Shown: positions 1 to 64,000 of the stretch, one piece after another
Numbering within the stretch: the stretch's first letter is position 1
Layout of the letters: the number at the start of each line of letters is the position of its first letter
Assembly (NCBI GenBank): GCA_017464305.1
Contig: JAFUDS010000001.1
Coordinates: 263,747 to 327,746, forward strand
Reading direction: 5' to 3'
DNA from: Clostridia bacterium
GTDB taxonomy: Bacteria; Bacillota; Clostridia; Christensenellales; Aristaeellaceae
DNA: 64,000 bases
Made by a program: the position numbers and the translations under genes
Notes under the pieces: model-generated
Database searches by the model: none
Told to the model about the DNA's origin: nothing
Seen by the model: the letters and a program-made list of their open reading frames with translations, nothing else

Positions 1-368
1 GCAATCTGGCCCAGATGGAGGATAATCTCAAAACCATGAGCCCCTTTACGCCCCTGTCGGAGGCGGAAATGGCGCTGATTCACCAGGCCCAGCAGGCCCT
101 GGACGCGGACAAATCCATTCCCTGCACCGCCTGCCATTACTGCACCAAGGGCTGCCCCATGGAAATCCCGATTCCCGAGATTTTCAATGTAGAAAATCGA
201 AAGAAGGGCAGCCCCAAGTTCCGCACCGTGCGGGAATATGACATCGTTACCCAGGGCCGGGGCCGAGCCAGCAGCTGCATCGCCTGCGGCCAATGCGAGG
301 CTGCCTGTCCCCAGCAGCTGCCCATCATTCGCCTGCTGGAGGATTGCAAAGCGGAGCTGGAGGCGTAA
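1..368 (+). CDS. Aldo/keto reductase with C-terminal 4Fe-4S domain (3' end only)
   Basis: The gene enters the window from the left; its reading frame is open from base 3 and codes for the last 121 residues. Two ferredoxin-type cysteine clusters are visible: CTACHYCTKGCP near residue 40 and CIACGQCEAACP near residue 95 of the fragment. This matches the C-terminal half of the Bacillota aldo/keto reductases that carry a [4Fe-4S] tail behind a TIM-barrel reductase domain. The barrel itself lies outside the window. A full-length relative of the same type is encoded at 49030-50214 on the other strand, and its tail has the same cysteine layout. Physiological substrate is unknown. The gene converges with dnaJ. 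Confidence 0.85.
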   Translation, partial: NLAQMEDNLKTMSPFTPLSEAEMALIHQAQQALDADKSIPCTACHYCTKGCPMEIPIPEIFNVENRKKGSPKFRTVREYDIVTQGRGRASSCIACGQCEAACPQQLPIIRLLEDCKAELEA

Positions 369-418
369 GCGCCGCCGATAAAGCTCTTGAAAAGTGGCAG
401 AAGCGCCTAACCAAATAA

Positions 419-477
419 AGCTCCCCCGCGAAGGGGAGATTCCAAAAACTTTCCCCTCCCAGAAAGGGAGGGGAAAA
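419..477 (-). terminator. Two hairpins downstream of dnaJ
   Basis: The stem 450-460/466-476 (11 bp, loop AGAAA) is followed on the minus strand by a run of T, which fits a rho-independent terminator for dnaJ. A second GC stem, 421-426/433-438, lies just beyond. The region separates dnaJ from the convergent reductase gene. Confidence 0.75.
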
Positions 478-488
478 TTTATATCTTC

Positions 489-1631
489 CTATGAATTAAA
501 CAGTTCCTTCACCCGGTCCATGAAGCCCTTCCGGCCCTCATATTCCTTGTCGCTGGTGGTGCCGTCGAATTCCCGCAGCAGCTCCTTCTGTCGATTGTTC
601 AGCCGCTTGGGAATTTCTACCTTCACCCGCATGATCAAGTCACCCTTGCTGCTGGAGCGCAGCATGGGAATGCCTTCGCCCTTGATGCGGAATTCCGTGC
701 CCGGCTGGGTGCCTTCGGGAATCTTGTACTTCACCGGGCCGTTCAGCGTCGGCACCTCCACCTCGCCGCCCAGGGCAGCTGTCACAAAGCTAATGGGGAA
801 TTCCAGCATCAGGTTGTATCCATCCCGCTGGAAAACCTTGTGGGGCCGTACGTTCACCGTGATGAACAGGTCGCCATTGGGGCCGCCCCGCAGCCCGGGC
901 TCGCCCTGGTTGTTCATGATAATGGTCTGGCCATGGTCGATACCCGCAGGCACCTTCACCGTCACGGTCCGCTTCTTGCGAACCCGGCCGCTGCCACCGC
1001 ACCCGGTGCATTTGTCCGTCACCACCTTGCCGCTGCCGCCGCAGGAGGGGCAGGTCCGCACGGTGGTCATCCATCCGCTGGAGGACCGAATCTGGCCCGT
1101 GCCCTGGCAGGTGGCGCAGGTGACCGGTTGGGTCCCCGGCTTGGCGCCGTTGCCCTTGCAGGTGTCGCAGACCTCGCTGCGATTGATCTCGAAGCTCTTC
1201 TCGCAGCCCTTGGCCGCCTCCTCAAAGGTGATGCGCAGCTCGTATCGCAGGTCGTTGCCCTGCACCGGCCCCTGGGCCCGGGTGCGGCTGCCCATGCCGC
1301 CGTTGAACAGCTGGTCGAAGATATCGCCGACGCCGCCCATGCCCCCCATGCCGCTGAAGTCGAACCCGCCGAAGGGATTGCCGCCGCCTCCGCCCATGCC
1401 GCCCATGGGGTCGTTGAAGCCGAACTGGTCGTACCGGGCCCGCTTGTCCGGATCGCTCAGCACTTCGTTGGCCTCGTTCAGCTCCGCGAAACGCTTCACC
1501 GCTTCCTCGTCGTTGGGGTGCAGGTCTGGATGGCATTCCTTGGCCTTCTTCCGATAAGCCCGCTTGATCTCGTCCTCCGTGGCGTTCTTCCCGACGCCCA
1601 GCACCTCGTAATAATCACGCTTATCCGCCAA
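489..1631 (-). CDS. dnaJ: Chaperone protein DnaJ (Hsp40)
   Basis: Co-chaperone that stimulates DnaK ATPase activity and hands over unfolded substrates. The 380-residue product shows the full type I layout: a J domain at about 5-70, a Gly/Phe-rich stretch at about 75-115, four CxxCxGxG zinc-binding repeats at about 155-220 (CDTCKGNG, CATCQGTG, CPSCGGSG, CTGCGGSG) and the C-terminal substrate-binding domains. The start codon is TTG, with GAGGTG seven bases upstream; no ATG sits nearby. It is the last gene of the hrcA-grpE-dnaK-dnaJ operon, 68 bp behind dnaK with a hairpin between, and terminators follow it. Length and motifs are normal for the family. Confidence 0.97.
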   Translation of the reverse strand: MADKRDYYEVLGVGKNATEDEIKRAYRKKAKECHPDLHPNDEEAVKRFAELNEANEVLSDPDKRARYDQFGFNDPMGGMGGGGGNPFGGFDFSGMGGMGGVGDIFDQLFNGGMGSRTRAQGPVQGNDLRYELRITFEEAAKGCEKSFEINRSEVCDTCKGNGAKPGTQPVTCATCQGTGQIRSSSGWMTTVRTCPSCGGSGKVVTDKCTGCGGSGRVRKKRTVTVKVPAGIDHGQTIIMNNQGEPGLRGGPNGDLFITVNVRPHKVFQRDGYNLMLEFPISFVTAALGGEVEVPTLNGPVKYKIPEGTQPGTEFRIKGEGIPMLRSSSKGDLIMRVKVEIPKRLNNRQKELLREFDGTTSDKEYEGRKGFMDRVKELFNS

Positions 1632-1653
1632 ATTTCTTCACCTCAGTATCGGA

Positions 1654-1684
1654 ATCAAGCCCGTTCCCGAAGGAGCGGGCTGAT
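1654..1684 (-). other. Hairpin between dnaK and dnaJ
   Basis: AGCCCG pairs with CGGGCT across a 12-base loop, and ATC/GAT extends the stem. No T run follows on the minus strand, so this looks more like an RNA processing or stability hairpin than a terminator. Confidence 0.5.
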
Positions 1685-1699
1685 TTCGATTCGATTTTG

Positions 1700-3535
<1,836 letters not shown>

Positions 3536-3571
3536 TTATCTTTCAAAATTTGGAAAAATATCCATCTATCC

Positions 3572-3604
3572 GGCCTTTCGGCCTTCCCTCAAGCCCGAAG
3601 GCTT
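3572..3604 (-). other. Two small hairpins between grpE and dnaK
   Basis: GGCC-TTTC-GGCC at 3572-3583 and AAGCC-CGAA-GGCTT at 3591-3604 form two short stem-loops in the 96 bp gap. Neither has a T tract. They may protect or process the operon mRNA so that dnaK is more abundant than the upstream genes; this is inference. Confidence 0.4.
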
Positions 3605-3616
3605 TGTTGGCATTGT

Positions 3617-4198
3617 TTATTCTGGAACCACCTTGACCATGGCGTGCCGCAGCACCCGGTCGCCCATCTGGTATCCCTTCTGCAGCACCTGGCACACCGT
3701 GCCCGGGGCGCCTTCCTCCTCCGTGCCCTGGAGGATCGCGTTTTCCAGATTGGGGTCGAACTTCTCCCCCAGCCGGTCGATGGGCTTCACGTCCAGCTTG
3801 GCGTAGACATCGTTCATCTGCTTCAGCACCAGCTCCACGCCGCTCTTCAGCCCTTCGTCCGCCGACCCAGCCGCCGCTTCCGCCGCCCGCTCCAGGTTAT
3901 CCAGCACCGGCAGCATGGCCGCCGCCACGTCCCGCTTGCCCTCGGCGAAGCTATCCGCCCGGACGCTTTCGTTTCTCCGGCGGAAGTTCTCAAAATCCGC
4001 CTGCACCCGCTGGGCCATGGCCAGATATTCCGCCGCCTTGGACTCCGCCTTTTCCAGCTCCGTAGGCTCCTGGGGCGCTGCCTTCACTTCCGCTTCCGCC
4101 GCCGTTTCCGCAGCCTCGTTCATGGCTTCCTCCTGGGGAATTTCCTGCAGGTTTTCCTGTGGATTCATCTTTTTCTTCCCTCTTCTCTTTTTATTCAT
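3617..4198 (-). CDS. grpE: Nucleotide exchange factor GrpE
   Basis: Homodimeric ADP/ATP exchange factor for DnaK. The N-terminus is acidic and Glu/Ala-rich, followed by a long coiled coil (about 55-115) that includes the typical VQADFENFRRRNE segment, and a C-terminal beta domain with the characteristic GYQMGDRVLRHAMVKV signature. The start chosen gives 193 residues and is preceded by GGAGGGG at nine bases; it overlaps the hrcA stop by 8 bp. An ATG at 4207 would sit directly on that Shine-Dalgarno sequence, and an ATG at 4168 preceded by GAGGG is the main alternative. Second gene of the heat-shock operon. Confidence 0.95.
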   Translation of the reverse strand: MNKKRRGKKKMNPQENLQEIPQEEAMNEAAETAAEAEVKAAPQEPTELEKAESKAAEYLAMAQRVQADFENFRRRNESVRADSFAEGKRDVAAAMLPVLDNLERAAEAAAGSADEGLKSGVELVLKQMNDVYAKLDVKPIDRLGEKFDPNLENAILQGTEEEGAPGTVCQVLQKGYQMGDRVLRHAMVKVVPE

Positions 4199-5228
4199 TG
4201 GAGTCATCCCCTCCGCTGAACAGGTCCGTCAGCTGATGCCCCATGATGTTCAGGATGGACATGACCCGGGAATATTGCATTCTGGTGGGCCCGATGACCC
4301 CGATGGTCCCCTGCTGACCGGACCGGGTAGAATAGGTCGCGGTGACGATGGAGCAGTCCACCATCTCCGGCACTCCCGTCTCCGGCCCGATGCGGACGGT
4401 GAAGGCCATCTCCCCATCCCCGGCGATGATGCTGGCCAGCTTGTCCCTGGTCTCCATCAGGCTCAGGAAGGTCCGGGCCTTCTCCACGTCGCTGTATTCC
4501 GGATAGCTCAGCATATTGCTGGTCCCCCCGATGGCCACATGGGGCCGGCTGGGAGATTCCTTCCGCTCGTTCAGGAAGCCATACAGCCCCTGGAGCAGCT
4601 CCTGGTTTTCCCGCATCCGCTGGATCATCCCCGGCAGAATCTCGCAGGCCTCGGCCAGGGTATGCCCCCGCAGCTCCTCCGTCAGCGCCCGGGAAATGGC
4701 GTACAGCGTGTCGCTGTCCATGTCCCCCGGGAGGCGAATGGTACTGTCCCGCACGATGCCGGTGTCCGTCACGATGACCACCAGTGCCGCGTCCCGGGAG
4801 ACGGGCACCAGCTGCACCGTCTGCATCCGGGGCTGCTTTCCCTTCGGGGGAAGTACCACCGCGGTGTATCTGGTCAGGGCGGAGATGACGCTGGCGGCGT
4901 GATCGATCACGTCCTCCATCTGGTGCACCCGGCCGGTAAAATGCCGGCTCACCGTTTCCAGGCTGTCGTCCCGGATGCGCCCGGTTTTCATCAGGCTGTC
5001 CACATACAGGCGATAGGCCTTGGCACTGGGAATCCGCCCGGCGGAGACGTGGGGCTGATCCAGGTAGCCCAGCTCCTCCAGGTCGCTCATCTCGTTCCGG
5101 ATGGTGGCGGAGGAAAGGCCCATGTCGTATTTCTTACTGATCGTCCGGGAGCCAACCGGCACGCCCGTCAGGATGTAATCATCGATGATGGCTTGCAGGA
5201 TCTTCATCTTGCGATCGTCCATCTCCAT
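4191..5228 (-). CDS. hrcA: Heat-inducible transcriptional repressor HrcA
   Basis: Repressor of the class I heat-shock operon that binds the CIRCE inverted repeat and whose folding depends on GroE. The 345-residue protein has an N-terminal winged-helix domain (about 1-75) containing TISKKYDMGLSSATIRNEM, the helix-turn-helix signature of the family, followed by the GAF-like and dimerisation domains that end in GPTRMQYSRVMSIL. The ATG has AAGGAG eight bases upstream. It is the first gene of the operon, with a perfect CIRCE operator 85 bp ahead of its start, so the operon is autoregulated. It overlaps grpE slightly. Confidence 0.97.
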   Translation of the reverse strand: MEMDDRKMKILQAIIDDYILTGVPVGSRTISKKYDMGLSSATIRNEMSDLEELGYLDQPHVSAGRIPSAKAYRLYVDSLMKTGRIRDDSLETVSRHFTGRVHQMEDVIDHAASVISALTRYTAVVLPPKGKQPRMQTVQLVPVSRDAALVVIVTDTGIVRDSTIRLPGDMDSDTLYAISRALTEELRGHTLAEACEILPGMIQRMRENQELLQGLYGFLNERKESPSRPHVAIGGTSNMLSYPEYSDVEKARTFLSLMETRDKLASIIAGDGEMAFTVRIGPETGVPEMVDCSIVTATYSTRSGQQGTIGVIGPTRMQYSRVMSILNIMGHQLTDLFSGGDDSNE

Positions 5229-5312
5229 ACGCCCATCTCCTTCCCTCTCTGATGCAGGAGACCTTCCGTCCTGGGGGATCTCCCCTTCCGGGCGACTCCT
5301 GCTTCTCGTTTG

Positions 5313-5339
5313 TTAGCACTCAAGCGAATCGAGTGCTAA
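5313..5339. promoter_or_regulatory. CIRCE operator (HrcA binding site)
   Basis: Perfect 9-bp inverted repeat TTAGCACTC / GAGTGCTAA with a nine-base spacer, exactly the published CIRCE consensus. It lies just downstream of the hrcA promoter, where bound HrcA would block transcription. Confidence 0.97.
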
Positions 5340-5350
5340 CCAACACCGAT

Positions 5351-5379
5351 AAGATAACACCATCCACCCCAGTTGTCAA
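5351..5379 (-). promoter_or_regulatory. Sigma-A promoter of the hrcA operon
   Basis: On the minus strand TTGACA (5374-5379) and TATCTT (5351-5356) are separated by 17 bp. The predicted start falls at the CIRCE element. Confidence 0.88.
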
Positions 5380-5483
5380 CACTTTTTTTACCTTTTTTTA
5401 CCATTAATTTTTACTCCCCCCTCCAAGGCGCTGTTTCCCTTGGAAAATCAACCCTTCTATGCCTGGATAGAAGGGCTGAAGGA

Positions 5484-5511
5484 AAGTCAAAACCCCGGCG
5501 AAATGCCGGGG
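5484..5511 (-). terminator. Terminator of the rex-vanW transcript
   Basis: Stem CCCCGGC (5493-5499) / GCCGGGG (5505-5511) with a five-base loop, followed on the minus strand by TTTTGACTTT. It lies 16 bp after the VanW-family stop codon. Confidence 0.85.
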
Positions 5512-5527
5512 TCTGGAAATGAGGAAT

Positions 5528-7165
5528 TCAATTGGAGATGGGATTATATTCGATGGTCTCCTGATAGGCCTTATAGGTCGAGGTACACAGCAGCTCCCGG
5601 CGGGTTTCCCGGCCGTTTTGCTGCCATACTTTCCAGGTTTCCACCACGTAGCCCTTGCGCCCCGTGACGGTCTTTTTGCTCTCCCCCACCTTCAGGCTAG
5701 TGTTGATGACATAATTGGTCCCCTCCGGTTGGGGAATAGTGCGGGTAGTGACGCTCTCCAGGTCAATGGAGGTATCCACCCCCAGGCTCATGCCATATAC
5801 GCTGACGGACACCTTTCGATCCTTATAGGCTGCGATGATGAAAATGGGCCAGTCCGTGTTGTTCTTGAATTTGAAATCCAGCCCCGGCCAGTTGACAGTG
5901 GCGTCGAATCCCTTTTCTACATAATTGGAGGGCCAGGCATGGGGGCTGCGATCCACGATTTCCAGATCCGCCCGGGCCACGGCGTTGAACAGGGTGCTGC
6001 TGGTCTGGCAAACACCGCCGCCGATCTCGTCCCGGCTCTGGCCACCGGAGATGGCCGCCGCCGGCTTGTATCCCTTCTCCGCGGTGCGCTCCCCCGTAGC
6101 GGCGTTGAAGCTGAAAATCTCCCCAGGCAGCACCGTGGTCCCGTTGATGGCCTGAGCGCTGAGATTGATGTTTGTGTTCCGATTATTGTTGTTCGTGGTG
6201 GATGTCGTATAAGAGGAAATGAGCCCAAAGCTGTTCATCAGCTCCGTCTTGGTAACGTCGGCGATGCGCTTTTCCGGCGTCATAAAAATGGTGTTGAAAT
6301 AGTCCCCGGCGTTCAGCTTCTCCGCGATGCGGCTGTAGAGCTCCTCCGGGTCCACATACGCCCCGGGCACATCCTCCGTAAAGGTGAAGGTCTTGGTGCC
6401 GAAGTCGAAGGTGGCTACCATGCTGTTGACCGGATCCCGGTTCACATAGTTGGCGATGCCCTGGCTCATCTCCCGCAGGGCGGCAGTGTCGAAGGTCTTT
6501 TCCGAATACAGGCTGGCGGGAAAGCTCCGCAGATCCGAAGCCTTGTCCAACCGCTCCTGGAAGGGCGTTTTCCCCGTCCCCCGCAGCCCAGCCGTGTTCC
6601 CTCGGCCCAGGGCCCAGGCCTTCTCCACCAGCTCCGCGACATTCCTCCGGATGGGCACCCGCTCCGGCGTCACGTGCCAGCTCTGGTTCCCGATCGTGAC
6701 GGTCAGATCAAAATCCTGGGTGGATGAATCCGCCTGGGCCGTCAGGGCGGAGAGGGCCGCCTCCCGGGTCATCCCCCCGACCTGCAGATCGTCAATATAG
6801 ACCCCGGGATAGATGGCGTCGGTATAGATCTCCTGGACGCAGGCCTGGAAGGTGCGGTATTCCTCCGCTGAATATTCCAGGATGCTTCCGTTGGCAAAGG
6901 CCAGATTGGGCAGGAAGCGGAAGCGGCTGCCCGTCACCTGGGGCAGCAGAATATATCCGCAGGCCAGAATGCCCGCCAGGGAAAACAGAATGCAGGTGAT
7001 CCAGGCCCCCTTGTGCCGCAGCTGTTTTTTCCGCTTCCGAGGGCGTTTGGGAAAAGGAACGGCGGGCTGATCAAAATCATCATAAAGGGAGAGGGGGGCT
7101 TCCCCCCTCTCTCCAATGATTTCTCCGTCCCCTTCGTATAGCTCGTATCGATTTCTTTTCGCCAT
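5528..7165 (-). CDS. VanW family protein with N-terminal membrane anchor
   Basis: 545-residue cell-envelope protein. A basic cytoplasmic segment (RPRKRKKQLRHK) is followed by one membrane helix at about 55-75. The outer part contains a peptidoglycan-binding-4 type region (about 100-320) and a VanW domain (about 340-480) with the conserved GGGVCQTSSTLFNA segment. The role of VanW domains is not established; they occur in vancomycin-resistance clusters and in many Clostridia surface proteins, and a link to peptidoglycan is assumed. The start codon overlaps the rex stop as TAATG, so translation is probably coupled to rex. A terminator follows. Confidence 0.88.
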   Translation of the reverse strand: MAKRNRYELYEGDGEIIGERGEAPLSLYDDFDQPAVPFPKRPRKRKKQLRHKGAWITCILFSLAGILACGYILLPQVTGSRFRFLPNLAFANGSILEYSAEEYRTFQACVQEIYTDAIYPGVYIDDLQVGGMTREAALSALTAQADSSTQDFDLTVTIGNQSWHVTPERVPIRRNVAELVEKAWALGRGNTAGLRGTGKTPFQERLDKASDLRSFPASLYSEKTFDTAALREMSQGIANYVNRDPVNSMVATFDFGTKTFTFTEDVPGAYVDPEELYSRIAEKLNAGDYFNTIFMTPEKRIADVTKTELMNSFGLISSYTTSTTNNNNRNTNINLSAQAINGTTVLPGEIFSFNAATGERTAEKGYKPAAAISGGQSRDEIGGGVCQTSSTLFNAVARADLEIVDRSPHAWPSNYVEKGFDATVNWPGLDFKFKNNTDWPIFIIAAYKDRKVSVSVYGMSLGVDTSIDLESVTTRTIPQPEGTNYVINTSLKVGESKKTVTGRKGYVVETWKVWQQNGRETRRELLCTSTYKAYQETIEYNPISN

Positions 7166-7794
7166 TAGTCGTCCTTATGATTCATCTTATAGCTGAGAAT
7201 ATGCAGGGAATCGCTGAGATGCACATTCACCACCTGCATATCCCGAGGATAGTGCAAATCCACTGGCGCGAAGTTCCAAATAGCGCGAACGCCCTTTTCG
7301 TACAGCAGCTCCAGCGTCTCCTGGGCGTGCTCCGCCGGCAGGGCCAACACTGCAATGTCCGGCGCCAGCTCCTCTACCCGCCAGGCCATTTCCTCCACAG
7401 GGTAGATGGGCAGCTCCTCCGTGGCGCATTTGCCCTTCTCCGGGTCCGCGTCGAACAGGGCCAGGGTTTGGAACCCCTCCCGGGCAAAGCTGGCATAGTT
7501 GGCGATGGCCAAGCCCATGCGGCCCGCGCCGACGATGATCATGCGGTGCGCCTGATCCAGGCCCATGGTTTTGCGGATGTGCTCCCGCAGCTCATGCACC
7601 TGGTATCCATAGCCCTGCCGGCCAAAGCCGCCAAAGCTGTTAATATCCTGCCGAATCTGGGAAGGGGTCAGCTGCATTCTTTCCCCCAGCTCCTGGGAAG
7701 AAATCTGCGCCACGCCTTCTATTTCCAGCTCCCGCAGATGCCGATTGTACGCAGGCAGTCTGCGAATAACAGCGTCTGATACATATCCGGACAT
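7165..7794 (-). CDS. rex: Redox-sensing transcriptional repressor Rex
   Basis: Rex senses the NADH/NAD+ ratio and represses fermentation and respiration genes when NADH is low. The 209-residue protein has an N-terminal winged helix (about 1-75, with the typical SDAVIRRLPAYNRHL opening) and a Rossmann domain starting with IIVGAGRMGLAIANY near residue 85. The start was set at the ATG with AAAGGAG nine bases upstream; a longer in-frame start at 7851 would add 19 residues unlike the family. A promoter lies about 50 bp upstream. The next gene overlaps its stop by one base. Confidence 0.96.
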   Translation of the reverse strand: MSGYVSDAVIRRLPAYNRHLRELEIEGVAQISSQELGERMQLTPSQIRQDINSFGGFGRQGYGYQVHELREHIRKTMGLDQAHRMIIVGAGRMGLAIANYASFAREGFQTLALFDADPEKGKCATEELPIYPVEEMAWRVEELAPDIAVLALPAEHAQETLELLYEKGVRAIWNFAPVDLHYPRDMQVVNVHLSDSLHILSYKMNHKDD

Positions 7795-7841
7795 AACGAT
7801 TCGCTCCTTTGGTGCCCCACCGGGATGTGATTCCGTTACAA

Positions 7842-7870
7842 ATCTTAACACAGATTTAAATATTTTGCAA
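7842..7870 (-). promoter_or_regulatory. Promoter of rex-vanW
   Basis: TTGCAA (7865-7870) and TAAGAT (7842-7847) on the minus strand, 17 bp apart, in the short gap behind mltG. Confidence 0.7.
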
Positions 7871-7874
7871 CATA

Positions 7875-9062
7875 TTATTGGATCCCTCTGCTTTGGTCAT
7901 ACTGCCGCCACAGGGGGGCATAGATGGCCACCGCCTGCTCATGCTCTGCCAGGGTGCGGGAAAAATAGAGATCCCCACTGGCTGGATCCTTGGCGCAGAA
8001 GTAGAGGTAGTTTTCCGCCACATAGGTGGGATCCGGGTTCAGCGCCGCCTGGATCGCCGCGGCGGAGGGATTGCAGATGGGCCCCACCGGCAGGCCGGGA
8101 ACCACGTAGGTATTGTAGGGATTGTTGGACGTCAGGTCGCTGTCCGCCAGGGCCATTTTCCGAACACCGGTGATGTAATGAATGGTGACATCGCTCTGCA
8201 GCTTCATCTCCGCCTTCAGCCGGTTATGGAACACGGCGCTGACCTTGGCAAAATCATCCGCCCCGGCTTCCTTTTCGATCAGGCTGGCCAGGGTCAGGGT
8301 TTGATCCATGGTCAGCCCCAGCTCCTGGGCCCGTTCCTGGGTCTCCGCGGGGAAAACCGCCTCCGTCTGGCTCAGCAGCTTGCGGATGATATCCTCCGCC
8401 GTGGCGGTGACGTACATCTCGTAGGTGTCCGGGGCCAGGTATCCCTCCAGCACGTATTTCCGCTGGCTGGCATTTCCGCTGGAAAGCACCTCGTCCACAT
8501 AGTAGTAATCTCGGAAATCCGCCCCTGTGCGGCATTTTGCCAGGAAGGCTTCGCTGCTGTCCAGCACGCCGTTTTTCACCAGCTTGGCCGCGAATTCCTC
8601 GATGGTCTCCCCAGGGATGAGGGTGATGTTCCTCACGATAGGATTCCCATCCCCTGTGGTCAGCTGGTTGGCAATCTCCGTCATAGACATAGCCCGGTTC
8701 AGGCTGTATTGGCCGATCTGCAGCTTCTGCCCCATGCCGGCAAAGTCACAATAGTATTTGAAGACGCTCTTGCTGTGGATCAGCCCAGCGGCCTCCAGAT
8801 TGTTGGCCACCCGGGTCAGGCTCTGGCCGCTTTCGATGGCGAAATAGATCTCGCTGGCGTCCTCCGCGTCCATGGGGCCGATGTATTCATCATATAGCTT
8901 CGTCCCCAGGGCCATGGCCAGACCGATGACGATGACCGCCACCGTCAGCCCGACCAGCAGGGGGCGCACCACCCGCCAGAGGGCGCTGTACCAATAGGCC
9001 CCGTATTCCCGCTCCTTGTACAGGCCGCGATAGGTAATATCCTCTTCCTGTCGATTATTCAA
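7875..9062 (-). CDS. mltG: Endolytic peptidoglycan transglycosylase MltG (YceG-like)
   Basis: Membrane-bound enzyme that cleaves nascent glycan strands and sets their length. 395 residues: a cytoplasmic N-terminus of about 30 residues, one membrane helix (about 32-52), a LysM-like region and the YceG catalytic domain. The catalytic glutamate is in LASLIEKEAG near residue 266, and the family signature GLPVGPICNPS lies near residue 325. The start codon is TTG with GAGGAG six bases upstream. It follows the YlbF-family gene by 10 bp, so the two are co-transcribed. Confidence 0.95.
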   Translation of the reverse strand: MNNRQEEDITYRGLYKEREYGAYWYSALWRVVRPLLVGLTVAVIVIGLAMALGTKLYDEYIGPMDAEDASEIYFAIESGQSLTRVANNLEAAGLIHSKSVFKYYCDFAGMGQKLQIGQYSLNRAMSMTEIANQLTTGDGNPIVRNITLIPGETIEEFAAKLVKNGVLDSSEAFLAKCRTGADFRDYYYVDEVLSSGNASQRKYVLEGYLAPDTYEMYVTATAEDIIRKLLSQTEAVFPAETQERAQELGLTMDQTLTLASLIEKEAGADDFAKVSAVFHNRLKAEMKLQSDVTIHYITGVRKMALADSDLTSNNPYNTYVVPGLPVGPICNPSAAAIQAALNPDPTYVAENYLYFCAKDPASGDLYFSRTLAEHEQAVAIYAPLWRQYDQSRGIQ

Positions 9063-9072
9063 GGTTTTCTCC

Positions 9073-9414
9073 TCATCCGGGCAGCTGAATATCCAGCCCC
9101 GTCGCCTCGGTCACGATTTTCATGATGTCCGCCATGGTCTGCTGCAGGCGCATCTCCGCCAGCAGGAACTGGCTCACCTCCGGCTTGGCGTACAGCAGGG
9201 TGCTGAGGGTGGTAAAGCGCTGCATCTCCTCCGGGTCGTTCTGCTGCCCGGCGATCATGTTCATCTGAATGGCCATCTGCATGCGGCGGAATTCCTTGAT
9301 CAGGGCGGCCAGGGTTTCATCCGTCATGACGGTATCCTTCAGGGCATGATAGGTTTGATATTCTTCGCTGTGCTTGATTTCCTCAGCCAGCCGATAGGCG
9401 GTTGAATATTCCAA
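9073..9414 (-). CDS. YlbF/YmcA family protein
   Basis: Small helical protein of 113 residues resembling YlbF/YmcA (DUF964), cofactors which in Bacillus subtilis form the Y-complex that tunes RNase Y. The whole chain is predicted helical, with DETLAALIKEFRRMQMAIQ as the most typical segment. Start choice matters: a TTG at 9414 has GGAGGG seven bases upstream, while the ATG at 9429 follows directly on the T tract of the RNase J terminator and has no ribosome-binding site; TTG is preferred. It sits between the RNase J gene and mltG, and a link to RNA turnover is suggested by family only. Confidence 0.8.
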   Translation of the reverse strand: MEYSTAYRLAEEIKHSEEYQTYHALKDTVMTDETLAALIKEFRRMQMAIQMNMIAGQQNDPEEMQRFTTLSTLLYAKPEVSQFLLAEMRLQQTMADIMKIVTEATGLDIQLPG

Positions 9415-9432
9415 TGCATTTCCCTCCATGGT

Positions 9433-9466
9433 GAAAAAAATCGGGAGAGGACGCTGTCCTCTCCCG
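9433..9466 (-). terminator. Terminator of the RNase J gene
   Basis: Eleven-base stem 9442-9452/9456-9466 with a 3-nt loop, then seven T on the minus strand. It ends at the ATG upstream of the YlbF gene, so the downstream pair depends on read-through or on a promoter not recognised here. Confidence 0.88.
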
Positions 9467-9485
9467 AATTCTATCATCATTTGTC

Positions 9486-11159
9486 TTAAACATCAAGGAT
9501 GATGGGCAGGATCATGGGATTGCGCTTGATCTTCTCGAAGATGTAATTATGCACCTCGTCCTTAATGATGTTCTTCAGGTTGGCCCAGTTATCCCCCGCC
9601 AGGCTGTTGGAGCTGAGAATCTCCCGCACCAGCTCCTGGGTATTGTCGATGATATCCTCATTCTCCCGGACGTAGATGAAGCCGCGGCTGACGATGTCCG
9701 GCCCGCTGACCAGCTTTTCCTGATCCCGGTCGATGACCACCACGATGGCCAGCAGCCCCTCCTGGCTCAGATGCTTCCGGTCCCGCAGCACCACGTTGCC
9801 CACGTCGCCGACGCCCAGGCCGTCCACCAGGATGCCCCCGGTGGGCACCTGCTCGCCCAGGGCCAGATAGTTCATGTTCATTTCAATGACCTGGCCCATT
9901 TCGGGAATGACGATATTCTGGCTCTCCACGCCCATGCTTTCCGCCAGCACCGCGTGCTGCCACAGCATGCGATATTCCCCGTGGACGGGGATGAAGTATT
10001 TCGGCCGCACCAGGGCGTGCATCAGCTTCAGCTCCTCCTGGCAGGCATGGCCAGAAACATGGACCTCCGCCAGGGTGCTGTAAACCACCTGGGCCCCCAG
10101 GCGATACAGCTGGTTGATGACCCGGGAGATGAATTTTTCATTCCCGGGGATGGGAGTGGCGGAGATGATAACCATGTCGCTCTGGCGAATCTGCAGCTTC
10201 CGATGCTCCGCGTAGGCCATGCGGGTCAGCCCCGCCATGGGCTCGCCCTGGCTGCCCGTGGTCAGCACCAGCAGCTCGTTATCCGGGAACTGGTCCAGCA
10301 CGTCCATGTCGATCAGCCAGCCCTCGGGGATTTTCAATTCGCCGATGCTCATGGCCACGCGGCTGACGTTCACCATGCTGCGCCCAATAAAGCACACCCG
10401 CCGGCCATAGCGGATGGCGTTGTCGATCACCATCTGCATGCGGTGAATATTGCTGGCGAACATAGCCACGATGACCCGGCCCTCCGCCTGGGCGAACATC
10501 TTGTCGAAGGTCTCCCGGATCTTCATTTCGCTCATGGTGTATCCAGAGCGCTCCACGTTGGTGGATTCGCACAGCAGGGCCATAACCCCCCGCTCGCCAT
10601 AGCGGGCCAGGGTCTGCAGGTCTGTCACATGCCCATCAATGGGGGTATAGTCGATTTTGAAGTCGCCGCTGACAATCACCGTCCCCGCCGGGCAGGTAAT
10701 GGCAATGGCGCAGGCGCCGGCGATGGAGTGGCTTACATGGATAAACTCGCAGGTAAAGCACCCCAGCTGAACCACATCCCGAGGCCGAACCACGTGCATA
10801 GGAATATGATCCACCCGGTATTCCTTTAACTTCAGGTCCACCAGGGCCATGGTCAGCTTCGTGCCATAGATGTGGGAGGGAATTTGTTTCAGAATATAAG
10901 GAGTGGCGCCGATGTGATCCTCATGCCCGTGGGTAAACAGATACCCCCGCACATGATCCTTCTTGCTCAGCAGGTAGGACACATCCGGGATCACCAAGTC
11001 CACGCCCAGCATATCTTCCTTGGGGAAGACGCTGCCGCAGTCCACAATAATAATATCATCGCCATATTCAAAGACGGTCATGTTCTTGCCGATTTCATCC
11101 ACGCCGCCTAAAGAGATAATCCGCAGCTTTCCGATTTCCTCAGTCTTTGGAGAAGTCAC
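9486..11159 (-). CDS. rnj: Ribonuclease J
   Basis: 5'-3' exonuclease and endonuclease of the metallo-beta-lactamase/beta-CASP class, central to mRNA decay and rRNA maturation in Gram-positives. The 557-residue protein carries the zinc motif THGHEDHIG near residue 75, further metal ligands at SHSIAG and SGDFKID, the beta-CASP domain, and the C-terminal dimerisation domain. The start is a GTG with AAAGGAGG six bases upstream, which gives the usual family length; an ATG 69 bases upstream would add a tail not seen in relatives. It is probably monocistronic, ending in a strong terminator. Whether it corresponds to J1 or J2 cannot be told. Confidence 0.96.
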   Translation of the reverse strand: MTSPKTEEIGKLRIISLGGVDEIGKNMTVFEYGDDIIIVDCGSVFPKEDMLGVDLVIPDVSYLLSKKDHVRGYLFTHGHEDHIGATPYILKQIPSHIYGTKLTMALVDLKLKEYRVDHIPMHVVRPRDVVQLGCFTCEFIHVSHSIAGACAIAITCPAGTVIVSGDFKIDYTPIDGHVTDLQTLARYGERGVMALLCESTNVERSGYTMSEMKIRETFDKMFAQAEGRVIVAMFASNIHRMQMVIDNAIRYGRRVCFIGRSMVNVSRVAMSIGELKIPEGWLIDMDVLDQFPDNELLVLTTGSQGEPMAGLTRMAYAEHRKLQIRQSDMVIISATPIPGNEKFISRVINQLYRLGAQVVYSTLAEVHVSGHACQEELKLMHALVRPKYFIPVHGEYRMLWQHAVLAESMGVESQNIVIPEMGQVIEMNMNYLALGEQVPTGGILVDGLGVGDVGNVVLRDRKHLSQEGLLAIVVVIDRDQEKLVSGPDIVSRGFIYVRENEDIIDNTQELVREILSSNSLAGDNWANLKNIIKDEVHNYIFEKIKRNPMILPIILDV

Positions 11160-11487
11160 GGTAAGCCTCCTTTCACTCGATAAAAACATATACTCAAGGC
11201 TGATTACATTGTCCCCGTCAGTCTCCATATTTCGCGGATATGTAGTTCATCTACAGTTCCGCAGGTAGTTTATCATGGATTTTATTCAATTGCCATATCA
11301 CATTTGGTTATTTTTACGTCTATTTTGTAGAAAATCCGTGAACATTTCATGAAAAATCCCGTCCCACAGGAGGGATGGGCCCTTTTGCGCAGTGAAAACA
11401 CCCCCGTGGCGCGGGGGTGTGAGATATTTTATGTAAAAGACTCCTCCCGCGGAGCGGGGGGAGCGAGAAAAGCATTCGCCATCGCTT
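11160..11487. other. Intergenic region between glyA and the RNase J gene
   Basis: 328 bp. The left half (11160-11340) is the AT-rich upstream region of the RNase J gene; no convincing -35/-10 pair was recognised. The right half holds the glyA terminators. A run with AAAAGACTCC followed by CCCGCGGAGCGGG (11436-11460) resembles the tandem elements at 15725-15902. Confidence 0.6.
11394..11420 (-). terminator. Terminator of glyA
   Basis: CACCCCCG (11399-11406) pairs with CGGGGGTG (11412-11419) and is followed by TTTT on the minus strand. A further GC hairpin at about 11442-11464 lies between it and the glyA stop codon. Confidence 0.82.
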
Positions 11488-12723
11488 TTAAGCGTACAAA
11501 GGATAGTTCACCATCAGGGCCTCCACCTGGGCCTTCACCTCCGGCACAGCGGCCTCTCCTTCCCGCAGGATGCGGGCGATCCAGGCGGCCACCTGACGGA
11601 AGTCCGCTTCCTTCAATCCCCGCGTGGTGGCTGCGGGGGTGCCGACCCGCAGGCCGCTGGTCACGAAGGGGCTGCGAGTCTCGTTGGGCACGGTGTTCTT
11701 GTTGGTAGTAATGTTCGCGTCCTCCAGCAGGGCTTCCATCTGTTTGCCGGTCATCTCTGTGCCGGTGAAGTCCAGCAGCAGCAGGTGATTATCCGTGCCG
11801 CCGGAAACCATCCGAACCCCTTCCTGGCGGAACTGCTCCTCCATGGCCTTGGCGTTCAGGATGATCTGGTGTTGATATTCCTTGAATTCCGGCTTCAGCG
11901 CCTCGCCGAAGCACACCGCCTTGGCGGCGATGATGTGCTCCAGGGGGCCGCCCTGGGTGCCGGGGAAGATGGCCTTATCGATGGCCTTGGCGTATTCCTC
12001 CTTGCAGAGGATCATGCCGCCCCGGGGGCCCCGCAGGGTCTTATGGGTGGTGGTGGTCACAAAGTCCGCGTAGGGCACGGGGCTGGGATGCTCTCCCGTG
12101 GCCACCAGGCCGGCGATGTGAGCCATGTCGATCATCAGCAGGGCGCCCACCTCGTCCGCGATCTCCTTCAGCTTCGCGAAGTCGATGATCCGGGGATAGG
12201 CGCTGGCACCGGAAACGATCATCTTCGGCTTGCATTTCAGGGCGATGCGGCGCACCTCGTCGTAGTCAATGACCTCCGTATCCGGGCTAACGCCGTAGGG
12301 CACAAAGTTGAAATAGGCGCCGCTCATGTTCACGGGGCTGCCGTGGGTCAGATGTCCGCCGTTGGAAAGGCTCAGACCCATCACCGTGTCCCCGGGCTTC
12401 AGCATGGCGAAATACACCGCCATGTTGGCCTGAGCACCGCTGTGGGGCTGCACGTTGGCGTGCTCCGCGCCGAAGAGCTGACAGGCCCGGTCCCGCGCCA
12501 GATTCTCCACAATGTCCACGAACTGGCACCCGCCGTAATACCTTTTGCCCGGATAGCCCTCGGCGTATTTGTTTGTCAGGCAGGTGCCCATGGCCGCCAT
12601 GACCGCCGGGGAGACGAAATTCTCGCTGGCAATCAGCTCAATATGGGTCCTTTGCCGGTTCAGCTCCAGCTCAATCGCTTCCGTCACTTCCGGGTCCGCT
12701 CCGCGGATGATGTCCAGTTCCAT
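11488..12723 (-). CDS. glyA: Serine hydroxymethyltransferase
   Basis: PLP enzyme that interconverts serine and glycine with transfer of a one-carbon unit to tetrahydrofolate. The 411-residue protein shows the PLP-lysine signature [14 protein letters not shown] near residue 225, the folate-site segment [13 protein letters not shown] near 55 and [10 protein letters not shown] near 95. The ATG has AAGGAGG upstream. Probably transcribed alone from an extended -10 promoter about 55 bp upstream, with a GC hairpin (about 12748-12766) in the leader. Two terminator hairpins follow. Confidence 0.97.
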
Positions 12724-12775
12724 CTCTTTGTTCCTCCTTGCTTTATCCCCGCGCTTTCCTGCGGGGTTAGGATTC

Positions 12776-12784
12776 AGTATAGCA
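12776..12784 (-). promoter_or_regulatory. Probable extended -10 promoter of glyA
   Basis: Minus-strand TGC-TATACT, an extended -10 box; no clear -35 hexamer is visible 17 bp upstream. Confidence 0.5.
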
Positions 12785-12830
12785 TACCGCCCTTTCCCCC
12801 GCGACTGAAAAACATTAATAAATCAAACAC

Positions 12831-12973
12831 GCGAAGGGATGTTTCACTCCGGGGCCCTTGGAAGACGTCGGCACTTAGCGGGTGGCAAGCGCGCACGCGC
12901 GAAGGCAGCCGCTTTGTGCCGCTACGTCTGGAACGGAGCGAGAGCGTGCCCCGGAGGGGAACTCCCGCGCGCG
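12831..12973 (+). repeat. Dispersed structured repeat, copy A
   Basis: About 143 bp and almost identical to copies at 41363-41502 and (inverted) 63365-63506. It folds into an outer stem TCCGGGGC/GCCCCGGA (12848-12855/12948-12955), a middle stem GACGTCGGCAC with GTGCCGCTACGTC (12864-12874/12916-12928), an apical GCGCG/CGCGC stem, and a short GC-GAGA-GC hairpin on the 3' side. It lies between the SRP RNA terminator and the glyA promoter. Reading frames crossing it look spurious. Confidence 0.88.
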
Positions 12974-12984
12974 CTATACATCAT

Positions 12985-13117
12985 AAAAAACCGCCAATGC
13001 TCAGACCGGGCAACCCCGCAGCACACCCAGCTAACGCTTACTGCTGCTTCCGTCAGGACCTGACAGGGTTCACGTCGATGGATCGCACGGGACCCAATCG
13101 TCATCGCATTCGCGGCA
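12985..13117 (-). ncRNA. ffs: Signal recognition particle RNA (small bacterial type, 4.5S-like)
   Basis: The minus strand carries the invariant SRP RNA domain IV: GTCAGGTCCTGACGGAAGCA at about 13030-13051, flanked by the Ffh-binding internal loops, with GTGCTGCGGGG on the 3' side. The outer ends pair (CCGCGAATGC at 13106-13115 with GCATTGGCGG at 12991-13000, one mismatch) and a run of T follows at 12985-12990. The RNA is about 115-130 nt and lacks room for an Alu domain, so it is the small form. A promoter lies immediately upstream. Its product forms the SRP with Ffh for membrane-protein targeting. Confidence 0.93.
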
Positions 13118-13123
13118 GAAAGA

Positions 13124-13152
13124 AGTATACTGTTTTTTCTGCCAAAATGCAA
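13124..13152 (-). promoter_or_regulatory. Promoter of the SRP RNA gene
   Basis: TTGCAT (13147-13152) and TATACT (13124-13129) on the minus strand with 17 bp spacing; predicted start near 13117. Confidence 0.85.
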
Positions 13153-13161
13153 GAGAAAATC

Positions 13162-13190
13162 TTGACCCATTTTCAATCTGCGCATAAAAT
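13162..13190 (+). promoter_or_regulatory. Promoter of the DUF1846 gene
   Basis: TTGACC (13162-13167) and TAAAAT (13185-13190), 17 bp apart. It is back to back with the SRP RNA promoter, nine bases separating the two -35 boxes. Confidence 0.85.
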
Positions 13191-13234
13191 AGAATGGTTG
13201 GCATATTCCTGGAAGGAAGACGAGGGAGGCAGGC

Positions 13235-14716
13235 ATGAAGATCGGGTTTGATCATGACAAGTATACCCGGATGCAATCGGAACACATTCTGGAGCGGATC
13301 GAGAAATTTGGTGGCAAGCTGTATCTGGAGCTGGGGGGGAAGCTGTTTGACGATTTCCACGCCAGCCGGGTGCTGCCCGGGTTCCAGCCGGACAGCAAGA
13401 TGCAGATGCTGCTGCGGCTGAAGGATCAGGAGGAGATCATCATCGTCCTCAACGCGGACGATATCGAGAAGAGCAAGGTCCGGGGCGATCTAGGCATCAC
13501 CTATGACGCCGACACCCTCCGGCTCATCGACGCCTTCCGGGGCATCGGGCTGTACGTAGGCTCCGTGGTGTTGACCCGGTACGCCGCCCAGCCCGCCGCC
13601 GTGGCCTTCGAGCAGCGGCTGAACGCCCTGGGGATCCGGACCTTCCGCCATTATACCATCGAGGGCTATCCCTCCGATGTGGACCATATCGTGTCCGACG
13701 AGGGCTTCGGCCGCAATGAATATGTGGAAACCTCCCGGCCCCTGATTCTGGTCACCGCGCCAGGCCCTGGCTCCGGCAAGATGGCCACCTGCCTCAGCCA
13801 GGTGTATCAGGAAAACCGCCGGGGTGTCCGGGCGGGATACGCCAAGTTTGAAACTTTTCCGATCTGGAATCTCCCCCTGAAGCATCCGGTGAACGTGGCC
13901 TACGAGGCTGCCACCGCCGACCTTAGCGATGTGAATATGATCGACCCCTATCATCTGGAGGCTTATCAGGAAACCACGGTAAATTATAATCGGGATATCG
14001 AAATCTTCCCCGTGCTCAACGCCCTGTTCGAGCGGATGTGGGGCTATTCTCCCTATAAGAGCCCCACGGACATGGGGGTCAATATGGCGGGCTTCTGCAT
14101 CTCGGACGATGAAGCCTGCCGGGAGGCCGCTCGGCGAGAGATTCTCCGCCGCTATTATTCCGCCCGCTGCAGCTATCTCCAGGGTCATGCCACGAAAGAG
14201 GAGAGCGAGAAGATCAATCTGTTGATGAAGAACATGGACATCAGCGATGATCTCCGCCCCGTCATCGCCGCGGCCCGCGAAAAGGCGGAGCTCACCGGGC
14301 AGCCCGCCCTGGCCATTGAACTGCCGGATGGGCAGATCGTTACCGGCAAGACCACCGATCTCTTAGGCCCCTCCGCCGCCGTAGTGCTCAACGCGGTGAA
14401 GCGCCTGGGGGGCATTGATAAGCAGACGCTGCTGCTCTCCCGGAACGTGATTGAGCCCGTGCAGGAATTGAAGTGCAAATATCTGGGGAATCATAATCCC
14501 CGGCTCCATTCCGACGAGGTGCTGGTGGCCCTGTCCGTGTCCGCCGCCATGAACCCCACCGCCGCCAAGGCCCTCTCCATGCTGCCCCTGCTGAAGGGCT
14601 GCGAGGCCCACTCGACGGTGATCCTTCCCGCGGTGGACGATAACACCTTCCGTCGCCTGGGCCTGAACCTGACCTGCGATCCCGCTTATCAAACCCATAA
14701 GCTTTATCATAAATAG
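13235..14716 (+). CDS. DUF1846 domain-containing protein
   Basis: 493 residues, the full length of the DUF1846 family found in Clostridia and streptococci. The N-terminus begins GFDHDKYTRMQSEHILERI, typical for the family; a loop TAPGPGSGKMATCLSQVY near residue 170 looks like a nucleotide-binding P-loop variant. The biochemical role is not established. The ATG has GGAGG five bases upstream and follows a clear promoter. The nucleotidyltransferase gene starts 62 bp downstream on the same strand and may be co-transcribed. No predicted membrane segments or signal peptide. Confidence 0.88.
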   Translation: MKIGFDHDKYTRMQSEHILERIEKFGGKLYLELGGKLFDDFHASRVLPGFQPDSKMQMLLRLKDQEEIIIVLNADDIEKSKVRGDLGITYDADTLRLIDAFRGIGLYVGSVVLTRYAAQPAAVAFEQRLNALGIRTFRHYTIEGYPSDVDHIVSDEGFGRNEYVETSRPLILVTAPGPGSGKMATCLSQVYQENRRGVRAGYAKFETFPIWNLPLKHPVNVAYEAATADLSDVNMIDPYHLEAYQETTVNYNRDIEIFPVLNALFERMWGYSPYKSPTDMGVNMAGFCISDDEACREAARREILRRYYSARCSYLQGHATKEESEKINLLMKNMDISDDLRPVIAAAREKAELTGQPALAIELPDGQIVTGKTTDLLGPSAAVVLNAVKRLGGIDKQTLLLSRNVIEPVQELKCKYLGNHNPRLHSDEVLVALSVSAAMNPTAAKALSMLPLLKGCEAHSTVILPAVDDNTFRRLGLNLTCDPAYQTHKLYHK

Positions 14717-14778
14717 GAGCACGGGAGTATTTTGCTCCCTGCCCCAAAGCGATTTTTCAAAGAAAGGTTTATTGATCC

Positions 14779-15705
14779 ATGAATAAAGAACCCATTCTTC
14801 TCATCATGGCTGCCGGCATGGGCAGCCGCTATGGCGGGCTGAAGCAGATGGACCCCGTAGGCCCTCATGGCGAAGCGATTTTGGATTACAGCGTCTTCGA
14901 CGCCAAGCGCGCCGGCTTCAAGCGAGTCATCTTCCTCATTAAGCACGCCATCGAAGCGGATTTCAAGCGCCTGGTGGGGGATCGGATCGCCCAACATATT
15001 GAGGTCTCCTACGCCTTCCAGGAGCTGGACGCCCTGCCGGAGGGCTACGCCGTGCCGGAGGGCCGGGTGAAGCCCTTTGGTACCGGCCATGCCGTCCTCT
15101 GCTGCAAGGATCTGATCGACGCTCCCTTCGCCGTCATCAACGCCGATGATTATTATGGCCCCCGGGCCTTCCAGCAGGCCTATGACACCCTGATTCGCGT
15201 CCAGGATGATGACAAGCTGCGCTACATGATGGTGGCATATTATCTGAAGAACACACTGACAGAGAACGGCTATGTGGCCCGGGGCGTCTGCGAGGTGGAT
15301 GCTCAGGGCGCCCTGAAGGATATTCATGAACGGACCCATATCATCTCCAGCTGCGATGGCCCCCTGTATACCGAGGATGGGGAGACCTATCGTTTGCTGC
15401 CCGCAGATAGCCCCGTCTCCATGAATATGTGGGGCTTTACCCCTTCCCTGCTGCGAGAGCTGGAAGCCCGCTTCCCCGCCTTCCTGGATGCCACCCTGCG
15501 GGAGAATCCCCTGAAGGGGGAATTCTTCCTCCCCTTCGTGGTCAATGAGCTGCTGCAGGAAGGCCGCGCTACGGTCAATGTACTGAAGAGCGAGGACCAC
15601 TGGTGGGGTGTGACCTATCAGGAAGATAAGCCCCAGGTCAAGGCCGCTCTCCAAGCCCTCGCCGATCAAGGGCTCTATCCAGCACCCCTGTGGGCCGCTG
15701 AGTAA
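14779..15705 (+). CDS. Sugar-phosphate nucleotidyltransferase family protein
   Basis: 308-residue protein of the NTP-transferase fold. The N-terminal MAAGMGSRYGGLKQMDPVG (about 10-28) is the nucleotide-binding signature, and INADDYYG near residue 118 is the metal-binding aspartate motif. It would activate a sugar phosphate (or related compound) with an NTP, but the substrate cannot be read from the sequence. It follows the DUF1846 gene by 62 bp. Downstream is a cluster of GC-rich hairpins that may end transcription. Confidence 0.83.
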   Translation: MNKEPILLIMAAGMGSRYGGLKQMDPVGPHGEAILDYSVFDAKRAGFKRVIFLIKHAIEADFKRLVGDRIAQHIEVSYAFQELDALPEGYAVPEGRVKPFGTGHAVLCCKDLIDAPFAVINADDYYGPRAFQQAYDTLIRVQDDDKLRYMMVAYYLKNTLTENGYVARGVCEVDAQGALKDIHERTHIISSCDGPLYTEDGETYRLLPADSPVSMNMWGFTPSLLRELEARFPAFLDATLRENPLKGEFFLPFVVNELLQEGRATVNVLKSEDHWWGVTYQEDKPQVKAALQALADQGLYPAPLWAAE

Positions 15706-15724
15706 TGAAGAGATGCTGAAAAAG

Positions 15725-15902
15725 CTCCCTCGCAAGCAAGGCAAAGCAAGTATAAGCACCCCCGCGGAGCGGGGTGTCCTTAACAAAATTGCTCATAAAG
15801 ACTCCCTCGCAAGCAAGGCAAAACTAACGGCACCCCCGCGGAGCGGGGGTGCCCTCAAAGATTGTCCATAAAAGACTCCCTCGCATAAAGCGGGGGAGCT
15901 TT
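15725..15902. repeat. Tandem 74-77 bp GC-hairpin repeat
   Basis: Two and a half units start at 15725, 15802 and 15876 with CTCCCTCGC. The first two each contain CACCCCCGCGGAGCGGGGTG-like palindromes (near 15757 and 15831); the last ends in CGGGGGAGC and a run of T (terminator on the plus strand). It lies between convergent genes and may terminate transcription from both sides. Confidence 0.75.
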
Positions 15903-15913
15903 TTTATTCCCTT

Positions 15914-16879
15914 TTACCGATTCAGCGCTTCCTGCAGCACGGCCAGATTCTTCTCCATAATCCCCAGATAGCTGGCCCCGTCGTTCACGTCCCCGATGGT
16001 AATCCCCTGCATGGAATCCATCACCAGCAGCTTCTGATTCTTCTCCGCGGTGTTTTGAATAATCGTCTCCGCAATTTTGTGGTTCGTCCCCTCGATCATC
16101 AGCACCGCCGGCAGCTGCAGTTCCTGCACCTTCTGGGAAAGGAACACGATGGTCTGGAAGCTGGCTTCCGTTTCCGCCGAGCATCCGGAGAACGCCGCAT
16201 AATATTGCAGCCCATAATCATCCGTCAGATAGCGGAAGGGGAACCGATCCCCGAAGAGCACGGTGTCCACATTCCCCGCCGCTACCATCTCGCCATATTG
16301 CTGGTCCAGCCCCTGCAGCGCCGCGATGTATTGCTCGGCGTTCTGCTCAAAAGTCTCCGCCTTCTCCGGCAGCAATGTGCTCAGCTCCTGGCGGATGATG
16401 GTCACGGCGGCTTCCGCGTTCCGCAGGCTCAGCCAAACGTGCTCGTCCGCCTCTTCCTCTTCTTCCTCCTCGCCCTCTTCCTCGTGTTCCGCTTCCATGC
16501 CTTCGACCATTTCTTCCAGCTTGACCGCGTCCCCCAGGGCATCGATCAAATTGATCGCCCGCATCTCCGGGTTCGCTGTTTCCTGCAAGGTGTCCTCCAC
16601 CCAGTCGTCCGATTCCCCGCCCACGTAGATGAACAGATCGCAGGTAGCGATGTTCATGATGTCCTTGGCGGTGGGCTGAAAATTGTGCAGATCTACGCCA
16701 CTATCCAACAGCAGCGTGATCTCGAATCCCTCTTCCTCCCCGATAATCTCCCTTGTCCAGTCGTATAGGGGGAAGATGGTCGTCACAATGCGAACCGGCT
16801 TCTCCGCCGCCTGGGCTCCGGAGAAGAGAAGAGTAAACAGCAGGCAAGTGCACAGCAGCAATGTCGTCAGCTTTTTCAT
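15914..16879 (-). CDS. Metal (probably zinc) ABC transporter substrate-binding protein
   Basis: 321-residue protein of the ZnuA/AdcA cluster 9 family. It has an N-terminal signal peptide (KKLTTLLLCTCLLFTLLFSG) and motifs of the family: FPLYDWTREI near residue 36, a putative metal ligand in SGVDLHNFQPT near residue 60, and an acidic loop at about 125-148 made of Glu with His at both ends (EHEEEGEEEEEEEADEH) before VWLSLRNA. In ZnuA this loop is usually His-rich. No permease or ATPase gene sits beside it, so partners must be elsewhere. ATG with GGAGG at a normal distance. Confidence 0.85.
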   Translation of the reverse strand: MKKLTTLLLCTCLLFTLLFSGAQAAEKPVRIVTTIFPLYDWTREIIGEEEGFEITLLLDSGVDLHNFQPTAKDIMNIATCDLFIYVGGESDDWVEDTLQETANPEMRAINLIDALGDAVKLEEMVEGMEAEHEEEGEEEEEEEADEHVWLSLRNAEAAVTIIRQELSTLLPEKAETFEQNAEQYIAALQGLDQQYGEMVAAGNVDTVLFGDRFPFRYLTDDYGLQYYAAFSGCSAETEASFQTIVFLSQKVQELQLPAVLMIEGTNHKIAETIIQNTAEKNQKLLVMDSMQGITIGDVNDGASYLGIMEKNLAVLQEALNR

Positions 16880-16925
16880 AGGATACCTCCGTTGATGTCA
16901 ACCAAAACTCATCGTCCCAGCTTCT

Positions 16926-18470
16926 TTACCGCTGGGCCCATCTCCCCGCCTGAACGGTTTCGGAATCCCAGTTCAGCCGGCCATATTTCCGCGTCAGCTC
17001 AAAAATCTGCCCCTGCAGCTCCTCCGTCAGGTATTTCCCGTTCAGCCGCCAGTGCCAGTTGTTCGGCAGGAAGGAGGGATCGTTGATCCTCGCTTCGTGC
17101 CCCAGCCCCAGGTGATCCTGAATCAGAATCACGCAGGTTTCCGCCCGGCACATGAGCCCCGCCCGGACGAACACCTCATGCATTTTCCCCTTGGCCTGTT
17201 TCTCCGCGCCGAAGTATTCCCGCACCAGGCGCTGTTCGCTGTCGCTGAGGCCGGCGAACCAGCCGTTGATGGGGTCATTGTCATGGGTGCCGGGATAGAC
17301 CACGCAGTGCTCCGGAATGTTATGCACCAGATAGTCGTTGCTGGCGCCCACGTCCTGCTCGTCGAAGCCGAACTGCAGCACCTTCATGTTCGGGAAGCCC
17401 GTTTCCCGAACCATCTGGCGCACGGAGTCGGTCATGAAGCCCAAATCCTCTACGATGACGGGCTTGTATCCCATGTTCTGCCACATTTGATGGAACAGGG
17501 CCATCCCCGGGCCCTTCTCCCAGTGGCCATGCAGGGCAATCTCCCCCGCCGGGATGGAGAAATACTCGTCCAGGCCCCGGAAATGGTCAATCCGCAGCAG
17601 GTCGCATTGCTGGAAGTTCATCCACAACCGGGCCATCCACCATCCGAATTGATCCTCCTTGTGCTTTTCCCATCGGTACAAGGGCGTCCCCCAGATCTGC
17701 CCCTCCGCGGAGAAGGCATCCGGCGGGCATCCAGCCACGGCGCTCTGGCGGTTGTTTTCGTTCAGCTGGAACAGCTGGGAATGAGCCCAAACGTCCGCGC
17801 TGTCGAAAGAAACGTAGATCGGAATATCCCCGATGATCTGAATATGCCTGGCGTTGGCATAGCTCTTCAGCGCGTTCCACTGCTGGAAGAATTTGAACTG
17901 GGTATATTTGTGGAACTCGATGTCGAAATACAGCAGTTGGTTGTAATAATCGATGGCATAGCCCCAGTGCTTGCTGATATCCTCCGGCCAGTCCGGCCAT
18001 TCCGCGTCCTGGAAGAAGCTCTTCAGCGCCATGAACAGGGCATAATCGTCCAGCCACCAGCTGTTTTCCGCGATGAAGCGCTGATAATCCCCGTTTTCCG
18101 CGATGTGGCTGCGCTCGTAGGCCTTCCGCAGCAGCGGGAAGCGGCGGGTGTAGATCTTTTCATAGTCCACGTGCTCTGGATCGCTGCCAAAATCCACCGC
18201 GTCCACTTCCTCCTGGGTCAGTACTCCCTCCTGAATCAGCGCGTCCAGGCTGATGTAATAGGGGCTGCCCGCAAAGGCGGAGAAGGATTGGTAGGGCGAG
18301 TCGAAGGACTTGTGATGGTTCGGCGGATTCAGAGGCAAAATCTGCCAATAGGTCTGCCCTGCCGCCTCCAGAAAGTCTACAAATCGATAGGCCTCCTTGT
18401 CGAAGGCGCCAATGCCATAGGCGCTGGGCAAAGCCGAAACCGCCATCAATACTCCCGCCGCGCGTGCCAT
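16926..18470 (-). CDS. malQ: 4-alpha-glucanotransferase
   Basis: GH77 amylomaltase, 514 residues, which disproportionates maltodextrins in maltose and glycogen metabolism. The N-terminal SALPSAYGIGAFDKEAYRFVDFL, LLRIDHFRGLDEY (nucleophile Asp near residue 295), IVEDLGFMTD (acid/base Glu near 340) and YPGTHDNDPINGW (third Asp) are all present. The ATG has GGAGG upstream. It is followed by the metal-binding protein gene after 46 bp and preceded at 15 bp by a small membrane protein gene, so these minus-strand genes may form one transcript. Confidence 0.95.
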   Translation of the reverse strand: MARAAGVLMAVSALPSAYGIGAFDKEAYRFVDFLEAAGQTYWQILPLNPPNHHKSFDSPYQSFSAFAGSPYYISLDALIQEGVLTQEEVDAVDFGSDPEHVDYEKIYTRRFPLLRKAYERSHIAENGDYQRFIAENSWWLDDYALFMALKSFFQDAEWPDWPEDISKHWGYAIDYYNQLLYFDIEFHKYTQFKFFQQWNALKSYANARHIQIIGDIPIYVSFDSADVWAHSQLFQLNENNRQSAVAGCPPDAFSAEGQIWGTPLYRWEKHKEDQFGWWMARLWMNFQQCDLLRIDHFRGLDEYFSIPAGEIALHGHWEKGPGMALFHQMWQNMGYKPVIVEDLGFMTDSVRQMVRETGFPNMKVLQFGFDEQDVGASNDYLVHNIPEHCVVYPGTHDNDPINGWFAGLSDSEQRLVREYFGAEKQAKGKMHEVFVRAGLMCRAETCVILIQDHLGLGHEARINDPSFLPNNWHWRLNGKYLTEELQGQIFELTRKYGRLNWDSETVQAGRWAQR

Positions 18471-18485
18471 GTTCTTCTTTCCTCC

Positions 18486-18824
18486 TTAGAATTTGGTCTG
18501 CCAGAGAGAAAAATTCTGGGAAAAATCTGTGGAAACGAATTGGATCATGTTGATCAGGAACGCCACCAGGGCCAGGATCACCACGACGCCCACGATGGTG
18601 GCGCCGAAGTCGCCAAAGCCGGCTGCCATGCGGTATTTCCGCTGCTTTTCCGCCGCCAGCTCCTCCTCCGGGATCTCCTCCGGAGGAAAATCCTCCTCCG
18701 ACAGTTCGTCAAATCCGTCATCGTAAGCCTCTTCCTCGTCCCATTCCTCCCCCTGCGCCGGGGCAGGGGCGAACTGGCGGGTATAGCTTTCCTCCGGCTG
18801 TTGATTTCGCTGAAAATATGCCAT
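18486..18824 (-). CDS. Hypothetical small acidic membrane protein
   Basis: 112 residues, no family recognised. The first two thirds are hydrophilic and rich in Glu, Asp, Pro and Gln (for example DDGFDELSEEDFPPEEIPEE), and one hydrophobic helix follows at about 76-98 (IVGVVVILALVAFLINMI), leaving a short C-terminal tail. It is probably a single-pass protein with a disordered cytoplasmic N-terminus. ATG preceded by AAAGGAG. It lies between the M29 aminopeptidase and malQ genes on the same strand. Confidence 0.75.
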   Translation of the reverse strand: MAYFQRNQQPEESYTRQFAPAPAQGEEWDEEEAYDDGFDELSEEDFPPEEIPEEELAAEKQRKYRMAAGFGDFGATIVGVVVILALVAFLINMIQFVSTDFSQNFSLWQTKF

Positions 18825-18854
18825 GGTGCTGCTCCTTTGATGCGTATGCGTCGC

Positions 18855-20102
18855 TTACGCCCAGGTTCCCTCCCGGAAAATGGGCACCGCCGTGCCGTCC
18901 AGGCGAATGCCGTCGATGGACAGATCATCCGCGCCGATCATGAAATCCACATGGATGATGGAATCATTGATCCCCTGGGCCTGGGCCTCCTCCATGGTCA
19001 TGTCGTCCCCGCCGGGCAGCACTTCCTTGAAGCCCATGCCCAGGGCCACGTGGCAGCAGGCGTTTTCGTCGAACAGGGTTTCGTAGAACAGGAATCCGCA
19101 CTGGTTCACGGGACTTTCCTTGGGCACCAGGGCTACCTCCCCCAGCATGCAGGAATTCTCATCCATGGCAATCATCTTTTCCAGCAGGGCCTGACCCTTC
19201 TCCGCCTGGCAGGATACGGCCTTCCCTTCCTTAAAAGTGATGGAGAAATTCTCAATCAACTGGCTGTTCCAGGAAAGGGGCTTCACCGCCACCAGCTTGC
19301 CCTCGCATTTTCCAGCGATGGGGGAAGTGAAGATCTCCTCCGTCGGCATGTTGGGAATATAGAAGGCGCCATTGGTGCTGTTGATGGCCCCGGCCCCTTC
19401 CCATTTGGCGCCAGGAATCAGGTCCACCGTAAAGTCCGTTCCGTTTTCGCTGTGATAGCGCAGGGAGGCGAATTGCTGCTCGTTCAGCCAGGCCGCCTTC
19501 TTTTCGATAAATTCGGTATGGGCCTTCCATTCCGCCACCGGGTCGTTCTCCTCCCGCACCCGCACGGTTTTTAAAATTGCCTCCCACAGCTGGTCAACCG
19601 CCGCTTCCTCCGAAGCCTCCGGGAAGCACTTCTTCGCCCATTTTACAGAGGGATAGGCCGCGATGACCCATTGATGCTTCCCGTCGATGGCGTTCCGATA
19701 GGGCTTCATGACGGTGGAACGGCTCTGCATCACAGTGGATAGCTTTTCCGGATCCACCCCCGCCAGGGCGTCTGGATCATCCGAGGAGATAAAGATGCGA
19801 ACCGGCAGATCCTCGACCATCTGCTTCATCTTCGCCTCCTCCCAGGGCAGCACCTTCGCCAGGGTCTCCTGGTCGGCATACAGGTAATTCAGCCGGGATT
19901 GGGCGTCGCTGATCCATTCCACATTGACCTTCTTCGCCCCCGCCTTGTAGCATTCCTCTATTACCAGCGCGGCAAAAGCATGCTGCTCTACCGACACCGC
20001 CAGCGTAACGATCTGCCCGGGCTGCACATTCCCACCCGTCCGGACGATCAGCTCCGCGTATTTCTGTAAAAGGTTTGAAGAGATACCCATCTGTTTTTCC
20101 AC
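18855..20102 (-). CDS. Aminopeptidase, M29 family
   Basis: 415-residue metallo-aminopeptidase of the thermophilic aminopeptidase T/PepS family, which releases N-terminal residues from peptides in the cytoplasm. Family features include TGGNVQPGQIVTLAVSVEQ near the N-terminus, NLPTEEIFTSP-like IPNMPTEEIFTSPI near residue 245 with a metal-ligand Glu, and IIHVDFMIGADDLSIDGI near the C-terminus. The start used is a GTG with AGAGG seven bases upstream; an ATG 12 bases downstream is the alternative and changes little. Transcribed towards the small membrane protein and malQ. Confidence 0.92.
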   Translation of the reverse strand: MEKQMGISSNLLQKYAELIVRTGGNVQPGQIVTLAVSVEQHAFAALVIEECYKAGAKKVNVEWISDAQSRLNYLYADQETLAKVLPWEEAKMKQMVEDLPVRIFISSDDPDALAGVDPEKLSTVMQSRSTVMKPYRNAIDGKHQWVIAAYPSVKWAKKCFPEASEEAAVDQLWEAILKTVRVREENDPVAEWKAHTEFIEKKAAWLNEQQFASLRYHSENGTDFTVDLIPGAKWEGAGAINSTNGAFYIPNMPTEEIFTSPIAGKCEGKLVAVKPLSWNSQLIENFSITFKEGKAVSCQAEKGQALLEKMIAMDENSCMLGEVALVPKESPVNQCGFLFYETLFDENACCHVALGMGFKEVLPGGDDMTMEEAQAQGINDSIIHVDFMIGADDLSIDGIRLDGTAVPIFREGTWA

Positions 20103-20176
20103 TCTCTTTCCTCTCTAATCATAGGATACCGGTAGGTATTATACGTCCCAATTCCCCCTCCGTCAAATGAAACACG

Positions 20177-20218
20177 GGGACGGTCTTTTTCGTTTCATGA
20201 AACGAAAAAGACCGTCCC
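20177..20218. repeat. Perfect 42-bp palindrome
   Basis: Each 21-base half reads GGGACGGTCTTTTTCGTTTC plus A, followed by the exact reverse complement; there is no loop beyond ATG-like turn bases. It lies between the divergent M29 and MFS genes, 10 bp ahead of the MFS promoter. Similar words starting GGGACGGT occur in many Clostridia genomes as short interspersed elements (from memory, not searched). Confidence 0.85.
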
Positions 20219-20227
20219 TCCGTCTCA

Positions 20228-20256
20228 TTGACAAAGCCACCCTCCCGCGATATACT
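20228..20256 (+). promoter_or_regulatory. Promoter of the MFS transporter gene
   Basis: TTGACA (20228-20233) and TATACT (20251-20256), 17 bp apart. Confidence 0.87.
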
Positions 20257-20350
20257 CTCCCGCAGTGATCGCGTTCCGGCAGCTCGCGAAGCCCGGGACC
20301 GGAGGAGGACCTGCGGGCCCTTCTTTCATTTTGTGAGGAGGTATCCTTCC

Positions 20351-21532
20351 ATGACCGCGCCGAAAAAATATCAAAGAACAAAGCTCGCCTGCTACCTCGG
20401 CTTTGTGACCCAGGCGATTTCCGCTAATTTCGCGCCTTTGCTCTTTCTTACCTTTTATCGAACCTATGGCATTTCCTATGCCGATCTGGCCCTGATTCCC
20501 CTGGTGTTTTTCCTCACCCAGCTGATTGTGGATTTCATCAGCGCGAAGTTCGTGGACCGGGTCGGATATCGAAAAAGCATCGTTCTGGCCCAGATCACCT
20601 CCGGCGCGGGGCTGCTCCTGCTCTCCTTCGTCCCTGATCTTTATCCCCATCCCTTTGCGGGCATTCTTGCCTGCGTCATGATCTATGCCGTCGGCAGCGG
20701 GCTCATCGAGGTGCTTTGCAGCCCGATTATCGAGGCCTGCCCCTTTGAAAACAAGGCCGGGATGATGAGCCTGCTGCATTCCTTCTATTGCTGGGGCTCC
20801 GTGGGCACGATTCTGGGGTCCACCCTGTTCTTCCTGGCCTTTGGCACGGAGAATTGGCGCATCCTGGCCTGTCTCTGGGCCATCATCCCGCTGTATAACA
20901 TTTTCAATTTTGCCACCTGCCCCATCGAGCCCATCGTCAGCGAGGGCGAAAGCATGACCATCAACCAGCTGCTGAAGACGAAAATCTTCTGGCTGTTCAT
21001 CGTCCTCATGGTGTGCGCCGGGGCGTCGGAGCTATCCATGGCGCAGTGGGCCTCCGCCTTTGCGGAATCCTCCCTGGGGGTCAGCAAAACCACCGGCGAC
21101 CTGCTGGGTGCCTGCGGCTTTGCGGTATTCATGGGGCTCAGCCGGGTGTGGTATGGAAAGTATGGCGAAAAGGTGAATCTTTCCTCCTTTATGATTGCCT
21201 CCGGTATTCTCTGCCTCTGCAGCTATCTGCTGGCCGCCTTCGCCCGTTGGCCTGTCATGGGGCTCGTGGGATGCATGCTGTGCGGCTTCTCCGTGGGAAT
21301 CATGTGGCCTGGATCCATCAGCATCTCCTCCGCCCGGCTGCCCAAGGGCGGCACGGCCCTCTTCGCCCTGCTAGCCCTGGCCGGCGACTTGGGCGGAGCG
21401 GCCGGCCCCGCCATCGTGGGGAATGTTTCTCATCTCCTGGGGGAAAACATCCAGTCCGGTATTCTGGCAGGCATCTGCTTCCCCCTGGTGCTGGTGATCA
21501 GCGTTCTGATGGTCAAAAGAAAGAGCAAATAA
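20351..21532 (+). CDS. MFS transporter
   Basis: 393-residue polytopic membrane protein with about 12 hydrophobic helices. The loop after helix 2 reads FVDRVGYRKSIV, a match to the MFS A motif, and the repeat loop in the second half is VWYGKYGEKVN. The general appearance is that of FucP-like sugar/drug MFS proteins found next to metabolic genes in Clostridia, but the substrate cannot be inferred. The start was set at the ATG with GAGGAGG nine bases upstream, about 95 bp after the promoter. Single gene, followed by the convergent SIMPL gene. Confidence 0.88.
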   Translation: MTAPKKYQRTKLACYLGFVTQAISANFAPLLFLTFYRTYGISYADLALIPLVFFLTQLIVDFISAKFVDRVGYRKSIVLAQITSGAGLLLLSFVPDLYPHPFAGILACVMIYAVGSGLIEVLCSPIIEACPFENKAGMMSLLHSFYCWGSVGTILGSTLFFLAFGTENWRILACLWAIIPLYNIFNFATCPIEPIVSEGESMTINQLLKTKIFWLFIVLMVCAGASELSMAQWASAFAESSLGVSKTTGDLLGACGFAVFMGLSRVWYGKYGEKVNLSSFMIASGILCLCSYLLAAFARWPVMGLVGCMLCGFSVGIMWPGSISISSARLPKGGTALFALLALAGDLGGAAGPAIVGNVSHLLGENIQSGILAGICFPLVLVISVLMVKRKSK

Positions 21533-21571
21533 GCAAGCGATATCCCCTGAGAGCTTGTCAAAAGACGGTCT

Positions 21572-22282
21572 TTACTTCATCTCAAAGGTCATTTCCACGG
21601 TGGCGGTAAAATTCAGCCCATCTGCCAGAATCGAAGTCCCGACATCCTGCGCGGATGCTTCCGCCATCATTTTGGCGTTGAAAACGGGCCCGCCGGAGGT
21701 ATAGGTCTCATGAATCGTAAGAACCTCCCCCAGGCTTTTTCCAGCCGCGGAGGCAACGATTTCCGCCCGGCGCTTCCCTTCCTGAATGGCCGCCGTCAAA
21801 GCCTCATCCCTGGCAGTCCCGGCCTTCGTGGTGGAAAAGCTTAGCCCGTCGCAGCTGTTCGCTCCGCTGGCCAGCGCCAGGTCGATGATCTCCCCCGCCC
21901 TTTCCAGTTCATGGATCACCACCGTCAGCGTGTTGTTGACCTCGTATCCAATCACGGGATATTCTCCGCTTTCCGTGTAGGCGCTGTAATCCCGCCGGGT
22001 GCTGACATAGTAATAATTCGTGGAGATATCCTTCTCCTCAATGCCGGCGTCCTTCAGCGCGGCGAGCAGCTGATCCACCAGCCGGGCGTTGGCCTGGGAA
22101 GCTTCCCCAGCCTCCTTGGCGGTGGAGCTGACCCCCAAGCTGATGCTGGCGGTGTCTGCCTCCGTCACGATCGTCGCACTCCCGGTCACCGTAATCGTCC
22201 CCGGTGTGCTTTCCGCGGATGCGGACAGCAGGAACACGGACAAGACGAGGCCGAGCAAAGCACTGATCAACGTTTTTTTCAT
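21572..22282 (-). CDS. SIMPL domain-containing (DUF541) secreted protein
   Basis: 236 residues with an N-terminal signal peptide (KKTLISALLGLVLSVFLLSA, cleavage near ASAES). The mature part is a SIMPL/DUF541 domain with the typical opening ITVTGSATIVTEADTASISLGV and the segment EEKDISTNYYYVS near residue 100. These periplasmic or surface proteins have no settled function; some are linked to oxidative stress or to outer-surface signalling complexes. The start was set at the ATG preceded by AAGGAGG at eight bases. Convergent with the MFS gene. Confidence 0.9.
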   Translation of the reverse strand: MKKTLISALLGLVLSVFLLSASAESTPGTITVTGSATIVTEADTASISLGVSSTAKEAGEASQANARLVDQLLAALKDAGIEEKDISTNYYYVSTRRDYSAYTESGEYPVIGYEVNNTLTVVIHELERAGEIIDLALASGANSCDGLSFSTTKAGTARDEALTAAIQEGKRRAEIVASAAGKSLGEVLTIHETYTSGGPVFNAKMMAEASAQDVGTSILADGLNFTATVEMTFEMK

Positions 22283-22628
22283 GGGATTTTCCTCCTTGTT
22301 TTCAGCCTTTCTTTCTCCCGGGGAATCATCTTCCCCGGCAAACATCCGTGGATGGAGCCGAAGCTCTTATCCTGTATTCTATCTTTTTTTCTGAATTTCC
22401 TGCAATCAAAAAAGAGAACTTCGGAAAGGCGAAAACAGCTCGCGGTCTGTTTCGTCCTTCCAAAGCTCGCCGTTCCGTGATATATTGTGATTGGCCCTGG
22501 GCCATTCCCTCGAGGTTCGCGGCAGGATCCGTGAAGGCCCGTCCCGCGTCGAAAGCATCATCCGCGGACGGAAGCGCAGGAAGCTGAAACACACACGCGC
22601 GGCAAAGATATCTCAGCAGGAGGTCAGC

Positions 22629-23180
22629 ATGGAGATCAACGTCATCCGAAGCAATCGCAAAACCATCGCCGCGGAGATCCGGCAAAACAAGCTGATCATC
22701 CGCGCGCCCTGGTACGCGACGAACGAGGATATCAATCGTTTCCTGCGGGATCACCAAAAATGGATCGATACGCATCTGGCCAAAGCACAGGCGCGGGAAA
22801 AAGCCAAGGAAGGCATCCACAAGCTGACCCAAGAAGAAATACAGGCCCTGGCAAACAGGGCCTGTGAAGTAATCCCGGCCCGGGTCGCCCACTATGCGCC
22901 TCTCATCGGCGTCACCTATGGCAGAATCACCATCCGCTGCCAGCGTTCCCGTTGGGGCAGCTGCAGCAGCAAGGGCAACCTGAACTTTAACTGCCTGCTG
23001 ATGTTGACGCCCCCGGAGGTCATCGACAGCGTTGTGGTGCATGAGCTCTGTCACCGCAAGGAAATGAACCATTCAGACCGGTTCTACGCCGAGGTGCTCC
23101 GTGTGTTCCCGGATTACTGGGCGCAACATCAATGGCTGAAGGAAAACGGGGATATGCTCTTGGCCATGCTCGGAGAGTAA
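22629..23180 (+). CDS. YgjP/DUF45-type zinc metallopeptidase
   Basis: 183 residues. The C-terminal half contains VVVHELCHRKEMNHSDRFY, an HExxH zinc site with the downstream His of the M48-like WLM/YgjP group, preceded by the family motif RSRWGSCSSKGNLNFN near residue 105. The N-terminal part (IRSNRKTIAAEIRQNKLIIR) is also typical. E. coli YgjP associates with a restriction system and family members sit in varied contexts; the substrate is unknown. The ATG has GGAGG five bases upstream. A weak TATATT box lies about 150 bp upstream. Confidence 0.9.
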   Translation: MEINVIRSNRKTIAAEIRQNKLIIRAPWYATNEDINRFLRDHQKWIDTHLAKAQAREKAKEGIHKLTQEEIQALANRACEVIPARVAHYAPLIGVTYGRITIRCQRSRWGSCSSKGNLNFNCLLMLTPPEVIDSVVVHELCHRKEMNHSDRFYAEVLRVFPDYWAQHQWLKENGDMLLAMLGE

Positions 23181-23294
23181 CGCCGTGAGAAAGCCTGCAG
23201 ACGCATTGTAAGAATCGTCATTTTGACGCTCTTCGAGACGCGGGATGCTTTCCGCCGCGCTATTTACGGGAAGATATCGCTTTCAGCGGATCAA

Positions 23295-23690
23295 TTAAAA
23301 CTTAATTTCCACCGGCGCTTCGGTAAAAGAGCAAATTTCCGCTGTACCGGAAGTCAGGGCCATCACAGCGAAGATGCCATCATCCAGGCTGTACATTCTG
23401 CCCAGCGTAGGATGCGCTTCCAGCATGGCCGCCTTGGACTCCCGGCGCTCATCTTCGCAAACTTCCGCGCTCAGCCGAATCCACTGGCCGCCCACCATCC
23501 CGCTGATTTCGATCTTCGGATTCTTTTTCATCTGCTGATAAACCGGCTTCTGATTGTTGGTGCAGATGCAAAGCTTCCCATCAATAATAGCCGCCGCTCC
23601 AAAGGGCCGGACACGGGGCTGGCCGTTTTCGTCCACAGTAGCGAGATAGAATGTCTTGGCGTCGTTCAGAAACTGAAGAATCTTTTCCAT
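23295..23690 (-). CDS. Pyridoxamine 5'-phosphate oxidase family (FMN-binding split barrel) protein
   Basis: 131 residues, matching the small single-domain flavin-binding split-barrel proteins of Clostridia. Typical features are TFYLATVDENGQPRVRPFGA at about 12-32, LCICTNNQKPVYQQMKKNP at about 43-62 and the segment WIRLSAEVCEDERRESK. These proteins usually bind FMN; the substrate is unknown and a true pyridoxamine oxidase role is unlikely at this size. ATG with AGGAGG seven bases upstream. Confidence 0.88.
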   Translation of the reverse strand: MEKILQFLNDAKTFYLATVDENGQPRVRPFGAAAIIDGKLCICTNNQKPVYQQMKKNPKIEISGMVGGQWIRLSAEVCEDERRESKAAMLEAHPTLGRMYSLDDGIFAVMALTSGTAEICSFTEAPVEIKF

Positions 23691-23938
23691 GATAAAACCT
23701 CCTGTGCATAAATGCATAATCGACTTTCTTCAAAGCCGAGCCTATCTTATCAGAGTCATAGCAATTTCGCAAGAAGTGAATAAAAATCACGATTCCCACG
23801 TTTTATACTCATGTGATATCTTCTTTGCTTTATCCGGCGGTGAAAAGATAATTTTATAGTTTCACCGCCGGTTTAAATCGTGTACACCTCTGGTCCAAGC
23901 CGTTGTGCATGAGAGCAAAGGATATGTATCGGGATTGT

Positions 23939-25246
23939 TCAATCCCTTAAGCAGCCAACAGGGATCACGTGGACGCCTTTCTCAGTCGTATAAGCAAGTG
24001 GAGCATTAGCACAGATAATCACCAGCAGCGATGGTTCTCGATAAGCAGGTCTCGGGTGATCTGGGTTTTCCATTGCTTTCAGGTTATGCTGGTGAATCAG
24101 ATCTTTGAATTTAAGCAGCCCTTTTTCTGCTGCAGGAATCGCATTCATCCCTGTCTTAATTTCAATCAGTGCATATCTTCCATCAGCCATTTGATAGACC
24201 GCGTCCGCTTCCAGCCCGCTATCATCGGTGTAATGCAATACGGTTGCATTGTGAGCTTGCGCATACACGAGCAGGTCTCTTAACACCATATTTTCGAAAA
24301 TATGGCCGAAGAGATCCAAATCGTTATTGAAATAGGCGGGGTTCAGGCCAAGAGCGGCTATGCCGATAGAAGGATCAACAAATATATGTTTCTTGGCGGA
24401 ACGAATCGCTGTTTTGGCTCGAATCTGAGGCGTCCATGCGTCAATGTCCCGGATAACAAATAGATTTTCCAGAATCGAGATATAGGACACCAGCGTTGCG
24501 TCTGTAACATTTTGTGTTGCCTGCACATCCGCGTAAATACTGGTTTTCTTCGCGGTGGTAGCCATATTCCGTGCATAGGACCATAAAAGCGTACGCATCC
24601 ATTCCGAATTTCTTTTCACGCCGTCAATCGCACTGACATCCTTCTGGTAGATTTGTCGGTAGTAATCCTTGGCGATTTCTAGCTGTGCCTCTCGCTCTGC
24701 TATGGCCAGACATCGAGGCCATCCGCCACGGCAGGCAGCGAAAAAAAGATCCTCCAGTGATATACGAGAAACCGTCCCGGTCAGAGGAGTTTCCGGCTGT
24801 TCAAATAGGGTGGACAAAGAAACCGTACCATTGGATTCTCCTGTTTCCCAAAGCGTCATGGGATACATGATCAATTCGCTGATTCGTCCGGTTCCTGTAT
24901 GAGGCGTATCTATCTTCTGACTGGTTGAACCAGTAAGATAATACTCCCCAACAGCCTCTGGATGATCATCACAGTATTTCCGAACCGCACCCCAAATCTT
25001 TGGAGCATCCTGCCATTCATCAAACAGGATTGGCTTTTCATTGTTAAAGAATAGACTTGGCGCTGTTTCCGCAACGGCCATATAGCCATCTCGACGCTCT
25101 TCATCCTGAAATTCAATGACGGTTTTGCTCCGTTCATGGGCGGTTCTTGTTTTCCCACACCCCTTTGGGCCCACGATGTTAAGCGCATTAAAGGCTTTGA
25201 TCCTTTTGTCAATTTCCTGATCAATGATTCTCCTAATATATTCCAC
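23939..25246 (-). CDS. ATPase with C-terminal DUF4143 domain
   Basis: 435-residue AAA-like ATPase of the AAA_14/DUF4143 type. The Walker A loop is VGPKGCGKTRTA near residue 25, Walker B is PILFDEWQDAP near 90, and YYLTGSTSQ near 120 is the usual sensor 1. DUF4143 occupies about 200-360 and ends in ALIEIKTGM, reminiscent of a nuclease-like fold. Such genes are common, variable in presence, and of unknown role. Base composition is visibly lower in GC than both flanks, suggesting acquisition. The start is a GTG with AGGGGG upstream; a GTG 12 bases earlier abuts that site. A promoter and a 23-bp tandem array lie upstream. Confidence 0.88.
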   Translation of the reverse strand: MEYIRRIIDQEIDKRIKAFNALNIVGPKGCGKTRTAHERSKTVIEFQDEERRDGYMAVAETAPSLFFNNEKPILFDEWQDAPKIWGAVRKYCDDHPEAVGEYYLTGSTSQKIDTPHTGTGRISELIMYPMTLWETGESNGTVSLSTLFEQPETPLTGTVSRISLEDLFFAACRGGWPRCLAIAEREAQLEIAKDYYRQIYQKDVSAIDGVKRNSEWMRTLLWSYARNMATTAKKTSIYADVQATQNVTDATLVSYISILENLFVIRDIDAWTPQIRAKTAIRSAKKHIFVDPSIGIAALGLNPAYFNNDLDLFGHIFENMVLRDLLVYAQAHNATVLHYTDDSGLEADAVYQMADGRYALIEIKTGMNAIPAAEKGLLKFKDLIHQHNLKAMENPDHPRPAYREPSLLVIICANAPLAYTTEKGVHVIPVGCLRD

Positions 25247-25276
25247 GCGTCGTTTCACCCCCTATTTCTAAGAGGC

Positions 25277-25304
25277 ATTATACTCTGTTTTATTAAATTC
25301 GCAA
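25277..25304 (-). promoter_or_regulatory. Promoter of the DUF4143 ATPase gene
   Basis: Minus-strand TTGCGA (25299-25304) and TATAAT (25277-25282), 16 bp apart. The -35 box is part of the last unit of the upstream tandem array. Confidence 0.75.
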
Positions 25305-25403
25305 GTTTTATTTTGATTTTTTCGTCAATTTTATTTTGTCTTTTTCGTCTGTTTTGTTTTGCCTTTTTCGTCTGTTCTGTTTTAGTTTTTTCGCCTGTTT
25401 TCG
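25297..25403 (-). repeat. 23-bp tandem array upstream of the DUF4143 ATPase gene
   Basis: Five phased units: the core TTCG (minus strand CGAA) recurs with its C at 25300, 25323, 25346, 25369 and 25392, exactly 23 bp apart. A unit on the minus strand reads approximately GACGAAAAAGNCAAAANAAA. There are no spacers, so it is not a CRISPR array. Confidence 0.82.
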
Positions 25404-25417
25404 TCTTACCCTGTGGA

Positions 25418-25439
25418 TTTAATGCATTATTGCATTAAA
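25418..25439. promoter_or_regulatory. Inverted repeat, possible operator
   Basis: TTTAATGCA / TGCATTAAA with a four-base TTAT centre, followed by an ATCAAT...ATTGAT pair (about 25439-25461). It lies beyond the 23-bp array in an AT-rich stretch between the ATPase and esterase genes. Confidence 0.5.
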
Positions 25440-25531
25440 TCAATGTGATGTTGTATTGATTTAATGTTAATTCGCATTGAAACTGGCAAGTTCAACACAT
25501 TTAACGCACGAAAAGCCTTTTCTCCATTTGA

Positions 25532-27292
25532 TTACACTGCGCCAAACATCTCGTCCAAGATTTGATTCAGTTCCTGATAAGGGGCAAGTTGCCAGGAAAT
25601 CTCATCCCCAAAGGTCATGACGCCTTCTCCTGTACCTTGGGGCCAGGCGGGCAAGCCTTCCCCATTGGGGTCACCAGTCTTGATAAAGTTTACAAAATAG
25701 GATTTCATCACCCGGCTCAGCTCCCGATCCTTCGCGTCATAAAGCTTGGAATTCTCCGGAATATTGCCATAGAAATACACTTCTTCCCCGCTGTGCCAGG
25801 AGCCTAAACGACCGTTGCTCTTCGTGAAATGGTACACATAGCTGGGAATGCCATTGGCGATGGCTTGCTGCTCCCAGTTGTAATGGCCGTAGGTAAACAG
25901 CGCCACGGTATAGATATCCGCCCAATTCCGTTTCGCCTGGTCATCCGTCTCCCCGGGATACAGGGCCAGCACTCGGTCCGCGTAGCTGCCGAAATAAGCC
26001 CGCACCTTCTCCTCATAGTTTTTCGCATTCGCCTGGCCAAAGAGGATGAAGGGAGCCGCCTCCTCCCGGTTGAAGCCATGGAGCTGGCCTTCCTCGTTGA
26101 ACTCTCCCTGCTGATAGCTCTCGTAAGGCGTCTGGGGCAGCACATAGCCATCCACAGTGAAATGATGATGGGTCGCCAGCTCTCCCACCAGCTTCTCCGC
26201 CGGCAGGGCCCGCAAGTCCGCGATATCCTGGGCATTGAACTTATCCTTCGTGGCTCGGCCCGCGGCATAAGCATCCTCCAGGCTTCGGAAGGAATGGGCA
26301 GGCGCCTTGGCGGTGACAGTGGAGCTTTCGCCAATAGCCCGGCGGAACAGCCCCTTGGCCAGGGGCGAAGTGCACAGCGCCGTGACGCAGGCGGACCCAG
26401 CGGATTCCCCAGCGATGGTCACATTCTCCGGATCCCCACCGAAGGAGGCGATATGATCCCGCACCCATTCCAGAGCGCAGATCTGGTCCAGCAAGCCATA
26501 GTTTCCCGTCGTTCCGTTGGGGGATTCCTGGGCCAGCTCCTCATCCGCGAAGAAACCAAAAATGCCCAGACGGTATCCCATGTTGACCACCAGAACCCCC
26601 TCCCGGGCCAGACCCAGGCCGCTATAATCCGCATAGGAGGGCTGCCCCGACTGCAGAGAGCCGCCATGAATATACACCAGCACGGGCAGCTTTTCGCCTC
26701 CGCCCGCGGGCCGCCATATATTCAGATACAGGGAATCCTCGCTGACCGGCTCCCGGAACTCGTCCCCCATCTGAATCTGATAATCATGATATCCAATAAT
26801 CTGAGCCAGGGAGCTATAGATCTGCAGATTCCGGGTCTGCATGCTCATGGGGGCAAAATGATCCGCCTTCAGCACCCCCTGCCAGGACTCCACCGGCTGG
26901 GGCTCCCGCCAGCGCAGCTCGCCCACCGGGGGCTTGGCATAGGGAATGCCCGCAAAAACCTCCACCGCGCCATCCGCGGTCCGCAGGCCGGACACATCCC
27001 CCAGGGAGGTATGGACCGCTTCCGTCTCCACGGCTCCCTTGCTGGAAACCGCGGGAATCGGCTTCATGGGCGGCCAGGACAAGGCCAGCGTCCCCGCCAG
27101 CAGGGCAAACAAGGCACACCAGCAAAGCAGCCCCTTCCATCCGCCCACCGGTAGCATCCGGAAATGACGCCCCAGCCCAAAGCATAAAAGCAGCACCGCC
27201 GCCAGAGCCCATCCCCACAGGGTATGCTTCCCCAGCTCCAGCACCGCAGCCACCAACACGCTTACCACAATCAGCAAAATTCTCCAGCCCAT
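25532..27292 (-). CDS. Type B carboxylesterase with N-terminal membrane segments
   Basis: 586 residues. Two to three hydrophobic helices fill the first ~85 residues, and an alpha/beta-hydrolase of the carboxylesterase/para-nitrobenzyl esterase family follows. The nucleophile elbow is GESAGSACV near residue 293, the oxyanion-hole segment is VYIHGGSLQSGQ near 213, and the early family motif AGIPYAKPPVGELRWREP lies near 117. A membrane-anchored, outward-facing esterase is likely, which is unusual since most relatives are soluble or secreted. The start was set at the ATG preceded by AAAGGA. Its substrate is unknown. Confidence 0.88.
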   Translation of the reverse strand: MGWRILLIVVSVLVAAVLELGKHTLWGWALAAVLLLCFGLGRHFRMLPVGGWKGLLCWCALFALLAGTLALSWPPMKPIPAVSSKGAVETEAVHTSLGDVSGLRTADGAVEVFAGIPYAKPPVGELRWREPQPVESWQGVLKADHFAPMSMQTRNLQIYSSLAQIIGYHDYQIQMGDEFREPVSEDSLYLNIWRPAGGGEKLPVLVYIHGGSLQSGQPSYADYSGLGLAREGVLVVNMGYRLGIFGFFADEELAQESPNGTTGNYGLLDQICALEWVRDHIASFGGDPENVTIAGESAGSACVTALCTSPLAKGLFRRAIGESSTVTAKAPAHSFRSLEDAYAAGRATKDKFNAQDIADLRALPAEKLVGELATHHHFTVDGYVLPQTPYESYQQGEFNEEGQLHGFNREEAAPFILFGQANAKNYEEKVRAYFGSYADRVLALYPGETDDQAKRNWADIYTVALFTYGHYNWEQQAIANGIPSYVYHFTKSNGRLGSWHSGEEVYFYGNIPENSKLYDAKDRELSRVMKSYFVNFIKTGDPNGEGLPAWPQGTGEGVMTFGDEISWQLAPYQELNQILDEMFGAV

Positions 27293-27462
27293 CCGTCCCA
27301 ATCCTTTCTTGTGAAAAACGTCACAGAGGTAAAACCATCTTCCCTATTATATTTTCAGAAATACCTTTTGTCAAATATATTTGGATTTTTCTTCCCGATC
27401 AGCAAGTGATCCAGGCCCTGACGAGCCATTCCCGAAAAAGTCTGCCTCCCTTTTTTCGTCCC

Positions 27463-27490
27463 TTGACAAATAACCGCTGTAGGATAAAAT
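27463..27490 (+). promoter_or_regulatory. Promoter of the hybrid histidine kinase gene
   Basis: TTGACA (27463-27468) and TAAAAT (27485-27490), 16 bp apart, 60 bp before the start codon. Confidence 0.82.
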
Positions 27491-27549
27491 GCTCTCAGAG
27501 AGACGATCGATCGTCCTGCGGTTGCCGCATCGAGTCTAAGGAGGCTGCC

Positions 27550-30500
27550 ATGAGGGGAAAAGAATCCAAACAGGTGAATACAGCGGGGATTATTATTATC
27601 GGCGCGCTGGTGATTACGCTGGTTCTGGCACTGAGTACGATCTGGATGGGCCGAAGCGCTGGCCGGGATACGGAGTCGGCCGTGCGGTCCGTGTCGCTGC
27701 TCTATCTTGACGAGCTGGCCGGGCGAAGAGAGCAGGTCGTGGCGGAGAATCTGAAGGATCGGATCAAGGACATGGAGACAGCGCTGGATCTGATGACGGA
27801 GGAAGATCTGCAGGACGAAGCGCATCGGCAATCCTATCAGATCAAGATGAAGGCCCTGTTCAGCCTGGAAAAGTTCGCCTTCGTGGATGAAGCGGGGCTG
27901 ATCTATACCTCTGTGGGCGTACAGGATGATATTGATACCTATCATTTCGACCCCCAGCAGCTGACCCAGGCGGAGATTTCCCTGAAGAATGTGGAAAGCG
28001 TGGATAAGAAGGTCATCATTGCCATGCCGGTGGATCTGACCTCCGAAGGCCGGCATCTGATCGCCAGCTTCATGGAAATCGATATGAAGGAAATGCTCTC
28101 CGGAGTTTCCATGCAGTCCCAGGAGGAGGGCGCTACCTTCTGCAATATCTACACGGAGGATGGTATCGCCCTGAGCAACACCGTGCTAGGCGGACTGGCC
28201 GGAGAGGATAATCTGCTGGAGGCCATGAAGCAGGCCACCTTTGAGCCGGGATATTCCTATGATGGCTTTCTGGCCGGGTTCCAGGGGGAGCAGCGGGGCG
28301 TGGTCTCCTTTACCTACGACGATGTCCGCGCCACCTTGGCCTATGTCCCGGTGGAAGGGACGGATTGGCTGCTGACCTATCTCATCCGGGAAAGCGTCAT
28401 CAGTGAACAGATTGGCTCCATTTCCGATGGCATCATCCGGCGCAGCGTCGCGCAGTCCGTGCTTATCGTTGTTATTTTGATGGTGCTCTTCACTTATTTG
28501 ATCATGCAGATCAGAAGAAACGCACAGTTGCAGATGGAGCGGGAGACCGCGGACGCAGAGAACCGGGTGAAGCAGCAGGGGCTGGAGCATCGGCTCCGCC
28601 TGCAGGAGGAGCTCCTGGCCCAGAAGAAGCAGCAGGAAGAGCAAACCCGGATGATCACCGCCCTGGCTTCGGATTACTGGAGCGTTTATTACCTGGATCT
28701 GGATCGGGACGAGGGCGTTTGCTATCAGGCCCATGACGACGTGCAAAACGGCCTCCATGTGGGGGATCGCTTCCGGTATGTAGAATCGTTTACCGCCTAC
28801 GCCAAGGAAAATATCCGGGAGGAATATCAGGAGGATTTCCTGCAGTTCATTCATCCCCAGAATGTGAAGAACCGGCTGCGGGAACAGCGGGTAATCTCTC
28901 ATCGGTATATGGTGCATCGGAATGATCGGGATACCTGGGAGGAGGTCCGCTTCGCAGGGGTCCGACATCCGGAGGATCGAGCGGATCACCTGGTGCACGC
29001 GGTGGGCGCGTGCTTTGTGGATGTGGATCTGGAAACCCGAAAGGCCATGGCTCAGAATCAGGCGCTGCAGGATGCGCTGAGCGCGGCGGAATCAGCCAAC
29101 AAGGCGAAAACCGCCTTCCTGTCCAACATGAGCCATGAGATTCGTACGCCCATGAATGCCATCATCGGCCTGGATAATATCGCCCTGAATGATCCGGATA
29201 TTTCCGAAACCACCCGGGAGCATCTGGAGAAGATCGGCACCTCAGCCCATCATCTGCTGGGCATCATTAACGATATCCTGGATATGAGCCGCATTGAGTC
29301 CGGCCGCATGGTAATCAAGAGCGAGGAGTTCTCCTTCGCCAAGGCCCTGGCCCAGGTAAATACAATCATTAACGGCCAGTGCCGGGATAAGGGACTGACC
29401 TACGATTGCCAGGTGCTGGGGAAGGTGGACGATTACTACATCGGGGACGACATGAAGCTGCGCCAGGTGATGATTAACATCCTGGGGAACGCGGTCAAGT
29501 TCACCCCGGAGGGCCGGTTGGTCTCCTTTACGGTGGAGGAAACGGCCCGATATGAAGGGAAAGCCACCTTGCGGCTGGTGATGAAGGACACAGGCATCGG
29601 CATGAGCGAGGAATTCCTGCCGAAAATGTTCGACGCCTTTGCCCAGGAGGATTCCTCCAGCACGAACCGCTTTGGCAGCACAGGGCTGGGAATGCCCATC
29701 ACCAAGAGCATTGTGGAGCTGATGAACGGAACCATTGACGTGCAGTCCAAGAAGGGAGAAGGAACCACCTTCACGGTCACCGTAACGCTGCTGGAATCCG
29801 ACCGAAAAACCGGAACGGAGGAGAGCGGCGGGCTTCCGACGGACGATATGTGCGTGCTGGTGATCGATGATGATCCCATCGCCTGTGATCATGCCCAGGT
29901 GGTGCTGGGCCAGGTGGGCATCCGCTGCGAGAAGGCCCTGTCCGGCGCGGAGGGGCTGGAGATGGCGAAGCTGAGACACGCCCGGAGAGAACCCTATCAT
30001 CTGATTCTGGTGGACTGGCGGATGCCGGAGATGGACGGCGTGGAAACAACGAGGCAGATTCGCGCCGCGGTAGGCGAGGAAATCCCGGTGATCATCCTGA
30101 CCTCCTACAGCTGGGAGGACATCGCGGAGGAAGCTCTGGCCGCCGGCGTAGATACCTTCGTCGCCAAACCGCTGTTTGTGGGCTCCGTGCTGGATGAATT
30201 CCGGGAAGCCTTCCGGAAGAAGAATGCTCAGCTGGTGCAGCGGGTTGTAGATCTGAAGGGGAGACGAATTCTCCTGGCGGAGGATGTGCAGATCAACGCG
30301 GAGATCATGATGATGGTACTGTCCATGCGGGAGATGGAAGTGGAGCACGCGGAGAACGGCCGAATCGCGGTGGAGATGTTTACAGCCAGCGCGCCGGGAT
30401 ACTATGACGCGATTCTGATGGATATGCGGATGCCGGAGATGGATGGCCTGGAGGCCACGAAGACGATTCGCGCACTGGGGCGGAAGGACGCGGAGGAGAT

Positions 30501-30639
30501 TCCGATCATCGCACTGACCGCCAATGCCTTTGACGAGGATGTACAGCGGAGCATGCAGGCCGGGTTGAACGCTCACCTGAGCAAGCCCGTGGAGCCAGAA
30601 GCGCTGTTCAAAACCCTGGAAAGTCTGATTCGGGCTTGA
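27550..30639 (+). CDS. Hybrid sensor histidine kinase with two receiver domains
   Basis: 1029-residue membrane sensor. A first membrane helix (about 13-36) and a second (about 300-322) enclose an extracytoplasmic sensing domain of Cache-like size. A coiled coil and a PAS-like region follow, then the HisKA dimerisation box SNMSHEIRTPMNAIIGL (phospho-His near residue 530), an ATPase domain with N box (NILGNAVKFTPEG) and G boxes (DTGIGMSEEF, STGLGMPITKSI), a first receiver with LVDWRMPEMDG (near 820) and a second with LMDMRMPEMDG (near 956). There is no HPt domain and no response regulator gene nearby, so output must pass through a separate phosphotransferase or stay internal. ATG preceded by AAGGAGG. 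Confidence 0.93.
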   Translation: MRGKESKQVNTAGIIIIGALVITLVLALSTIWMGRSAGRDTESAVRSVSLLYLDELAGRREQVVAENLKDRIKDMETALDLMTEEDLQDEAHRQSYQIKMKALFSLEKFAFVDEAGLIYTSVGVQDDIDTYHFDPQQLTQAEISLKNVESVDKKVIIAMPVDLTSEGRHLIASFMEIDMKEMLSGVSMQSQEEGATFCNIYTEDGIALSNTVLGGLAGEDNLLEAMKQATFEPGYSYDGFLAGFQGEQRGVVSFTYDDVRATLAYVPVEGTDWLLTYLIRESVISEQIGSISDGIIRRSVAQSVLIVVILMVLFTYLIMQIRRNAQLQMERETADAENRVKQQGLEHRLRLQEELLAQKKQQEEQTRMITALASDYWSVYYLDLDRDEGVCYQAHDDVQNGLHVGDRFRYVESFTAYAKENIREEYQEDFLQFIHPQNVKNRLREQRVISHRYMVHRNDRDTWEEVRFAGVRHPEDRADHLVHAVGACFVDVDLETRKAMAQNQALQDALSAAESANKAKTAFLSNMSHEIRTPMNAIIGLDNIALNDPDISETTREHLEKIGTSAHHLLGIINDILDMSRIESGRMVIKSEEFSFAKALAQVNTIINGQCRDKGLTYDCQVLGKVDDYYIGDDMKLRQVMINILGNAVKFTPEGRLVSFTVEETARYEGKATLRLVMKDTGIGMSEEFLPKMFDAFAQEDSSSTNRFGSTGLGMPITKSIVELMNGTIDVQSKKGEGTTFTVTVTLLESDRKTGTEESGGLPTDDMCVLVIDDDPIACDHAQVVLGQVGIRCEKALSGAEGLEMAKLRHARREPYHLILVDWRMPEMDGVETTRQIRAAVGEEIPVIILTSYSWEDIAEEALAAGVDTFVAKPLFVGSVLDEFREAFRKKNAQLVQRVVDLKGRRILLAEDVQINAEIMMMVLSMREMEVEHAENGRIAVEMFTASAPGYYDAILMDMRMPEMDGLEATKTIRALGRKDAEEIPIIALTANAFDEDVQRSMQAGLNAHLSKPVEPEALFKTLESLIRA

Positions 30640-30652
30640 TGTAAAAGACGAA

Positions 30653-30703
30653 GGGAGGCCTTTTCCATCTCGTGGAACAAAAGGTCGCCCCTCCGTTTTT
30701 CCC
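30653..30703 (+). terminator. Terminator of the histidine kinase gene
   Basis: GGAGG...CCTTTT...CCA pairs with TGG...AAAAGG...CCTCC and is followed by TTTTT. The arms resemble degenerate versions of the palindrome at 20177-20218. Confidence 0.65.
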
Positions 30704-30872
30704 TTCCCTACCGGTTTATTTCTTCACGCGGAAATGTGTCGTTCCGCCCCAGTGGCTGATAAAATATATAAGCTTGTTGCAACCTAAAGACCTCCTGCTT
30801 CCACTTGACTTGGCGTCATGATTATTGTAGTGCCTTTGCTGAACTGTTTCCTATGAAAAAGGCAAAGAATTC

Positions 30873-31005
30873 ATCTCGGTAAGTCCATTTATTTCACACT
30901 TACCGAGATTTATCGATTTTCAAGATTGTGGGAAAATAAGGTTTAGCACATTTTTTATGCCTAATAAAATCTCGGTAAGTCATTTCCAGAACGGCTTACC
31001 GAGAT
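30873..31005. repeat. Two inverted repeats with a common 11-12 bp arm
   Basis: ATCTCGGTAAGT (30873-30884) pairs with ACTTACCGAGAT (30898-30909); 60 bp further on ATCTCGGTAAG (30969-30979) pairs with CTTACCGAGAT (30995-31005). Loops differ, arms are identical, so the arm is the conserved part. Confidence 0.85.
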
Positions 31006-31043
31006 GAAACCATGAAACGGAGGGACGAGGAGTTTTGAAGCTG

Positions 31044-32342
31044 TTAATTCGCCTCTTCCTCTTCCCCTAACCTGGAATTGAAGGCCACGGCAAAGCCGGC
31101 GGAGCAGGCCAGGAAAATGATGGCGACCAGATTCATAGCCCCCAGCACCCATCCACTGAGGCGAATGTTCAGCAGCTGCTGCAGGCAGATGACGAAGAGG
31201 AGATTGGCGGAAAGGGTATCGAAATAATTCACCCCGGCGCATCGATGCTGCCGCCAGAAGGCATGGATATTGCTGAAAAGGATCACCAAGCCATTCATGA
31301 TCAACGCGTACAACACCCATCGAAGCCGGGGCAGCCGAGCGGCCAGATAGATCATCATGGCCCCATCCGTCAACAGGCCCAGGCCATGGGACAGGAGGAA
31401 GGACAGGCGATTGGAGGAAGTAAAAATACTACATACCACGTTGAACAGAATTCGAATCCCCTCGCTGAGGCCATAGAACAGCAGGATCATGCGCAGATTA
31501 TCCAGCCCCAGCATGGTAATCAAAGGAATCAACAGCAGCAGGCGCAACATGTTACAGAAAAACAAAACGGTTTGCCGCCCCGGGGTGGTTTTCTCCTTCT
31601 GCACGCCCCGGGTCTGGGCCGCCATCTGGCGGATGCGCAGATTCAGCTCGTCCGACACCCGCTCCGTTTCCTGGCGGGAATCCGCCTCCGGGTCATAGGT
31701 CACCATCTCCCCCAGGCGAATCTGATGATGCTGCTCATCAATATAGCAGGGGCAAAAGCGCAGCACTTTCCCCGTCTTCCGATGATACAGCCGGCCCAGC
31801 ATGGCAAAGCCGGAGAAGAATGGGGTCACGGAGGTCAGGGAATATTCCGGAAAGCCCGTTTCCGGAAAGATCAGCAGATTATGCCCTTGCTCCAGGGCGG
31901 CGATACTCTGGCGCATGGTGGAAATCAGCTTGGTGGGCTGATGCCGATTGACGGGGATCATGCCGAAACGGTTCAGCACCCGCACCGCCAGGGCTGCCAG
32001 CTTCCCACAGATCCACTCCGCCTGCTTCTCCCCCAGGAACGGCAGCATGCGCTTTACCCCGGGTAGGAAGGCCTTGGCGGAGGTCTCCGCCTGGACAATA
32101 TCCTCATTCATCCAGATATTGGACACCACGGGCATGGACAGCACGAAGCTGACGGGGCCAAAAATATTATAATGATTGGCGACGAACACCACCGGCTCCT
32201 GGCTGTTTTGCAGCTCCTCCGGCAGATTCACTTTACAATGGAAATAAGGGTACAGAATCCGGTACACCCATCGCATGGGCTTGGTTTCGAAACCGGGGCG
32301 CTGCTTAAATTTAATCTTTTTGAGAGGCTGTGCGTTTTCCAC
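31044..32342 (-). CDS. Lysophospholipid acyltransferase-like protein with C-terminal membrane domain
   Basis: 432 residues. The N-terminal ~240 residues resemble PlsC-type acyltransferases, with ANHYNIFGPVSF near residue 58 and LIFPETGFPEYS near 155. The usual catalytic motif is HX4D; here the fifth residue after His is Gly, so catalysis is uncertain. The C-terminal half is a bundle of about six hydrophobic helices of unknown type. The start chosen is a GTG with GGAGG nine bases upstream, which begins just after the capA stop codon; capA and this gene are probably co-transcribed. Confidence 0.78.
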   Translation of the reverse strand: MENAQPLKKIKFKQRPGFETKPMRWVYRILYPYFHCKVNLPEELQNSQEPVVFVANHYNIFGPVSFVLSMPVVSNIWMNEDIVQAETSAKAFLPGVKRMLPFLGEKQAEWICGKLAALAVRVLNRFGMIPVNRHQPTKLISTMRQSIAALEQGHNLLIFPETGFPEYSLTSVTPFFSGFAMLGRLYHRKTGKVLRFCPCYIDEQHHQIRLGEMVTYDPEADSRQETERVSDELNLRIRQMAAQTRGVQKEKTTPGRQTVLFFCNMLRLLLLIPLITMLGLDNLRMILLFYGLSEGIRILFNVVCSIFTSSNRLSFLLSHGLGLLTDGAMMIYLAARLPRLRWVLYALIMNGLVILFSNIHAFWRQHRCAGVNYFDTLSANLLFVICLQQLLNIRLSGWVLGAMNLVAIIFLACSAGFAVAFNSRLGEEEEAN

Positions 32343-32346
32343 GGAA

Positions 32347-33495
32347 TTATTCCTCCACCACGGGCCAGGTCCGGAAGTCCACATACCCCGTCGTCAGGAA
32401 GCTTTCCGGCAGGGAGGGGGCGGGAGAGGCCTTATGCTTGGGATAACCATTATAATACATCTTTTCCCACACCTGCTCCTTCCCCGCCTGATCCTGAATC
32501 GGATAGGGGCGGAAATCGGAATCCTTATGCATCTTAAAGGGCATGGCATACAGCTCCCGAGGGGTCAGAGTGCCATCCTCATGAATATCGAAGGAGATCT
32601 GGGCCACGACGGTGTCATCATCCCGGGGGGCAGCATTGGCGCCGAAGGTAAAGTTGCTAAGGCCGTAGAAGATGACCTTGCCCTTATACCACCGAATCAT
32701 CTGGCAGGTATGGCTGCCATGGCCAAAGACCATATCAAACCCGGCGTCGATCAGCTGATAGCCATACTTCTGATTCCCGTCCAGGGAATATTCCTTATAA
32801 TTGGACTTGCCCCGGTTGGGCTCCGTGCCCCAATGGGCGGAGGCGATGACGAAGGTGCAGCCCTCCGCCCGCAGGCTCTCCATGGCGGCCACATATTTCT
32901 TCAGCTTTTGCGCGTTCATGGGATAGGTATATCCCACGAAGCCCACCTTAACCCCCTTCACGGTGACGGAATAGGTAATGTCATCATAGAAGGCGCCGAT
33001 GCCCAGGGCCCGCAGGTTCTCCGCCGTGTCTACCTGGCCCTGCTTGCCGAAATCCACGCCGCAATGGTTATTCGCCAGGTTGCAAACATCCACATTACCT
33101 AACTTCAACACCTGGGCGTACTCCGGCGGGGCGATCATGGCCATGAGAGCCTTGGTGGTTTTCCGGCGGTCAGAGAAGGTACCTTCGCAATTGGCCACGG
33201 TCAGATCGTCCTGGGCGAACATATCCGCCACCAGGCTGAAGGGATAATCGAAGCCCGCCTCCCCGATCTTATAGACATAGCCGCTGCGGTACCCCAGATT
33301 CTGCACCTGGTCGCCGATGGTGCAATCCCCGATCAGGGAAAAGGTAAAGATATCCGGCCCGCTCTCCAATTGGCTGGAAACGGGCTGAATCTCCCCGGCG
33401 GAAGCGCCCACCTCCTGCGAGGATTCCGCCGGCGCGGCGGAGAGCAGGGAAAACAGTATCAAGGCACACAGGGCCAGGCTAACCCATTTTTTCAT
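32347..33495 (-). CDS. CapA family secreted metallophosphatase-like protein
   Basis: 382 residues with a signal peptide (about 1-23, ending near APAES). The mature part has the CapA/PgsA calcineurin-like fold: FSLIGDCTIGDQ near residue 51, VANCEGTFSD near 98, CNLANNHCGVDFG near 138 and FGHGSHTCQ near 257. Family members take part in poly-gamma-glutamate or capsule assembly, but many Clostridia carry CapA proteins without the other pgs genes, and none are seen here. The next gene begins five bases after its stop codon. Confidence 0.9.
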   Translation of the reverse strand: MKKWVSLALCALILFSLLSAAPAESSQEVGASAGEIQPVSSQLESGPDIFTFSLIGDCTIGDQVQNLGYRSGYVYKIGEAGFDYPFSLVADMFAQDDLTVANCEGTFSDRRKTTKALMAMIAPPEYAQVLKLGNVDVCNLANNHCGVDFGKQGQVDTAENLRALGIGAFYDDITYSVTVKGVKVGFVGYTYPMNAQKLKKYVAAMESLRAEGCTFVIASAHWGTEPNRGKSNYKEYSLDGNQKYGYQLIDAGFDMVFGHGSHTCQMIRWYKGKVIFYGLSNFTFGANAAPRDDDTVVAQISFDIHEDGTLTPRELYAMPFKMHKDSDFRPYPIQDQAGKEQVWEKMYYNGYPKHKASPAPSLPESFLTTGYVDFRTWPVVEE

Positions 33496-33546
33496 GGCTG
33501 AGATTACTCCTTCTTTTCTCTGGAAACGCGCCCCTTCATCCAGGGG

Positions 33547-34359
33547 TCACTCCGCATAAATAATATCCTCCCGCAGGCGATAGAGGGTGGCGCCCCGCTT
33601 CTTATGGCAGAAGGCACTGGCCCACCACTCCACGCTCTTGACGGCCTCATACTGCACCAGGCCGTATCGGATGCCATCGATCTTTCCGCCCCGCATGTTG
33701 CTATCCATCCAGTGGATCTCGTCCGTGTCCGGGTCATAGGACAGCATGATGGCGCTATGGGCCCCCACGCCATATTCATAATCCGCGGACATCTGGAAAT
33801 AATCCCCCCGCTGGGCCTGGCGCATGAAATCCATGGCCCGGGCCAGGTTTTCCTCCTTGCTCTGGTCCGCGTCGTAGATGAACTGGGCCGCCACCTGGAA
33901 GGGGTTCCCCTTCTCCGGAGCCACCTCCTCCCACAGGAAGCCATAGGCATAGGGCTTACATTGCTTGGCAGGCAGGTTATTGGGAATCACCAACGGGGTA
34001 TCCGGAAATTCCGCCATACGGAAATCATCCCGGTTCTGGCGGAACAGATAAACCGTAAAATTCTTGCAGACGTAAATATCCGAGGCATAATGGGCCCGCT
34101 TCCGTTTGCCATCCGCATCGTCATAGAGCTTTTTTCCCAGGGCAACGATGCGGTCGATGAAGTCTTCCCGAGCATCATTTACCACTTTCGTCTCAATTTC
34201 CGGTTCGATTTGTTCCGGAATTTCCACATCATCATCATCCAGGAGCACATTTTCAACAATTTCTTCCACCAGGAGGTCTTCTTCCTCCTCTTCGCCCCAG
34301 GCCAGGAGGGGCAGCAGCATCGCCAGGCACAAAAGCAGCGCCAGCGCTCTTTTTTTCAC
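33547..34359 (-). CDS. Secreted protein with papain-like (CHAP/NlpC-type) amidase fold, tentative
   Basis: 270 residues, beginning at a GTG with GGAGG ten bases upstream. A signal peptide (KKRALALLLCLAMLLPLLAWG) is followed by a strongly acidic stretch (about 23-58). The C-terminal part has the order of a cysteine peptidase: Cys in DIYVCKNFTVY near residue 98, His in AHSAIMLSY near 203 and an Asp/Asn in WMDSNMRGG near 218, preceded by GDYFQM. This resembles surface amidase domains of Clostridia, but overall identity to a named family is uncertain. It has its own promoter and lies upstream of capA. Confidence 0.6.
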   Translation of the reverse strand: MKKRALALLLCLAMLLPLLAWGEEEEEDLLVEEIVENVLLDDDDVEIPEQIEPEIETKVVNDAREDFIDRIVALGKKLYDDADGKRKRAHYASDIYVCKNFTVYLFRQNRDDFRMAEFPDTPLVIPNNLPAKQCKPYAYGFLWEEVAPEKGNPFQVAAQFIYDADQSKEENLARAMDFMRQAQRGDYFQMSADYEYGVGAHSAIMLSYDPDTDEIHWMDSNMRGGKIDGIRYGLVQYEAVKSVEWWASAFCHKKRGATLYRLREDIIYAE

Positions 34360-34413
34360 GCTCGAAGGACCTCCTTTCCCTGGCCCAGGCCAGGCAGATT
34401 GCATTCGGCAGGT

Positions 34414-34443
34414 ATTATACCACAAAGCAAAGAACCCCATCAA
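34414..34443 (-). promoter_or_regulatory. Promoter of the secreted papain-like gene
   Basis: Minus-strand TTGATG (34438-34443) and TATAAT (34414-34419), 18 bp apart. The -35 box overlaps the 3' end of the Ppx/GppA gene. Confidence 0.7.
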
Positions 34444-35357
34444 ATGCTTTCAAAATAATGCTTCCGGAGAAAACCATCCAGATTGCCATATTCGCTGACC
34501 AGGATCTCCTCCGCCCCCAGATGGCTCATGACCGCCAGGAGAATGCAGATGCCGTGGACCACGATATCCGCCCGGCTGGGCTGGAGCCCCTCCAACTGCA
34601 GCCGCTGCTCCGGCGTCATGCCCGCCAGGGTTTCCCCAATCTGGCGGATCTTCTCTTTTTTCAGACAGTACCCATGCATATAGGTTCGATCCGTCCAGTG
34701 CACGCCTTTGCTCAGGGCTGCCAGGGCAGTAAAAGTGCCGCCCGTGCCAATCCACTTGCCTGGCACAGACGGCGCCTGAATCGTATTCCATTTTTCCCGC
34801 AAAATCTCCCCGGCCGCGTATTCCACCGCCGGCATATCCTCCTTACCATTGATGGCCAGCAGCCGATACAGCCGCACGGCCCCCATCTGGCAGGAAATGG
34901 CCAGATCGATCCGGGCCCCCTGGCCGATGACCAGCTCCGTGCTGCCACCGCCGATATCGATGACGCCGCACCGCTCCCCCCGGGCGGCCACATCCGTAGC
35001 CCCCAGGAAGCTGAGCACGGCTTCCTCTTCCCCGGTAATGATCTCCGGCTCCACCCCGGTCTTTTCCCGCAGCAGGGACAAAAACACCTGCCCGTTCCGG
35101 GCGTCCCGGGAGGCGCTGGTGGCAAAGATATGCAGTTTGTCGCAGCCGATTTTCCCCGCGGAGATGGCCATCCGCTCCACCGCCGTGGCGGTTTTCTCCA
35201 TGCTCTCCGGGCTCAGATTGCCCTTCTCATCCAGGCCGGCGAACAGCCGGGTCCCCTCCCGATCTCGCGTCAGGCGGGTGAAGCCATCCTCCTCCACCTC
35301 CGCAACCAGCATTCGCACCGAGTTAGAGCCGATTCCAATCACCGCAACCTTTTGCAT
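34440..35357 (-). CDS. Ppx/GppA phosphatase family protein
   Basis: 305-residue protein of the ASKHA superfamily that hydrolyses polyphosphate or pppGpp. Motifs: AVIGIGSNSVRMLV at the N-terminus (phosphate 1), VIDIGGGSTELVIGQG near residue 130 (phosphate 2) and WIGTGGTFTALAAL near 210. It is of the short, two-domain type lacking the C-terminal HD domain of E. coli Ppx. Whether polyphosphate or pppGpp is the substrate cannot be told. The start was set at the ATG with GGGAGG upstream. It follows a DivIC-like gene by about 60 bp on the same strand. Confidence 0.9.
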   Translation of the reverse strand: MQKVAVIGIGSNSVRMLVAEVEEDGFTRLTRDREGTRLFAGLDEKGNLSPESMEKTATAVERMAISAGKIGCDKLHIFATSASRDARNGQVFLSLLREKTGVEPEIITGEEEAVLSFLGATDVAARGERCGVIDIGGGSTELVIGQGARIDLAISCQMGAVRLYRLLAINGKEDMPAVEYAAGEILREKWNTIQAPSVPGKWIGTGGTFTALAALSKGVHWTDRTYMHGYCLKKEKIRQIGETLAGMTPEQRLQLEGLQPSRADIVVHGICILLAVMSHLGAEEILVSEYGNLDGFLRKHYFESI

Positions 35358-35421
35358 GCGCGCCTCCCTTGCTGTTTGCATTCTCTGGGGTTATTCCTCT
35401 CCCTGGCGGGAAAGGCATTTT

Positions 35422-35760
35422 TCAATCCGCCATCTCGTCCATCAGTATTTTCAGCTCGCTTTCCGTGTAAGCATACAGCGCGTCCGGATTCGTGAACTGA
35501 AACCGCAGGTCGTTCTTGTTCATAAAGGCATAATTGGTCATGGCGCTGGTGACGATATAATCCTCCGTGTCCACCAGCTTCAGCTCCGCGTCCATGGCCT
35601 TATTTTCCTCCTCCAGCCGGGTCAGGGACAGCCGCAGGGCATTCTCCTGCTGCTGCCGCTCCTCCAATCGGCTGGAGAAAACCAGATACAGAATCAGGAA
35701 CAGCACAGCCAAGATCCCCATGCGCCAGGCAAACCGGCGCCAGTCCATGGTCTTCTGCAT
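35422..35760 (-). CDS. Septum formation initiator (DivIC/FtsL-like) family protein
   Basis: 112-residue bitopic protein: short cytoplasmic start, one helix at about 13-30 (MGILAVLFLILYLVFS), then an extracytoplasmic coiled coil (about 31-65) rich in Glu, Gln and Leu, and a short terminal domain. This is the architecture of FtsB/DivIC, which recruits the septal peptidoglycan synthase. The best-known context (next to ftsK, mazG or S1-domain genes) is absent; Ppx/GppA, downstream here, is another common neighbour. ATG preceded by AAGGAGGG. Confidence 0.82.
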   Translation of the reverse strand: MQKTMDWRRFAWRMGILAVLFLILYLVFSSRLEERQQQENALRLSLTRLEEENKAMDAELKLVDTEDYIVTSAMTNYAFMNKNDLRFQFTNPDALYAYTESELKILMDEMAD

Positions 35761-35833
35761 AGTGCTTCCCTCCTTCTCCTATAAATCTTTCTACACCGTC
35801 TGTCAAATCCCTGCCAGCGCAGGGCGCTTTCCC

Positions 35834-38800
35834 TTAAAACATGCTCAGCTGACTGGTTTCGCTCATGCCCTCCAGGGCCCCATGGGCCCGCAGCAGCTCA
35901 ATGGTGCCAGAGCCCACCTTCCCCCGCTGGCGCAGATCCTCGATGGAGAGGAACTCTCCCTGCTTCCGGGCCTCCACGATAGGGATGGCCGCATTCTCCC
36001 CCAGGCCGCTGAGGCTGGTAAAGGGGCAGCGAATGTTGCCATCCTCGATCAGGAAGCGGTTCACCTCGCTGCGATACAGATCCACGGGCAGGAAGCGGAT
36101 GCCCCGCATGTTCATCTCCAGAACCAGCTCCAGGCAGGTGGCGATTTCCTTGTCCTTGGCGGAGGCCTTTTCCAGGTTCCGAATCTCCCGAATCCGCTCC
36201 CGGCAGGTGTCCGGGGACAGGATCATGGTGCCGGCGTCAAAGCCGTCCCCCCGGACGGTGAAGTACGCACAGTAATAGGCCAGGGGTTCATGCAGCTTGA
36301 ACCAGGCTACCCGCAGGCTCATGGTTACATAGGCCACGGCGTGCCCCTTGGGGAACATGTATTTAATCTTCCGGCAGCTGTCCATGAACCATTCCGGCAC
36401 CCCCACCTCGTTCATGGCCTGCTCCATCTCCGGCTTTAAGCCCTTGCCCTTGCGGACGCTTTCCATGGTGGTGAAGGCCAGCTTGGGCTTCACCCCCTGG
36501 TCCATCAGGTAATTCATGATATCATCCCGGCAGCAGACGCATTCGCTCAGGGTGGCAATGCCCGCGTTGATGATATCCTTGGCGTTCCCCAGCCATACAT
36601 CCGTGCCATGGCTAAGGCCTGAAATCCGCAGCAGCTCCTCCATGGTGCAGGGCTGGGTATCCTGCAGCATGCCCCGGACGAATTCCGTGCCGAACTCCGG
36701 CACGCCGTAGGTGCCCGTGTTGCAGAGGATCTCGCTGGTGGTGACCCCCAGGGCCGCCGGGGAGGTAAAGAGGCTTCGAACCCCAGGATCGTCCAGGGGC
36801 ACCTCCTGAAAATTGACCCCCGTCAGCATCTCCAGCTCGTGCATCATGGTGGGGTCATCATGGCCCAGACAGTCCAGCTTCACCAGGATGTCGTGCATGG
36901 AGTTGAAGTCGAAATGGGTGGTGGTAAAATCGCTCTCCAGGTCGTCCGCCGGGTGCTGCACCGCGGTGAACTCGCAGATGTCGTATTCCTGGGGCACCAC
37001 CACCATGCCGCCGGGGTGCTGGCCCGTGGTCCGTTTGACCCCGGTGCACTCCTGGGCCAGACGCATCTTTTCCGCGTTGCCCGCCTGAATGCCCCGGTCC
37101 TCCAGATAATGCATGGCATAGCCGTAGGCCGTCTTATCCGCCAGGCCAGAGATGGTTCCCGCCCGGAAAACATGGTCGTGGCCAAAAAGCTCCTCCACAT
37201 AGTGGTGGGCCTTGTTCTGATATTCTCCGGAGAAGTTCAGGTCAATATCCGGCACCTTGTCCCCCTCGAAGCCCAGGAAAACCTCGAAGGGAATATCAAA
37301 GCCGTCCTTGGTCAGGGGCTTGCCGCACTGGGGGCAGTCCCGGTCCGGCAGGTCCACCCCTACGTGATATTTGCTCTTATCCACGTCGAAAAAGCCCTTG
37401 TGGCAATGGGTGCAGCGATAGTGGGGCGGCAGGGCGTTCACCTCGGTGATGCCGCACATCCGGGCCACCAGGCTGGAGCCCACGGACCCCCGGGAGCCCA
37501 CCAGGTATCCATCCTCTAGGGACCGGGAAACCAGCTTCTCCGCGATGTTGTACAAGGTGCAGTACCCATAGCCCACGATGGACTTCAGTTCCTTCTTCAG
37601 CCGGGCCTCCACAATCTCCGGCAGGGGCGAGCCGTACAGCTCCTCCGCCGTGTCCCAGCTCATCTGCTGAATATTATCCTCCGCGTCATCCCAGAAGGGC
37701 TGGAAGGTATCCTCCCCCTTGGGATGCTTCGGAAAGAGGCTGATCTGCTCTACCTGGTCCGCGATCATGCGGGGATTGGTGATCACCACCTCCCGGGCCT
37801 TCTCCGGCCCCAGATAGGCAAACTCCTCCAGCATCTCATCCGTGGTTTTAAAATACAGGGGGGGCTGCTGGTCCGCGTCGGAATAATCCAAGCCCGCCTG
37901 GATGATGGCCCGGCCCACCGCGTCCTTGGGGTCCAGGAAATGGACGTCCCCCGTGGCCACCACGGGCTTTCCCAGCTCTTCCCCCAGCTTCACGATGACC
38001 CGGTTCAGGTTCCGCAGCTCTTCCTCGCTCTTGACATAATCCTCCCGCAGCAGGAAGGCGTTGTTTCCAATGGGCTGAATTTCCAGATAGTCATAGAAGG
38101 AGGCGATCTCCTTCAACCGGTCCATGCTCTCCCCCGCCAGCACGGCCCGGAACAGCTCTCCCGCCTCGCAGGCGCTGCCCAGGATCAGCCCTTCCCGATA
38201 TTGCTTGATCACCTCCCGGGGCATATGGGGCTGCCGTCGGAAGTATTCCAAATGAGAAATGGAAACCAGCTTGTTCAGGTTCACCAGCCCCTGCCGGTTT
38301 TTCGCCAGCAGGATGATATGCCAGCTGGAGCCGATGGCCCCGCCCCGCAGCTGTCGGTTCAGCTCCTCATAGGTATGGATGTCCGGATATCTTTCCCCCG
38401 TGTGCTCGAACATCCGGGCCAGGCAGTGGGCCGTAGCCGTGGCGTCGTGCACCGCCCGGTGGGCGTTCTTCAGGCTGACTCCCAGATGCTTGCACAGGGA
38501 TTTCAGCTTGAAGGACTTCAGCTCCGGATACAGCTTCCGGGCGTAGGTCAGGGTGTCCATCACCGGGTTCTCATAGGTCATCCCCAGCCGCTTCAGCTCC
38601 GTCCGCAGCAGCGCCGCGTCGAAGGCACTGTTATGGGCAGCGATGGGCAAATCCCCGATGAATTCCATCAGCTTCGGCAGCATCTCTGCCGCCTTGGGCT
38701 TGCCGCTGAGCATGGTATCCGTAATATTAGTCACTTCCGTAATCTTCGGCTTCAGGGGCTCCCCGGGGTCCACCAGCTCCTGGAACTGATCCACGATGGT

Positions 38801-40294
38801 GCCCTTGTCCAGCTTCACCGCGCCAATCTCGATAATCCGGGCGGTGGAGGTGTTCAAGCCCGTGCTTTCAAAGTCCAGCACCACGATGGGCCCGTCATAG
38901 GGCTGAGCGGTGGGCCGCTCGGTAATGTCCCTTTCGTCGATCAGGTATCCCTCGCAGCCGGGAATCAGCTTGATCTTTCCCTTCGCGGCCCGGAAGGCGG
39001 CGGGGAAGCTTTGCAGCACCCCATGGTCCGTCACGGCGATGGCCGGATGGCCCCATTTCGCCGCCCGGTTGATCAAATCCCCCACTGGGGTCAGAGCGTC
39101 CATGGTGGACATGTTGGTGTGCAGGTGCAGCTCCACCCGCTTCTCCTCGGCGGTGTCCTGGCGCTCCTCCTTCTCCATCTCCACCATGTCCCGGATCATC
39201 ACCGCCAGCTCCCGGGAATAATTGTCGTATTGGCATTCTCCGCGAATCTTGACGTTCATGCCCTCCCGGATGCGCTCCACCTTGTCCATCACGGCCTTGC
39301 GCTCCTCCTCCGTGATGGGGGGCAGGGTCTCCTCCTCCCCCTTCCGACCCCGGCGAGCCCGGTACCGCAGGAAGGTTTTGCACAGGATGGAGGAGGTATA
39401 GTCCGTGATAGCGAAGGTCACCAGCAGGGTCTCCCCGCCCTTCAGCTCCCGGGTTTCCAACAGGAACACATCCCCCTGGATCACCACCAGGCCACTCTCC
39501 GCCGTCAGCTCCCGAATCTCCACCGGCCGGTCCGAAATGGCCCGGCCCAGAATGGGCTTATTGATGGCATGGTTGGACATCTCCGGAATGGGAATTCCCG
39601 TCTCCAGGGCGCTTTCCGCCTTCTTCTCCACTTGCGCTGCCGCGGCCACCGGGGCGGAGCTTTCCTTCCGCTCTGGCGCCTTCCGCTTGGGCTTCTCCTC
39701 CGCAGGCTTCTGGGGATCGTACACCGTACCATAGCGCTCCGCCATCTCCGCCCGGGTGATGGACCGCAGGGACTCCTGCCGCTCCCGGCGCATCTGGGCC
39801 AGGCGGGCTTCCCGGTCCCCGGCCACCGTGGTTTCCACGATCACCTGGGCGTCAAAAATCTCCCGAATAGCGGTGGCCAATCGGTTGGTGATATTATGCT
39901 TGCCAATATAGTCCAGGGAGAACTCGTCCGGGAAGGTCAGGGTCACCCGATCCCCCTGACAACTCCAGTCGATATTGGGCAGCCAGGCCACGATGCCCGG
40001 ATAATTCCGCCGCAGAAAGTCCGTCAGCACGGAGCGGTAGGCCCCGATATCCTTCAGGAAGCTGTCCCGTAGCAGGGGGCTCACCACCCGCACCGCCAGG
40101 GGCCGCCCCGGGAAGGTTTCCCGCAGGATGCGCTCCAGCCGCAGAAACTGCTTTTCCCCTACCAGGGAGGCGCTTTCAAAGGAAATGTAGGTCTTTTTCA
40201 GCGATTTGACATAGGTCACCCGTGGAGCTGACAGCTTCCCCGCCAGCTCCGGAATTTCCCGGGCGATGCGTCCCATCAAATCCTCGTAACTCAC
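35834..40294 (-). CDS. polC: DNA polymerase III alpha subunit, PolC type
   Basis: Replicative polymerase of low-GC-type Gram-positives, 1486 residues. Order of parts: N-terminal domain, OB fold near 225-330, PHP domain split around the exonuclease (VELHLHTNMSTMDALTPV near 388), a DEDD proofreading exonuclease starting with VVLDFESTGLNTSTARIIEIG near 470, a Cys4 zinc module (CTHCHKG...CPQCGKP near 960-985), and the palm with PDIDLNFSGEYQ near 1018, and the C-terminal duplex-binding region. It starts at a GTG that overlaps the ispG stop codon as GTGA. It is the last gene of the frr-to-polC operon. Confidence 0.98.
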   Translation of the reverse strand: MSYEDLMGRIAREIPELAGKLSAPRVTYVKSLKKTYISFESASLVGEKQFLRLERILRETFPGRPLAVRVVSPLLRDSFLKDIGAYRSVLTDFLRRNYPGIVAWLPNIDWSCQGDRVTLTFPDEFSLDYIGKHNITNRLATAIREIFDAQVIVETTVAGDREARLAQMRRERQESLRSITRAEMAERYGTVYDPQKPAEEKPKRKAPERKESSAPVAAAAQVEKKAESALETGIPIPEMSNHAINKPILGRAISDRPVEIRELTAESGLVVIQGDVFLLETRELKGGETLLVTFAITDYTSSILCKTFLRYRARRGRKGEEETLPPITEEERKAVMDKVERIREGMNVKIRGECQYDNYSRELAVMIRDMVEMEKEERQDTAEEKRVELHLHTNMSTMDALTPVGDLINRAAKWGHPAIAVTDHGVLQSFPAAFRAAKGKIKLIPGCEGYLIDERDITERPTAQPYDGPIVVLDFESTGLNTSTARIIEIGAVKLDKGTIVDQFQELVDPGEPLKPKITEVTNITDTMLSGKPKAAEMLPKLMEFIGDLPIAAHNSAFDAALLRTELKRLGMTYENPVMDTLTYARKLYPELKSFKLKSLCKHLGVSLKNAHRAVHDATATAHCLARMFEHTGERYPDIHTYEELNRQLRGGAIGSSWHIILLAKNRQGLVNLNKLVSISHLEYFRRQPHMPREVIKQYREGLILGSACEAGELFRAVLAGESMDRLKEIASFYDYLEIQPIGNNAFLLREDYVKSEEELRNLNRVIVKLGEELGKPVVATGDVHFLDPKDAVGRAIIQAGLDYSDADQQPPLYFKTTDEMLEEFAYLGPEKAREVVITNPRMIADQVEQISLFPKHPKGEDTFQPFWDDAEDNIQQMSWDTAEELYGSPLPEIVEARLKKELKSIVGYGYCTLYNIAEKLVSRSLEDGYLVGSRGSVGSSLVARMCGITEVNALPPHYRCTHCHKGFFDVDKSKYHVGVDLPDRDCPQCGKPLTKDGFDIPFEVFLGFEGDKVPDIDLNFSGEYQNKAHHYVEELFGHDHVFRAGTISGLADKTAYGYAMHYLEDRGIQAGNAEKMRLAQECTGVKRTTGQHPGGMVVVPQEYDICEFTAVQHPADDLESDFTTTHFDFNSMHDILVKLDCLGHDDPTMMHELEMLTGVNFQEVPLDDPGVRSLFTSPAALGVTTSEILCNTGTYGVPEFGTEFVRGMLQDTQPCTMEELLRISGLSHGTDVWLGNAKDIINAGIATLSECVCCRDDIMNYLMDQGVKPKLAFTTMESVRKGKGLKPEMEQAMNEVGVPEWFMDSCRKIKYMFPKGHAVAYVTMSLRVAWFKLHEPLAYYCAYFTVRGDGFDAGTMILSPDTCRERIREIRNLEKASAKDKEIATCLELVLEMNMRGIRFLPVDLYRSEVNRFLIEDGNIRCPFTSLSGLGENAAIPIVEARKQGEFLSIEDLRQRGKVGSGTIELLRAHGALEGMSETSQLSMF

Positions 40295-41334
40295 TGGACC
40301 ATTTCCTTTACTTTGTTAATCAGGATCTCCGCCAGATCCCCCTGAACCTTCCGGGGCTCCTCCCCCTTGGCGAAGAGGACTCCCGCGCCATTCCCGCCGC
40401 CGGCAATGCCCACGTCCGCTTCCTTGCCTTCGCCGATGCCGTTGACCACGCAGCCCATGACCGCCACCTTCAGGGGCACGGTAATGTCTCCCAGCTCCTT
40501 CTCCACCCGGCTGGCGATTTCCGCCACGGGGATCCCCGTTCGTCCGCAGGTGGGGCAGGCGATGAGCTGTACGCCCCGGGTCCGCAGATCCAGGGCCCGC
40601 AGGATGTCCCATCCCGCCTTGGCCTCGGGCACCGGATCCCCGCTGAGACTGACGCGGATGGTATCCCCGATGCCGTCCAGCAGCAGGCTGCCGATGCCGA
40701 TGGCGCTCTTCACCGTCCCCTGGCCCGGGAGCCCCGCCTCCGTCACCCCTACATGCAGGGGATAATCGCATTTTTCATGGGCCAGTCGATAGGCTGCCAC
40801 CGTCAGGCGCACATCGCTGGACTTCATGCTCAGCACGATCTCCTGAAAGCCCACGTCCTCCAGCAGCCGGGCATGGTTCAGGGCGCTTTCCACCAGGCAT
40901 TCCGCCGTGGGGCCGCCATACTTGGCCAGCAGCTCCTTTTCCGCGGAGCCGCTGTTGACGCCGATGCGGATGGGCACATGATGCTTTTTCGCGCAGTCCG
41001 CCACCATGCGCACCTTCTCCGCCCCGCCGATGTTGCCCGGATTGATCCGCATCTTGGCGATGCCGTTTTCCATGGCAGCGATGGCCAGCTTGTAATCAAA
41101 ATGAATATCCGCCACCAGGGGTACCGGGCTGCCATCCACCAGGGCTCGCACCGCCCGAGCGCATTCCTCGTCATAAACGCTGACCCGGACGATATCACAG
41201 CCCGCCGCCGCCAGGGCCCGAATCTGGGCCAGGGTGGCTTCCGCGTCCCGGGTATCCGTATTGGTCATGCTCTGCACCAGGATCGGGTTTCCCCCGCCCA
41301 GCAGCAGCTTTCCTACTTTTACTGTTTTGGTCAT
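40291..41334 (-). CDS. ispG: 4-hydroxy-3-methylbut-2-enyl diphosphate synthase (flavodoxin)
   Basis: Iron-sulfur enzyme of the MEP isoprenoid pathway (GcpE), 347 residues. It has the TIM-barrel N-terminus with LVQSMTNTDTRDAEATL and NPGNIG near residue 100, and the C-terminal [4Fe-4S] cluster cysteines in ACPTCGRTGI near 260 and MGCVVNGIGEGKEADVGIAGG near 297. It overlaps polC by 4 bp (GTGA). A copy of the dispersed repeat lies between it and rseP. Confidence 0.97.
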   Translation of the reverse strand: MTKTVKVGKLLLGGGNPILVQSMTNTDTRDAEATLAQIRALAAAGCDIVRVSVYDEECARAVRALVDGSPVPLVADIHFDYKLAIAAMENGIAKMRINPGNIGGAEKVRMVADCAKKHHVPIRIGVNSGSAEKELLAKYGGPTAECLVESALNHARLLEDVGFQEIVLSMKSSDVRLTVAAYRLAHEKCDYPLHVGVTEAGLPGQGTVKSAIGIGSLLLDGIGDTIRVSLSGDPVPEAKAGWDILRALDLRTRGVQLIACPTCGRTGIPVAEIASRVEKELGDITVPLKVAVMGCVVNGIGEGKEADVGIAGGGNGAGVLFAKGEEPRKVQGDLAEILINKVKEMVQ

Positions 41335-41362
41335 TTTGTGTTCCTCGATTAATTTCCATCAT

Positions 41363-41502
41363 GCGAAGGGATGTTTCACTCCGGGACCCTTGGAAGACGT
41401 CGGCACTTAGCGGGTGGCGAGGGTTTACCCGAAGGCAGCCGCTTTGTGCCGCTACGTCTGGAACGGAGCGAGAGCGTGTCCCGGAGGGGAACTCCCGCCC
41501 GC
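41363..41502 (+). repeat. Dispersed structured repeat, copy B
   Basis: Same element as copies A and C. The outer stem here is TCCGGGAC/GTCCCGGA, so one base pair has changed on both sides relative to copy A (GC to AT). The apical hairpin is GGGT-TT-ACCC in place of GCGCG-CA-CGCGC. It fills the gap between rseP and ispG inside the operon, antisense to these genes. Confidence 0.88.
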
Positions 41503-41507
41503 ATCCA

Positions 41508-42590
41508 CTACCTAATCAACGTCCAGACATCCTTCAGGGTCAGGGCGGCCATGAGCCCCAGCAAAATCACCATGCCGATGGTATTCACAATGGCCTCCTT
41601 CTCCGGGGCGATGGGCTTTCCCCGCACCGCCTCAATGACGCCAAAGATCAGCTTGCTGCCGTCCAGCCCCGGGATGGGCATCAAATTCATGAGTCCCAGA
41701 TTGATGGAGATGGAAATCAGCAGCTCCAGGAAGGCCTGGAATCCACCGATCCGCACCTCATTGGATACGATGGAGATGATCCCCACCGGCCCGGAGGTGT
41801 CCTCCAGGCCTTCCCCGGTGGTCACCAGGTTTTTCAGGGCATTCAGAATCAGCCCGCCGGCCCGCCAGCACATCTGGGCGCTGGCCTTCGCCGCTCCCCA
41901 GAGGGTGGTTTTCTCCGTCTCCAGGCGATACCTGCCGCCGATCATGACCCCCACCATCATCCGCTCTTCCTCTTCGTTCCACTGGGGCTCCAGCTCCAGC
42001 CGCAGCGTCTCTTCTCCCCGCTGCACCGTCACCTGCAAGGGGGGCTGCCCCTGCTGAAAGCCGCCAATGGTGGAAAGCAAGGTCTCCGTCGTGCCGTCCA
42101 GCATGTTCTTCCCGTCGATTTCCGTAATCACGTCCCCCGCCTGCAGTCCCGCCTCATAGGCCGGGCCGGCCCCGTTGACGCCGGAGATGTAGGGATCGAT
42201 CCCCGTGGCGGTGCTGATGCCGTTGACCCAGTAGAAGCCCGTAGCCAGCACAAAGGCCAGCAGGAAGTTCATCATGGGGCCCATGATGACCACGAACATC
42301 CGCTTCCAGATGTTCTGATTCTCAAACCGCTTCGGATCCTTCGGGTCGGAGGGCTCCCCCTCCTCGCTTTCCCCGTAGAAGGCATTGTATCCCCCCAGGG
42401 GAATGGCCCGCAGGATAAAATTCGTCTCGTGCTTCCGGCTTTTCCATCCGAAGAGCTTCGGTCCGAAGCCCACGCCGAATTCGCTGACCTCGATTTTCAT
42501 CAGCCGAGCCGCCCAGAAATGGCCCAGCTCGTGGACGACAATCAGGATGGCCAGCAGCAGAATGGCCAACAAAATATAAACGATGCTCAT
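41508..42590 (-). CDS. rseP: Site-2 protease RseP (RIP metalloprotease)
   Basis: Intramembrane zinc protease of 360 residues that cleaves membrane-bound anti-sigma factors or remnant signal peptides. The N-terminal helix carries the active site HELGHFWAARLM near residue 22, followed by the FGVGFGPKLF signature; a PDZ domain spans about 115-200 (AYEAGLQAGDVITEIDG); the C-terminal helices contain NLMPIPGLDGSKL near 305, with the third zinc ligand Asp. The ATG overlaps the dxr stop by 4 bp. Confidence 0.96.
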   Translation of the reverse strand: MSIVYILLAILLLAILIVVHELGHFWAARLMKIEVSEFGVGFGPKLFGWKSRKHETNFILRAIPLGGYNAFYGESEEGEPSDPKDPKRFENQNIWKRMFVVIMGPMMNFLLAFVLATGFYWVNGISTATGIDPYISGVNGAGPAYEAGLQAGDVITEIDGKNMLDGTTETLLSTIGGFQQGQPPLQVTVQRGEETLRLELEPQWNEEEERMMVGVMIGGRYRLETEKTTLWGAAKASAQMCWRAGGLILNALKNLVTTGEGLEDTSGPVGIISIVSNEVRIGGFQAFLELLISISINLGLMNLMPIPGLDGSKLIFGVIEAVRGKPIAPEKEAIVNTIGMVILLGLMAALTLKDVWTLIR

Positions 42591-43723
42591 TTCCTCTTTC
42601 CAACTTCCCGGGCCCGCCGGTCCGCCTCAAAAATCTCCTCAAAGTTCCCCGCGGGCAAGCCCGAAAGCTTCTCCAGCGCATTTTCCACCCGGGTATAGAT
42701 CTCTCCAAAGGCGATCTCTCCCCGCAGGAAGGCCGCCACCGCCTCCTCATTGGCCCCGTTCAGCACGGTGCAGGCCGCGCCTCCCGCCGCCAGAGCCTCC
42801 TTGGCCAGGCACAGGGAGGGGAATTTCTCCTCGTCCGGCTGCTCAAAGGTCAGCTTTCCCAATTGGAACAGATCCGGCCCCTTGACCCCCGTGGTTTCCC
42901 GCCGGGGATAGGCCATGGCATATCCGATGGGCACCCGCATGTCCGGCACCCCCAACTGGGCCAGCACCGCCCCATCCTCGAACTCGATGGCAGAATGGAC
43001 GATGCTTTCCGGGTGCACCACCACTTGAATTTGCTCCGCCGGCATGTCGAACAGCCACCGGGCCTCCATGATCTCCAGCCCCTTGTTGAACATGCTGGCG
43101 GAGTCCACCGTGATCTTCGCCCCCATGGCCCAGTTCGGGTGGTTCAGGGCCTGCTCCCGGGTGGCTCGGTGAATCTCTTCCTTTTGCCAGGTTCGGAAGG
43201 GGCCGCCGGAAGCCGTCAGCAGAATCCGGGTAGGCCGATTGGGCCCCGCCCCCTGCAGGCACTGGAAGATGGCGCTGTGCTCGCTATCCACCGGGAGAAT
43301 GGGCTTGCCCATCCGGGCCGCCAGGTCCATGACCAGGTGCCCCCCGGTGACCAGGGCTTCCTTGTTGGCCAGCAGCACCTGCCGCCCCGCCTCCAGGGCG
43401 TCCAGCACGCTCTGCAGCCCGGCGATGCCCACGATGCTGACCAGCACCTGGTCCGCCGCCACCTCCGCCGCCGCGGCATGCAGCGCTTCCTTCCCGCTCA
43501 TCCAGCGACAGAAGCGCAGATCCTCCGGGATCTCATCAGGTTCGATCCCGTCCAGCAGACCCGCCATTTCCGGCCGGAATGCCCGCACCTGTGCAAACAG
43601 CTTTTCCTTGCTGGCCTTGGCCGTCAGGGCCACCACCTGATACTCCTCCGGGTGTCGGGCGCAGATATCCAGCGCCTGGGTACCGATGGAACCGGTGGAA
43701 CCTAAAATGGAAATTCTTTTCAT
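42587..43723 (-). CDS. dxr: 1-deoxy-D-xylulose 5-phosphate reductoisomerase
   Basis: NADPH enzyme of the MEP pathway, 378 residues. The N-terminal SILGSTGSIGTQALDI is the nucleotide-binding loop, LANKEALVTGG near 118 and PVDSEHSAIFQCL near 143 are the catalytic region with metal ligands Asp and Glu, and ASGGPFRTW near 177 is the substrate-binding loop. It follows cdsA by 3 bp and overlaps rseP by 4 bp. Confidence 0.97.
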   Translation of the reverse strand: MKRISILGSTGSIGTQALDICARHPEEYQVVALTAKASKEKLFAQVRAFRPEMAGLLDGIEPDEIPEDLRFCRWMSGKEALHAAAAEVAADQVLVSIVGIAGLQSVLDALEAGRQVLLANKEALVTGGHLVMDLAARMGKPILPVDSEHSAIFQCLQGAGPNRPTRILLTASGGPFRTWQKEEIHRATREQALNHPNWAMGAKITVDSASMFNKGLEIMEARWLFDMPAEQIQVVVHPESIVHSAIEFEDGAVLAQLGVPDMRVPIGYAMAYPRRETTGVKGPDLFQLGKLTFEQPDEEKFPSLCLAKEALAAGGAACTVLNGANEEAVAAFLRGEIAFGEIYTRVENALEKLSGLPAGNFEEIFEADRRAREVGKRK

Positions 43724-43726
43724 CGC

Positions 43727-44545
43727 TTACACCATAAACAGTCGATAGCAGTACACCAGCACCGCCATGAACAGTACGCTGTCCAGCCGGTCCAGCATGC
43801 CGCCGTGGCCAGGGAAGAGGTTGGAGAAATCCTTGATGCCGCTGTGGCGCTTCACCAGGGAGGCAAACAGATCCCCGATCTGGCCCACCATGCCCCCTAA
43901 GAGGCCCAGCATCAGATAGGAGGGCCAGGGGGGCAGCTTGGCCAGGGTGGGCTCATTGCACACCAGGGCTGCGATGCCGCAGACGGCCATGGCCCCGATA
44001 ACGCTGCCCAGCAGGCCTCCCAGGGCGCCCGCCACGGTTTTATGGGGGCTAACGGCGGGGCAAAGCTTTTTGCCCCCGATGGCGCTGCCGATAAACAGGG
44101 CGAAGGTATCCCCCAGCAGGGGCACGGTGAACACCAGGGCCATCAGCACCACCTCCACCGCCTTTTGATCCGCCAGGCTGAGGAAGACCATGCTGAGCCC
44201 CGGCAGCACCACCGTCAGGATGGGCAGGGCGGACATGGCCAGGTCCGTCAGCTCCGGCTGCTGCCGAAACAGCACCTGCACGGACATCAGCAGCAGGGCG
44301 ACACCCATGAGGGGCACCAGCGTCGCGTTCCCCAATGTCAGGGCCAGGGGCACGGAGCCCACCAGCACCACCCAGGCCGGCCAGCTGACCACCCGATGGC
44401 CCGCCAGGGTCAGGGCATGATATTCCTCCCAGGTGGCAAAGCCGATGGCGATCAGCGCCGCCAGGGACATGCACCATCCCGGCAGCCACAGCAATACCAC
44501 CAGCAGCACGATCAGCAGCGCGCCAGTGATTACTCTCTGCTTCAT
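43727..44545 (-). CDS. cdsA: Phosphatidate cytidylyltransferase (CDP-diglyceride synthase)
   Basis: Polytopic membrane enzyme of 272 residues making CDP-diacylglycerol from phosphatidic acid and CTP. About seven or eight hydrophobic helices; the CdsA signature at the C-terminus is seen as SLVKRHSGIKDFSNLFPGHGGMLDRLDS near 225-253 (given here in parts: KRHSGIKD and PGHGGMLDRLDS). The start was set at the ATG with GGAGG nine bases upstream; an earlier in-frame start would add a hydrophilic extension of 21 residues. Part of the operon between uppS and dxr. Confidence 0.95.
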   Translation of the reverse strand: MKQRVITGALLIVLLVVLLWLPGWCMSLAALIAIGFATWEEYHALTLAGHRVVSWPAWVVLVGSVPLALTLGNATLVPLMGVALLLMSVQVLFRQQPELTDLAMSALPILTVVLPGLSMVFLSLADQKAVEVVLMALVFTVPLLGDTFALFIGSAIGGKKLCPAVSPHKTVAGALGGLLGSVIGAMAVCGIAALVCNEPTLAKLPPWPSYLMLGLLGGMVGQIGDLFASLVKRHSGIKDFSNLFPGHGGMLDRLDSVLFMAVLVYCYRLFMV

Positions 44546-44656
44546 TCCGTTCTTCCTCCCCTCGCTTTGTCTCGGGTCAGTTTTCTGTTCTGTTTCATCC
44601 AGGTTCAACCTCCAGGAAAAATATATTTTCCCTGTCCCATCGTCCTTCCCAGCTGC

Positions 44657-45427
44657 TTATTCCTCCAACCGGGCGCCGAAGCGGCGGTTCCGGCTTTCGA
44701 ATTCCTTCAGGCAGCGGTCATATTCCTCCACCGTGAAATCTGGCCAGAGCACCTCCGGGAAAATAAATTCCGCATAGGCGTTTTGATACAGCAGGAAATT
44801 GCTGAGCCGCATTTCCCCGCTGGTCCGGATCAGCAAGTCCACCTCCGGCTGCCCGGCGGTGTACAGATGGTTCGAAATCATCTCCTCCCCGATCGCCTCC
44901 AGGGAAAGGGCTCCAGCCTGGACCTGGGCCGCGATCTCCCGGGCGGCCTTCACGATCTCCGCCCGGCTGCCGTAATTGATGGCGATGTTGAGATGCAGCC
45001 CCGTGTTCCCCCCGGTCCGGCGCTCCGCCTCCAACAGGGTCTCCCGCTGCTTTTCCGGCAGGGCGCTCTTATCCCCCAAAATCAGGATGCGAACGTTCTT
45101 CTCGTCCAGCTCCTCAATCTCGGAGGCGAAGAAATCCAGAATCAGCTGCATCAGGGCGGAAACCTCCTCCGCCGGGCGGCTCCAATTCTCCGTGGAAAAG
45201 GCGTAGAGGCTCAGGGCCTCGATGCCTAAATCATCCGTATGGCGAATAATCTCCCGCAGGGTTTCTGTCCCCTGCCGATGCCCCCGGGAGACGGAGAGCT
45301 TATGCTGCTTGGCCCATCGGCCATTGCCATCCATGATAATGGCCACATGCCGGGGCATCCGGGCCGGATCCCCCAGCTTCTCCGCATTCCGCAGCTTCCA
45401 AAGATCCTTTACCTGTTTCGCGTTCAT
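44657..45427 (-). CDS. uppS: Isoprenyl transferase (undecaprenyl diphosphate synthase)
   Basis: Cis-prenyltransferase of 256 residues that makes the lipid carrier for peptidoglycan and teichoic acids. The catalytic Asp is in VAIIMDGNGRWAKQ near residue 33, with LYAFSTENWSRP near 85 and LLIRTSGEMRLSNFLLYQ near 205. It has a somewhat long N-terminus of about 25 residues, as in other Clostridia. ATG with AAGGAG upstream. Second gene in the operon after frr, with a hairpin/T tract between them that could reduce expression of the downstream genes. Confidence 0.96.
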   Translation of the reverse strand: MNAKQVKDLWKLRNAEKLGDPARMPRHVAIIMDGNGRWAKQHKLSVSRGHRQGTETLREIIRHTDDLGIEALSLYAFSTENWSRPAEEVSALMQLILDFFASEIEELDEKNVRILILGDKSALPEKQRETLLEAERRTGGNTGLHLNIAINYGSRAEIVKAAREIAAQVQAGALSLEAIGEEMISNHLYTAGQPEVDLLIRTSGEMRLSNFLLYQNAYAEFIFPEVLWPDFTVEEYDRCLKEFESRNRRFGARLEE

Positions 45428-45461
45428 CCTGTCTCCTTTGCCTTTTCACGCCCAATTGAAG

Positions 45462-45497
45462 AAAAACGCGCGGACTTTCGGACAAAAAGGCCGCGCG
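45462..45497 (-). terminator. Terminator or attenuator between frr and uppS
   Basis: CGCGCGG (45467-45473) pairs with CCGCGCG (45491-45497); on the minus strand TTTTTC follows. Genes continue on the same strand, so read-through is likely. Confidence 0.65.
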
Positions 45498-45524
45498 CAT
45501 GATACTCCCTATGGATGGAGGGAA

Positions 45525-46082
45525 TTACACCTCCATGATCTCCTTTTCCTTGGCGGCATAGATCACGTCTACGTCCTTAATCGCCTTGTCGGTAATCTTC
45601 TGCAGATCGTCCTCCGCCTTGTGCTGATCATCTTCCGTGATCTCGCTGTTCTTCTTCAGCTTCTTGATCTGCTCCATGGCGTCCCGCCGGATGGCGCGAA
45701 CGGCCACCTTGGCCTCCTCCGCCGCCTTGCTGGCCTGCTTGGTCAAATCCTTCCGGCGCTCCTCGTTCAGCTCGGGGAAAATCAGGCGAATCACCTTGCC
45801 ATCGTTGGAGGGATTCAGGCCCAGATCGCTGGTCTGGATGGCCTTTTCAATGGGCGTGATCATCTTCGGCTCCCAGGGAGCGATGATCAGCATCCGCGCC
45901 TCGGGCACGGAGATGTTGCCCACCTGGTTCAGGGGCGTGGGCGTCCCGTAATAATCCACCATGATCCGGTCCAGCACCTGGGGATTCGCCCGGCCGGCGC
46001 GCACGCTCTGCATATCCCGCTCGTATACCGCGCAGGTCTTGGCCATTTTTTCTTTTGCTGTATTCAATACCGCGTCTGTCAT
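45525..46082 (-). CDS. frr: Ribosome recycling factor
   Basis: Splits post-termination ribosomes together with EF-G. 185 residues, the standard length, with conserved RAGRANPQVLDRIMVDYYGTPTPL near 30-51 (in parts: RAGRANP and YYGTPTPLNQ) and RKDLTKQASKAAEEAKVA near 130. The start was set at the ATG with AAGGAGG nine bases upstream. First gene of the operon. In many Bacillota rpsB, tsf and pyrH precede frr; here they do not, and a diaminopimelate dehydrogenase gene lies upstream instead. Confidence 0.97.
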   Translation of the reverse strand: MTDAVLNTAKEKMAKTCAVYERDMQSVRAGRANPQVLDRIMVDYYGTPTPLNQVGNISVPEARMLIIAPWEPKMITPIEKAIQTSDLGLNPSNDGKVIRLIFPELNEERRKDLTKQASKAAEEAKVAVRAIRRDAMEQIKKLKKNSEITEDDQHKAEDDLQKITDKAIKDVDVIYAAKEKEIMEV

Positions 46083-46132
46083 ATTGTTCCGCCTCCTTCT
46101 CAGTTCAATTTCATCCGAAATCAACTGTCCCT

Positions 46133-46161
46133 ATTATACCCGTTTTCTCTCGTCTTGACAA
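46133..46161 (-). promoter_or_regulatory. Promoter of the frr-uppS-cdsA-dxr-rseP-ispG-polC operon
   Basis: Minus-strand TTGTCA (46156-46161) and TATAAT (46133-46138) with 17 bp between, about 50 bp before frr. Confidence 0.9.
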
Positions 46162-46275
46162 CCCACTTTCGCGGCTTTCTATCGAAAGGATGTTTGATCC
46201 ATTTCGCAGAAACAGCAGGCTGGCTGCCCCTTTGATTCGCAAGGGAAAATCCGATTTTCCGCGCTGATTTCGATG

Positions 46276-46306
46276 CAAAAAGAGGGCGGAAATCTCCGTC
46301 CTCTTT
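46276..46306 (-). terminator. Terminator of the dapA-dapB-ddh transcript
   Basis: AGAGG-A-CGGA pairs with TCCG-C-CCTCT, followed by TTTTT on the minus strand, directly after the ddh stop codon. Confidence 0.8.
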
Positions 46307-46316
46307 CGGCAATTGA

Positions 46317-47288
46317 TTACAGCAGCTTTTTCCGCAGCTCCTCGGGAGACAGCGGGCTCAGATCCGCCGGCGCTACATCAAACATGGTATGGCATCCAAA
46401 GATCTCCCGGCCATGCATTTTCGCCACCGCCCGGGCGCAGGCCAGCAGGACGGAGCCCGTAAATTCCGGATTGGAATCCAGCTTCAGGGAGAAGGAGAGC
46501 ACATGGCCGTTTTCCGCGCTGGTCTTGCCGCTGCGGATGACCTCGCCTCCGTGGGGCAGGGCTCCGTGATCCCTCGTCAGCTCCTCCTGGGACACAAATG
46601 TAACGGTGGTATCATAGTCCGCGAAATAGTTGGGCATCTCCTTGATGGTCTTTTCGATCAGGGCCAAATCCGCCCCTTCCTCCGCCACCACGTAGCACTC
46701 CCGCAGGTGCTTCTCCCGGGTGGTCAGCTCCGGCTGCTTTCCCGCCCGAACCTGGGCTACCGCCTCCGCCACAGGCACGGTGTACTGCCGGGCGTCCTTG
46801 ACCCCGGGAATGCGGCGAATGGCGTCGCTATGGCCCTGGCTGACCCCCCGGCCCCAGAAGGTATAATCCCGCCCCTCCGGCAGCACGGCGTTCATATACA
46901 GCCGGGCCAGGGAGAACAGGCCGGGATCCCAGCCGCCGCTGATCAGGGCGGTATGCCCCGTCTGGAAGGCGGCCTTGTCCACATTGGCGAAATGCTCCGG
47001 AATCCGGGCATGAGTATCGAAGGAGTCCACCACATTGAAAAGCCGGGCCAGGCTGGGCGTCATTTCCGGCAGATCCGTGGCGCTGCCGCCGCAAAGGATC
47101 ATCACGTCGATCTGGTTTTCAAAATCCGCCACATGGTCCACGGAGTACACCGGCGCGCCGGTGACGGTTTTCACGCTGGCAGGATCCCGCCGGGTGAACA
47201 CGCCCACCAGCTCCAGGTCCGGATTCAGGGCAATACCCTTCTCCACGCCCTTGCCCAGGTTGCCATAGCCGTAAATTCCGATTTTCAT
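46317..47288 (-). CDS. ddh: meso-Diaminopimelate D-dehydrogenase
   Basis: NADPH-dependent enzyme that converts tetrahydrodipicolinate directly to meso-diaminopimelate. The 323-residue protein begins KIGIYGYGNLGKGVEKGI, a Rossmann loop, and continues with FTRRDPASVKT and ALISGGWDPGLFSLARLY near residue 120, which match the family. GRGVSQGHSDAIRRIPGV near 150 is also conserved. With dapA and dapB directly upstream it completes a short pathway to the peptidoglycan cross-linker and lysine precursor. ATG with GGAG upstream; a terminator follows. Confidence 0.95.
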   Translation of the reverse strand: MKIGIYGYGNLGKGVEKGIALNPDLELVGVFTRRDPASVKTVTGAPVYSVDHVADFENQIDVMILCGGSATDLPEMTPSLARLFNVVDSFDTHARIPEHFANVDKAAFQTGHTALISGGWDPGLFSLARLYMNAVLPEGRDYTFWGRGVSQGHSDAIRRIPGVKDARQYTVPVAEAVAQVRAGKQPELTTREKHLRECYVVAEEGADLALIEKTIKEMPNYFADYDTTVTFVSQEELTRDHGALPHGGEVIRSGKTSAENGHVLSFSLKLDSNPEFTGSVLLACARAVAKMHGREIFGCHTMFDVAPADLSPLSPEELRKKLL

Positions 47289-47311
47289 TTTCCCTTTCGC
47301 TCCTTTATCCT

Positions 47312-48052
47312 TTATTCGCTTAGCAGATCCTTCATATCGTACAGCCCCGGCGCCTTCCCGGCCAGGAACAGCGCCGCTTTCAGGCTGCCATCCGCGAAAA
47401 CGCCCCGGCTGGCGGCCTCATGGGTCAGGGTCAGGGTCTCGTTCTGGGTGCCGATCATCACCTCGTGCACGCCGACGATGTTCCCCATGCGGATGGCATG
47501 GATGCCCACCTCCTCCTTCTGCCGTTTTCCCTGGCCGCTGCGCCCGGTCACCGCCCGGCTTTCGGGCCGCACCTCCTTCACCGCCTGGAAGAGGCTCAGG
47601 GCTGTGCCGCTGGGAGCGTCTAGCTTGCGGTCGTGGTGTTTTTCCACGATTTCCACCTCCGCGTCCGGATACAGCGCCAGGGCCTTTTTCACCAGATCCT
47701 GCAGCACTGCGATGCCCAGGCTGTAGTTTGCCGCCAGGAAGAGGGGAATCTCCTTCGCGGCATCTAGAATCGCCGCCCTTTCCTCCCCCGTCTGTCCTGT
47801 GGTGGCCAGCACCAGGGGCAGCTGCCGCTCCAGCGCGAAGGCCAACAGCTCCTTGGTCAGGCTGTGGTGGCTGAAGTCCACGATCGCGTCCGCCTCCTGG
47901 GTGACGCTTTCAAAGCGCCGCACGCAGTCCTCCCGGTCCTCGGGGATCAAGGGGTCCACCCCCTGCACGATCTCCACACCGGCCATCCGCTCCGCGGAAG
48001 CCCGCACCTCCCGGCCCATATGGCCGTCATATCCTACCAGGAGAATTTTCAT
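47312..48052 (-). CDS. dapB: 4-Hydroxy-tetrahydrodipicolinate reductase
   Basis: 246 residues. The N-terminal ILLVGYDGHMGREV is the dinucleotide-binding loop (Asp in place of the second Ala/Gly of the usual GxxGxMG); VDFSHHSLTKELL near 78, ATTGQTGEE near 101, and VEKHHDRKLDAPSGTAL near 150 with the catalytic His and Lys follow. The ATG used overlaps the dapA stop as TGATG; a GTG three bases upstream is the alternative. Second gene of dapA-dapB-ddh. Confidence 0.95.
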   Translation of the reverse strand: MKILLVGYDGHMGREVRASAERMAGVEIVQGVDPLIPEDREDCVRRFESVTQEADAIVDFSHHSLTKELLAFALERQLPLVLATTGQTGEERAAILDAAKEIPLFLAANYSLGIAVLQDLVKKALALYPDAEVEIVEKHHDRKLDAPSGTALSLFQAVKEVRPESRAVTGRSGQGKRQKEEVGIHAIRMGNIVGVHEVMIGTQNETLTLTHEAASRGVFADGSLKAALFLAGKAPGLYDMKDLLSE

Positions 48053-48933
48053 CACCCCTGCACCTCCTTCAGCGCCCGCAGCAGCTTTTCCTCGTTTTGC
48101 TTTTCCATAGGCACCAGGGGCAGCCGCAGCCGGTTTTCCCCGAAGCCCAAAGCAGCGCAGGCCGCCTTGGCGGGGATGGGATTGGTTTCCACCATCAGCA
48201 GGTTCATCAGCTCCAGCAGCCGCAGCTGCTCCGCCGCGGCCCGAGCGGTCTTCCCCCGGAACCAGGCCCGGCAGAGCTCGCTCATCTCCCGGGGAACCAC
48301 GTTGCTGGCCACGGAAATGACGCCTATGCCCCCCAGGCTCAGCACCGGCACCGTCTGATCATCGCAGCCGGAATAGACCGCGATCTTTTCGCCGCAAAGC
48401 TGCCGAATCCGCGCCACCTGGCTGATGTTCCCGCTGGCCTCCTTGATCGCCGCGATGCGGGGATGTTCCGCCAGCTGGGCCACCGTTTCCGGCTGCATGT
48501 TCAGCCCCGTCCGCCCGGGCACGTTGTATAGAATGCAGGGCCGGCTGCTGGCGTCAGCAATGGCCTCGAAATGCGCCACCAGGCCCCGCTGGGTGGTTTT
48601 ATTATAGTAAGGGGTCACCAACAGCACGCCATCCGCCCCCAGATCGCAGGCCAGCTTCGTCCGGTCGATGGCCTTCCGGGTGTCGTTGGCGCCGCTGCCC
48701 GCGATGACCGGCACGCGGCCCGCCACCTGGCGAAGGGAGAAGGCGATCAGGCCTTCATACTCCGCCTCCGTCAGCACGGAGCCCTCCCCTGTGGTTCCGG
48801 CAACGATGAGGGCATCCACCCCATTTTCGATTTGAAATTCGATCAGCCGGGCAAAGGCTGCTTCGTCTACGCCACTTGCTGTAAACGGCGTAATCAGGGC
48901 GGTCCCCACCCCGCGGAAAAGGCATTCCTTCAT
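48052..48933 (-). CDS. dapA: 4-Hydroxy-tetrahydrodipicolinate synthase
   Basis: Condenses pyruvate and aspartate semialdehyde, the first committed step to lysine and diaminopimelate. 293 residues, TIM-barrel: AGTTGEGSVLTEAEY near 44, the catalytic Tyr in YNVPGRTGLNMQP near 133, and the Schiff-base Lys in IAAIKEASGNISQV near 161. It starts the operon, after a promoter 35 bp upstream. Confidence 0.96.
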   Translation of the reverse strand: MKECLFRGVGTALITPFTASGVDEAAFARLIEFQIENGVDALIVAGTTGEGSVLTEAEYEGLIAFSLRQVAGRVPVIAGSGANDTRKAIDRTKLACDLGADGVLLVTPYYNKTTQRGLVAHFEAIADASSRPCILYNVPGRTGLNMQPETVAQLAEHPRIAAIKEASGNISQVARIRQLCGEKIAVYSGCDDQTVPVLSLGGIGVISVASNVVPREMSELCRAWFRGKTARAAAEQLRLLELMNLLMVETNPIPAKAACAALGFGENRLRLPLVPMEKQNEEKLLRALKEVQG

Positions 48934-48966
48934 GCCGAACGCACCCCCTTGGGAAAATTCCCCCGC

Positions 48967-48996
48967 ATCTTACCCTATGAACCCCAGCTCCGTCAA
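48967..48996 (-). promoter_or_regulatory. Promoter of dapA-dapB-ddh
   Basis: Minus-strand TTGACG (48991-48996) and TAAGAT (48967-48972), 18 bp apart. Confidence 0.75.
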
Positions 48997-49029
48997 GGAA
49001 AATACAAAGCAAATACCTTCCTTCACGGA

Positions 49030-50214
49030 TCAGGTTTTCCGCAGCATCACCTTCCGGAAAGCAGAAATGGCCACCCGATAGGGCACGGGCCGCAGGGCCT
49101 GATCCGCTTCCTTCAGCTTTTCCCGAATCGGAATCGACTGGGGGCAATGCTTCTCGCATTTTCCGCATCCAATGCACTGGCTGGCAAAGGAGGGCTCTCG
49201 GGTCAGGCCCACGGTCTGGACAAACTCCTTCCGGCCATTGAACTTAGACTCGATATACATGGTGTTATAGCAGCGGAAGATGCCGGGAATATCCACGCCC
49301 TTCGGGCAGGGCATGCAATATCTGCATCCGGTGCATCCCACCTTTTCGGAGGCGCGAATGGCCTTGGTGACCTGGTCAATCACCTGCAGGTCTTTTTCCT
49401 CCAGGCTGCCCGGCAGGGTTTCCTCCGCCACCCTGCAGTTTTCCCGCACCATCTCCAGGGAATTCATGCCGGACAGCACCACCGACACCTCCGGCTGGTG
49501 ATACAGCCAGCGGAAGGCCCATTCCGCCGGGGACCAGTTTCGTCCACTGTCCCGCATGATCCTCTCCGCTTCCGCCGGCAGCATGTTAACCAGCTTTCCG
49601 CCCCGGAGGGGTTCCATGATGACCACCGGAATCCCCCGGGCGGCCGCCGCCTGCAGGCCAATCCTTCCCGCCTGGGAAACCTCATCCAGATAGTTGTATT
49701 GAATCTGGCAAATATCCCAATCGTAATCCTCCAGAATTCGGAGGAAATGGTCTGAATCTCCATGGAAGGAGAAGCCGATTCTCCGAATGGCCCCGGATGC
49801 CTTTTTCTCCGCAATCCAGTCCAGAATGCCGATCTTCTTCAGCTTCTCCCACATGGCCACGTCGGTCAGGTGGTGCATCAGATAAACATCCACATAGTCC
49901 GTCCGCAGGCGGGTCAGCTCCTCCTGGAAATATTTGTCGATGGCCGCTCTGTTGCCAATCAGGTACTGGGGCAGCTTGGTGGCAATGAGCACCTGGGATC
50001 GGATGCCGTTCCGCTCCAGGATCTCCCCCAGGGTGGCTTCGCTGTCCGGATAGATATACGCGGTGTCGTAGTAGTTGACGCCCTGGTGAAAGGCTTCCAT
50101 GATTTCCTTTTCCGCCTTCTCCAGATCGATGCCGCTCCCCTTCCGGGTAAACCGCATGCATCCAAAGCCCAGCAGGGAAAGCTCCTGCCCTTCCCGATCC
50201 TTTCGATACTGCAT
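49030..50214 (-). CDS. Aldo/keto reductase with C-terminal 4Fe-4S ferredoxin domain
   Basis: 394 residues. The N-terminal TIM barrel (about 1-280) has GFGCMRF, YYDTAYIYPDSE with the catalytic Asp and Tyr near 50-55, and an HHLTDV segment with the catalytic His near 115. The C-terminal tail holds CTGCRYCMPCPKGVDIP and CIGCGKCEKHCPQSIPI, two cysteine clusters for iron-sulfur centres. It has the same architecture as the partial gene at the left edge of the window. Substrate unknown. It follows the ECF S component gene by 67 bp on the same strand and could be part of that transcript. ATG with AAAGGAG upstream. Confidence 0.92.
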   Translation of the reverse strand: MQYRKDREGQELSLLGFGCMRFTRKGSGIDLEKAEKEIMEAFHQGVNYYDTAYIYPDSEATLGEILERNGIRSQVLIATKLPQYLIGNRAAIDKYFQEELTRLRTDYVDVYLMHHLTDVAMWEKLKKIGILDWIAEKKASGAIRRIGFSFHGDSDHFLRILEDYDWDICQIQYNYLDEVSQAGRIGLQAAAARGIPVVIMEPLRGGKLVNMLPAEAERIMRDSGRNWSPAEWAFRWLYHQPEVSVVLSGMNSLEMVRENCRVAEETLPGSLEEKDLQVIDQVTKAIRASEKVGCTGCRYCMPCPKGVDIPGIFRCYNTMYIESKFNGRKEFVQTVGLTREPSFASQCIGCGKCEKHCPQSIPIREKLKEADQALRPVPYRVAISAFRKVMLRKT

Positions 50215-50281
50215 CTGCCGCAGCTCCTTTCTATCAACATCGTTTTGATTTGCCGGGAGACCGTCCTCCGCTCCCGCCGGA

Positions 50282-50845
50282 TTATGCTTTGTTCAGGGAA
50301 AGCCCTGCCCGCTCCATGGCGATGACCAGGATGGGAATCAGCACCAGCTGCAGGATGATGCCAGGAATGGCGTTGGTCACAGCTCCCGCCAGGAACAGGG
50401 CCCAGGTAAAGCTGCTGCCCGTCAGCCCGGCCAGGATCAGCCGCACCGTTCCCCAGACGATTCGCCCCACCACCATGGCGATCAGCAGCGCCGCGTAGGT
50501 AGCGCCCTTGGTCTTCGGCAGCACCTGCCGCAGCCACCCCGCCATGGCTCCATATACCGCCAGCTCAAAGGCCATGGACACCGCCCCGGGGAACATGGCC
50601 GGCATGCCGAAGAGCACGGACCTCAGCAGCGGTGCAATAAAGCCCACTGCCAGCCCCCAGGGCCATCCGCACATGAACCCGCACAGCAGGGCCGGAATGT
50701 GCATGGGGCACAGGGCGGAGCCGATCTCCGGAATCTGGCCCGTGATGAAGGGCAGCACCAGCGCGATGGCTAAAAACAGGGCCGCGTAGGTCAGCTTCCG
50801 CACCTGCAGGGAGGTCATTTTCCGTTCCTTCTTTGTTGTACTCAT
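50282..50845 (-). CDS. ECF transporter S component (substrate unknown)
   Basis: 187 residues with about six hydrophobic helices and a basic, short N-terminus; TYAALFLAIALVLPFI as first helix and CPMHIPALLCGFMCGWPWGL between helices 1 and 3 are typical of S components of energy-coupling factor vitamin transporters. The S component binds the substrate and docks on a shared T/A1/A2 module, which is not encoded here. The start overlaps the DUF3842 stop by ATGA. Which vitamin or metabolite it takes up cannot be told. Confidence 0.87.
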   Translation of the reverse strand: MSTTKKERKMTSLQVRKLTYAALFLAIALVLPFITGQIPEIGSALCPMHIPALLCGFMCGWPWGLAVGFIAPLLRSVLFGMPAMFPGAVSMAFELAVYGAMAGWLRQVLPKTKGATYAALLIAMVVGRIVWGTVRLILAGLTGSSFTWALFLAGAVTNAIPGIILQLVLIPILVIAMERAGLSLNKA

Positions 50846-51261
50846 TCTTGCTCCTTTCCAACGATCCGCTGGATGTGGTCCATGGCGTCCTCTAAAATCG
50901 CGGCGGAACCCTTTACAACCCCCGCCACATAGGTGTTACACAGGTTCATGGGAATCAGCACCCGATAGGCCGGGCTGGAGGCCACCGCATTGGCCATGGC
51001 AGGCGAAATCTCCCCCATCATGGCGTCCGCCGTGGCGATGCCAAAGGGGCCGACGATGATCTGGGCCCATCGACAGGCTACGATCACCGCATTTTCCCCC
51101 GTGGCCAGATGATTGGCGCATCCGGAGTTCATCATGTTCTCCGTGGCCATGCTGTTAGTACCCACGGCGGTGATCTCGGCGTCGGGGCAGACCTTCCGGA
51201 TGCTTTCCACCAGCTTCCGGCCCAGCTTTCCGCCCTGCCCATCGATGACAAGAATATTCAT
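50842..51261 (-). CDS. DUF3842 family protein
   Basis: 139 residues, soluble, beginning NILVIDGQGGKLGRKLVESI, a Rossmann-like nucleotide-binding loop. The middle part (GTNSMATENMMNSGCANHLATGE, given in parts: GTNSMAT and GCANHLATGENA) and VGPFGIATADAMMGEISP are typical of DUF3842, a family without known function found mainly in Clostridia. It overlaps both neighbours by ATGA. The pairing with an ECF S component suggests a role in sensing or handling the transported compound; this is inference. Confidence 0.87.
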   Translation of the reverse strand: MNILVIDGQGGKLGRKLVESIRKVCPDAEITAVGTNSMATENMMNSGCANHLATGENAVIVACRWAQIIVGPFGIATADAMMGEISPAMANAVASSPAYRVLIPMNLCNTYVAGVVKGSAAILEDAMDHIQRIVGKEQE

Positions 51262-52292
51262 GTCGCTCCTCCTTGATAATAATAGATGCCCGCGGGCAGC
51301 GACCCCGTCGCTTCCTCCCATAGCTGTTCCAAAGCCTCCGCCAGGTCCACGTCCCCCATCAGCTCCGGCTGGGATGCCTTGGCGATGGCCAGCATGGCCA
51401 CCATCTGAAGATAGGGGGCTCCCATCAGCTCCTCGGACAGCAGGAGGATTTTCCCGTCCCGAACCGCGCTAATTTCGCTCCAGCCTGCCCGGCGGGCCAG
51501 GCTCTTGCAAAGGGCCCGGGCTCCGCCTTCGGAGTAAACGCCGCTGCCCAGTACGCTGCCATCCACCATCTTGACGATGACCTCCGGATTCTTCCGGGCT
51601 ACCCAGCCGTCGTCCACCTTCAGGTTTTCCGCCAGCAGCCGGGAAGAAACATCATAAGCCCCAGCGTTTAATATCAGGACATGCTCCGGGGAGGTTTTGA
51701 ACACCGTCACATGGTCCTCCGCCGTTTCCCAGTACACATTGACCCGCTTGCATTCAAACAGGGACCCCATCCGCTCTGCCAGCAGCACGGTGTAATAGGT
51801 CAGGGCGGAATCCGCTTCCTCCCCCTCCGGGTCCACTCCCCTTTGGTCCGCTTCCAGGGCGGCTACCGTTTGGGTCGCCGCCTGCTCCGCTTCATCGTCG
51901 GTTTGGTCCCCGCTGGCCGGAGCCTCCTCTGCCTGGAAGGGCGCGCCAGCACCCTCCCCCTGGCTCTCCAGGGGATGCTCCGCTCCGGGGAGGATCTCCG
52001 CCGACGCCTGCTCACCATATTCTTTTCGAGACGCCTCCGGATTCTCCTTTGTTTTGGCTTTGCTTTTCTCTGTTTCTCCCAAAGTCGAGCTCTCTCCTTC
52101 GCCGGAGGCTTCTGTCTCTGCCGCTTCCACCTTTTCCAGTTCGCCCATTTCTTCCCCAGGGCCCTTCGTTTCCACGCCGGTCAGGGCCGCCGCTTCCGGG
52201 CTTTCCCGGCCCATCTCCCGGGTCCGGCATCCCGTCATCGCCAGCAGCAACCCCAGCAGCAACGCCAGGAGTAGAATATTTTTTTTGCTCAT
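51258..52292 (-). CDS. Lipoprotein with C-terminal half of a periplasmic binding-protein fold (tentative)
   Basis: 344 residues. The signal peptide ends in a lipobox LLAMTGC (Cys near 21), followed by about 150 residues rich in Glu, Ala, Ser and Gly that look disordered. The C-terminal ~170 residues resemble the second lobe of type III (FepB/BtuF-like) binding proteins: ARKNPEVIVKMVDGS, RRAGWSEISAVRDGKILLLSEE and AMLAIAKASQPELM. The first lobe appears to be missing. The start overlaps the upstream stop by ATGA and lies in a five-gene coupled set with an ECF S component. A substrate-capturing or scaffolding role is inference. Confidence 0.6.
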   Translation of the reverse strand: MSKKNILLLALLLGLLLAMTGCRTREMGRESPEAAALTGVETKGPGEEMGELEKVEAAETEASGEGESSTLGETEKSKAKTKENPEASRKEYGEQASAEILPGAEHPLESQGEGAGAPFQAEEAPASGDQTDDEAEQAATQTVAALEADQRGVDPEGEEADSALTYYTVLLAERMGSLFECKRVNVYWETAEDHVTVFKTSPEHVLILNAGAYDVSSRLLAENLKVDDGWVARKNPEVIVKMVDGSVLGSGVYSEGGARALCKSLARRAGWSEISAVRDGKILLLSEELMGAPYLQMVAMLAIAKASQPELMGDVDLAEALEQLWEEATGSLPAGIYYYQGGAT

Positions 52293-53812
52293 GCGTATAA
52301 ACACTTCCCATACTTTAGCTGGAGCTTCTGCTTCCAATCCGCCCGGGCTAGCAGCCATCCCTCCGTTTTCTCCAGCAGCGCCAGGGCCTGCCGCCGCTGT
52401 TCCTCCGTCATGGGATGGTCGCTGTAGGCCGCCTCCTCGAACAGCTGGGCGCAGGCTTCGAATTGCCGGGCGTAGCCCGCCGGCAGCTCCGGGGAGAGCG
52501 CGTCCGCCCAATGGACATAGGGCAGATTGCTCGCCGCTCCATGGCCTGTTGCTTCCAGCCAGGCCACCACGTGCTGAAAAATGGCGCAGATGGCTTCACT
52601 AATGTTTTCAGATGTGAACACCCCTCGCGCCGCCAGGGCCCTGGCCCGCCGGGCGTTCATCCACAGGAAGGGAACAAAGGGCAGAATCACCAGCGCCATG
52701 GCCAGCAATAGCAGCAGGATAATCCGCAGATAATTCACCCAGTGGGGCAGGGAGATCTGCTCCTCCTCCACCGTTTCCAGCCGGTAGGCTTGATCCTCCC
52801 GGGCTTCCTGATCCCCGGGCTGCAGGGCCATGGTGCGGGCATGCCGGGTTTCGTTTTCGCCGGACCCGCTCTCCGATACCGGATTCACGAATTGCTCCGC
52901 CCTCTGGCTGAGCCAATCCCGGGCCTGCTCCGAAGCCGCTTCCGTTACCCCGTCCACCCCGGGATACAGCAGCCACACCGCCAGAGACACCAGGCCGATC
53001 ACCGCCAATATTCTCCCCGCCTGCCGCGGATTCCACTCCGGCAGCACCATCCACAGGGCAAACAGCGCGAAGAGCGGCACCTGAATCCAGGCTGGAAAAG
53101 CCAGGCCGAAATAAACCTGGAAGGCCACACAGGCCGCAGCTGCCCCCAGTGCAGGCGCTTTCCTTTTCGAAAGAACGATAGCCCCCAGCGACGCTGCCCC
53201 TGCCAGGCTCAGCAGCAGCGTCGCCAGCCCGACGCTCTGCTCCTCCGCCATCGGGAAGCGAGTGTATACATAGGTGTTTACCCCCTCGCTGACCTCAAAC
53301 AGCCGGTTTAGGAGCGCCTGGGTCCCGCGCCAGGCTTCCGGAATCAGGAAAAGCAGCAGCAAAGCCAGTCCCGCGACGATGGCACAGGCTCCCGACCACC
53401 CATTTCGTTTTCGGAAAGAAGCGCTTGTTTCCTCCAAAACCGAGTGTTCCGCCCGCGCCTCCTCCCAGGCCGCTTCCCGGCCGTTTTCCCGAATCAACAG
53501 CTCCTCCCGCTTGGCAGAGAGCTTCCAGTGGATGCGATTCACAGGATCCCCGGGCATATAAGCCCGAATCTCCCCCGGCTCCTCTTCCTCCTGGAACCGG
53601 GCTTGAGATTCTAAAATCACTTCCTGCGTCCAGGCTTTCCGGGGCTTCCTTCGCCCCTCCGCCGGACGGAACAAGGCCCGCCGCAGGAAAGGGAGCAGCG
53701 GAGCCAGCAGGGTGCAGATCAGCACCACACGGCTGCCGGCATTGTTCTCAAAGAAATAGAGCCCCAAGGCCAGCAGCACCCACAGGCCGTACCCAATTCC
53801 CCGCCGTCTCAT
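52289..53812 (-). CDS. DUF58 / TgpA-like membrane protein
   Basis: 507 residues. Two N-terminal helices are followed by a DUF58 signature EIRAYMPGDPVNRIHWKLSA near 78-98, then a run of about five more helices, an extracytoplasmic stretch (about 290-360), another helix, and a C-terminal cytoplasmic domain reminiscent of DUF4129 (YARQFEACAQLFEEAAYSD). In typical MoxR loci DUF58 and the transglutaminase protein TgpA are separate genes; here the DUF58 motif is joined to a TgpA-like scaffold with no visible transglutaminase Cys-His-Asp. The ATG overlaps the moxR stop (ATGA) and the next start overlaps its stop (ATGA). Confidence 0.75.
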   Translation of the reverse strand: MRRRGIGYGLWVLLALGLYFFENNAGSRVVLICTLLAPLLPFLRRALFRPAEGRRKPRKAWTQEVILESQARFQEEEEPGEIRAYMPGDPVNRIHWKLSAKREELLIRENGREAAWEEARAEHSVLEETSASFRKRNGWSGACAIVAGLALLLLFLIPEAWRGTQALLNRLFEVSEGVNTYVYTRFPMAEEQSVGLATLLLSLAGAASLGAIVLSKRKAPALGAAAACVAFQVYFGLAFPAWIQVPLFALFALWMVLPEWNPRQAGRILAVIGLVSLAVWLLYPGVDGVTEAASEQARDWLSQRAEQFVNPVSESGSGENETRHARTMALQPGDQEAREDQAYRLETVEEEQISLPHWVNYLRIILLLLLAMALVILPFVPFLWMNARRARALAARGVFTSENISEAICAIFQHVVAWLEATGHGAASNLPYVHWADALSPELPAGYARQFEACAQLFEEAAYSDHPMTEEQRRQALALLEKTEGWLLARADWKQKLQLKYGKCLYA

Positions 53813-54768
53813 CTTTTCTTCCATCCAGTCAGACCATGATGATCCGGTGTTTCCACCTTCTTCAGCAGCTCCCGCAGCACGCCCTCGACGGACTTCCCTT
53901 CCCGCCGGGCCTGCTCGGTCAGCAGCACCCGATGGGTGCATACATCCAGGAAAACCTCTCGCACATCCGTCCCCGTGACGTAATCCCGGCCCGCCAGATA
54001 GGCCTTCGCTTTGGCCGCCCGATCCAGAAACAGAGCTCCCCGGGGGCTGATGCCCAGCTCCAGCTCCTCTTGATCATGGGAGGCCAGGGTCAGCCGGGTG
54101 ATATAGTCCAGGATCTCCTCCTTTGCGGTCACCTGCTGCGCCTCCCGCTGCATCTGGCAGAGCCGGTCTTTGGATAAAACGGTCTGCACCTGGTCCATAG
54201 GCTGACTCCCCTGCCGCGCCCGCAGCAGAGCCATCTGAGCCTCATAGTCCGGGTATCCCAGGCTCAGCCGCACCAGGAAACGATCCATCTGCGCGAAGGG
54301 CAATAGCTGAGTGCCTGCGGCGCCGACGCTGTTCTCCGTGGCGATGACCAGAAAGGGCTTCTGCAGCGGATAGGTGTTTCCGTCCACGGAGACCTGCTTC
54401 TCCTCCATGGCTTCCAGCAGGGCGGACTGGGTCTTGCTGGAGGCCCGGTTGATCTCGTCCCCCAGCAGCAGGTTCACCTGGCTCACCACCCCCGGCCGGA
54501 AAAGGAAATCCCCGCTATCCTTGTCGTACAGGGAGAAGCCCACCAGGTCCGAGGGCAGCACATCCGGCGTAAACTGCACCCGCCGGTATTCCAGCCCTAT
54601 CGCCCGGCTGATGGCCACCGCCAGGGTGGTTTTGCCCACCCCCGGCACATCGTCCATCAGCACATGGCCCTCCGCCAACAGCGCCATCAGAATCTTCTCA
54701 ATCACGGCCCGTTTCCCCGCGATCACCTTTTCGATTTCCGCAAGTACCTGTTCCCATTCCTGGCGCAT
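53809..54768 (-). CDS. MoxR family AAA+ ATPase
   Basis: 319 residues. Walker A is DVPGVGKTTLAVAIS near residue 43, Walker B LLLGDEINRASSKTQSALLEAM near 105 (in parts: LLGDEINRAS), sensor 1 LVIATENSVG near 136; the C-terminal lid has GISPRGALFLDRAAKA near 250. MoxR ATPases act as chaperones that activate or insert partner proteins, often with VWA or DUF58 proteins; the DUF58 gene follows with a 4 bp overlap. The start was set at the ATG with AAGGAGA five bases upstream. First gene of the coupled set; no promoter was recognised. Confidence 0.93.
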   Translation of the reverse strand: MRQEWEQVLAEIEKVIAGKRAVIEKILMALLAEGHVLMDDVPGVGKTTLAVAISRAIGLEYRRVQFTPDVLPSDLVGFSLYDKDSGDFLFRPGVVSQVNLLLGDEINRASSKTQSALLEAMEEKQVSVDGNTYPLQKPFLVIATENSVGAAGTQLLPFAQMDRFLVRLSLGYPDYEAQMALLRARQGSQPMDQVQTVLSKDRLCQMQREAQQVTAKEEILDYITRLTLASHDQEELELGISPRGALFLDRAAKAKAYLAGRDYVTGTDVREVFLDVCTHRVLLTEQARREGKSVEGVLRELLKKVETPDHHGLTGWKKR

Positions 54769-54937
54769 GGTATTCTCCTTGATTTTCGCTTCATAAATAC
54801 AGAACAGCAAGACTGTCTTTCAGCTTGCTGTCCCAAAGGATGGTCCGGAGGGAAAATCAGCTGCCACTGATTTCACCCCCGGAGCGCAGTGCCGATTGCA
54901 GCACAGGCATGAAAAAATGTTTTCGTGGGTTTTCCTT

Positions 54938-55804
54938 TTACTTGAGGATAATCCGGCCCTGGGGCGCGGCGTACTCTTCGCCTACCACGCTGCCCAGCTC
55001 CTCCGCCAGATACCGCCACGCCACCTCCCGGACACCGGCCGTGGTGATGGTGCTCTTCTCGTTGGCCTCCGCAGCCTCCGGGAACAGGTAGGAGGAATCC
55101 ATGCCGTTGAAGTTGGCGTTATTGGTAATCACGGCATACACCGCCTCCCCGTCAAAGGGCTGGCCGTTGATGCTCTCAATGGTCACGCGGCTCAGGCTCT
55201 TCGCCCGGAACCAGTGGTTGCCGTAGGCCTCCCCCGGATCATAGGCCTTGGAGGTGTCCACGGTGTACTGAATGCCGCTGACCTGCATGAAGGAGGCGCA
55301 GGAGTCCGCGGTCTCCTCTGTGTAGGGCAGGCCCTGGGAGGCGGCCTCCAGCGCTTCCAGCAGCTGGGCTCCCGTCATGTACACGATGGCGATACTGTTC
55401 GGATAGGGCAGCACCTCCGCCAGGGCCTCCGCGCCGAACTTGCCCGCCGGCACGTCCGCCCGCAGGTTGCCGCTGTTCCACAGCGCCACGATGTGCTCCG
55501 CGTCCGCCTCCACCTGGGTGTTTCCCGCCGTCACGTCATCCTCCTCGAAGGCCTCATTGATGGCGCCGGAAACCGCGAACCAGCGCATCGCATCCGTCCA
55601 CAGATCCCCCAGATTCGTCTCGGCCTTCCGGGCCGCGTTGTCCCCACCGATCAGGGCGTTCTCCGTGTAAGCCTCCAGGCTTTCATCCAGCTCAATCTGG
55701 TTGCCATGGGCGTCGGTAAAGGTTGCCGCGGAAGCCGCCGCGAACATCCCGCAGCCCAGGCAGATAACCAGCGCCACCGCAGCCAGTTTCTTCCACATTT
55801 TCAT
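54938..55804 (-). CDS. Secreted 5'-nucleotidase C-terminal domain protein
   Basis: 288 residues with a signal peptide (MWKKLAAVALVICLGCGMFA; the C in it is not followed by a clear lipobox). The mature part matches only the C-terminal substrate-binding domain of UshA/YfkN-type 5'-nucleotidases: NLGDLWTDAMRW near 66, WNSGNLRADVPAG near 114, YPNSIAIVYMTGAQLLEAL near 138. The metallophosphatase domain that supplies the catalytic metals is absent. It may bind nucleotides without hydrolysing them. The ATG has GGGGGA about nine bases upstream. Preceded by a MATE gene on the same strand. Confidence 0.82.
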   Translation of the reverse strand: MKMWKKLAAVALVICLGCGMFAAASAATFTDAHGNQIELDESLEAYTENALIGGDNAARKAETNLGDLWTDAMRWFAVSGAINEAFEEDDVTAGNTQVEADAEHIVALWNSGNLRADVPAGKFGAEALAEVLPYPNSIAIVYMTGAQLLEALEAASQGLPYTEETADSCASFMQVSGIQYTVDTSKAYDPGEAYGNHWFRAKSLSRVTIESINGQPFDGEAVYAVITNNANFNGMDSSYLFPEAAEANEKSTITTAGVREVAWRYLAEELGSVVGEEYAAPQGRIILK

Positions 55805-56017
55805 TCTGTCATTTCCCCCTGTTTTTTGATGATATTTGCCAAAAGAAAAGGCACCAGAAGCCATCTTCAGACGGCCTGCGGCACCTTGGGGATACCGAAT
55901 TTTATTCTGGAAACCTACTTCTTTGAATGGCGGCTTGCTTGGGCAAACCAGGGGCCAGCTTGTGCTGACAGGGGGCATCATATCATGCGGGACGGCTCCT
56001 GTCAATGCGCGCGATGC

Positions 56018-57421
56018 TTACAGCTTCGAAATCATTTCCCGGTCGCATTTGCGGTACAACAGCAGGCACATCACCAGGGAGGCGGCCTCCGCGATGGGGA
56101 AACACCACCACACGGCGTACACGTTCCCCGTCAGCTTCGCGATCAGCCAGGCCACCGGCAGCAATACCAGCAGCTGCCGACTAATGCTCATCATCATGCT
56201 GTAGAAGCCCTTTCCCACCGCCTGGAACACCGTGGACAGGATGATGCCGATGGCGGCGAAGATAAAGTTGGTGCAGATGATCCGCATGGCCACCACGCCA
56301 ATCTGCGTCATCTGGGCCGTCAGCGCCAGATCCACGTCGGATTCGAAGATGGACATCAGCTGCTGCGGGAAGGCCAGGAAGATCACCGTGCCGATGGCCA
56401 TGATCGTAATGGCCCAGATCAGCGCCACCTTGATGCACTCATACACCCGCTGCTTGATCCGCGCACCATAGTTGTAAGCCACGATGGCGATGATACCCGT
56501 ACTCAGGCCGAACACCGGCATGAAGATGAAGCTCTGCAGCTTGAAGTACACAGACAGCACGTTCAGCGCCGCGTTGCTCTCCGCGAATCCGGACAGGATC
56601 GCGTTCATCCCCAGGTTCATCACAGAGCCGATGGCCTGCATGACGGAGGAGGGGAATCCTACCGCTACAATGCCCTGCAGATCCCGGCCCACCACCTGGA
56701 AATCCTTCCATTTCAGCCGCAGCTCCGTGTTTTTCCACTGGTTCAGCACGAAGCCGGTGATCGCGCTCAGCCATTGGCCGATCACCGTGGCCACCGCCGC
56801 GCCAGCCACGCCCATCTGGGGGCAGCCCAGCAGGCCGAAGATCATGATGGGGTCCAGCACGATGTTGGTAATGGCGCCCACCAGCTGGGTGATCATGGAA
56901 TGGACCGTATTCCCCGTGGCCTGCAGCAAGCGCTCAAAATAGATCGTCAGGAACATGCCCAGGCTCCAGATGGTAACGATGGAGAGGTAATCCTTCCCCA
57001 TGTTGAAAATCAGCTCCGCGTTGTTCAGGTTCTCGGAAACCACCAGCCGCATCAGCGTCCCCGTCAGCAGGAGGCCAATCAGGATGAACAGCAGGCTGCC
57101 GCAAACCTCGATCAACAGGCCGTTCCAGGAAACCCGCCGGGCTTCCTCCGGCTTCTTCTCCCCCAGCCGGCGGCTGATCAAGCTGTTGATACCGGTCCCC
57201 ATGCCCGCGGCCAGGGAGAGCATCAACATCTGGAAGGGATAGGCCAGGGACACCGCCGTCAGCCCGTTGGGGTCGAACTGGGACACAAACACGCTGTCCA
57301 CCACGTTGTAGCAGGCCTGCACCAGCATGGAGATCATAATTGGCACGCTGACCTTCGGCACCAGCTTGCTCATCTGCATGGTCCCCAGCATGGCGGACCG
57401 GTCGGTATCTCTCCTCGTCAT
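56018..57421 (-). CDS. MATE family efflux transporter
   Basis: 467-residue polytopic membrane protein with about 12 helices arranged as two halves of six. Typical segments: VPIMISMLVQACYNVVDSVFV in the first helix (shown in parts: SMLVQACYNVVDSVF), RRLGEKKPEEA after helix 2, and AYNYGARIKQRV near 310. MATE proteins export drugs or metabolites using sodium or proton gradients; the substrate is unknown. The start was set at the ATG with AGGAG upstream, behind a clear promoter. Confidence 0.94.
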   Translation of the reverse strand: MTRRDTDRSAMLGTMQMSKLVPKVSVPIMISMLVQACYNVVDSVFVSQFDPNGLTAVSLAYPFQMLMLSLAAGMGTGINSLISRRLGEKKPEEARRVSWNGLLIEVCGSLLFILIGLLLTGTLMRLVVSENLNNAELIFNMGKDYLSIVTIWSLGMFLTIYFERLLQATGNTVHSMITQLVGAITNIVLDPIMIFGLLGCPQMGVAGAAVATVIGQWLSAITGFVLNQWKNTELRLKWKDFQVVGRDLQGIVAVGFPSSVMQAIGSVMNLGMNAILSGFAESNAALNVLSVYFKLQSFIFMPVFGLSTGIIAIVAYNYGARIKQRVYECIKVALIWAITIMAIGTVIFLAFPQQLMSIFESDVDLALTAQMTQIGVVAMRIICTNFIFAAIGIILSTVFQAVGKGFYSMMMSISRQLLVLLPVAWLIAKLTGNVYAVWWCFPIAEAASLVMCLLLYRKCDREMISKL

Positions 57422-57486
57422 CTTCTTCCATTCTCCTGTGATTCTCGATTTTCCATGGGCCAAATCTCTTCAGCCCATAGGATCGA

Positions 57487-57515
57487 AGTGTAAAGCAACA
57501 AAATATATATGTCAA
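57487..57515 (-). promoter_or_regulatory. Promoter of the MATE gene
   Basis: Minus-strand TTGACA (57510-57515) and TACACT (57487-57492), 17 bp apart. Confidence 0.82.
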
Positions 57516-57570
57516 GCCATGTTTTTCCTTCTTTTCCGAATCCATGGAACCCTTCCTGCCACTCCATATG

Positions 57571-57594
57571 AAAAACCCGCCGAAATCAGCGGGC
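57571..57594 (-). terminator. Terminator of mscL
   Basis: CCCGC (57576-57580) pairs with GCGGG (57589-57593), extended by a GC pair; TTTTTC follows on the minus strand, and TTTT on the plus strand. Confidence 0.75.
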
Positions 57595-57616
57595 TTTTGT
57601 GCAGAAACGCTCCAGA

Positions 57617-58024
57617 TTACTTGATCTCGCTGGTGCAATGGGGGCAGCGAGTGGCCTTGATGTCGATTTCACTCAGGCAGTAGGGGCACTTCTTGGTGGT
57701 GGGCGCGGCGGGCTTCTCCGGCTTCTTGGTCAGATCCTTGGCCTTGTTCATGGCCTTGATGATCAGGAACAGCACCAGCGCCGTCAGGATAAACTCAATC
57801 ACCACACCCAGGAAGGTAATCAGGGCGCCAGCCACGCCGGGGCCTGCCGCAGCGCCATCCACAGCCGCGGCTGCGGTGATCCGCTCCACGATGGGGTTGA
57901 TGAAGATATCCACCACAGAGGTGACTACCTTGCCGAAGGCCGCGCCGATGACCACGCCGACGGCCATATCCACGACATTGCCCCGCAGGGCGAAATCCTT
58001 AAACTCCTTCAGAAACTTGCTCAT
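57617..58024 (-). CDS. mscL: Large-conductance mechanosensitive channel MscL with C-terminal zinc ribbon
   Basis: 135 residues. Residues 1-95 are MscL: FKDFALRGNVVDMAVGVVIGAAFGKVV as first helix (in parts: ALRGNVVDMAVGVVIG), the periplasmic loop, and the second helix with ITFLGVVIEFILTALVLFLI. MscL releases solutes on hypo-osmotic shock. After a basic/proline linker the protein ends in KKCPYCLSEIDIKATRCPHC, a CxxC-CxxC zinc ribbon that most MscL proteins lack but some Clostridia have. The start was set at the ATG with GGGAGG nine bases upstream. Confidence 0.93.
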   Translation of the reverse strand: MSKFLKEFKDFALRGNVVDMAVGVVIGAAFGKVVTSVVDIFINPIVERITAAAAVDGAAAGPGVAGALITFLGVVIEFILTALVLFLIIKAMNKAKDLTKKPEKPAAPTTKKCPYCLSEIDIKATRCPHCTSEIK

Positions 58025-58147
58025 GAAAACAATCCTCCCTTTTTTATCGGTTTCCATTTTGGAATGGTTTTTATTCGCTCAAATCCCTTCCGGGATGAGA
58101 AGCCAAAGATGTTTTTTCGAAGGGTTGTGCCCCTCCGCCTGGGCTGA

Positions 58148-58834
58148 TTACTTCTTCTTCCCGTTGGCGCCAAACAGGTCGGAAATGGCGTTGGTCAATC
58201 CCTTGGTCAGGGAAGAGGTCACCTGCCGGGTGGCCGTCTGGATGGCGGTGTTCTTAATCCGGCCCGCCACGGAATCGTTCTTCCGGGCGCGCTCCGCCGC
58301 CTCTTCCCGCAGGGCGTCATTCCGGGCGCGGCGCTCCGCGGCTTCCTGCTCCTTGGCCAGCTTGGCCGCTTCCTTCTCCGCCTTCTCGGCCTCCTTCTGG
58401 GCCAGGAGGGCAGCCTTCTCCGCCTCTTTCTGGGCAGCGGCCTGGGCCTTCTGCTGCTCCGCCAGGGCGATGGGATCCACGGGGGCTGCGGGGGCTACCG
58501 GCGCGGCCGCCTGGGCCACGGGCTGCATCTGGGGCAGCGGGATCCAATTCCCAGTGGCGGGATCCTGCTGCATCCACATCATCTGCTGAACATATTGGCC
58601 GCTGGCCTGATCCAGCACCATGACGGGCATCTGCTGCAGCACGGGAGCAGCGGGCTGAACCGGGGCCACCGGAGCCGCAGGAGCAACTGGGGTCTCCGGA
58701 ACCACCTGAATCGTGGGCACCGCGGGGGCAGCGGGCTGCGCTGCTACGGGGGCGGCCACCGGCGTCATTTCAGGCTTTTCCTGCTCCACATACTGGCCGG
58801 TGGTAGGATCGTAAACTTTGAATGTCTGGCTCAT
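58148..58834 (-). CDS. Possible internal start in the HerA-like gene (228-residue C-terminal product)
   Basis: The ATG at 58834, in frame with the ATPase, begins MSQTFKVYDPTTGQYVEQ and follows GGAGGA at six bases, as good a ribosome-binding site as any in the window. A separate product made of the Pro/Ala-rich GQYV repeats and the coiled-coil tail could be made from the same mRNA, or the site may be the remnant of a gene fusion. Confidence 0.4.
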   Translation of the reverse strand: MSQTFKVYDPTTGQYVEQEKPEMTPVAAPVAAQPAAPAVPTIQVVPETPVAPAAPVAPVQPAAPVLQQMPVMVLDQASGQYVQQMMWMQQDPATGNWIPLPQMQPVAQAAAPVAPAAPVDPIALAEQQKAQAAAQKEAEKAALLAQKEAEKAEKEAAKLAKEQEAAERRARNDALREEAAERARKNDSVAGRIKNTAIQTATRQVTSSLTKGLTNAISDLFGANGKKK

Positions 58835-60313
58835 CTTTTCTCCTCCGGTGTTCTCCTGCACCGGTTCAGGGGTCGAGGGGGAAACGAGAAACTCCATGGA
58901 AGGGATCGCTTGCGCGAAATCCGGAGCCGCAATGTCCGGCTTCGGAAAATCCAACGTAGGTACGGGCTCGTAGGGCTTGAGTTCGTTCTGGCCCAGAATG
59001 CCTTCGAAAACCTCATCCAGGGCCGCGGCTACGCCATGGCCCTCCGGCGCCTCCAAGGGAAGCTCTGGCTCCACCGCCTCTTCCTCTGTCAAAGGGAGCC
59101 CCTGGGCCGCCCGGACCCGCTCCTCCTCGCTGAGGGCGCCTAATTGGCTCTGGGGGGGCAGCACCGTGGCCCGCTGCACAATGCCGGGAGCGCCGTCCGC
59201 GTCCAGGCAGGAGATCAGGGCCTCGCCGGTTTTCAGATTCGTAATGGCTTCCTCGGTGTTAAATTCCGGATTGGTGCGGAAGGTCTGGGCCGCCACCTTG
59301 ACGGCCTTTTGATCCAGGGGCGTATAAGCCCGCAGCGCGTGCTGCACACGGTTGCCCAATTGCCCCAGAATGGACATGGGGATATCCGCCGGGCTCTGGG
59401 TAATGAAATAAACCCCTACTCCCTTGGAGCGGATCAACCGAACCACCTGTTCGATCTTGTCCATCAGCACCTTGGAGCAATCGTCGAACAGCAGATGCGC
59501 CTCATCAAAGAAGAAGACAGCCACCGGCTGATCCATATCCCCTCGCTCTGGCAGGGCGTCATACAGCCTGGTCAGCATCCAGAGCAGGAAGGTAGAATAC
59601 ATCAGGGGATGGGCGAACAGCTCGTCCGCAGAGAGGATGTTGATGCATCCGCGATCGTTTTCATCCCGCTTGAGCCATTCCCGAACGTCGAACTCCTTCT
59701 CTCCAAAGAAGGCCGCCCCGCCCTCATCCTCCAGCAGGGCCACCGCCCGCTGGATAGCGCCGATGGAGGCGACGGAAACATTGCCATAATTCAGGGTGAA
59801 GAACTGCGTGTTCTCCCCCATGCGAATCAGTTGATTTTTCAAATCCGCCAGGGTCAGCAGCGGATATTCGTATTGCGCGCAGTAGCGGAAGAGGATGCTG
59901 AGCACGCCAGTCTGCGTCTCATTCACCCCTAACATCCGGCCCAACAGCTGGGGCCCCATGCCCTGCACCGTGGCCTGAATGGGCTTCCCGTTCTTCCCAT
60001 AAACATCCCAGAATTCGCTGGGAAAGGCGTGGTAGTCGAAGCTTTCCGGATCCACCCCGCAGCCGGCCAGCCGCTTATCGATGGCTGAGGAACGAACACC
60101 GGGCTTCACCATGCCGGAAAGATCGCTCTTGATGTCGCTTAAAAAAACGGGAACCCCCATCTCGGAAAAGCCTTCGGCCAGCACCTTCAGGGAGACGGTT
60201 TTCCCCGTCCCCGTAGCGCCGGCGATCAGCCCATGCCGATTGGCCATGGCGGGCAGCAGAAAAACGGGCCCGTTCACCCCTGTGCCGATCCAGATTTTCC
60301 CTTCCTGCAGCAT
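58148..60313 (-). CDS. HerA/YjgR-like ATPase (DUF853) with long C-terminal tail
   Basis: 721 residues. The first ~490 match the DUF853 family: IAGATGTGKTVSLKVLAEG (Walker A near 35), FLSDIKSDLSGM, AVFFFDEAHLLFDDC (Walker B near 265) and VYFITQSPADIP. E. coli YjgR is about 500 residues, so the rest is additional: a Pro/Ala-rich stretch with three GQYV-like repeats (TTGQYVEQ, ASGQYVQQ, ATGNWIPL) and then a Glu/Ala/Lys coiled coil (about 610-670) and a basic end. An internal in-frame ATG at 58834 has GGAGGA six bases upstream. Promoter upstream; function of the family unknown. Confidence 0.87.
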   Translation of the reverse strand: MLQEGKIWIGTGVNGPVFLLPAMANRHGLIAGATGTGKTVSLKVLAEGFSEMGVPVFLSDIKSDLSGMVKPGVRSSAIDKRLAGCGVDPESFDYHAFPSEFWDVYGKNGKPIQATVQGMGPQLLGRMLGVNETQTGVLSILFRYCAQYEYPLLTLADLKNQLIRMGENTQFFTLNYGNVSVASIGAIQRAVALLEDEGGAAFFGEKEFDVREWLKRDENDRGCINILSADELFAHPLMYSTFLLWMLTRLYDALPERGDMDQPVAVFFFDEAHLLFDDCSKVLMDKIEQVVRLIRSKGVGVYFITQSPADIPMSILGQLGNRVQHALRAYTPLDQKAVKVAAQTFRTNPEFNTEEAITNLKTGEALISCLDADGAPGIVQRATVLPPQSQLGALSEEERVRAAQGLPLTEEEAVEPELPLEAPEGHGVAAALDEVFEGILGQNELKPYEPVPTLDFPKPDIAAPDFAQAIPSMEFLVSPSTPEPVQENTGGEKMSQTFKVYDPTTGQYVEQEKPEMTPVAAPVAAQPAAPAVPTIQVVPETPVAPAAPVAPVQPAAPVLQQMPVMVLDQASGQYVQQMMWMQQDPATGNWIPLPQMQPVAQAAAPVAPAAPVDPIALAEQQKAQAAAQKEAEKAALLAQKEAEKAEKEAAKLAKEQEAAERRARNDALREEAAERARKNDSVAGRIKNTAIQTATRQVTSSLTKGLTNAISDLFGANGKKK

Positions 60314-60358
60314 GGCGCTCCCCCCGATCAATCCGAACATTTGTTTTCTTTGCCCTCC

Positions 60359-60387
60359 ATTTTACACGCATCCCTACCGTCCGTCAA
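60359..60387 (-). promoter_or_regulatory. Promoter of the HerA-like gene
   Basis: Minus-strand TTGACG (60382-60387) and TAAAAT (60359-60364), 17 bp apart. Confidence 0.8.
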
Positions 60388-60405
60388 GAATTTAGCATGT
60401 TTTTC

Positions 60406-60434
60406 TTGCGCTCCCCCACAAAATATGGTAGGCT
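60406..60434 (+). promoter_or_regulatory. Probable promoter of araD
   Basis: TTGCGC (60406-60411) and TAGGCT (60429-60434), 17 bp apart; both boxes deviate from consensus. Divergent from the HerA-like promoter. Confidence 0.5.
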
Positions 60435-60524
60435 GAAGAGGAAATGATTTCCAAAAAACGCCAGATGTTCCGCTCCTCGGGTTTTCAGCGGAGAGATGGC
60501 GAGAAAATCAGGAGGATCGCGTTC

Positions 60525-61229
60525 ATGTTAGAAGAACTGAAACAAAAGGTATATGAAGCCAATATGCTTCTCCCCGCCTATCATCTGATCACTTTTACCT
60601 GGGGCAATGTCTCCGGCGTGGATCGGGAAAAGGGCCTCTTTGTCATCAAGCCCAGCGGCGTGCCCTATGAGGAGCTGCAGCCCAGCGACATGGTGGTCAT
60701 GGATCTGGAGGGCAACAAGGTGGAAGGGGATCTGAATCCCTCCACGGACACCCCGACCCACGCGGAGCTCTATCGCCGTTTCCCCGGCATCGGGGGCGTG
60801 GTGCATACCCATTCCCGCTGGGCCACCATCTGGGCCCAAGCCGGCCGGGACATTCCCGCTTATGGCACCACCCACGCGGACTACATCTATGGCCCCGTGC
60901 CCTGCTGCCGGGATCTGACGCCGGAGGAGGTGGCCCGGGCCTATGAATTGGAGACGGGGAAGGTCATCGCCGCCCATTTTGAAGAAAATGGCTTAAATCC
61001 CCTCCATGTGCCCTGCGCCCTGGCCCGCCATCATGGCGCCTTCGCCTGGGGGAAGGACGCGCTACAGGCGGTGCACAATGCCGTGGTGCTGGAGGAGGTG
61101 GCCATGATGGCCTGGCACACGGAGGCCCTTCCCGCGCAACAAACAAGGGAAAGCCTGCCGGACCATGTGAAGGAAAAGCATTTCATGCGCAAGCACGGCC
61201 CCAACGCCTATTATGGGCAAAAGAAATAA
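60525..61229 (+). CDS. araD: L-ribulose-5-phosphate 4-epimerase
   Basis: Class II aldolase/epimerase of 234 residues, converting L-ribulose 5-phosphate to D-xylulose 5-phosphate. Substrate and zinc motifs: [25 protein letters not shown] at about 24-48 (in parts: TWGNVSG and [10 protein letters not shown]), [13 protein letters not shown] near 74, [14 protein letters not shown] near 92 with the zinc His pair, and the third His in [12 protein letters not shown] near 168. The start was set at the ATG with AGGAGG nine bases upstream. No other arabinose genes are adjacent. Single gene. Confidence 0.93.
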
Positions 61230-61230
61230 G

Positions 61231-61335
61231 CACGGCGAGAGCATATCCCGAAGGGGTTTTGCACACTGAAAACAGTCCAGTGAACTGTTTTCAGTGAAAA
61301 ACGGGCGAAGCCCGGACAATCTCCCGCACGCATAC
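61231..61335 (+). repeat. Degenerate relative of the dispersed repeat with embedded inverted repeat
   Basis: CGGCGAGAGCATATCCCGAAGGGG (seen as GGCGAGAGC and TCCCGAAGGGG) and the end CTCCCGCACGC match the 3' side of copies A-C, but about 60 bp lie between them. This insert contains a perfect 13-bp inverted repeat CACTGAAAACAGT/ACTGTTTTCAGTG (61264-61276/61284-61296) and a CGGGC-GAA-GCCCG hairpin. Confidence 0.6.
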
Positions 61336-61417
61336 GACGAGGATACTTTCAAACCTGTCAAAATGTGAAAAATCTATGGTTTTTTCGTTGTTTTCCTGAA
61401 ATACGTGCAAAAATAAC

Positions 61418-61446
61418 TTGCGTTTTCGATTTTGCGGGGATATAAT
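61418..61446 (+). promoter_or_regulatory. Promoter of the candidate RNA / zinc-ribbon gene
   Basis: TTGCGT (61418-61423) and a perfect TATAAT (61441-61446), 17 bp apart. Confidence 0.8.
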
Positions 61447-61671
61447 GGGATCGGTCGTAATCTTCGGGTCTGTGGTTGCAAGCCGATGCCAGTCGCAGGC
61501 GAAGCGGTCCACGTAATCCGCCCCAAGTGGCGGGGAGCATGGTGCGGTCTAGATGTAAGTCCATCCGGGTGCAAGCCCGAGAGAAGTGCGTGAGGGCGCG
61601 ACGGCGCGGAGCAACCTTCCAGATGGCGTGTGTGGGGGCAAAGACCAGGTCAGCCGAAGGTTCACCTATCA
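61447..61671 (+). ncRNA. Candidate structured RNA (unassigned) or long structured leader
   Basis: A 240-bp GC-rich, non-coding stretch follows the promoter. Its ends pair: AATCTTCGG (61459-61467) with CCGAAGGTT (61654-61662), one G-U pair, continued by GTCT (61468-61471) with AGAC (61642-61645). Inside are short hairpins such as CCGCC-GGCGG (about 61518-61535) and GGGTGCAAGCCC (about 61567-61578). The transcript would run into the zinc-ribbon gene 33 bp further on. I do not recognise the class; it does not show the signatures of RNase P RNA, tmRNA, 6S RNA, or a cobalamin, T-box or glycine riboswitch. The raiA motif is one known class worth comparing. Confidence 0.55.
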
Positions 61672-61694
61672 TTTATTTTGGGGGTTACCTAACC

Positions 61695-61979
61695 ATGTAC
61701 GAAGACAAAACGCTGGTATGCAAAGACTGTGGCCAGGAATTCGTGTTCACCGCTGGCGAACAGGAATTCTACGCCGAAAAGGGCTTTCAGAACGAGCCCA
61801 CCCGCTGCAAGGCCTGCCGTCAGGCCCGCAAGGCGAATCGCCCTGCTGCCGGCGCTAACCGCGTGATGTATGACGCGATCTGTGCCGAGTGTGGCAAGCC
61901 CACGCAGGTTCCCTTCGAGCCGAAGGAAGATCGTCCCGTCTACTGCAGCGAATGCTTTGCTGCCCGCCGCGGAATCTAA
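61695..61979 (+). CDS. Small zinc-ribbon protein
   Basis: 94 residues with four CxxC pairs: CKDC near 10, CKAC near 38, CAEC near 66 and CSEC near 84. The pairs make two zinc ribbons; the first half (TLVCKDCGQEFVFTAGEQEFY) is the widespread zinc-ribbon domain often fused to or found with cold-shock and RNA-binding proteins. No enzymatic motif. Start at the ATG preceded by GGGGG about ten bases upstream. It lies downstream of a promoter and a long structured leader, and ends in a strong terminator, so it is transcribed alone. Confidence 0.9.
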   Translation: MYEDKTLVCKDCGQEFVFTAGEQEFYAEKGFQNEPTRCKACRQARKANRPAAGANRVMYDAICAECGKPTQVPFEPKEDRPVYCSECFAARRGI

Positions 61980-61988
61980 TTGAAAAAA

Positions 61989-62017
61989 GGCTCGCCCCGA
62001 CGGGGGCGAGTTTTTTT
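61989..62017 (+). terminator. Terminator of the zinc-ribbon gene
   Basis: CTCGCCCC pairs with GGGGCGAG across a short loop, followed by seven T. Confidence 0.92.
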
Positions 62018-62018
62018 G

Positions 62019-62152
62019 TCCCCCGCCTTCGGCGGGGAAAAGTTTTATCCTTCTTCAATGAAGGACGAGTCTTTTATCCCCCGCCTTTGGCGGGAATATT
62101 TTTTTATCTCTCCGCCTTCGGCGGGGAAGCGTTTTGCTTCCTGATCGGCGGT
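62019..62152. repeat. Series of CCCCGCC-TTC-GGCGGGG hairpins
   Basis: Three near-identical GC hairpins (about 62020-62037, 62079-62094 and 62110-62126) alternate with T-rich runs, between convergent genes. The 3' ends of both the zinc-ribbon and helicase transcripts lie here. Confidence 0.75.
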
Positions 62153-62156
62153 TTTT

Positions 62157-63332
62157 TTATATATTGGCGAAGAAGGGCTTCCCTTCCTCATCCTTCAGGA
62201 TATCATCCTCAAAATGCAGGGGCGTGGGCTGGGTCAGCATATATTTCAGAATCTCGTCCATCCGGACGCTCTCCTTAAAGGTCACCAGGGAGAAGCTGAC
62301 GCCGTGCTTATGGGCCCGGCCCGTGCGGCCGATGCGATGGAGATAGTACTCATTCTCGTTGGGCAGGTCGAAATTGATGACCGCCTCCACATCGTCCACG
62401 TCGATGCCCCGGGCCGCCACGTCCGTGGAAACCAGGATGGGGAACTTACCCCGCTTGAAGTCGTTCATGACCACATTCCGCTTCGCCTGGGGGATATCCC
62501 CATGCAGGCACTGGGCGTCATAGCCCTCTTTATTCAGCCGGCTGGTCAGCTTATCGGTCATGAATTTCGTGTTGCAAAAGATCATCACCCGGCCATACAC
62601 ATCCGCGTCCAGCAGATACATCAAGCGGTCGATCTTCTCGTTCTGCTCCACGGAGATAACGTACTGCGTAATCTGGGGGCGATCCTCCTTGGTGGCCTCC
62701 ACCGTTACCTCCACCGGGTCGTGCTGATATTTCCAGGCGATGGTCAGCACCTCCTGATTGGTGGTGGCAGAAAAGAGCACCAGCTGCCGATCCACCGGTG
62801 TGGCCTCGATGATCTTCGTCACATCCTTGACGAAGCCCATGTTCAGCATTTCATCCGCCTCGTCCAGCACCATGGTGTGCACGGCGTCCAGGGAGATGTT
62901 TCTCCGCTGCATGTGGTCCAGCAGGCGCCCCGGGGTGGCGATGACGATCTGGGGCTTCCGCTTCAGCAGGCTGATCTGCTTGGAGATACTCTGTCCGCCG
63001 TAAAGCACGGCGATGCGCACCCCTTTAATAAACTTCGCCAACTGGGTCAGCTCCTCGCCGATCTGCAGCGCCAGCTCCCGGGTGGGGGCCAGCACGATCT
63101 CCTGCACCCGGCTATCCTTCAGCTGGACGTATTCCAGCATGGGGATGCCGAAGGCGCAGGTTTTCCCCGTGCCCGTGGGGGCAATGGCGTTGATGTCCAC
63201 GCCCTCCATCATCAGGGGAATGGTCCGGGCCTGTACGGTGGAAGGCTCCTGAAAGCCCATGGCCTCCACCGCCTGCAAAATCTCCCGGCTCAGGTCCATC
63301 TCCTCAAAGCTTGTCGGAATCTGTTCTGTCAA
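62157..63332 (-). CDS. DEAD-box ATP-dependent RNA helicase
   Basis: 391 residues, a helicase core without the C-terminal RNA-binding extension found in CshA or DeaD. Motifs: Q motif FEEMDLSREILQAVEAMGFQEPS near the start, APTGTGKTCAF (I), APTRELALQ (Ia), VLDEADEML (II), LFSATTNQEV (III), STDVAARGIDVD (V) and HRIGRTGRA (VI). The start chosen is a TTG with GAGAGG eight bases upstream; a longer in-frame start at 63455 would translate part of a dispersed repeat and is rejected. Probably involved in RNA unwinding, ribosome assembly or decay. Confidence 0.93.
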   Translation of the reverse strand: MTEQIPTSFEEMDLSREILQAVEAMGFQEPSTVQARTIPLMMEGVDINAIAPTGTGKTCAFGIPMLEYVQLKDSRVQEIVLAPTRELALQIGEELTQLAKFIKGVRIAVLYGGQSISKQISLLKRKPQIVIATPGRLLDHMQRRNISLDAVHTMVLDEADEMLNMGFVKDVTKIIEATPVDRQLVLFSATTNQEVLTIAWKYQHDPVEVTVEATKEDRPQITQYVISVEQNEKIDRLMYLLDADVYGRVMIFCNTKFMTDKLTSRLNKEGYDAQCLHGDIPQAKRNVVMNDFKRGKFPILVSTDVAARGIDVDDVEAVINFDLPNENEYYLHRIGRTGRAHKHGVSFSLVTFKESVRMDEILKYMLTQPTPLHFEDDILKDEEGKPFFANI

Positions 63333-63364
63333 ATGGATAACCTCTCTATCGTGCTTCGTGGTAT

Positions 63365-63506
63365 GCGTGCGGGAGTTCCCCTCCGGGGCACGGCTCGCGC
63401 CTCCGTTCCAGACGTAGCGGCACAAAGCGGCTGCCTTCGCGCTAGCGCTCGCCACCCGCTAAGTGCCGACGTCTTCCAAGGGCCCCTGAGTGAAACATCC
63501 CTTCGC
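63365..63506 (-). repeat. Dispersed structured repeat, copy C
   Basis: Third copy, in the opposite orientation to A and B, between the TSCPD and helicase genes. Reading on the minus strand the apical hairpin is GCGC-TA-GCGC and the 3' hairpin is GGC-GCGA-GCC, again different sequences with preserved pairing. The outer stem has one mismatch (TCAGGGGC against GCCCCGGA). Confidence 0.88.
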
Positions 63507-63522
63507 AAATTACTTCACTTTT

Positions 63523-63762
63523 TCATTCATGATAGGCGCGGATGGCCTTGGCCAGCTGATCCGGGCAGGAGGTGTCTCCCTTGCAAGGGATACCCTCCAG
63601 CCGCTTCGCCACCTCTTCCGCGTTCTGCCCGATGACCATCCGGGCCAGGCCCTGGGTGTTCCCCCGGCAGCCGCGATGAATCTTGCAGTAGGTGATGATG
63701 CCGTCCTGAATCTCCAGGTCCATGGCCGTGGAGCAGGTGCCATGCGTCTGATATGTAAACAT
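63523..63762 (-). CDS. TSCPD domain protein
   Basis: 79 residues, the length of the stand-alone TSCPD family (TIGR03905). The namesake motif is seen at DTSCPDQLAKAI near residue 64, and Cys residues at CSTAM, YCKIHRGCRGNTQG and IPCKGD may bind a metal. The domain is also found at the end of class II ribonucleotide reductases; the role of the small form is unknown. ATG with GGAGG upstream. It lies between tuf and the helicase gene. Confidence 0.9.
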   Translation of the reverse strand: MFTYQTHGTCSTAMDLEIQDGIITYCKIHRGCRGNTQGLARMVIGQNAEEVAKRLEGIPCKGDTSCPDQLAKAIRAYHE

Positions 63763-63802
63763 AATTGGAAACCCTCCTCGCGGGAATGCCGCGAAAATAC
63801 CA

Positions 63803-63835
63803 TAAAAGGAACGCTCCCGCTGCGGGGAGCGTTCC
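63803..63835 (-). terminator. Terminator of tuf
   Basis: GGAACGCTCCC (63808-63818) pairs perfectly with GGGAGCGTTCC (63825-63835); TTTT follows on the minus strand. Confidence 0.93.
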
Positions 63836-63849
63836 GGGAGAAAACCTAA

Positions 63850-64000
63850 TTATTCGATAACCTTGGCCACGACGCCAGAGCCCACGGTGCGGCCGCCTTC
63901 GCGGATAGCGAAGCGCAGTCCCTGCTCCATGGCGATGGGGGTGATCAGGGTGATTTCCATGTCGATGTTATCGCCGGGCATCACCATTTCCACGCCCTCC
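63850..64000 (-). CDS. tuf: Elongation factor Tu (3' end only)
   Basis: The minus strand is open from the window edge to a TAA at 63850 and codes for the last 49 residues, including [20 protein letters not shown] and [20 protein letters not shown], the highly conserved C-terminal domain III of EF-Tu. EF-Tu brings aminoacyl-tRNA to the ribosome. The rest of the gene lies beyond the right edge. A strong terminator follows, so the TSCPD gene is not in the same transcript. Confidence 0.97.

What the first reader, a model, noticed from the sequence alone, without database searches (positions are those of the whole stretch)
12831..12973. Three-copy dispersed element with compensatory base changes in its stems
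Copies at 12831-12973, 41363-41502 and (inverted) 63365-63506 share most of about 140 bp. Where they differ, the changes preserve pairing: outer stem TCCGGGGC/GCCCCGGA becomes TCCGGGAC/GTCCCGGA in copy B; the apical hairpin is GCGCG/CGCGC, GGGT/ACCC or GCGC/GCGC; a small 3' hairpin is GC-GAGA-GC in A and B but GGC-GCGA-GCC in C, both with GNRA-type loops. Copy C has one mismatch in the outer stem. Covariation points to selection on the RNA or single-strand fold, while the occurrence in both orientations relative to genes points to a mobile or REP/MITE-like element rather than a cis-riboswitch.
Basis: seen in the sequence. Interest (0 to 1): 0.8.

Follow-up and report, generated by a model that had tools for sequence, protein, structure and literature searches.

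The report
Fold-conserved mobile repeat of gut Bacillota
The three look-alike stretches belong to an apparently undescribed family of short, gene-less jumping elements of gut bacteria whose folded shape is kept by evolution even where the letters change.

Summary
The own genome has 32 model matches, and 30 of 45 genomes of the genus have some. A pattern scan (stopped at its limit) adds 109 loci, mostly ruminant-gut Bacillota incl. Mogibacterium and Selenomonadaceae, all 109 confirmed by the model; one genome holds 78 copies. Covariation is strong: 40 of 45 pairs change on both sides, 905 double-change cells against 259 in shuffles. No relevant Rfam match.

It is mobile: copy A and four others are cleanly absent from their sites in relative G061. 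In sister species it has 14-bp inverted repeats and 8-bp target duplications (8 of 21 stretches against 3 of 420 control pairings); the same repeat borders an IS66-family transposase gene. A RAYT link is not supported.

RNA or DNA is open: a GNRA loop is kept in 159 of 173 rows, but G-U and A-C changes are much more balanced than in raiA RNA of the genus. Best reading: a non-autonomous MITE/BIME-like element, IS66-mobilised in this genus, its fold kept on both strands.

The parts
12831..12973 (+). Copy A of the element (conserved part; the inserted unit extends up to about 16 nt further on each side)
   Evidence: site empty in G061
12831..12855 (+). 5' arm of the outer stem of copy A
   Evidence: fold
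12863..12929 (+). Long arm of copy A: stems AGACGT/ACGTCT and CGGCAC/GTGCCG with a CT bulge on the 3' side, conserved apical hairpin
   Evidence: fold; covariation
12938..12945 (+). GC-GAGA-GC hairpin (GNRA loop) of copy A
12948..12972 (+). 3' arm of the outer stem of copy A
   Evidence: fold
41363..41502 (+). Copy B of the element
   Evidence: also occupied in G061
41468..41475 (+). GC-GAGA-GC hairpin of copy B
63365..63506 (-). Copy C of the element
   Evidence: also occupied in G061

Best explanation
A, B and C are copies of a non-autonomous mobile element, a MITE/BIME-like interspersed repeat. Shown: it is dispersed, it occupies sites that are empty in a close relative, and its fold (outer stem, three-way junction, long arm with a conserved apical hairpin, small GNRA hairpin) is kept through compensatory changes. 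Shown in sister species, inferred for this genome: it moves as a unit of about 190 bp with 14-bp inverted repeats (GTAACTGTTCAGTC) and 8-bp target duplications, mobilised in trans by an IS66-family transposase. Inferred: the core is older than these ends and has been carried by different vehicles, phages among them. Inferred: since pairing is kept with little preference for one strand, selection acts on the hairpin as DNA or on transcripts of either orientation, most simply by letting an insertion between genes fold away as a tolerated, insulating stem whichever way it is read.
For: Covariation: 28 of 45 pairs and 40 of 45, no shuffle as high. Clean empty sites in G061 for A, L022, L023, L025 and L028. 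TIR plus target duplication: 8 of 21 TIR-bounded stretches with 7 or 8 of 8 identical flanking bases against 3 of 420 mismatched pairings; a phage-contig copy between exact 9-bp repeats ATATGCCCG. The same TIR lies about 120 bp from the match to IS66 transposase PF03050 (E 5.9e-41) in G032. Both orientations and varied neighbours. Near-balance of G-U and A-C changes, e.g. 42:29 in A3 against 16:1 in raiA.
Against: 12 of the 21 TIR-bounded stretches have at most 4 of 8 matching flanking bases. The exact TIR core occurs only twice in the own genome and once in G061, and copy A, a clean insertion, has no recognisable TIR. No IS66 search of the own genome was made. The kept GNRA loop, the better fold of the + strand and structure-chosen counts of G-U against A-C (31:9, 92:34, 38:24) point to RNA.
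Confidence: 0.55

Rival explanations
1. The element encodes a functional structured RNA of the + strand, for example a protein-binding or trans-acting RNA, and was dispersed by transposition. The RNA fold is what selection sees.
For: GNRA loop in 159 of 173 rows with one GNYA; + strand folds better than the other by 12 kcal/mol in A, B and C; structure-chosen G-U:A-C 31:9, 92:34, 38:24 and 63:22 in re-aligned A4.
Against: Unbiased counts are 2:7, 2:12, 42:29, 43:25 and 6:6 against raiA 16:1. Copies lie in both orientations. No expression data; no Rfam family.
Confidence: 0.25
2. The paired changes are made by DNA itself: template switching between the arms of a quasi-palindrome corrects one arm from the other, so stems stay perfect without selection on function.
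For: Outer stems are long, fast-changing and nearly perfect; G-U and A-C are nearly balanced; core-deleted remnants occur. The process itself is recalled from the literature, not from a call.
Against: The core keeps the same unpaired bases, bulge and GNRA loop over large distances, which correction between arms would erase.
Confidence: 0.15
3. It is a portable bidirectional terminator or insulator, kept for its effect on neighbouring transcription.
For: In Selenomonads 42 of 61 copies have an upstream perfect stem of 7 bp or more (2.5 expected in shuffles) and 24 of 61 an A-rich stretch before it, which reads as a terminator on the opposite strand.
Against: That hairpin was not seen as a fixed part of the window's copies; at least five sites are simply empty in a close relative.
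Confidence: 0.15
4. It is a REP/REPIN-like element moved by a RAYT (Y1 HUH) transposase through a folded single strand.
For: Closely spaced inverted pairs of copies, for example G332:C8 9226-/9418+ and G333:C70 15507-/15701+; hairpin form; tandem 87-bp units in one family.
Against: Y1 is absent from 4 of 10 and 6 of 7 element-bearing genomes, the seven being 92-100% complete; nine Y1 loci show no adjacent copy.
Confidence: 0.05

Closest known systems
MITEs mobilised by IS66-family insertion sequences
   Same: No gene, 14-bp inverted repeats shared with an IS66-family element, 8-bp target duplications in sister species. That IS66 elements make 8-bp duplications is recalled.
   Different: A conserved structured core that also occurs in bacteria where these ends were not seen; most copies of the own genome lack the exact TIR.
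REP sequences, BIMEs and REPINs
   Same: Many short intergenic hairpins per genome, both orientations, close inverted pairs, tandem units in one family.
   Different: Larger and branched; no consistent Y1 transposase.
bcr1-like and other structured MITEs of Bacillota (recalled)
   Same: About 150 bp, inverted repeats, stable fold, dispersed.
   Different: No sequence link was tested; spread over two classes here.
IStrons (group I intron plus IS; PMC4227781, seen in a search listing)
   Same: A DNA transposon coupled to a structured sequence.
   Different: No Rfam match in the copies scanned, so no recognised intron; no gene inside.

Membership tests
IS66-type MITE | Inverted repeats shared with an IS66-family element | tested here: met
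   Met in sister genomes: exact AACTGTTYAGTC in G027 (28), G032 (6), G030 (1), G067 (1); in the own genome only 2 places. Transposase beside it in G032.
IS66-type MITE | 8-bp target-site duplication | tested here: met
   8 of 21 stretches with at least 7 of 8 identical bases against 3 of 420 control pairings; not shown for A, B or C.
IS66-type MITE | Moved by IS66 transposase | not testable with these tools
   Needs a transposition assay; PF03050 was not searched for in the own genome.
REP/REPIN with RAYT | Y1 transposase in the genome, bordered by copies | tested here: not met
   Present in 7 of 17 carriers examined; nine Y1 loci without an adjacent copy, one weak hit about 1 kb away. MAG gaps possible.
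Known RNA family or riboswitch (Rfam 15) | Match to a covariance model | tested here: not met
   Whole window at gathering scores, copy A and ten diverse loci by E-value: no relevant match.
Cis-regulatory RNA | Fixed place and sense orientation to one kind of gene | tested here: inconclusive
   Neighbours of 19 loci differ, judged by eye from ORFs; orientation counts are mixed but rest on crude ORF calls.
Structured RNA | Excess of G-U over A-C variants | tested here: inconclusive
   Unbiased: 2:7, 2:12, 42:29, 43:25, 6:6, 63:22; raiA control 16:1. Structure-chosen: 31:9, 92:34, 38:24.
Integron attC site | Array of cassettes beside an integron integrase | not tested
   No integrase search was made. 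Copies are dispersed over many contigs, which does not suggest one array.

The most novel reading that the evidence does not exclude
A mobile fold: a hairpin core kept in at least two classes of Bacillota (Clostridia and Negativicutes) that has no transposase of its own and moves by changing its ends and vehicles: IS66-type inverted repeats in one genus, a hairpin plus CCTTAATG linker in Selenomonads, a bare 43-nt hairpin in tandem units elsewhere, and phages. What is inherited is the shape, readable on both strands, more than the sequence.
Probability: 0.3. Interest if true: 0.8.

Novelty: new variant of a known kind. Interest (0 to 1): 0.62.

Why it matters
Gene-less repeats are usually short-lived offshoots of one transposon. 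A core kept across two bacterial classes, in up to 78 matches per genome and with dozens of double-sided base-pair changes, suggests a function for the element or its hosts. It offers a large natural data set for telling selection on RNA from selection on a DNA hairpin, and a family that RNA and repeat annotation of rumen bacteria appear to miss.

Tried and rejected
RAYT/Y1 transposase. Rfam families. A shared neighbour gene: 19 loci from 18 genomes, compared by eye, show different genes. Collections of plasmids and phages by blastn: no match (for a Selenomonad copy in plasmids; for that copy and copy A in phages). Gene-orientation counts rest on crude ORF calls that gave copy B a wrong neighbour strand by my reading; I use them only to say mixed. 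Two first attempts to count tetraloops were faulty and were replaced. The R/N link in the CRA..GNAG internal loop is significant in A3 (p 0.0009) but not in A4 (p 0.23). Extra pairing of the 4 nt outside 17 copies of the own genome is slight (1.8 against 1.4 of 4). An aragorn tRNA control failed to parse, and the SRP control had no eligible pairs in the unbiased test.

Papers: six searches. One paper seen in passages (PMC8040213), which names REP sequences as a palindromic class; supplements were not open to me. The others were seen as listings only.

Full report
What was checked. The three copies are at the stated coordinates and differ as described. Predicted fold: an outer stem, a three-way junction, a long arm with an apical hairpin, and a small hairpin with a GNRA loop.

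How many and where. blastn gives 46 matches in the own genome, a 2.53-Mb assembly of 69% completeness; several lie at contig ends. Model R1, built from 23 sequences, gives 32 matches there and matches in 30 of 45 genomes of the genus. In 300 genomes drawn from the family 26 match, all in this genus out of 50 genera; these searches use strict filters and score few candidates per genome. All 109 hold an R1 match at E up to 0.01, as do two viral contigs. Most records are ruminant-gut MAGs; labels include Mogibacterium, Selenomonadaceae and Schwartzia, that is Clostridia and Negativicutes. One record labelled Succinivibrionaceae (L170) carries the own genus's type of copy and may be misbinned. Twelve genomes reached through these loci hold 1 to 78 matches. 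Of 398 genomes of the phylum 8 match model R2, in 6 of 267 genera. The distribution is wide but patchy.

Covariation. In A2 (23 sequences) 28 of 45 pairs change on both sides, in 122 cells against 38.7 in shuffles. In A3 (91 sequences, fitted to the model) it is 40 of 45 and 905 against 258.8; 87% of cells pair, against 29-45% with slid partners. In Selenomonads neighbouring pairs swap independently: TTAGC/GCTTA, TTGAC/GTCTA, TTGGC/GCCTA, TTAAC/GTTTA.

RNA or DNA. For RNA: the small hairpin keeps a GNRA loop in 23 of 23, 79 of 88 and 57 of 62 rows of A2, A3 and A4 (a few copies may occur in two alignments), with one GNYA; the + strand folds better; and on structure-chosen pairs G-U exceeds A-C, 31:9, 92:34 and 38:24. 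Against: with pairs chosen without favour to either, G-U:A-C is 2:7 (set1), 2:12 (A2), 42:29 (A3), 43:25 (A4 as aligned), 6:6 (A3 re-aligned) and 63:22 (A4 re-aligned; 37:21 without the doubtful pair 21-116), while raiA RNA from 30 genomes of the genus gives 16:1. The difference from raiA is significant for set1, A2, A3 and the trimmed A4 (p 0.0004, 8e-6, 0.009, 0.016) but not for the untrimmed A4 (p 0.11), and the raiA sample is small. A stricter choice of pairs gave 2:2, 9:6, 43:25, 39:21 and 39:24. SRP RNA of eight genomes gives 81:0, counting fixed pairs of an RNA-predicted structure. The fold is thus kept with little strand preference, which fits a DNA hairpin or selection on transcripts of both orientations.

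Mobility. Flanks of 19 copies were sought in G061. A and four others (L022, L023, L025, L028) are cleanly empty; B, C, L014 and L019 are occupied; L003, L009 and L017 keep only stem ends; L016 has other sequence; six were not found. The inserts reach up to about 16 nt beyond the conserved part. In sister genomes, full elements of 186-190 bp have 14-bp inverted repeats. Of 21 TIR-bounded stretches (short forms included, one overlapping another) 8 have flanking octamers with 7 or 8 identical bases, against 3 of 420 mismatched pairings. The same repeat borders an IS66 transposase gene in G032. Forms of 41-84 bp without the core occur in G027 and G030. In a tailed-phage contig (L245; terminase, HNH, primase and SSB genes) one copy lies between exact ATATGCCCG repeats.

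Variants. In the own genome some copies have a longer apical stem (L023, L025, L026, L028) and some a second module of about 105 nt at the place of the GNRA hairpin. In Selenomonads a perfect stem precedes 42 of 61 copies and the linker CCTTAATG or a near form 39 of 61. In one further family of the phylum the 43-nt apical hairpin stands alone, also in 87-bp tandem units.

Verdict. Not shown: IS66 genes in the own genome, transposition, transcription, and the mobiliser in the other groups.

Novelty. No Rfam 15 family fits and six searches of open full texts found no description; subscription papers and supplements were not covered.

Noticed in passing
61459-61662 (+): raiA RNA (RF03072, 174.7 bits); the family is in 38 of 45 genomes of the genus and served as the RNA control.
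   Followed up: partly
13001-13099 (-): Small SRP RNA gene (RF00169) directly beside copy A; its flank is conserved in relatives.
   Followed up: partly
L031-L036, L040; also L016's site in G061 (L333): A second structured module of about 105 nt replaces or extends the GNRA hairpin in several copies and seems to stand alone at one G061 site, so it may be a mobile family of its own.
   Followed up: no
L015, L026, L027, L030; also L124, L163, L181: Another palindromic repeat, CGCCCGGAAAACAGTCCAGTGGACTGTTTTC or near forms, is inserted in copies of the element.
   Followed up: no
15756-15885: Two diverged 56-nt copies of a GC-rich hairpin-bearing repeat, 74 bases apart.
   Followed up: no
29994-30473: Two 72-nt stretches, 78% alike and 408 bases apart, that look like repeated response-regulator receiver coding sequence (the reading is mine).
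   Followed up: no
L246-L285: Hairpins upstream of Selenomonad copies come in several sequence types, each with paired stem changes, and often follow an A-rich stretch, like terminators read on the other strand.
   Followed up: partly
L170: A contig labelled Succinivibrionaceae carries a copy of the own genus's type, scoring 156.6 bits; likely misbinning or recent transfer.
   Followed up: no
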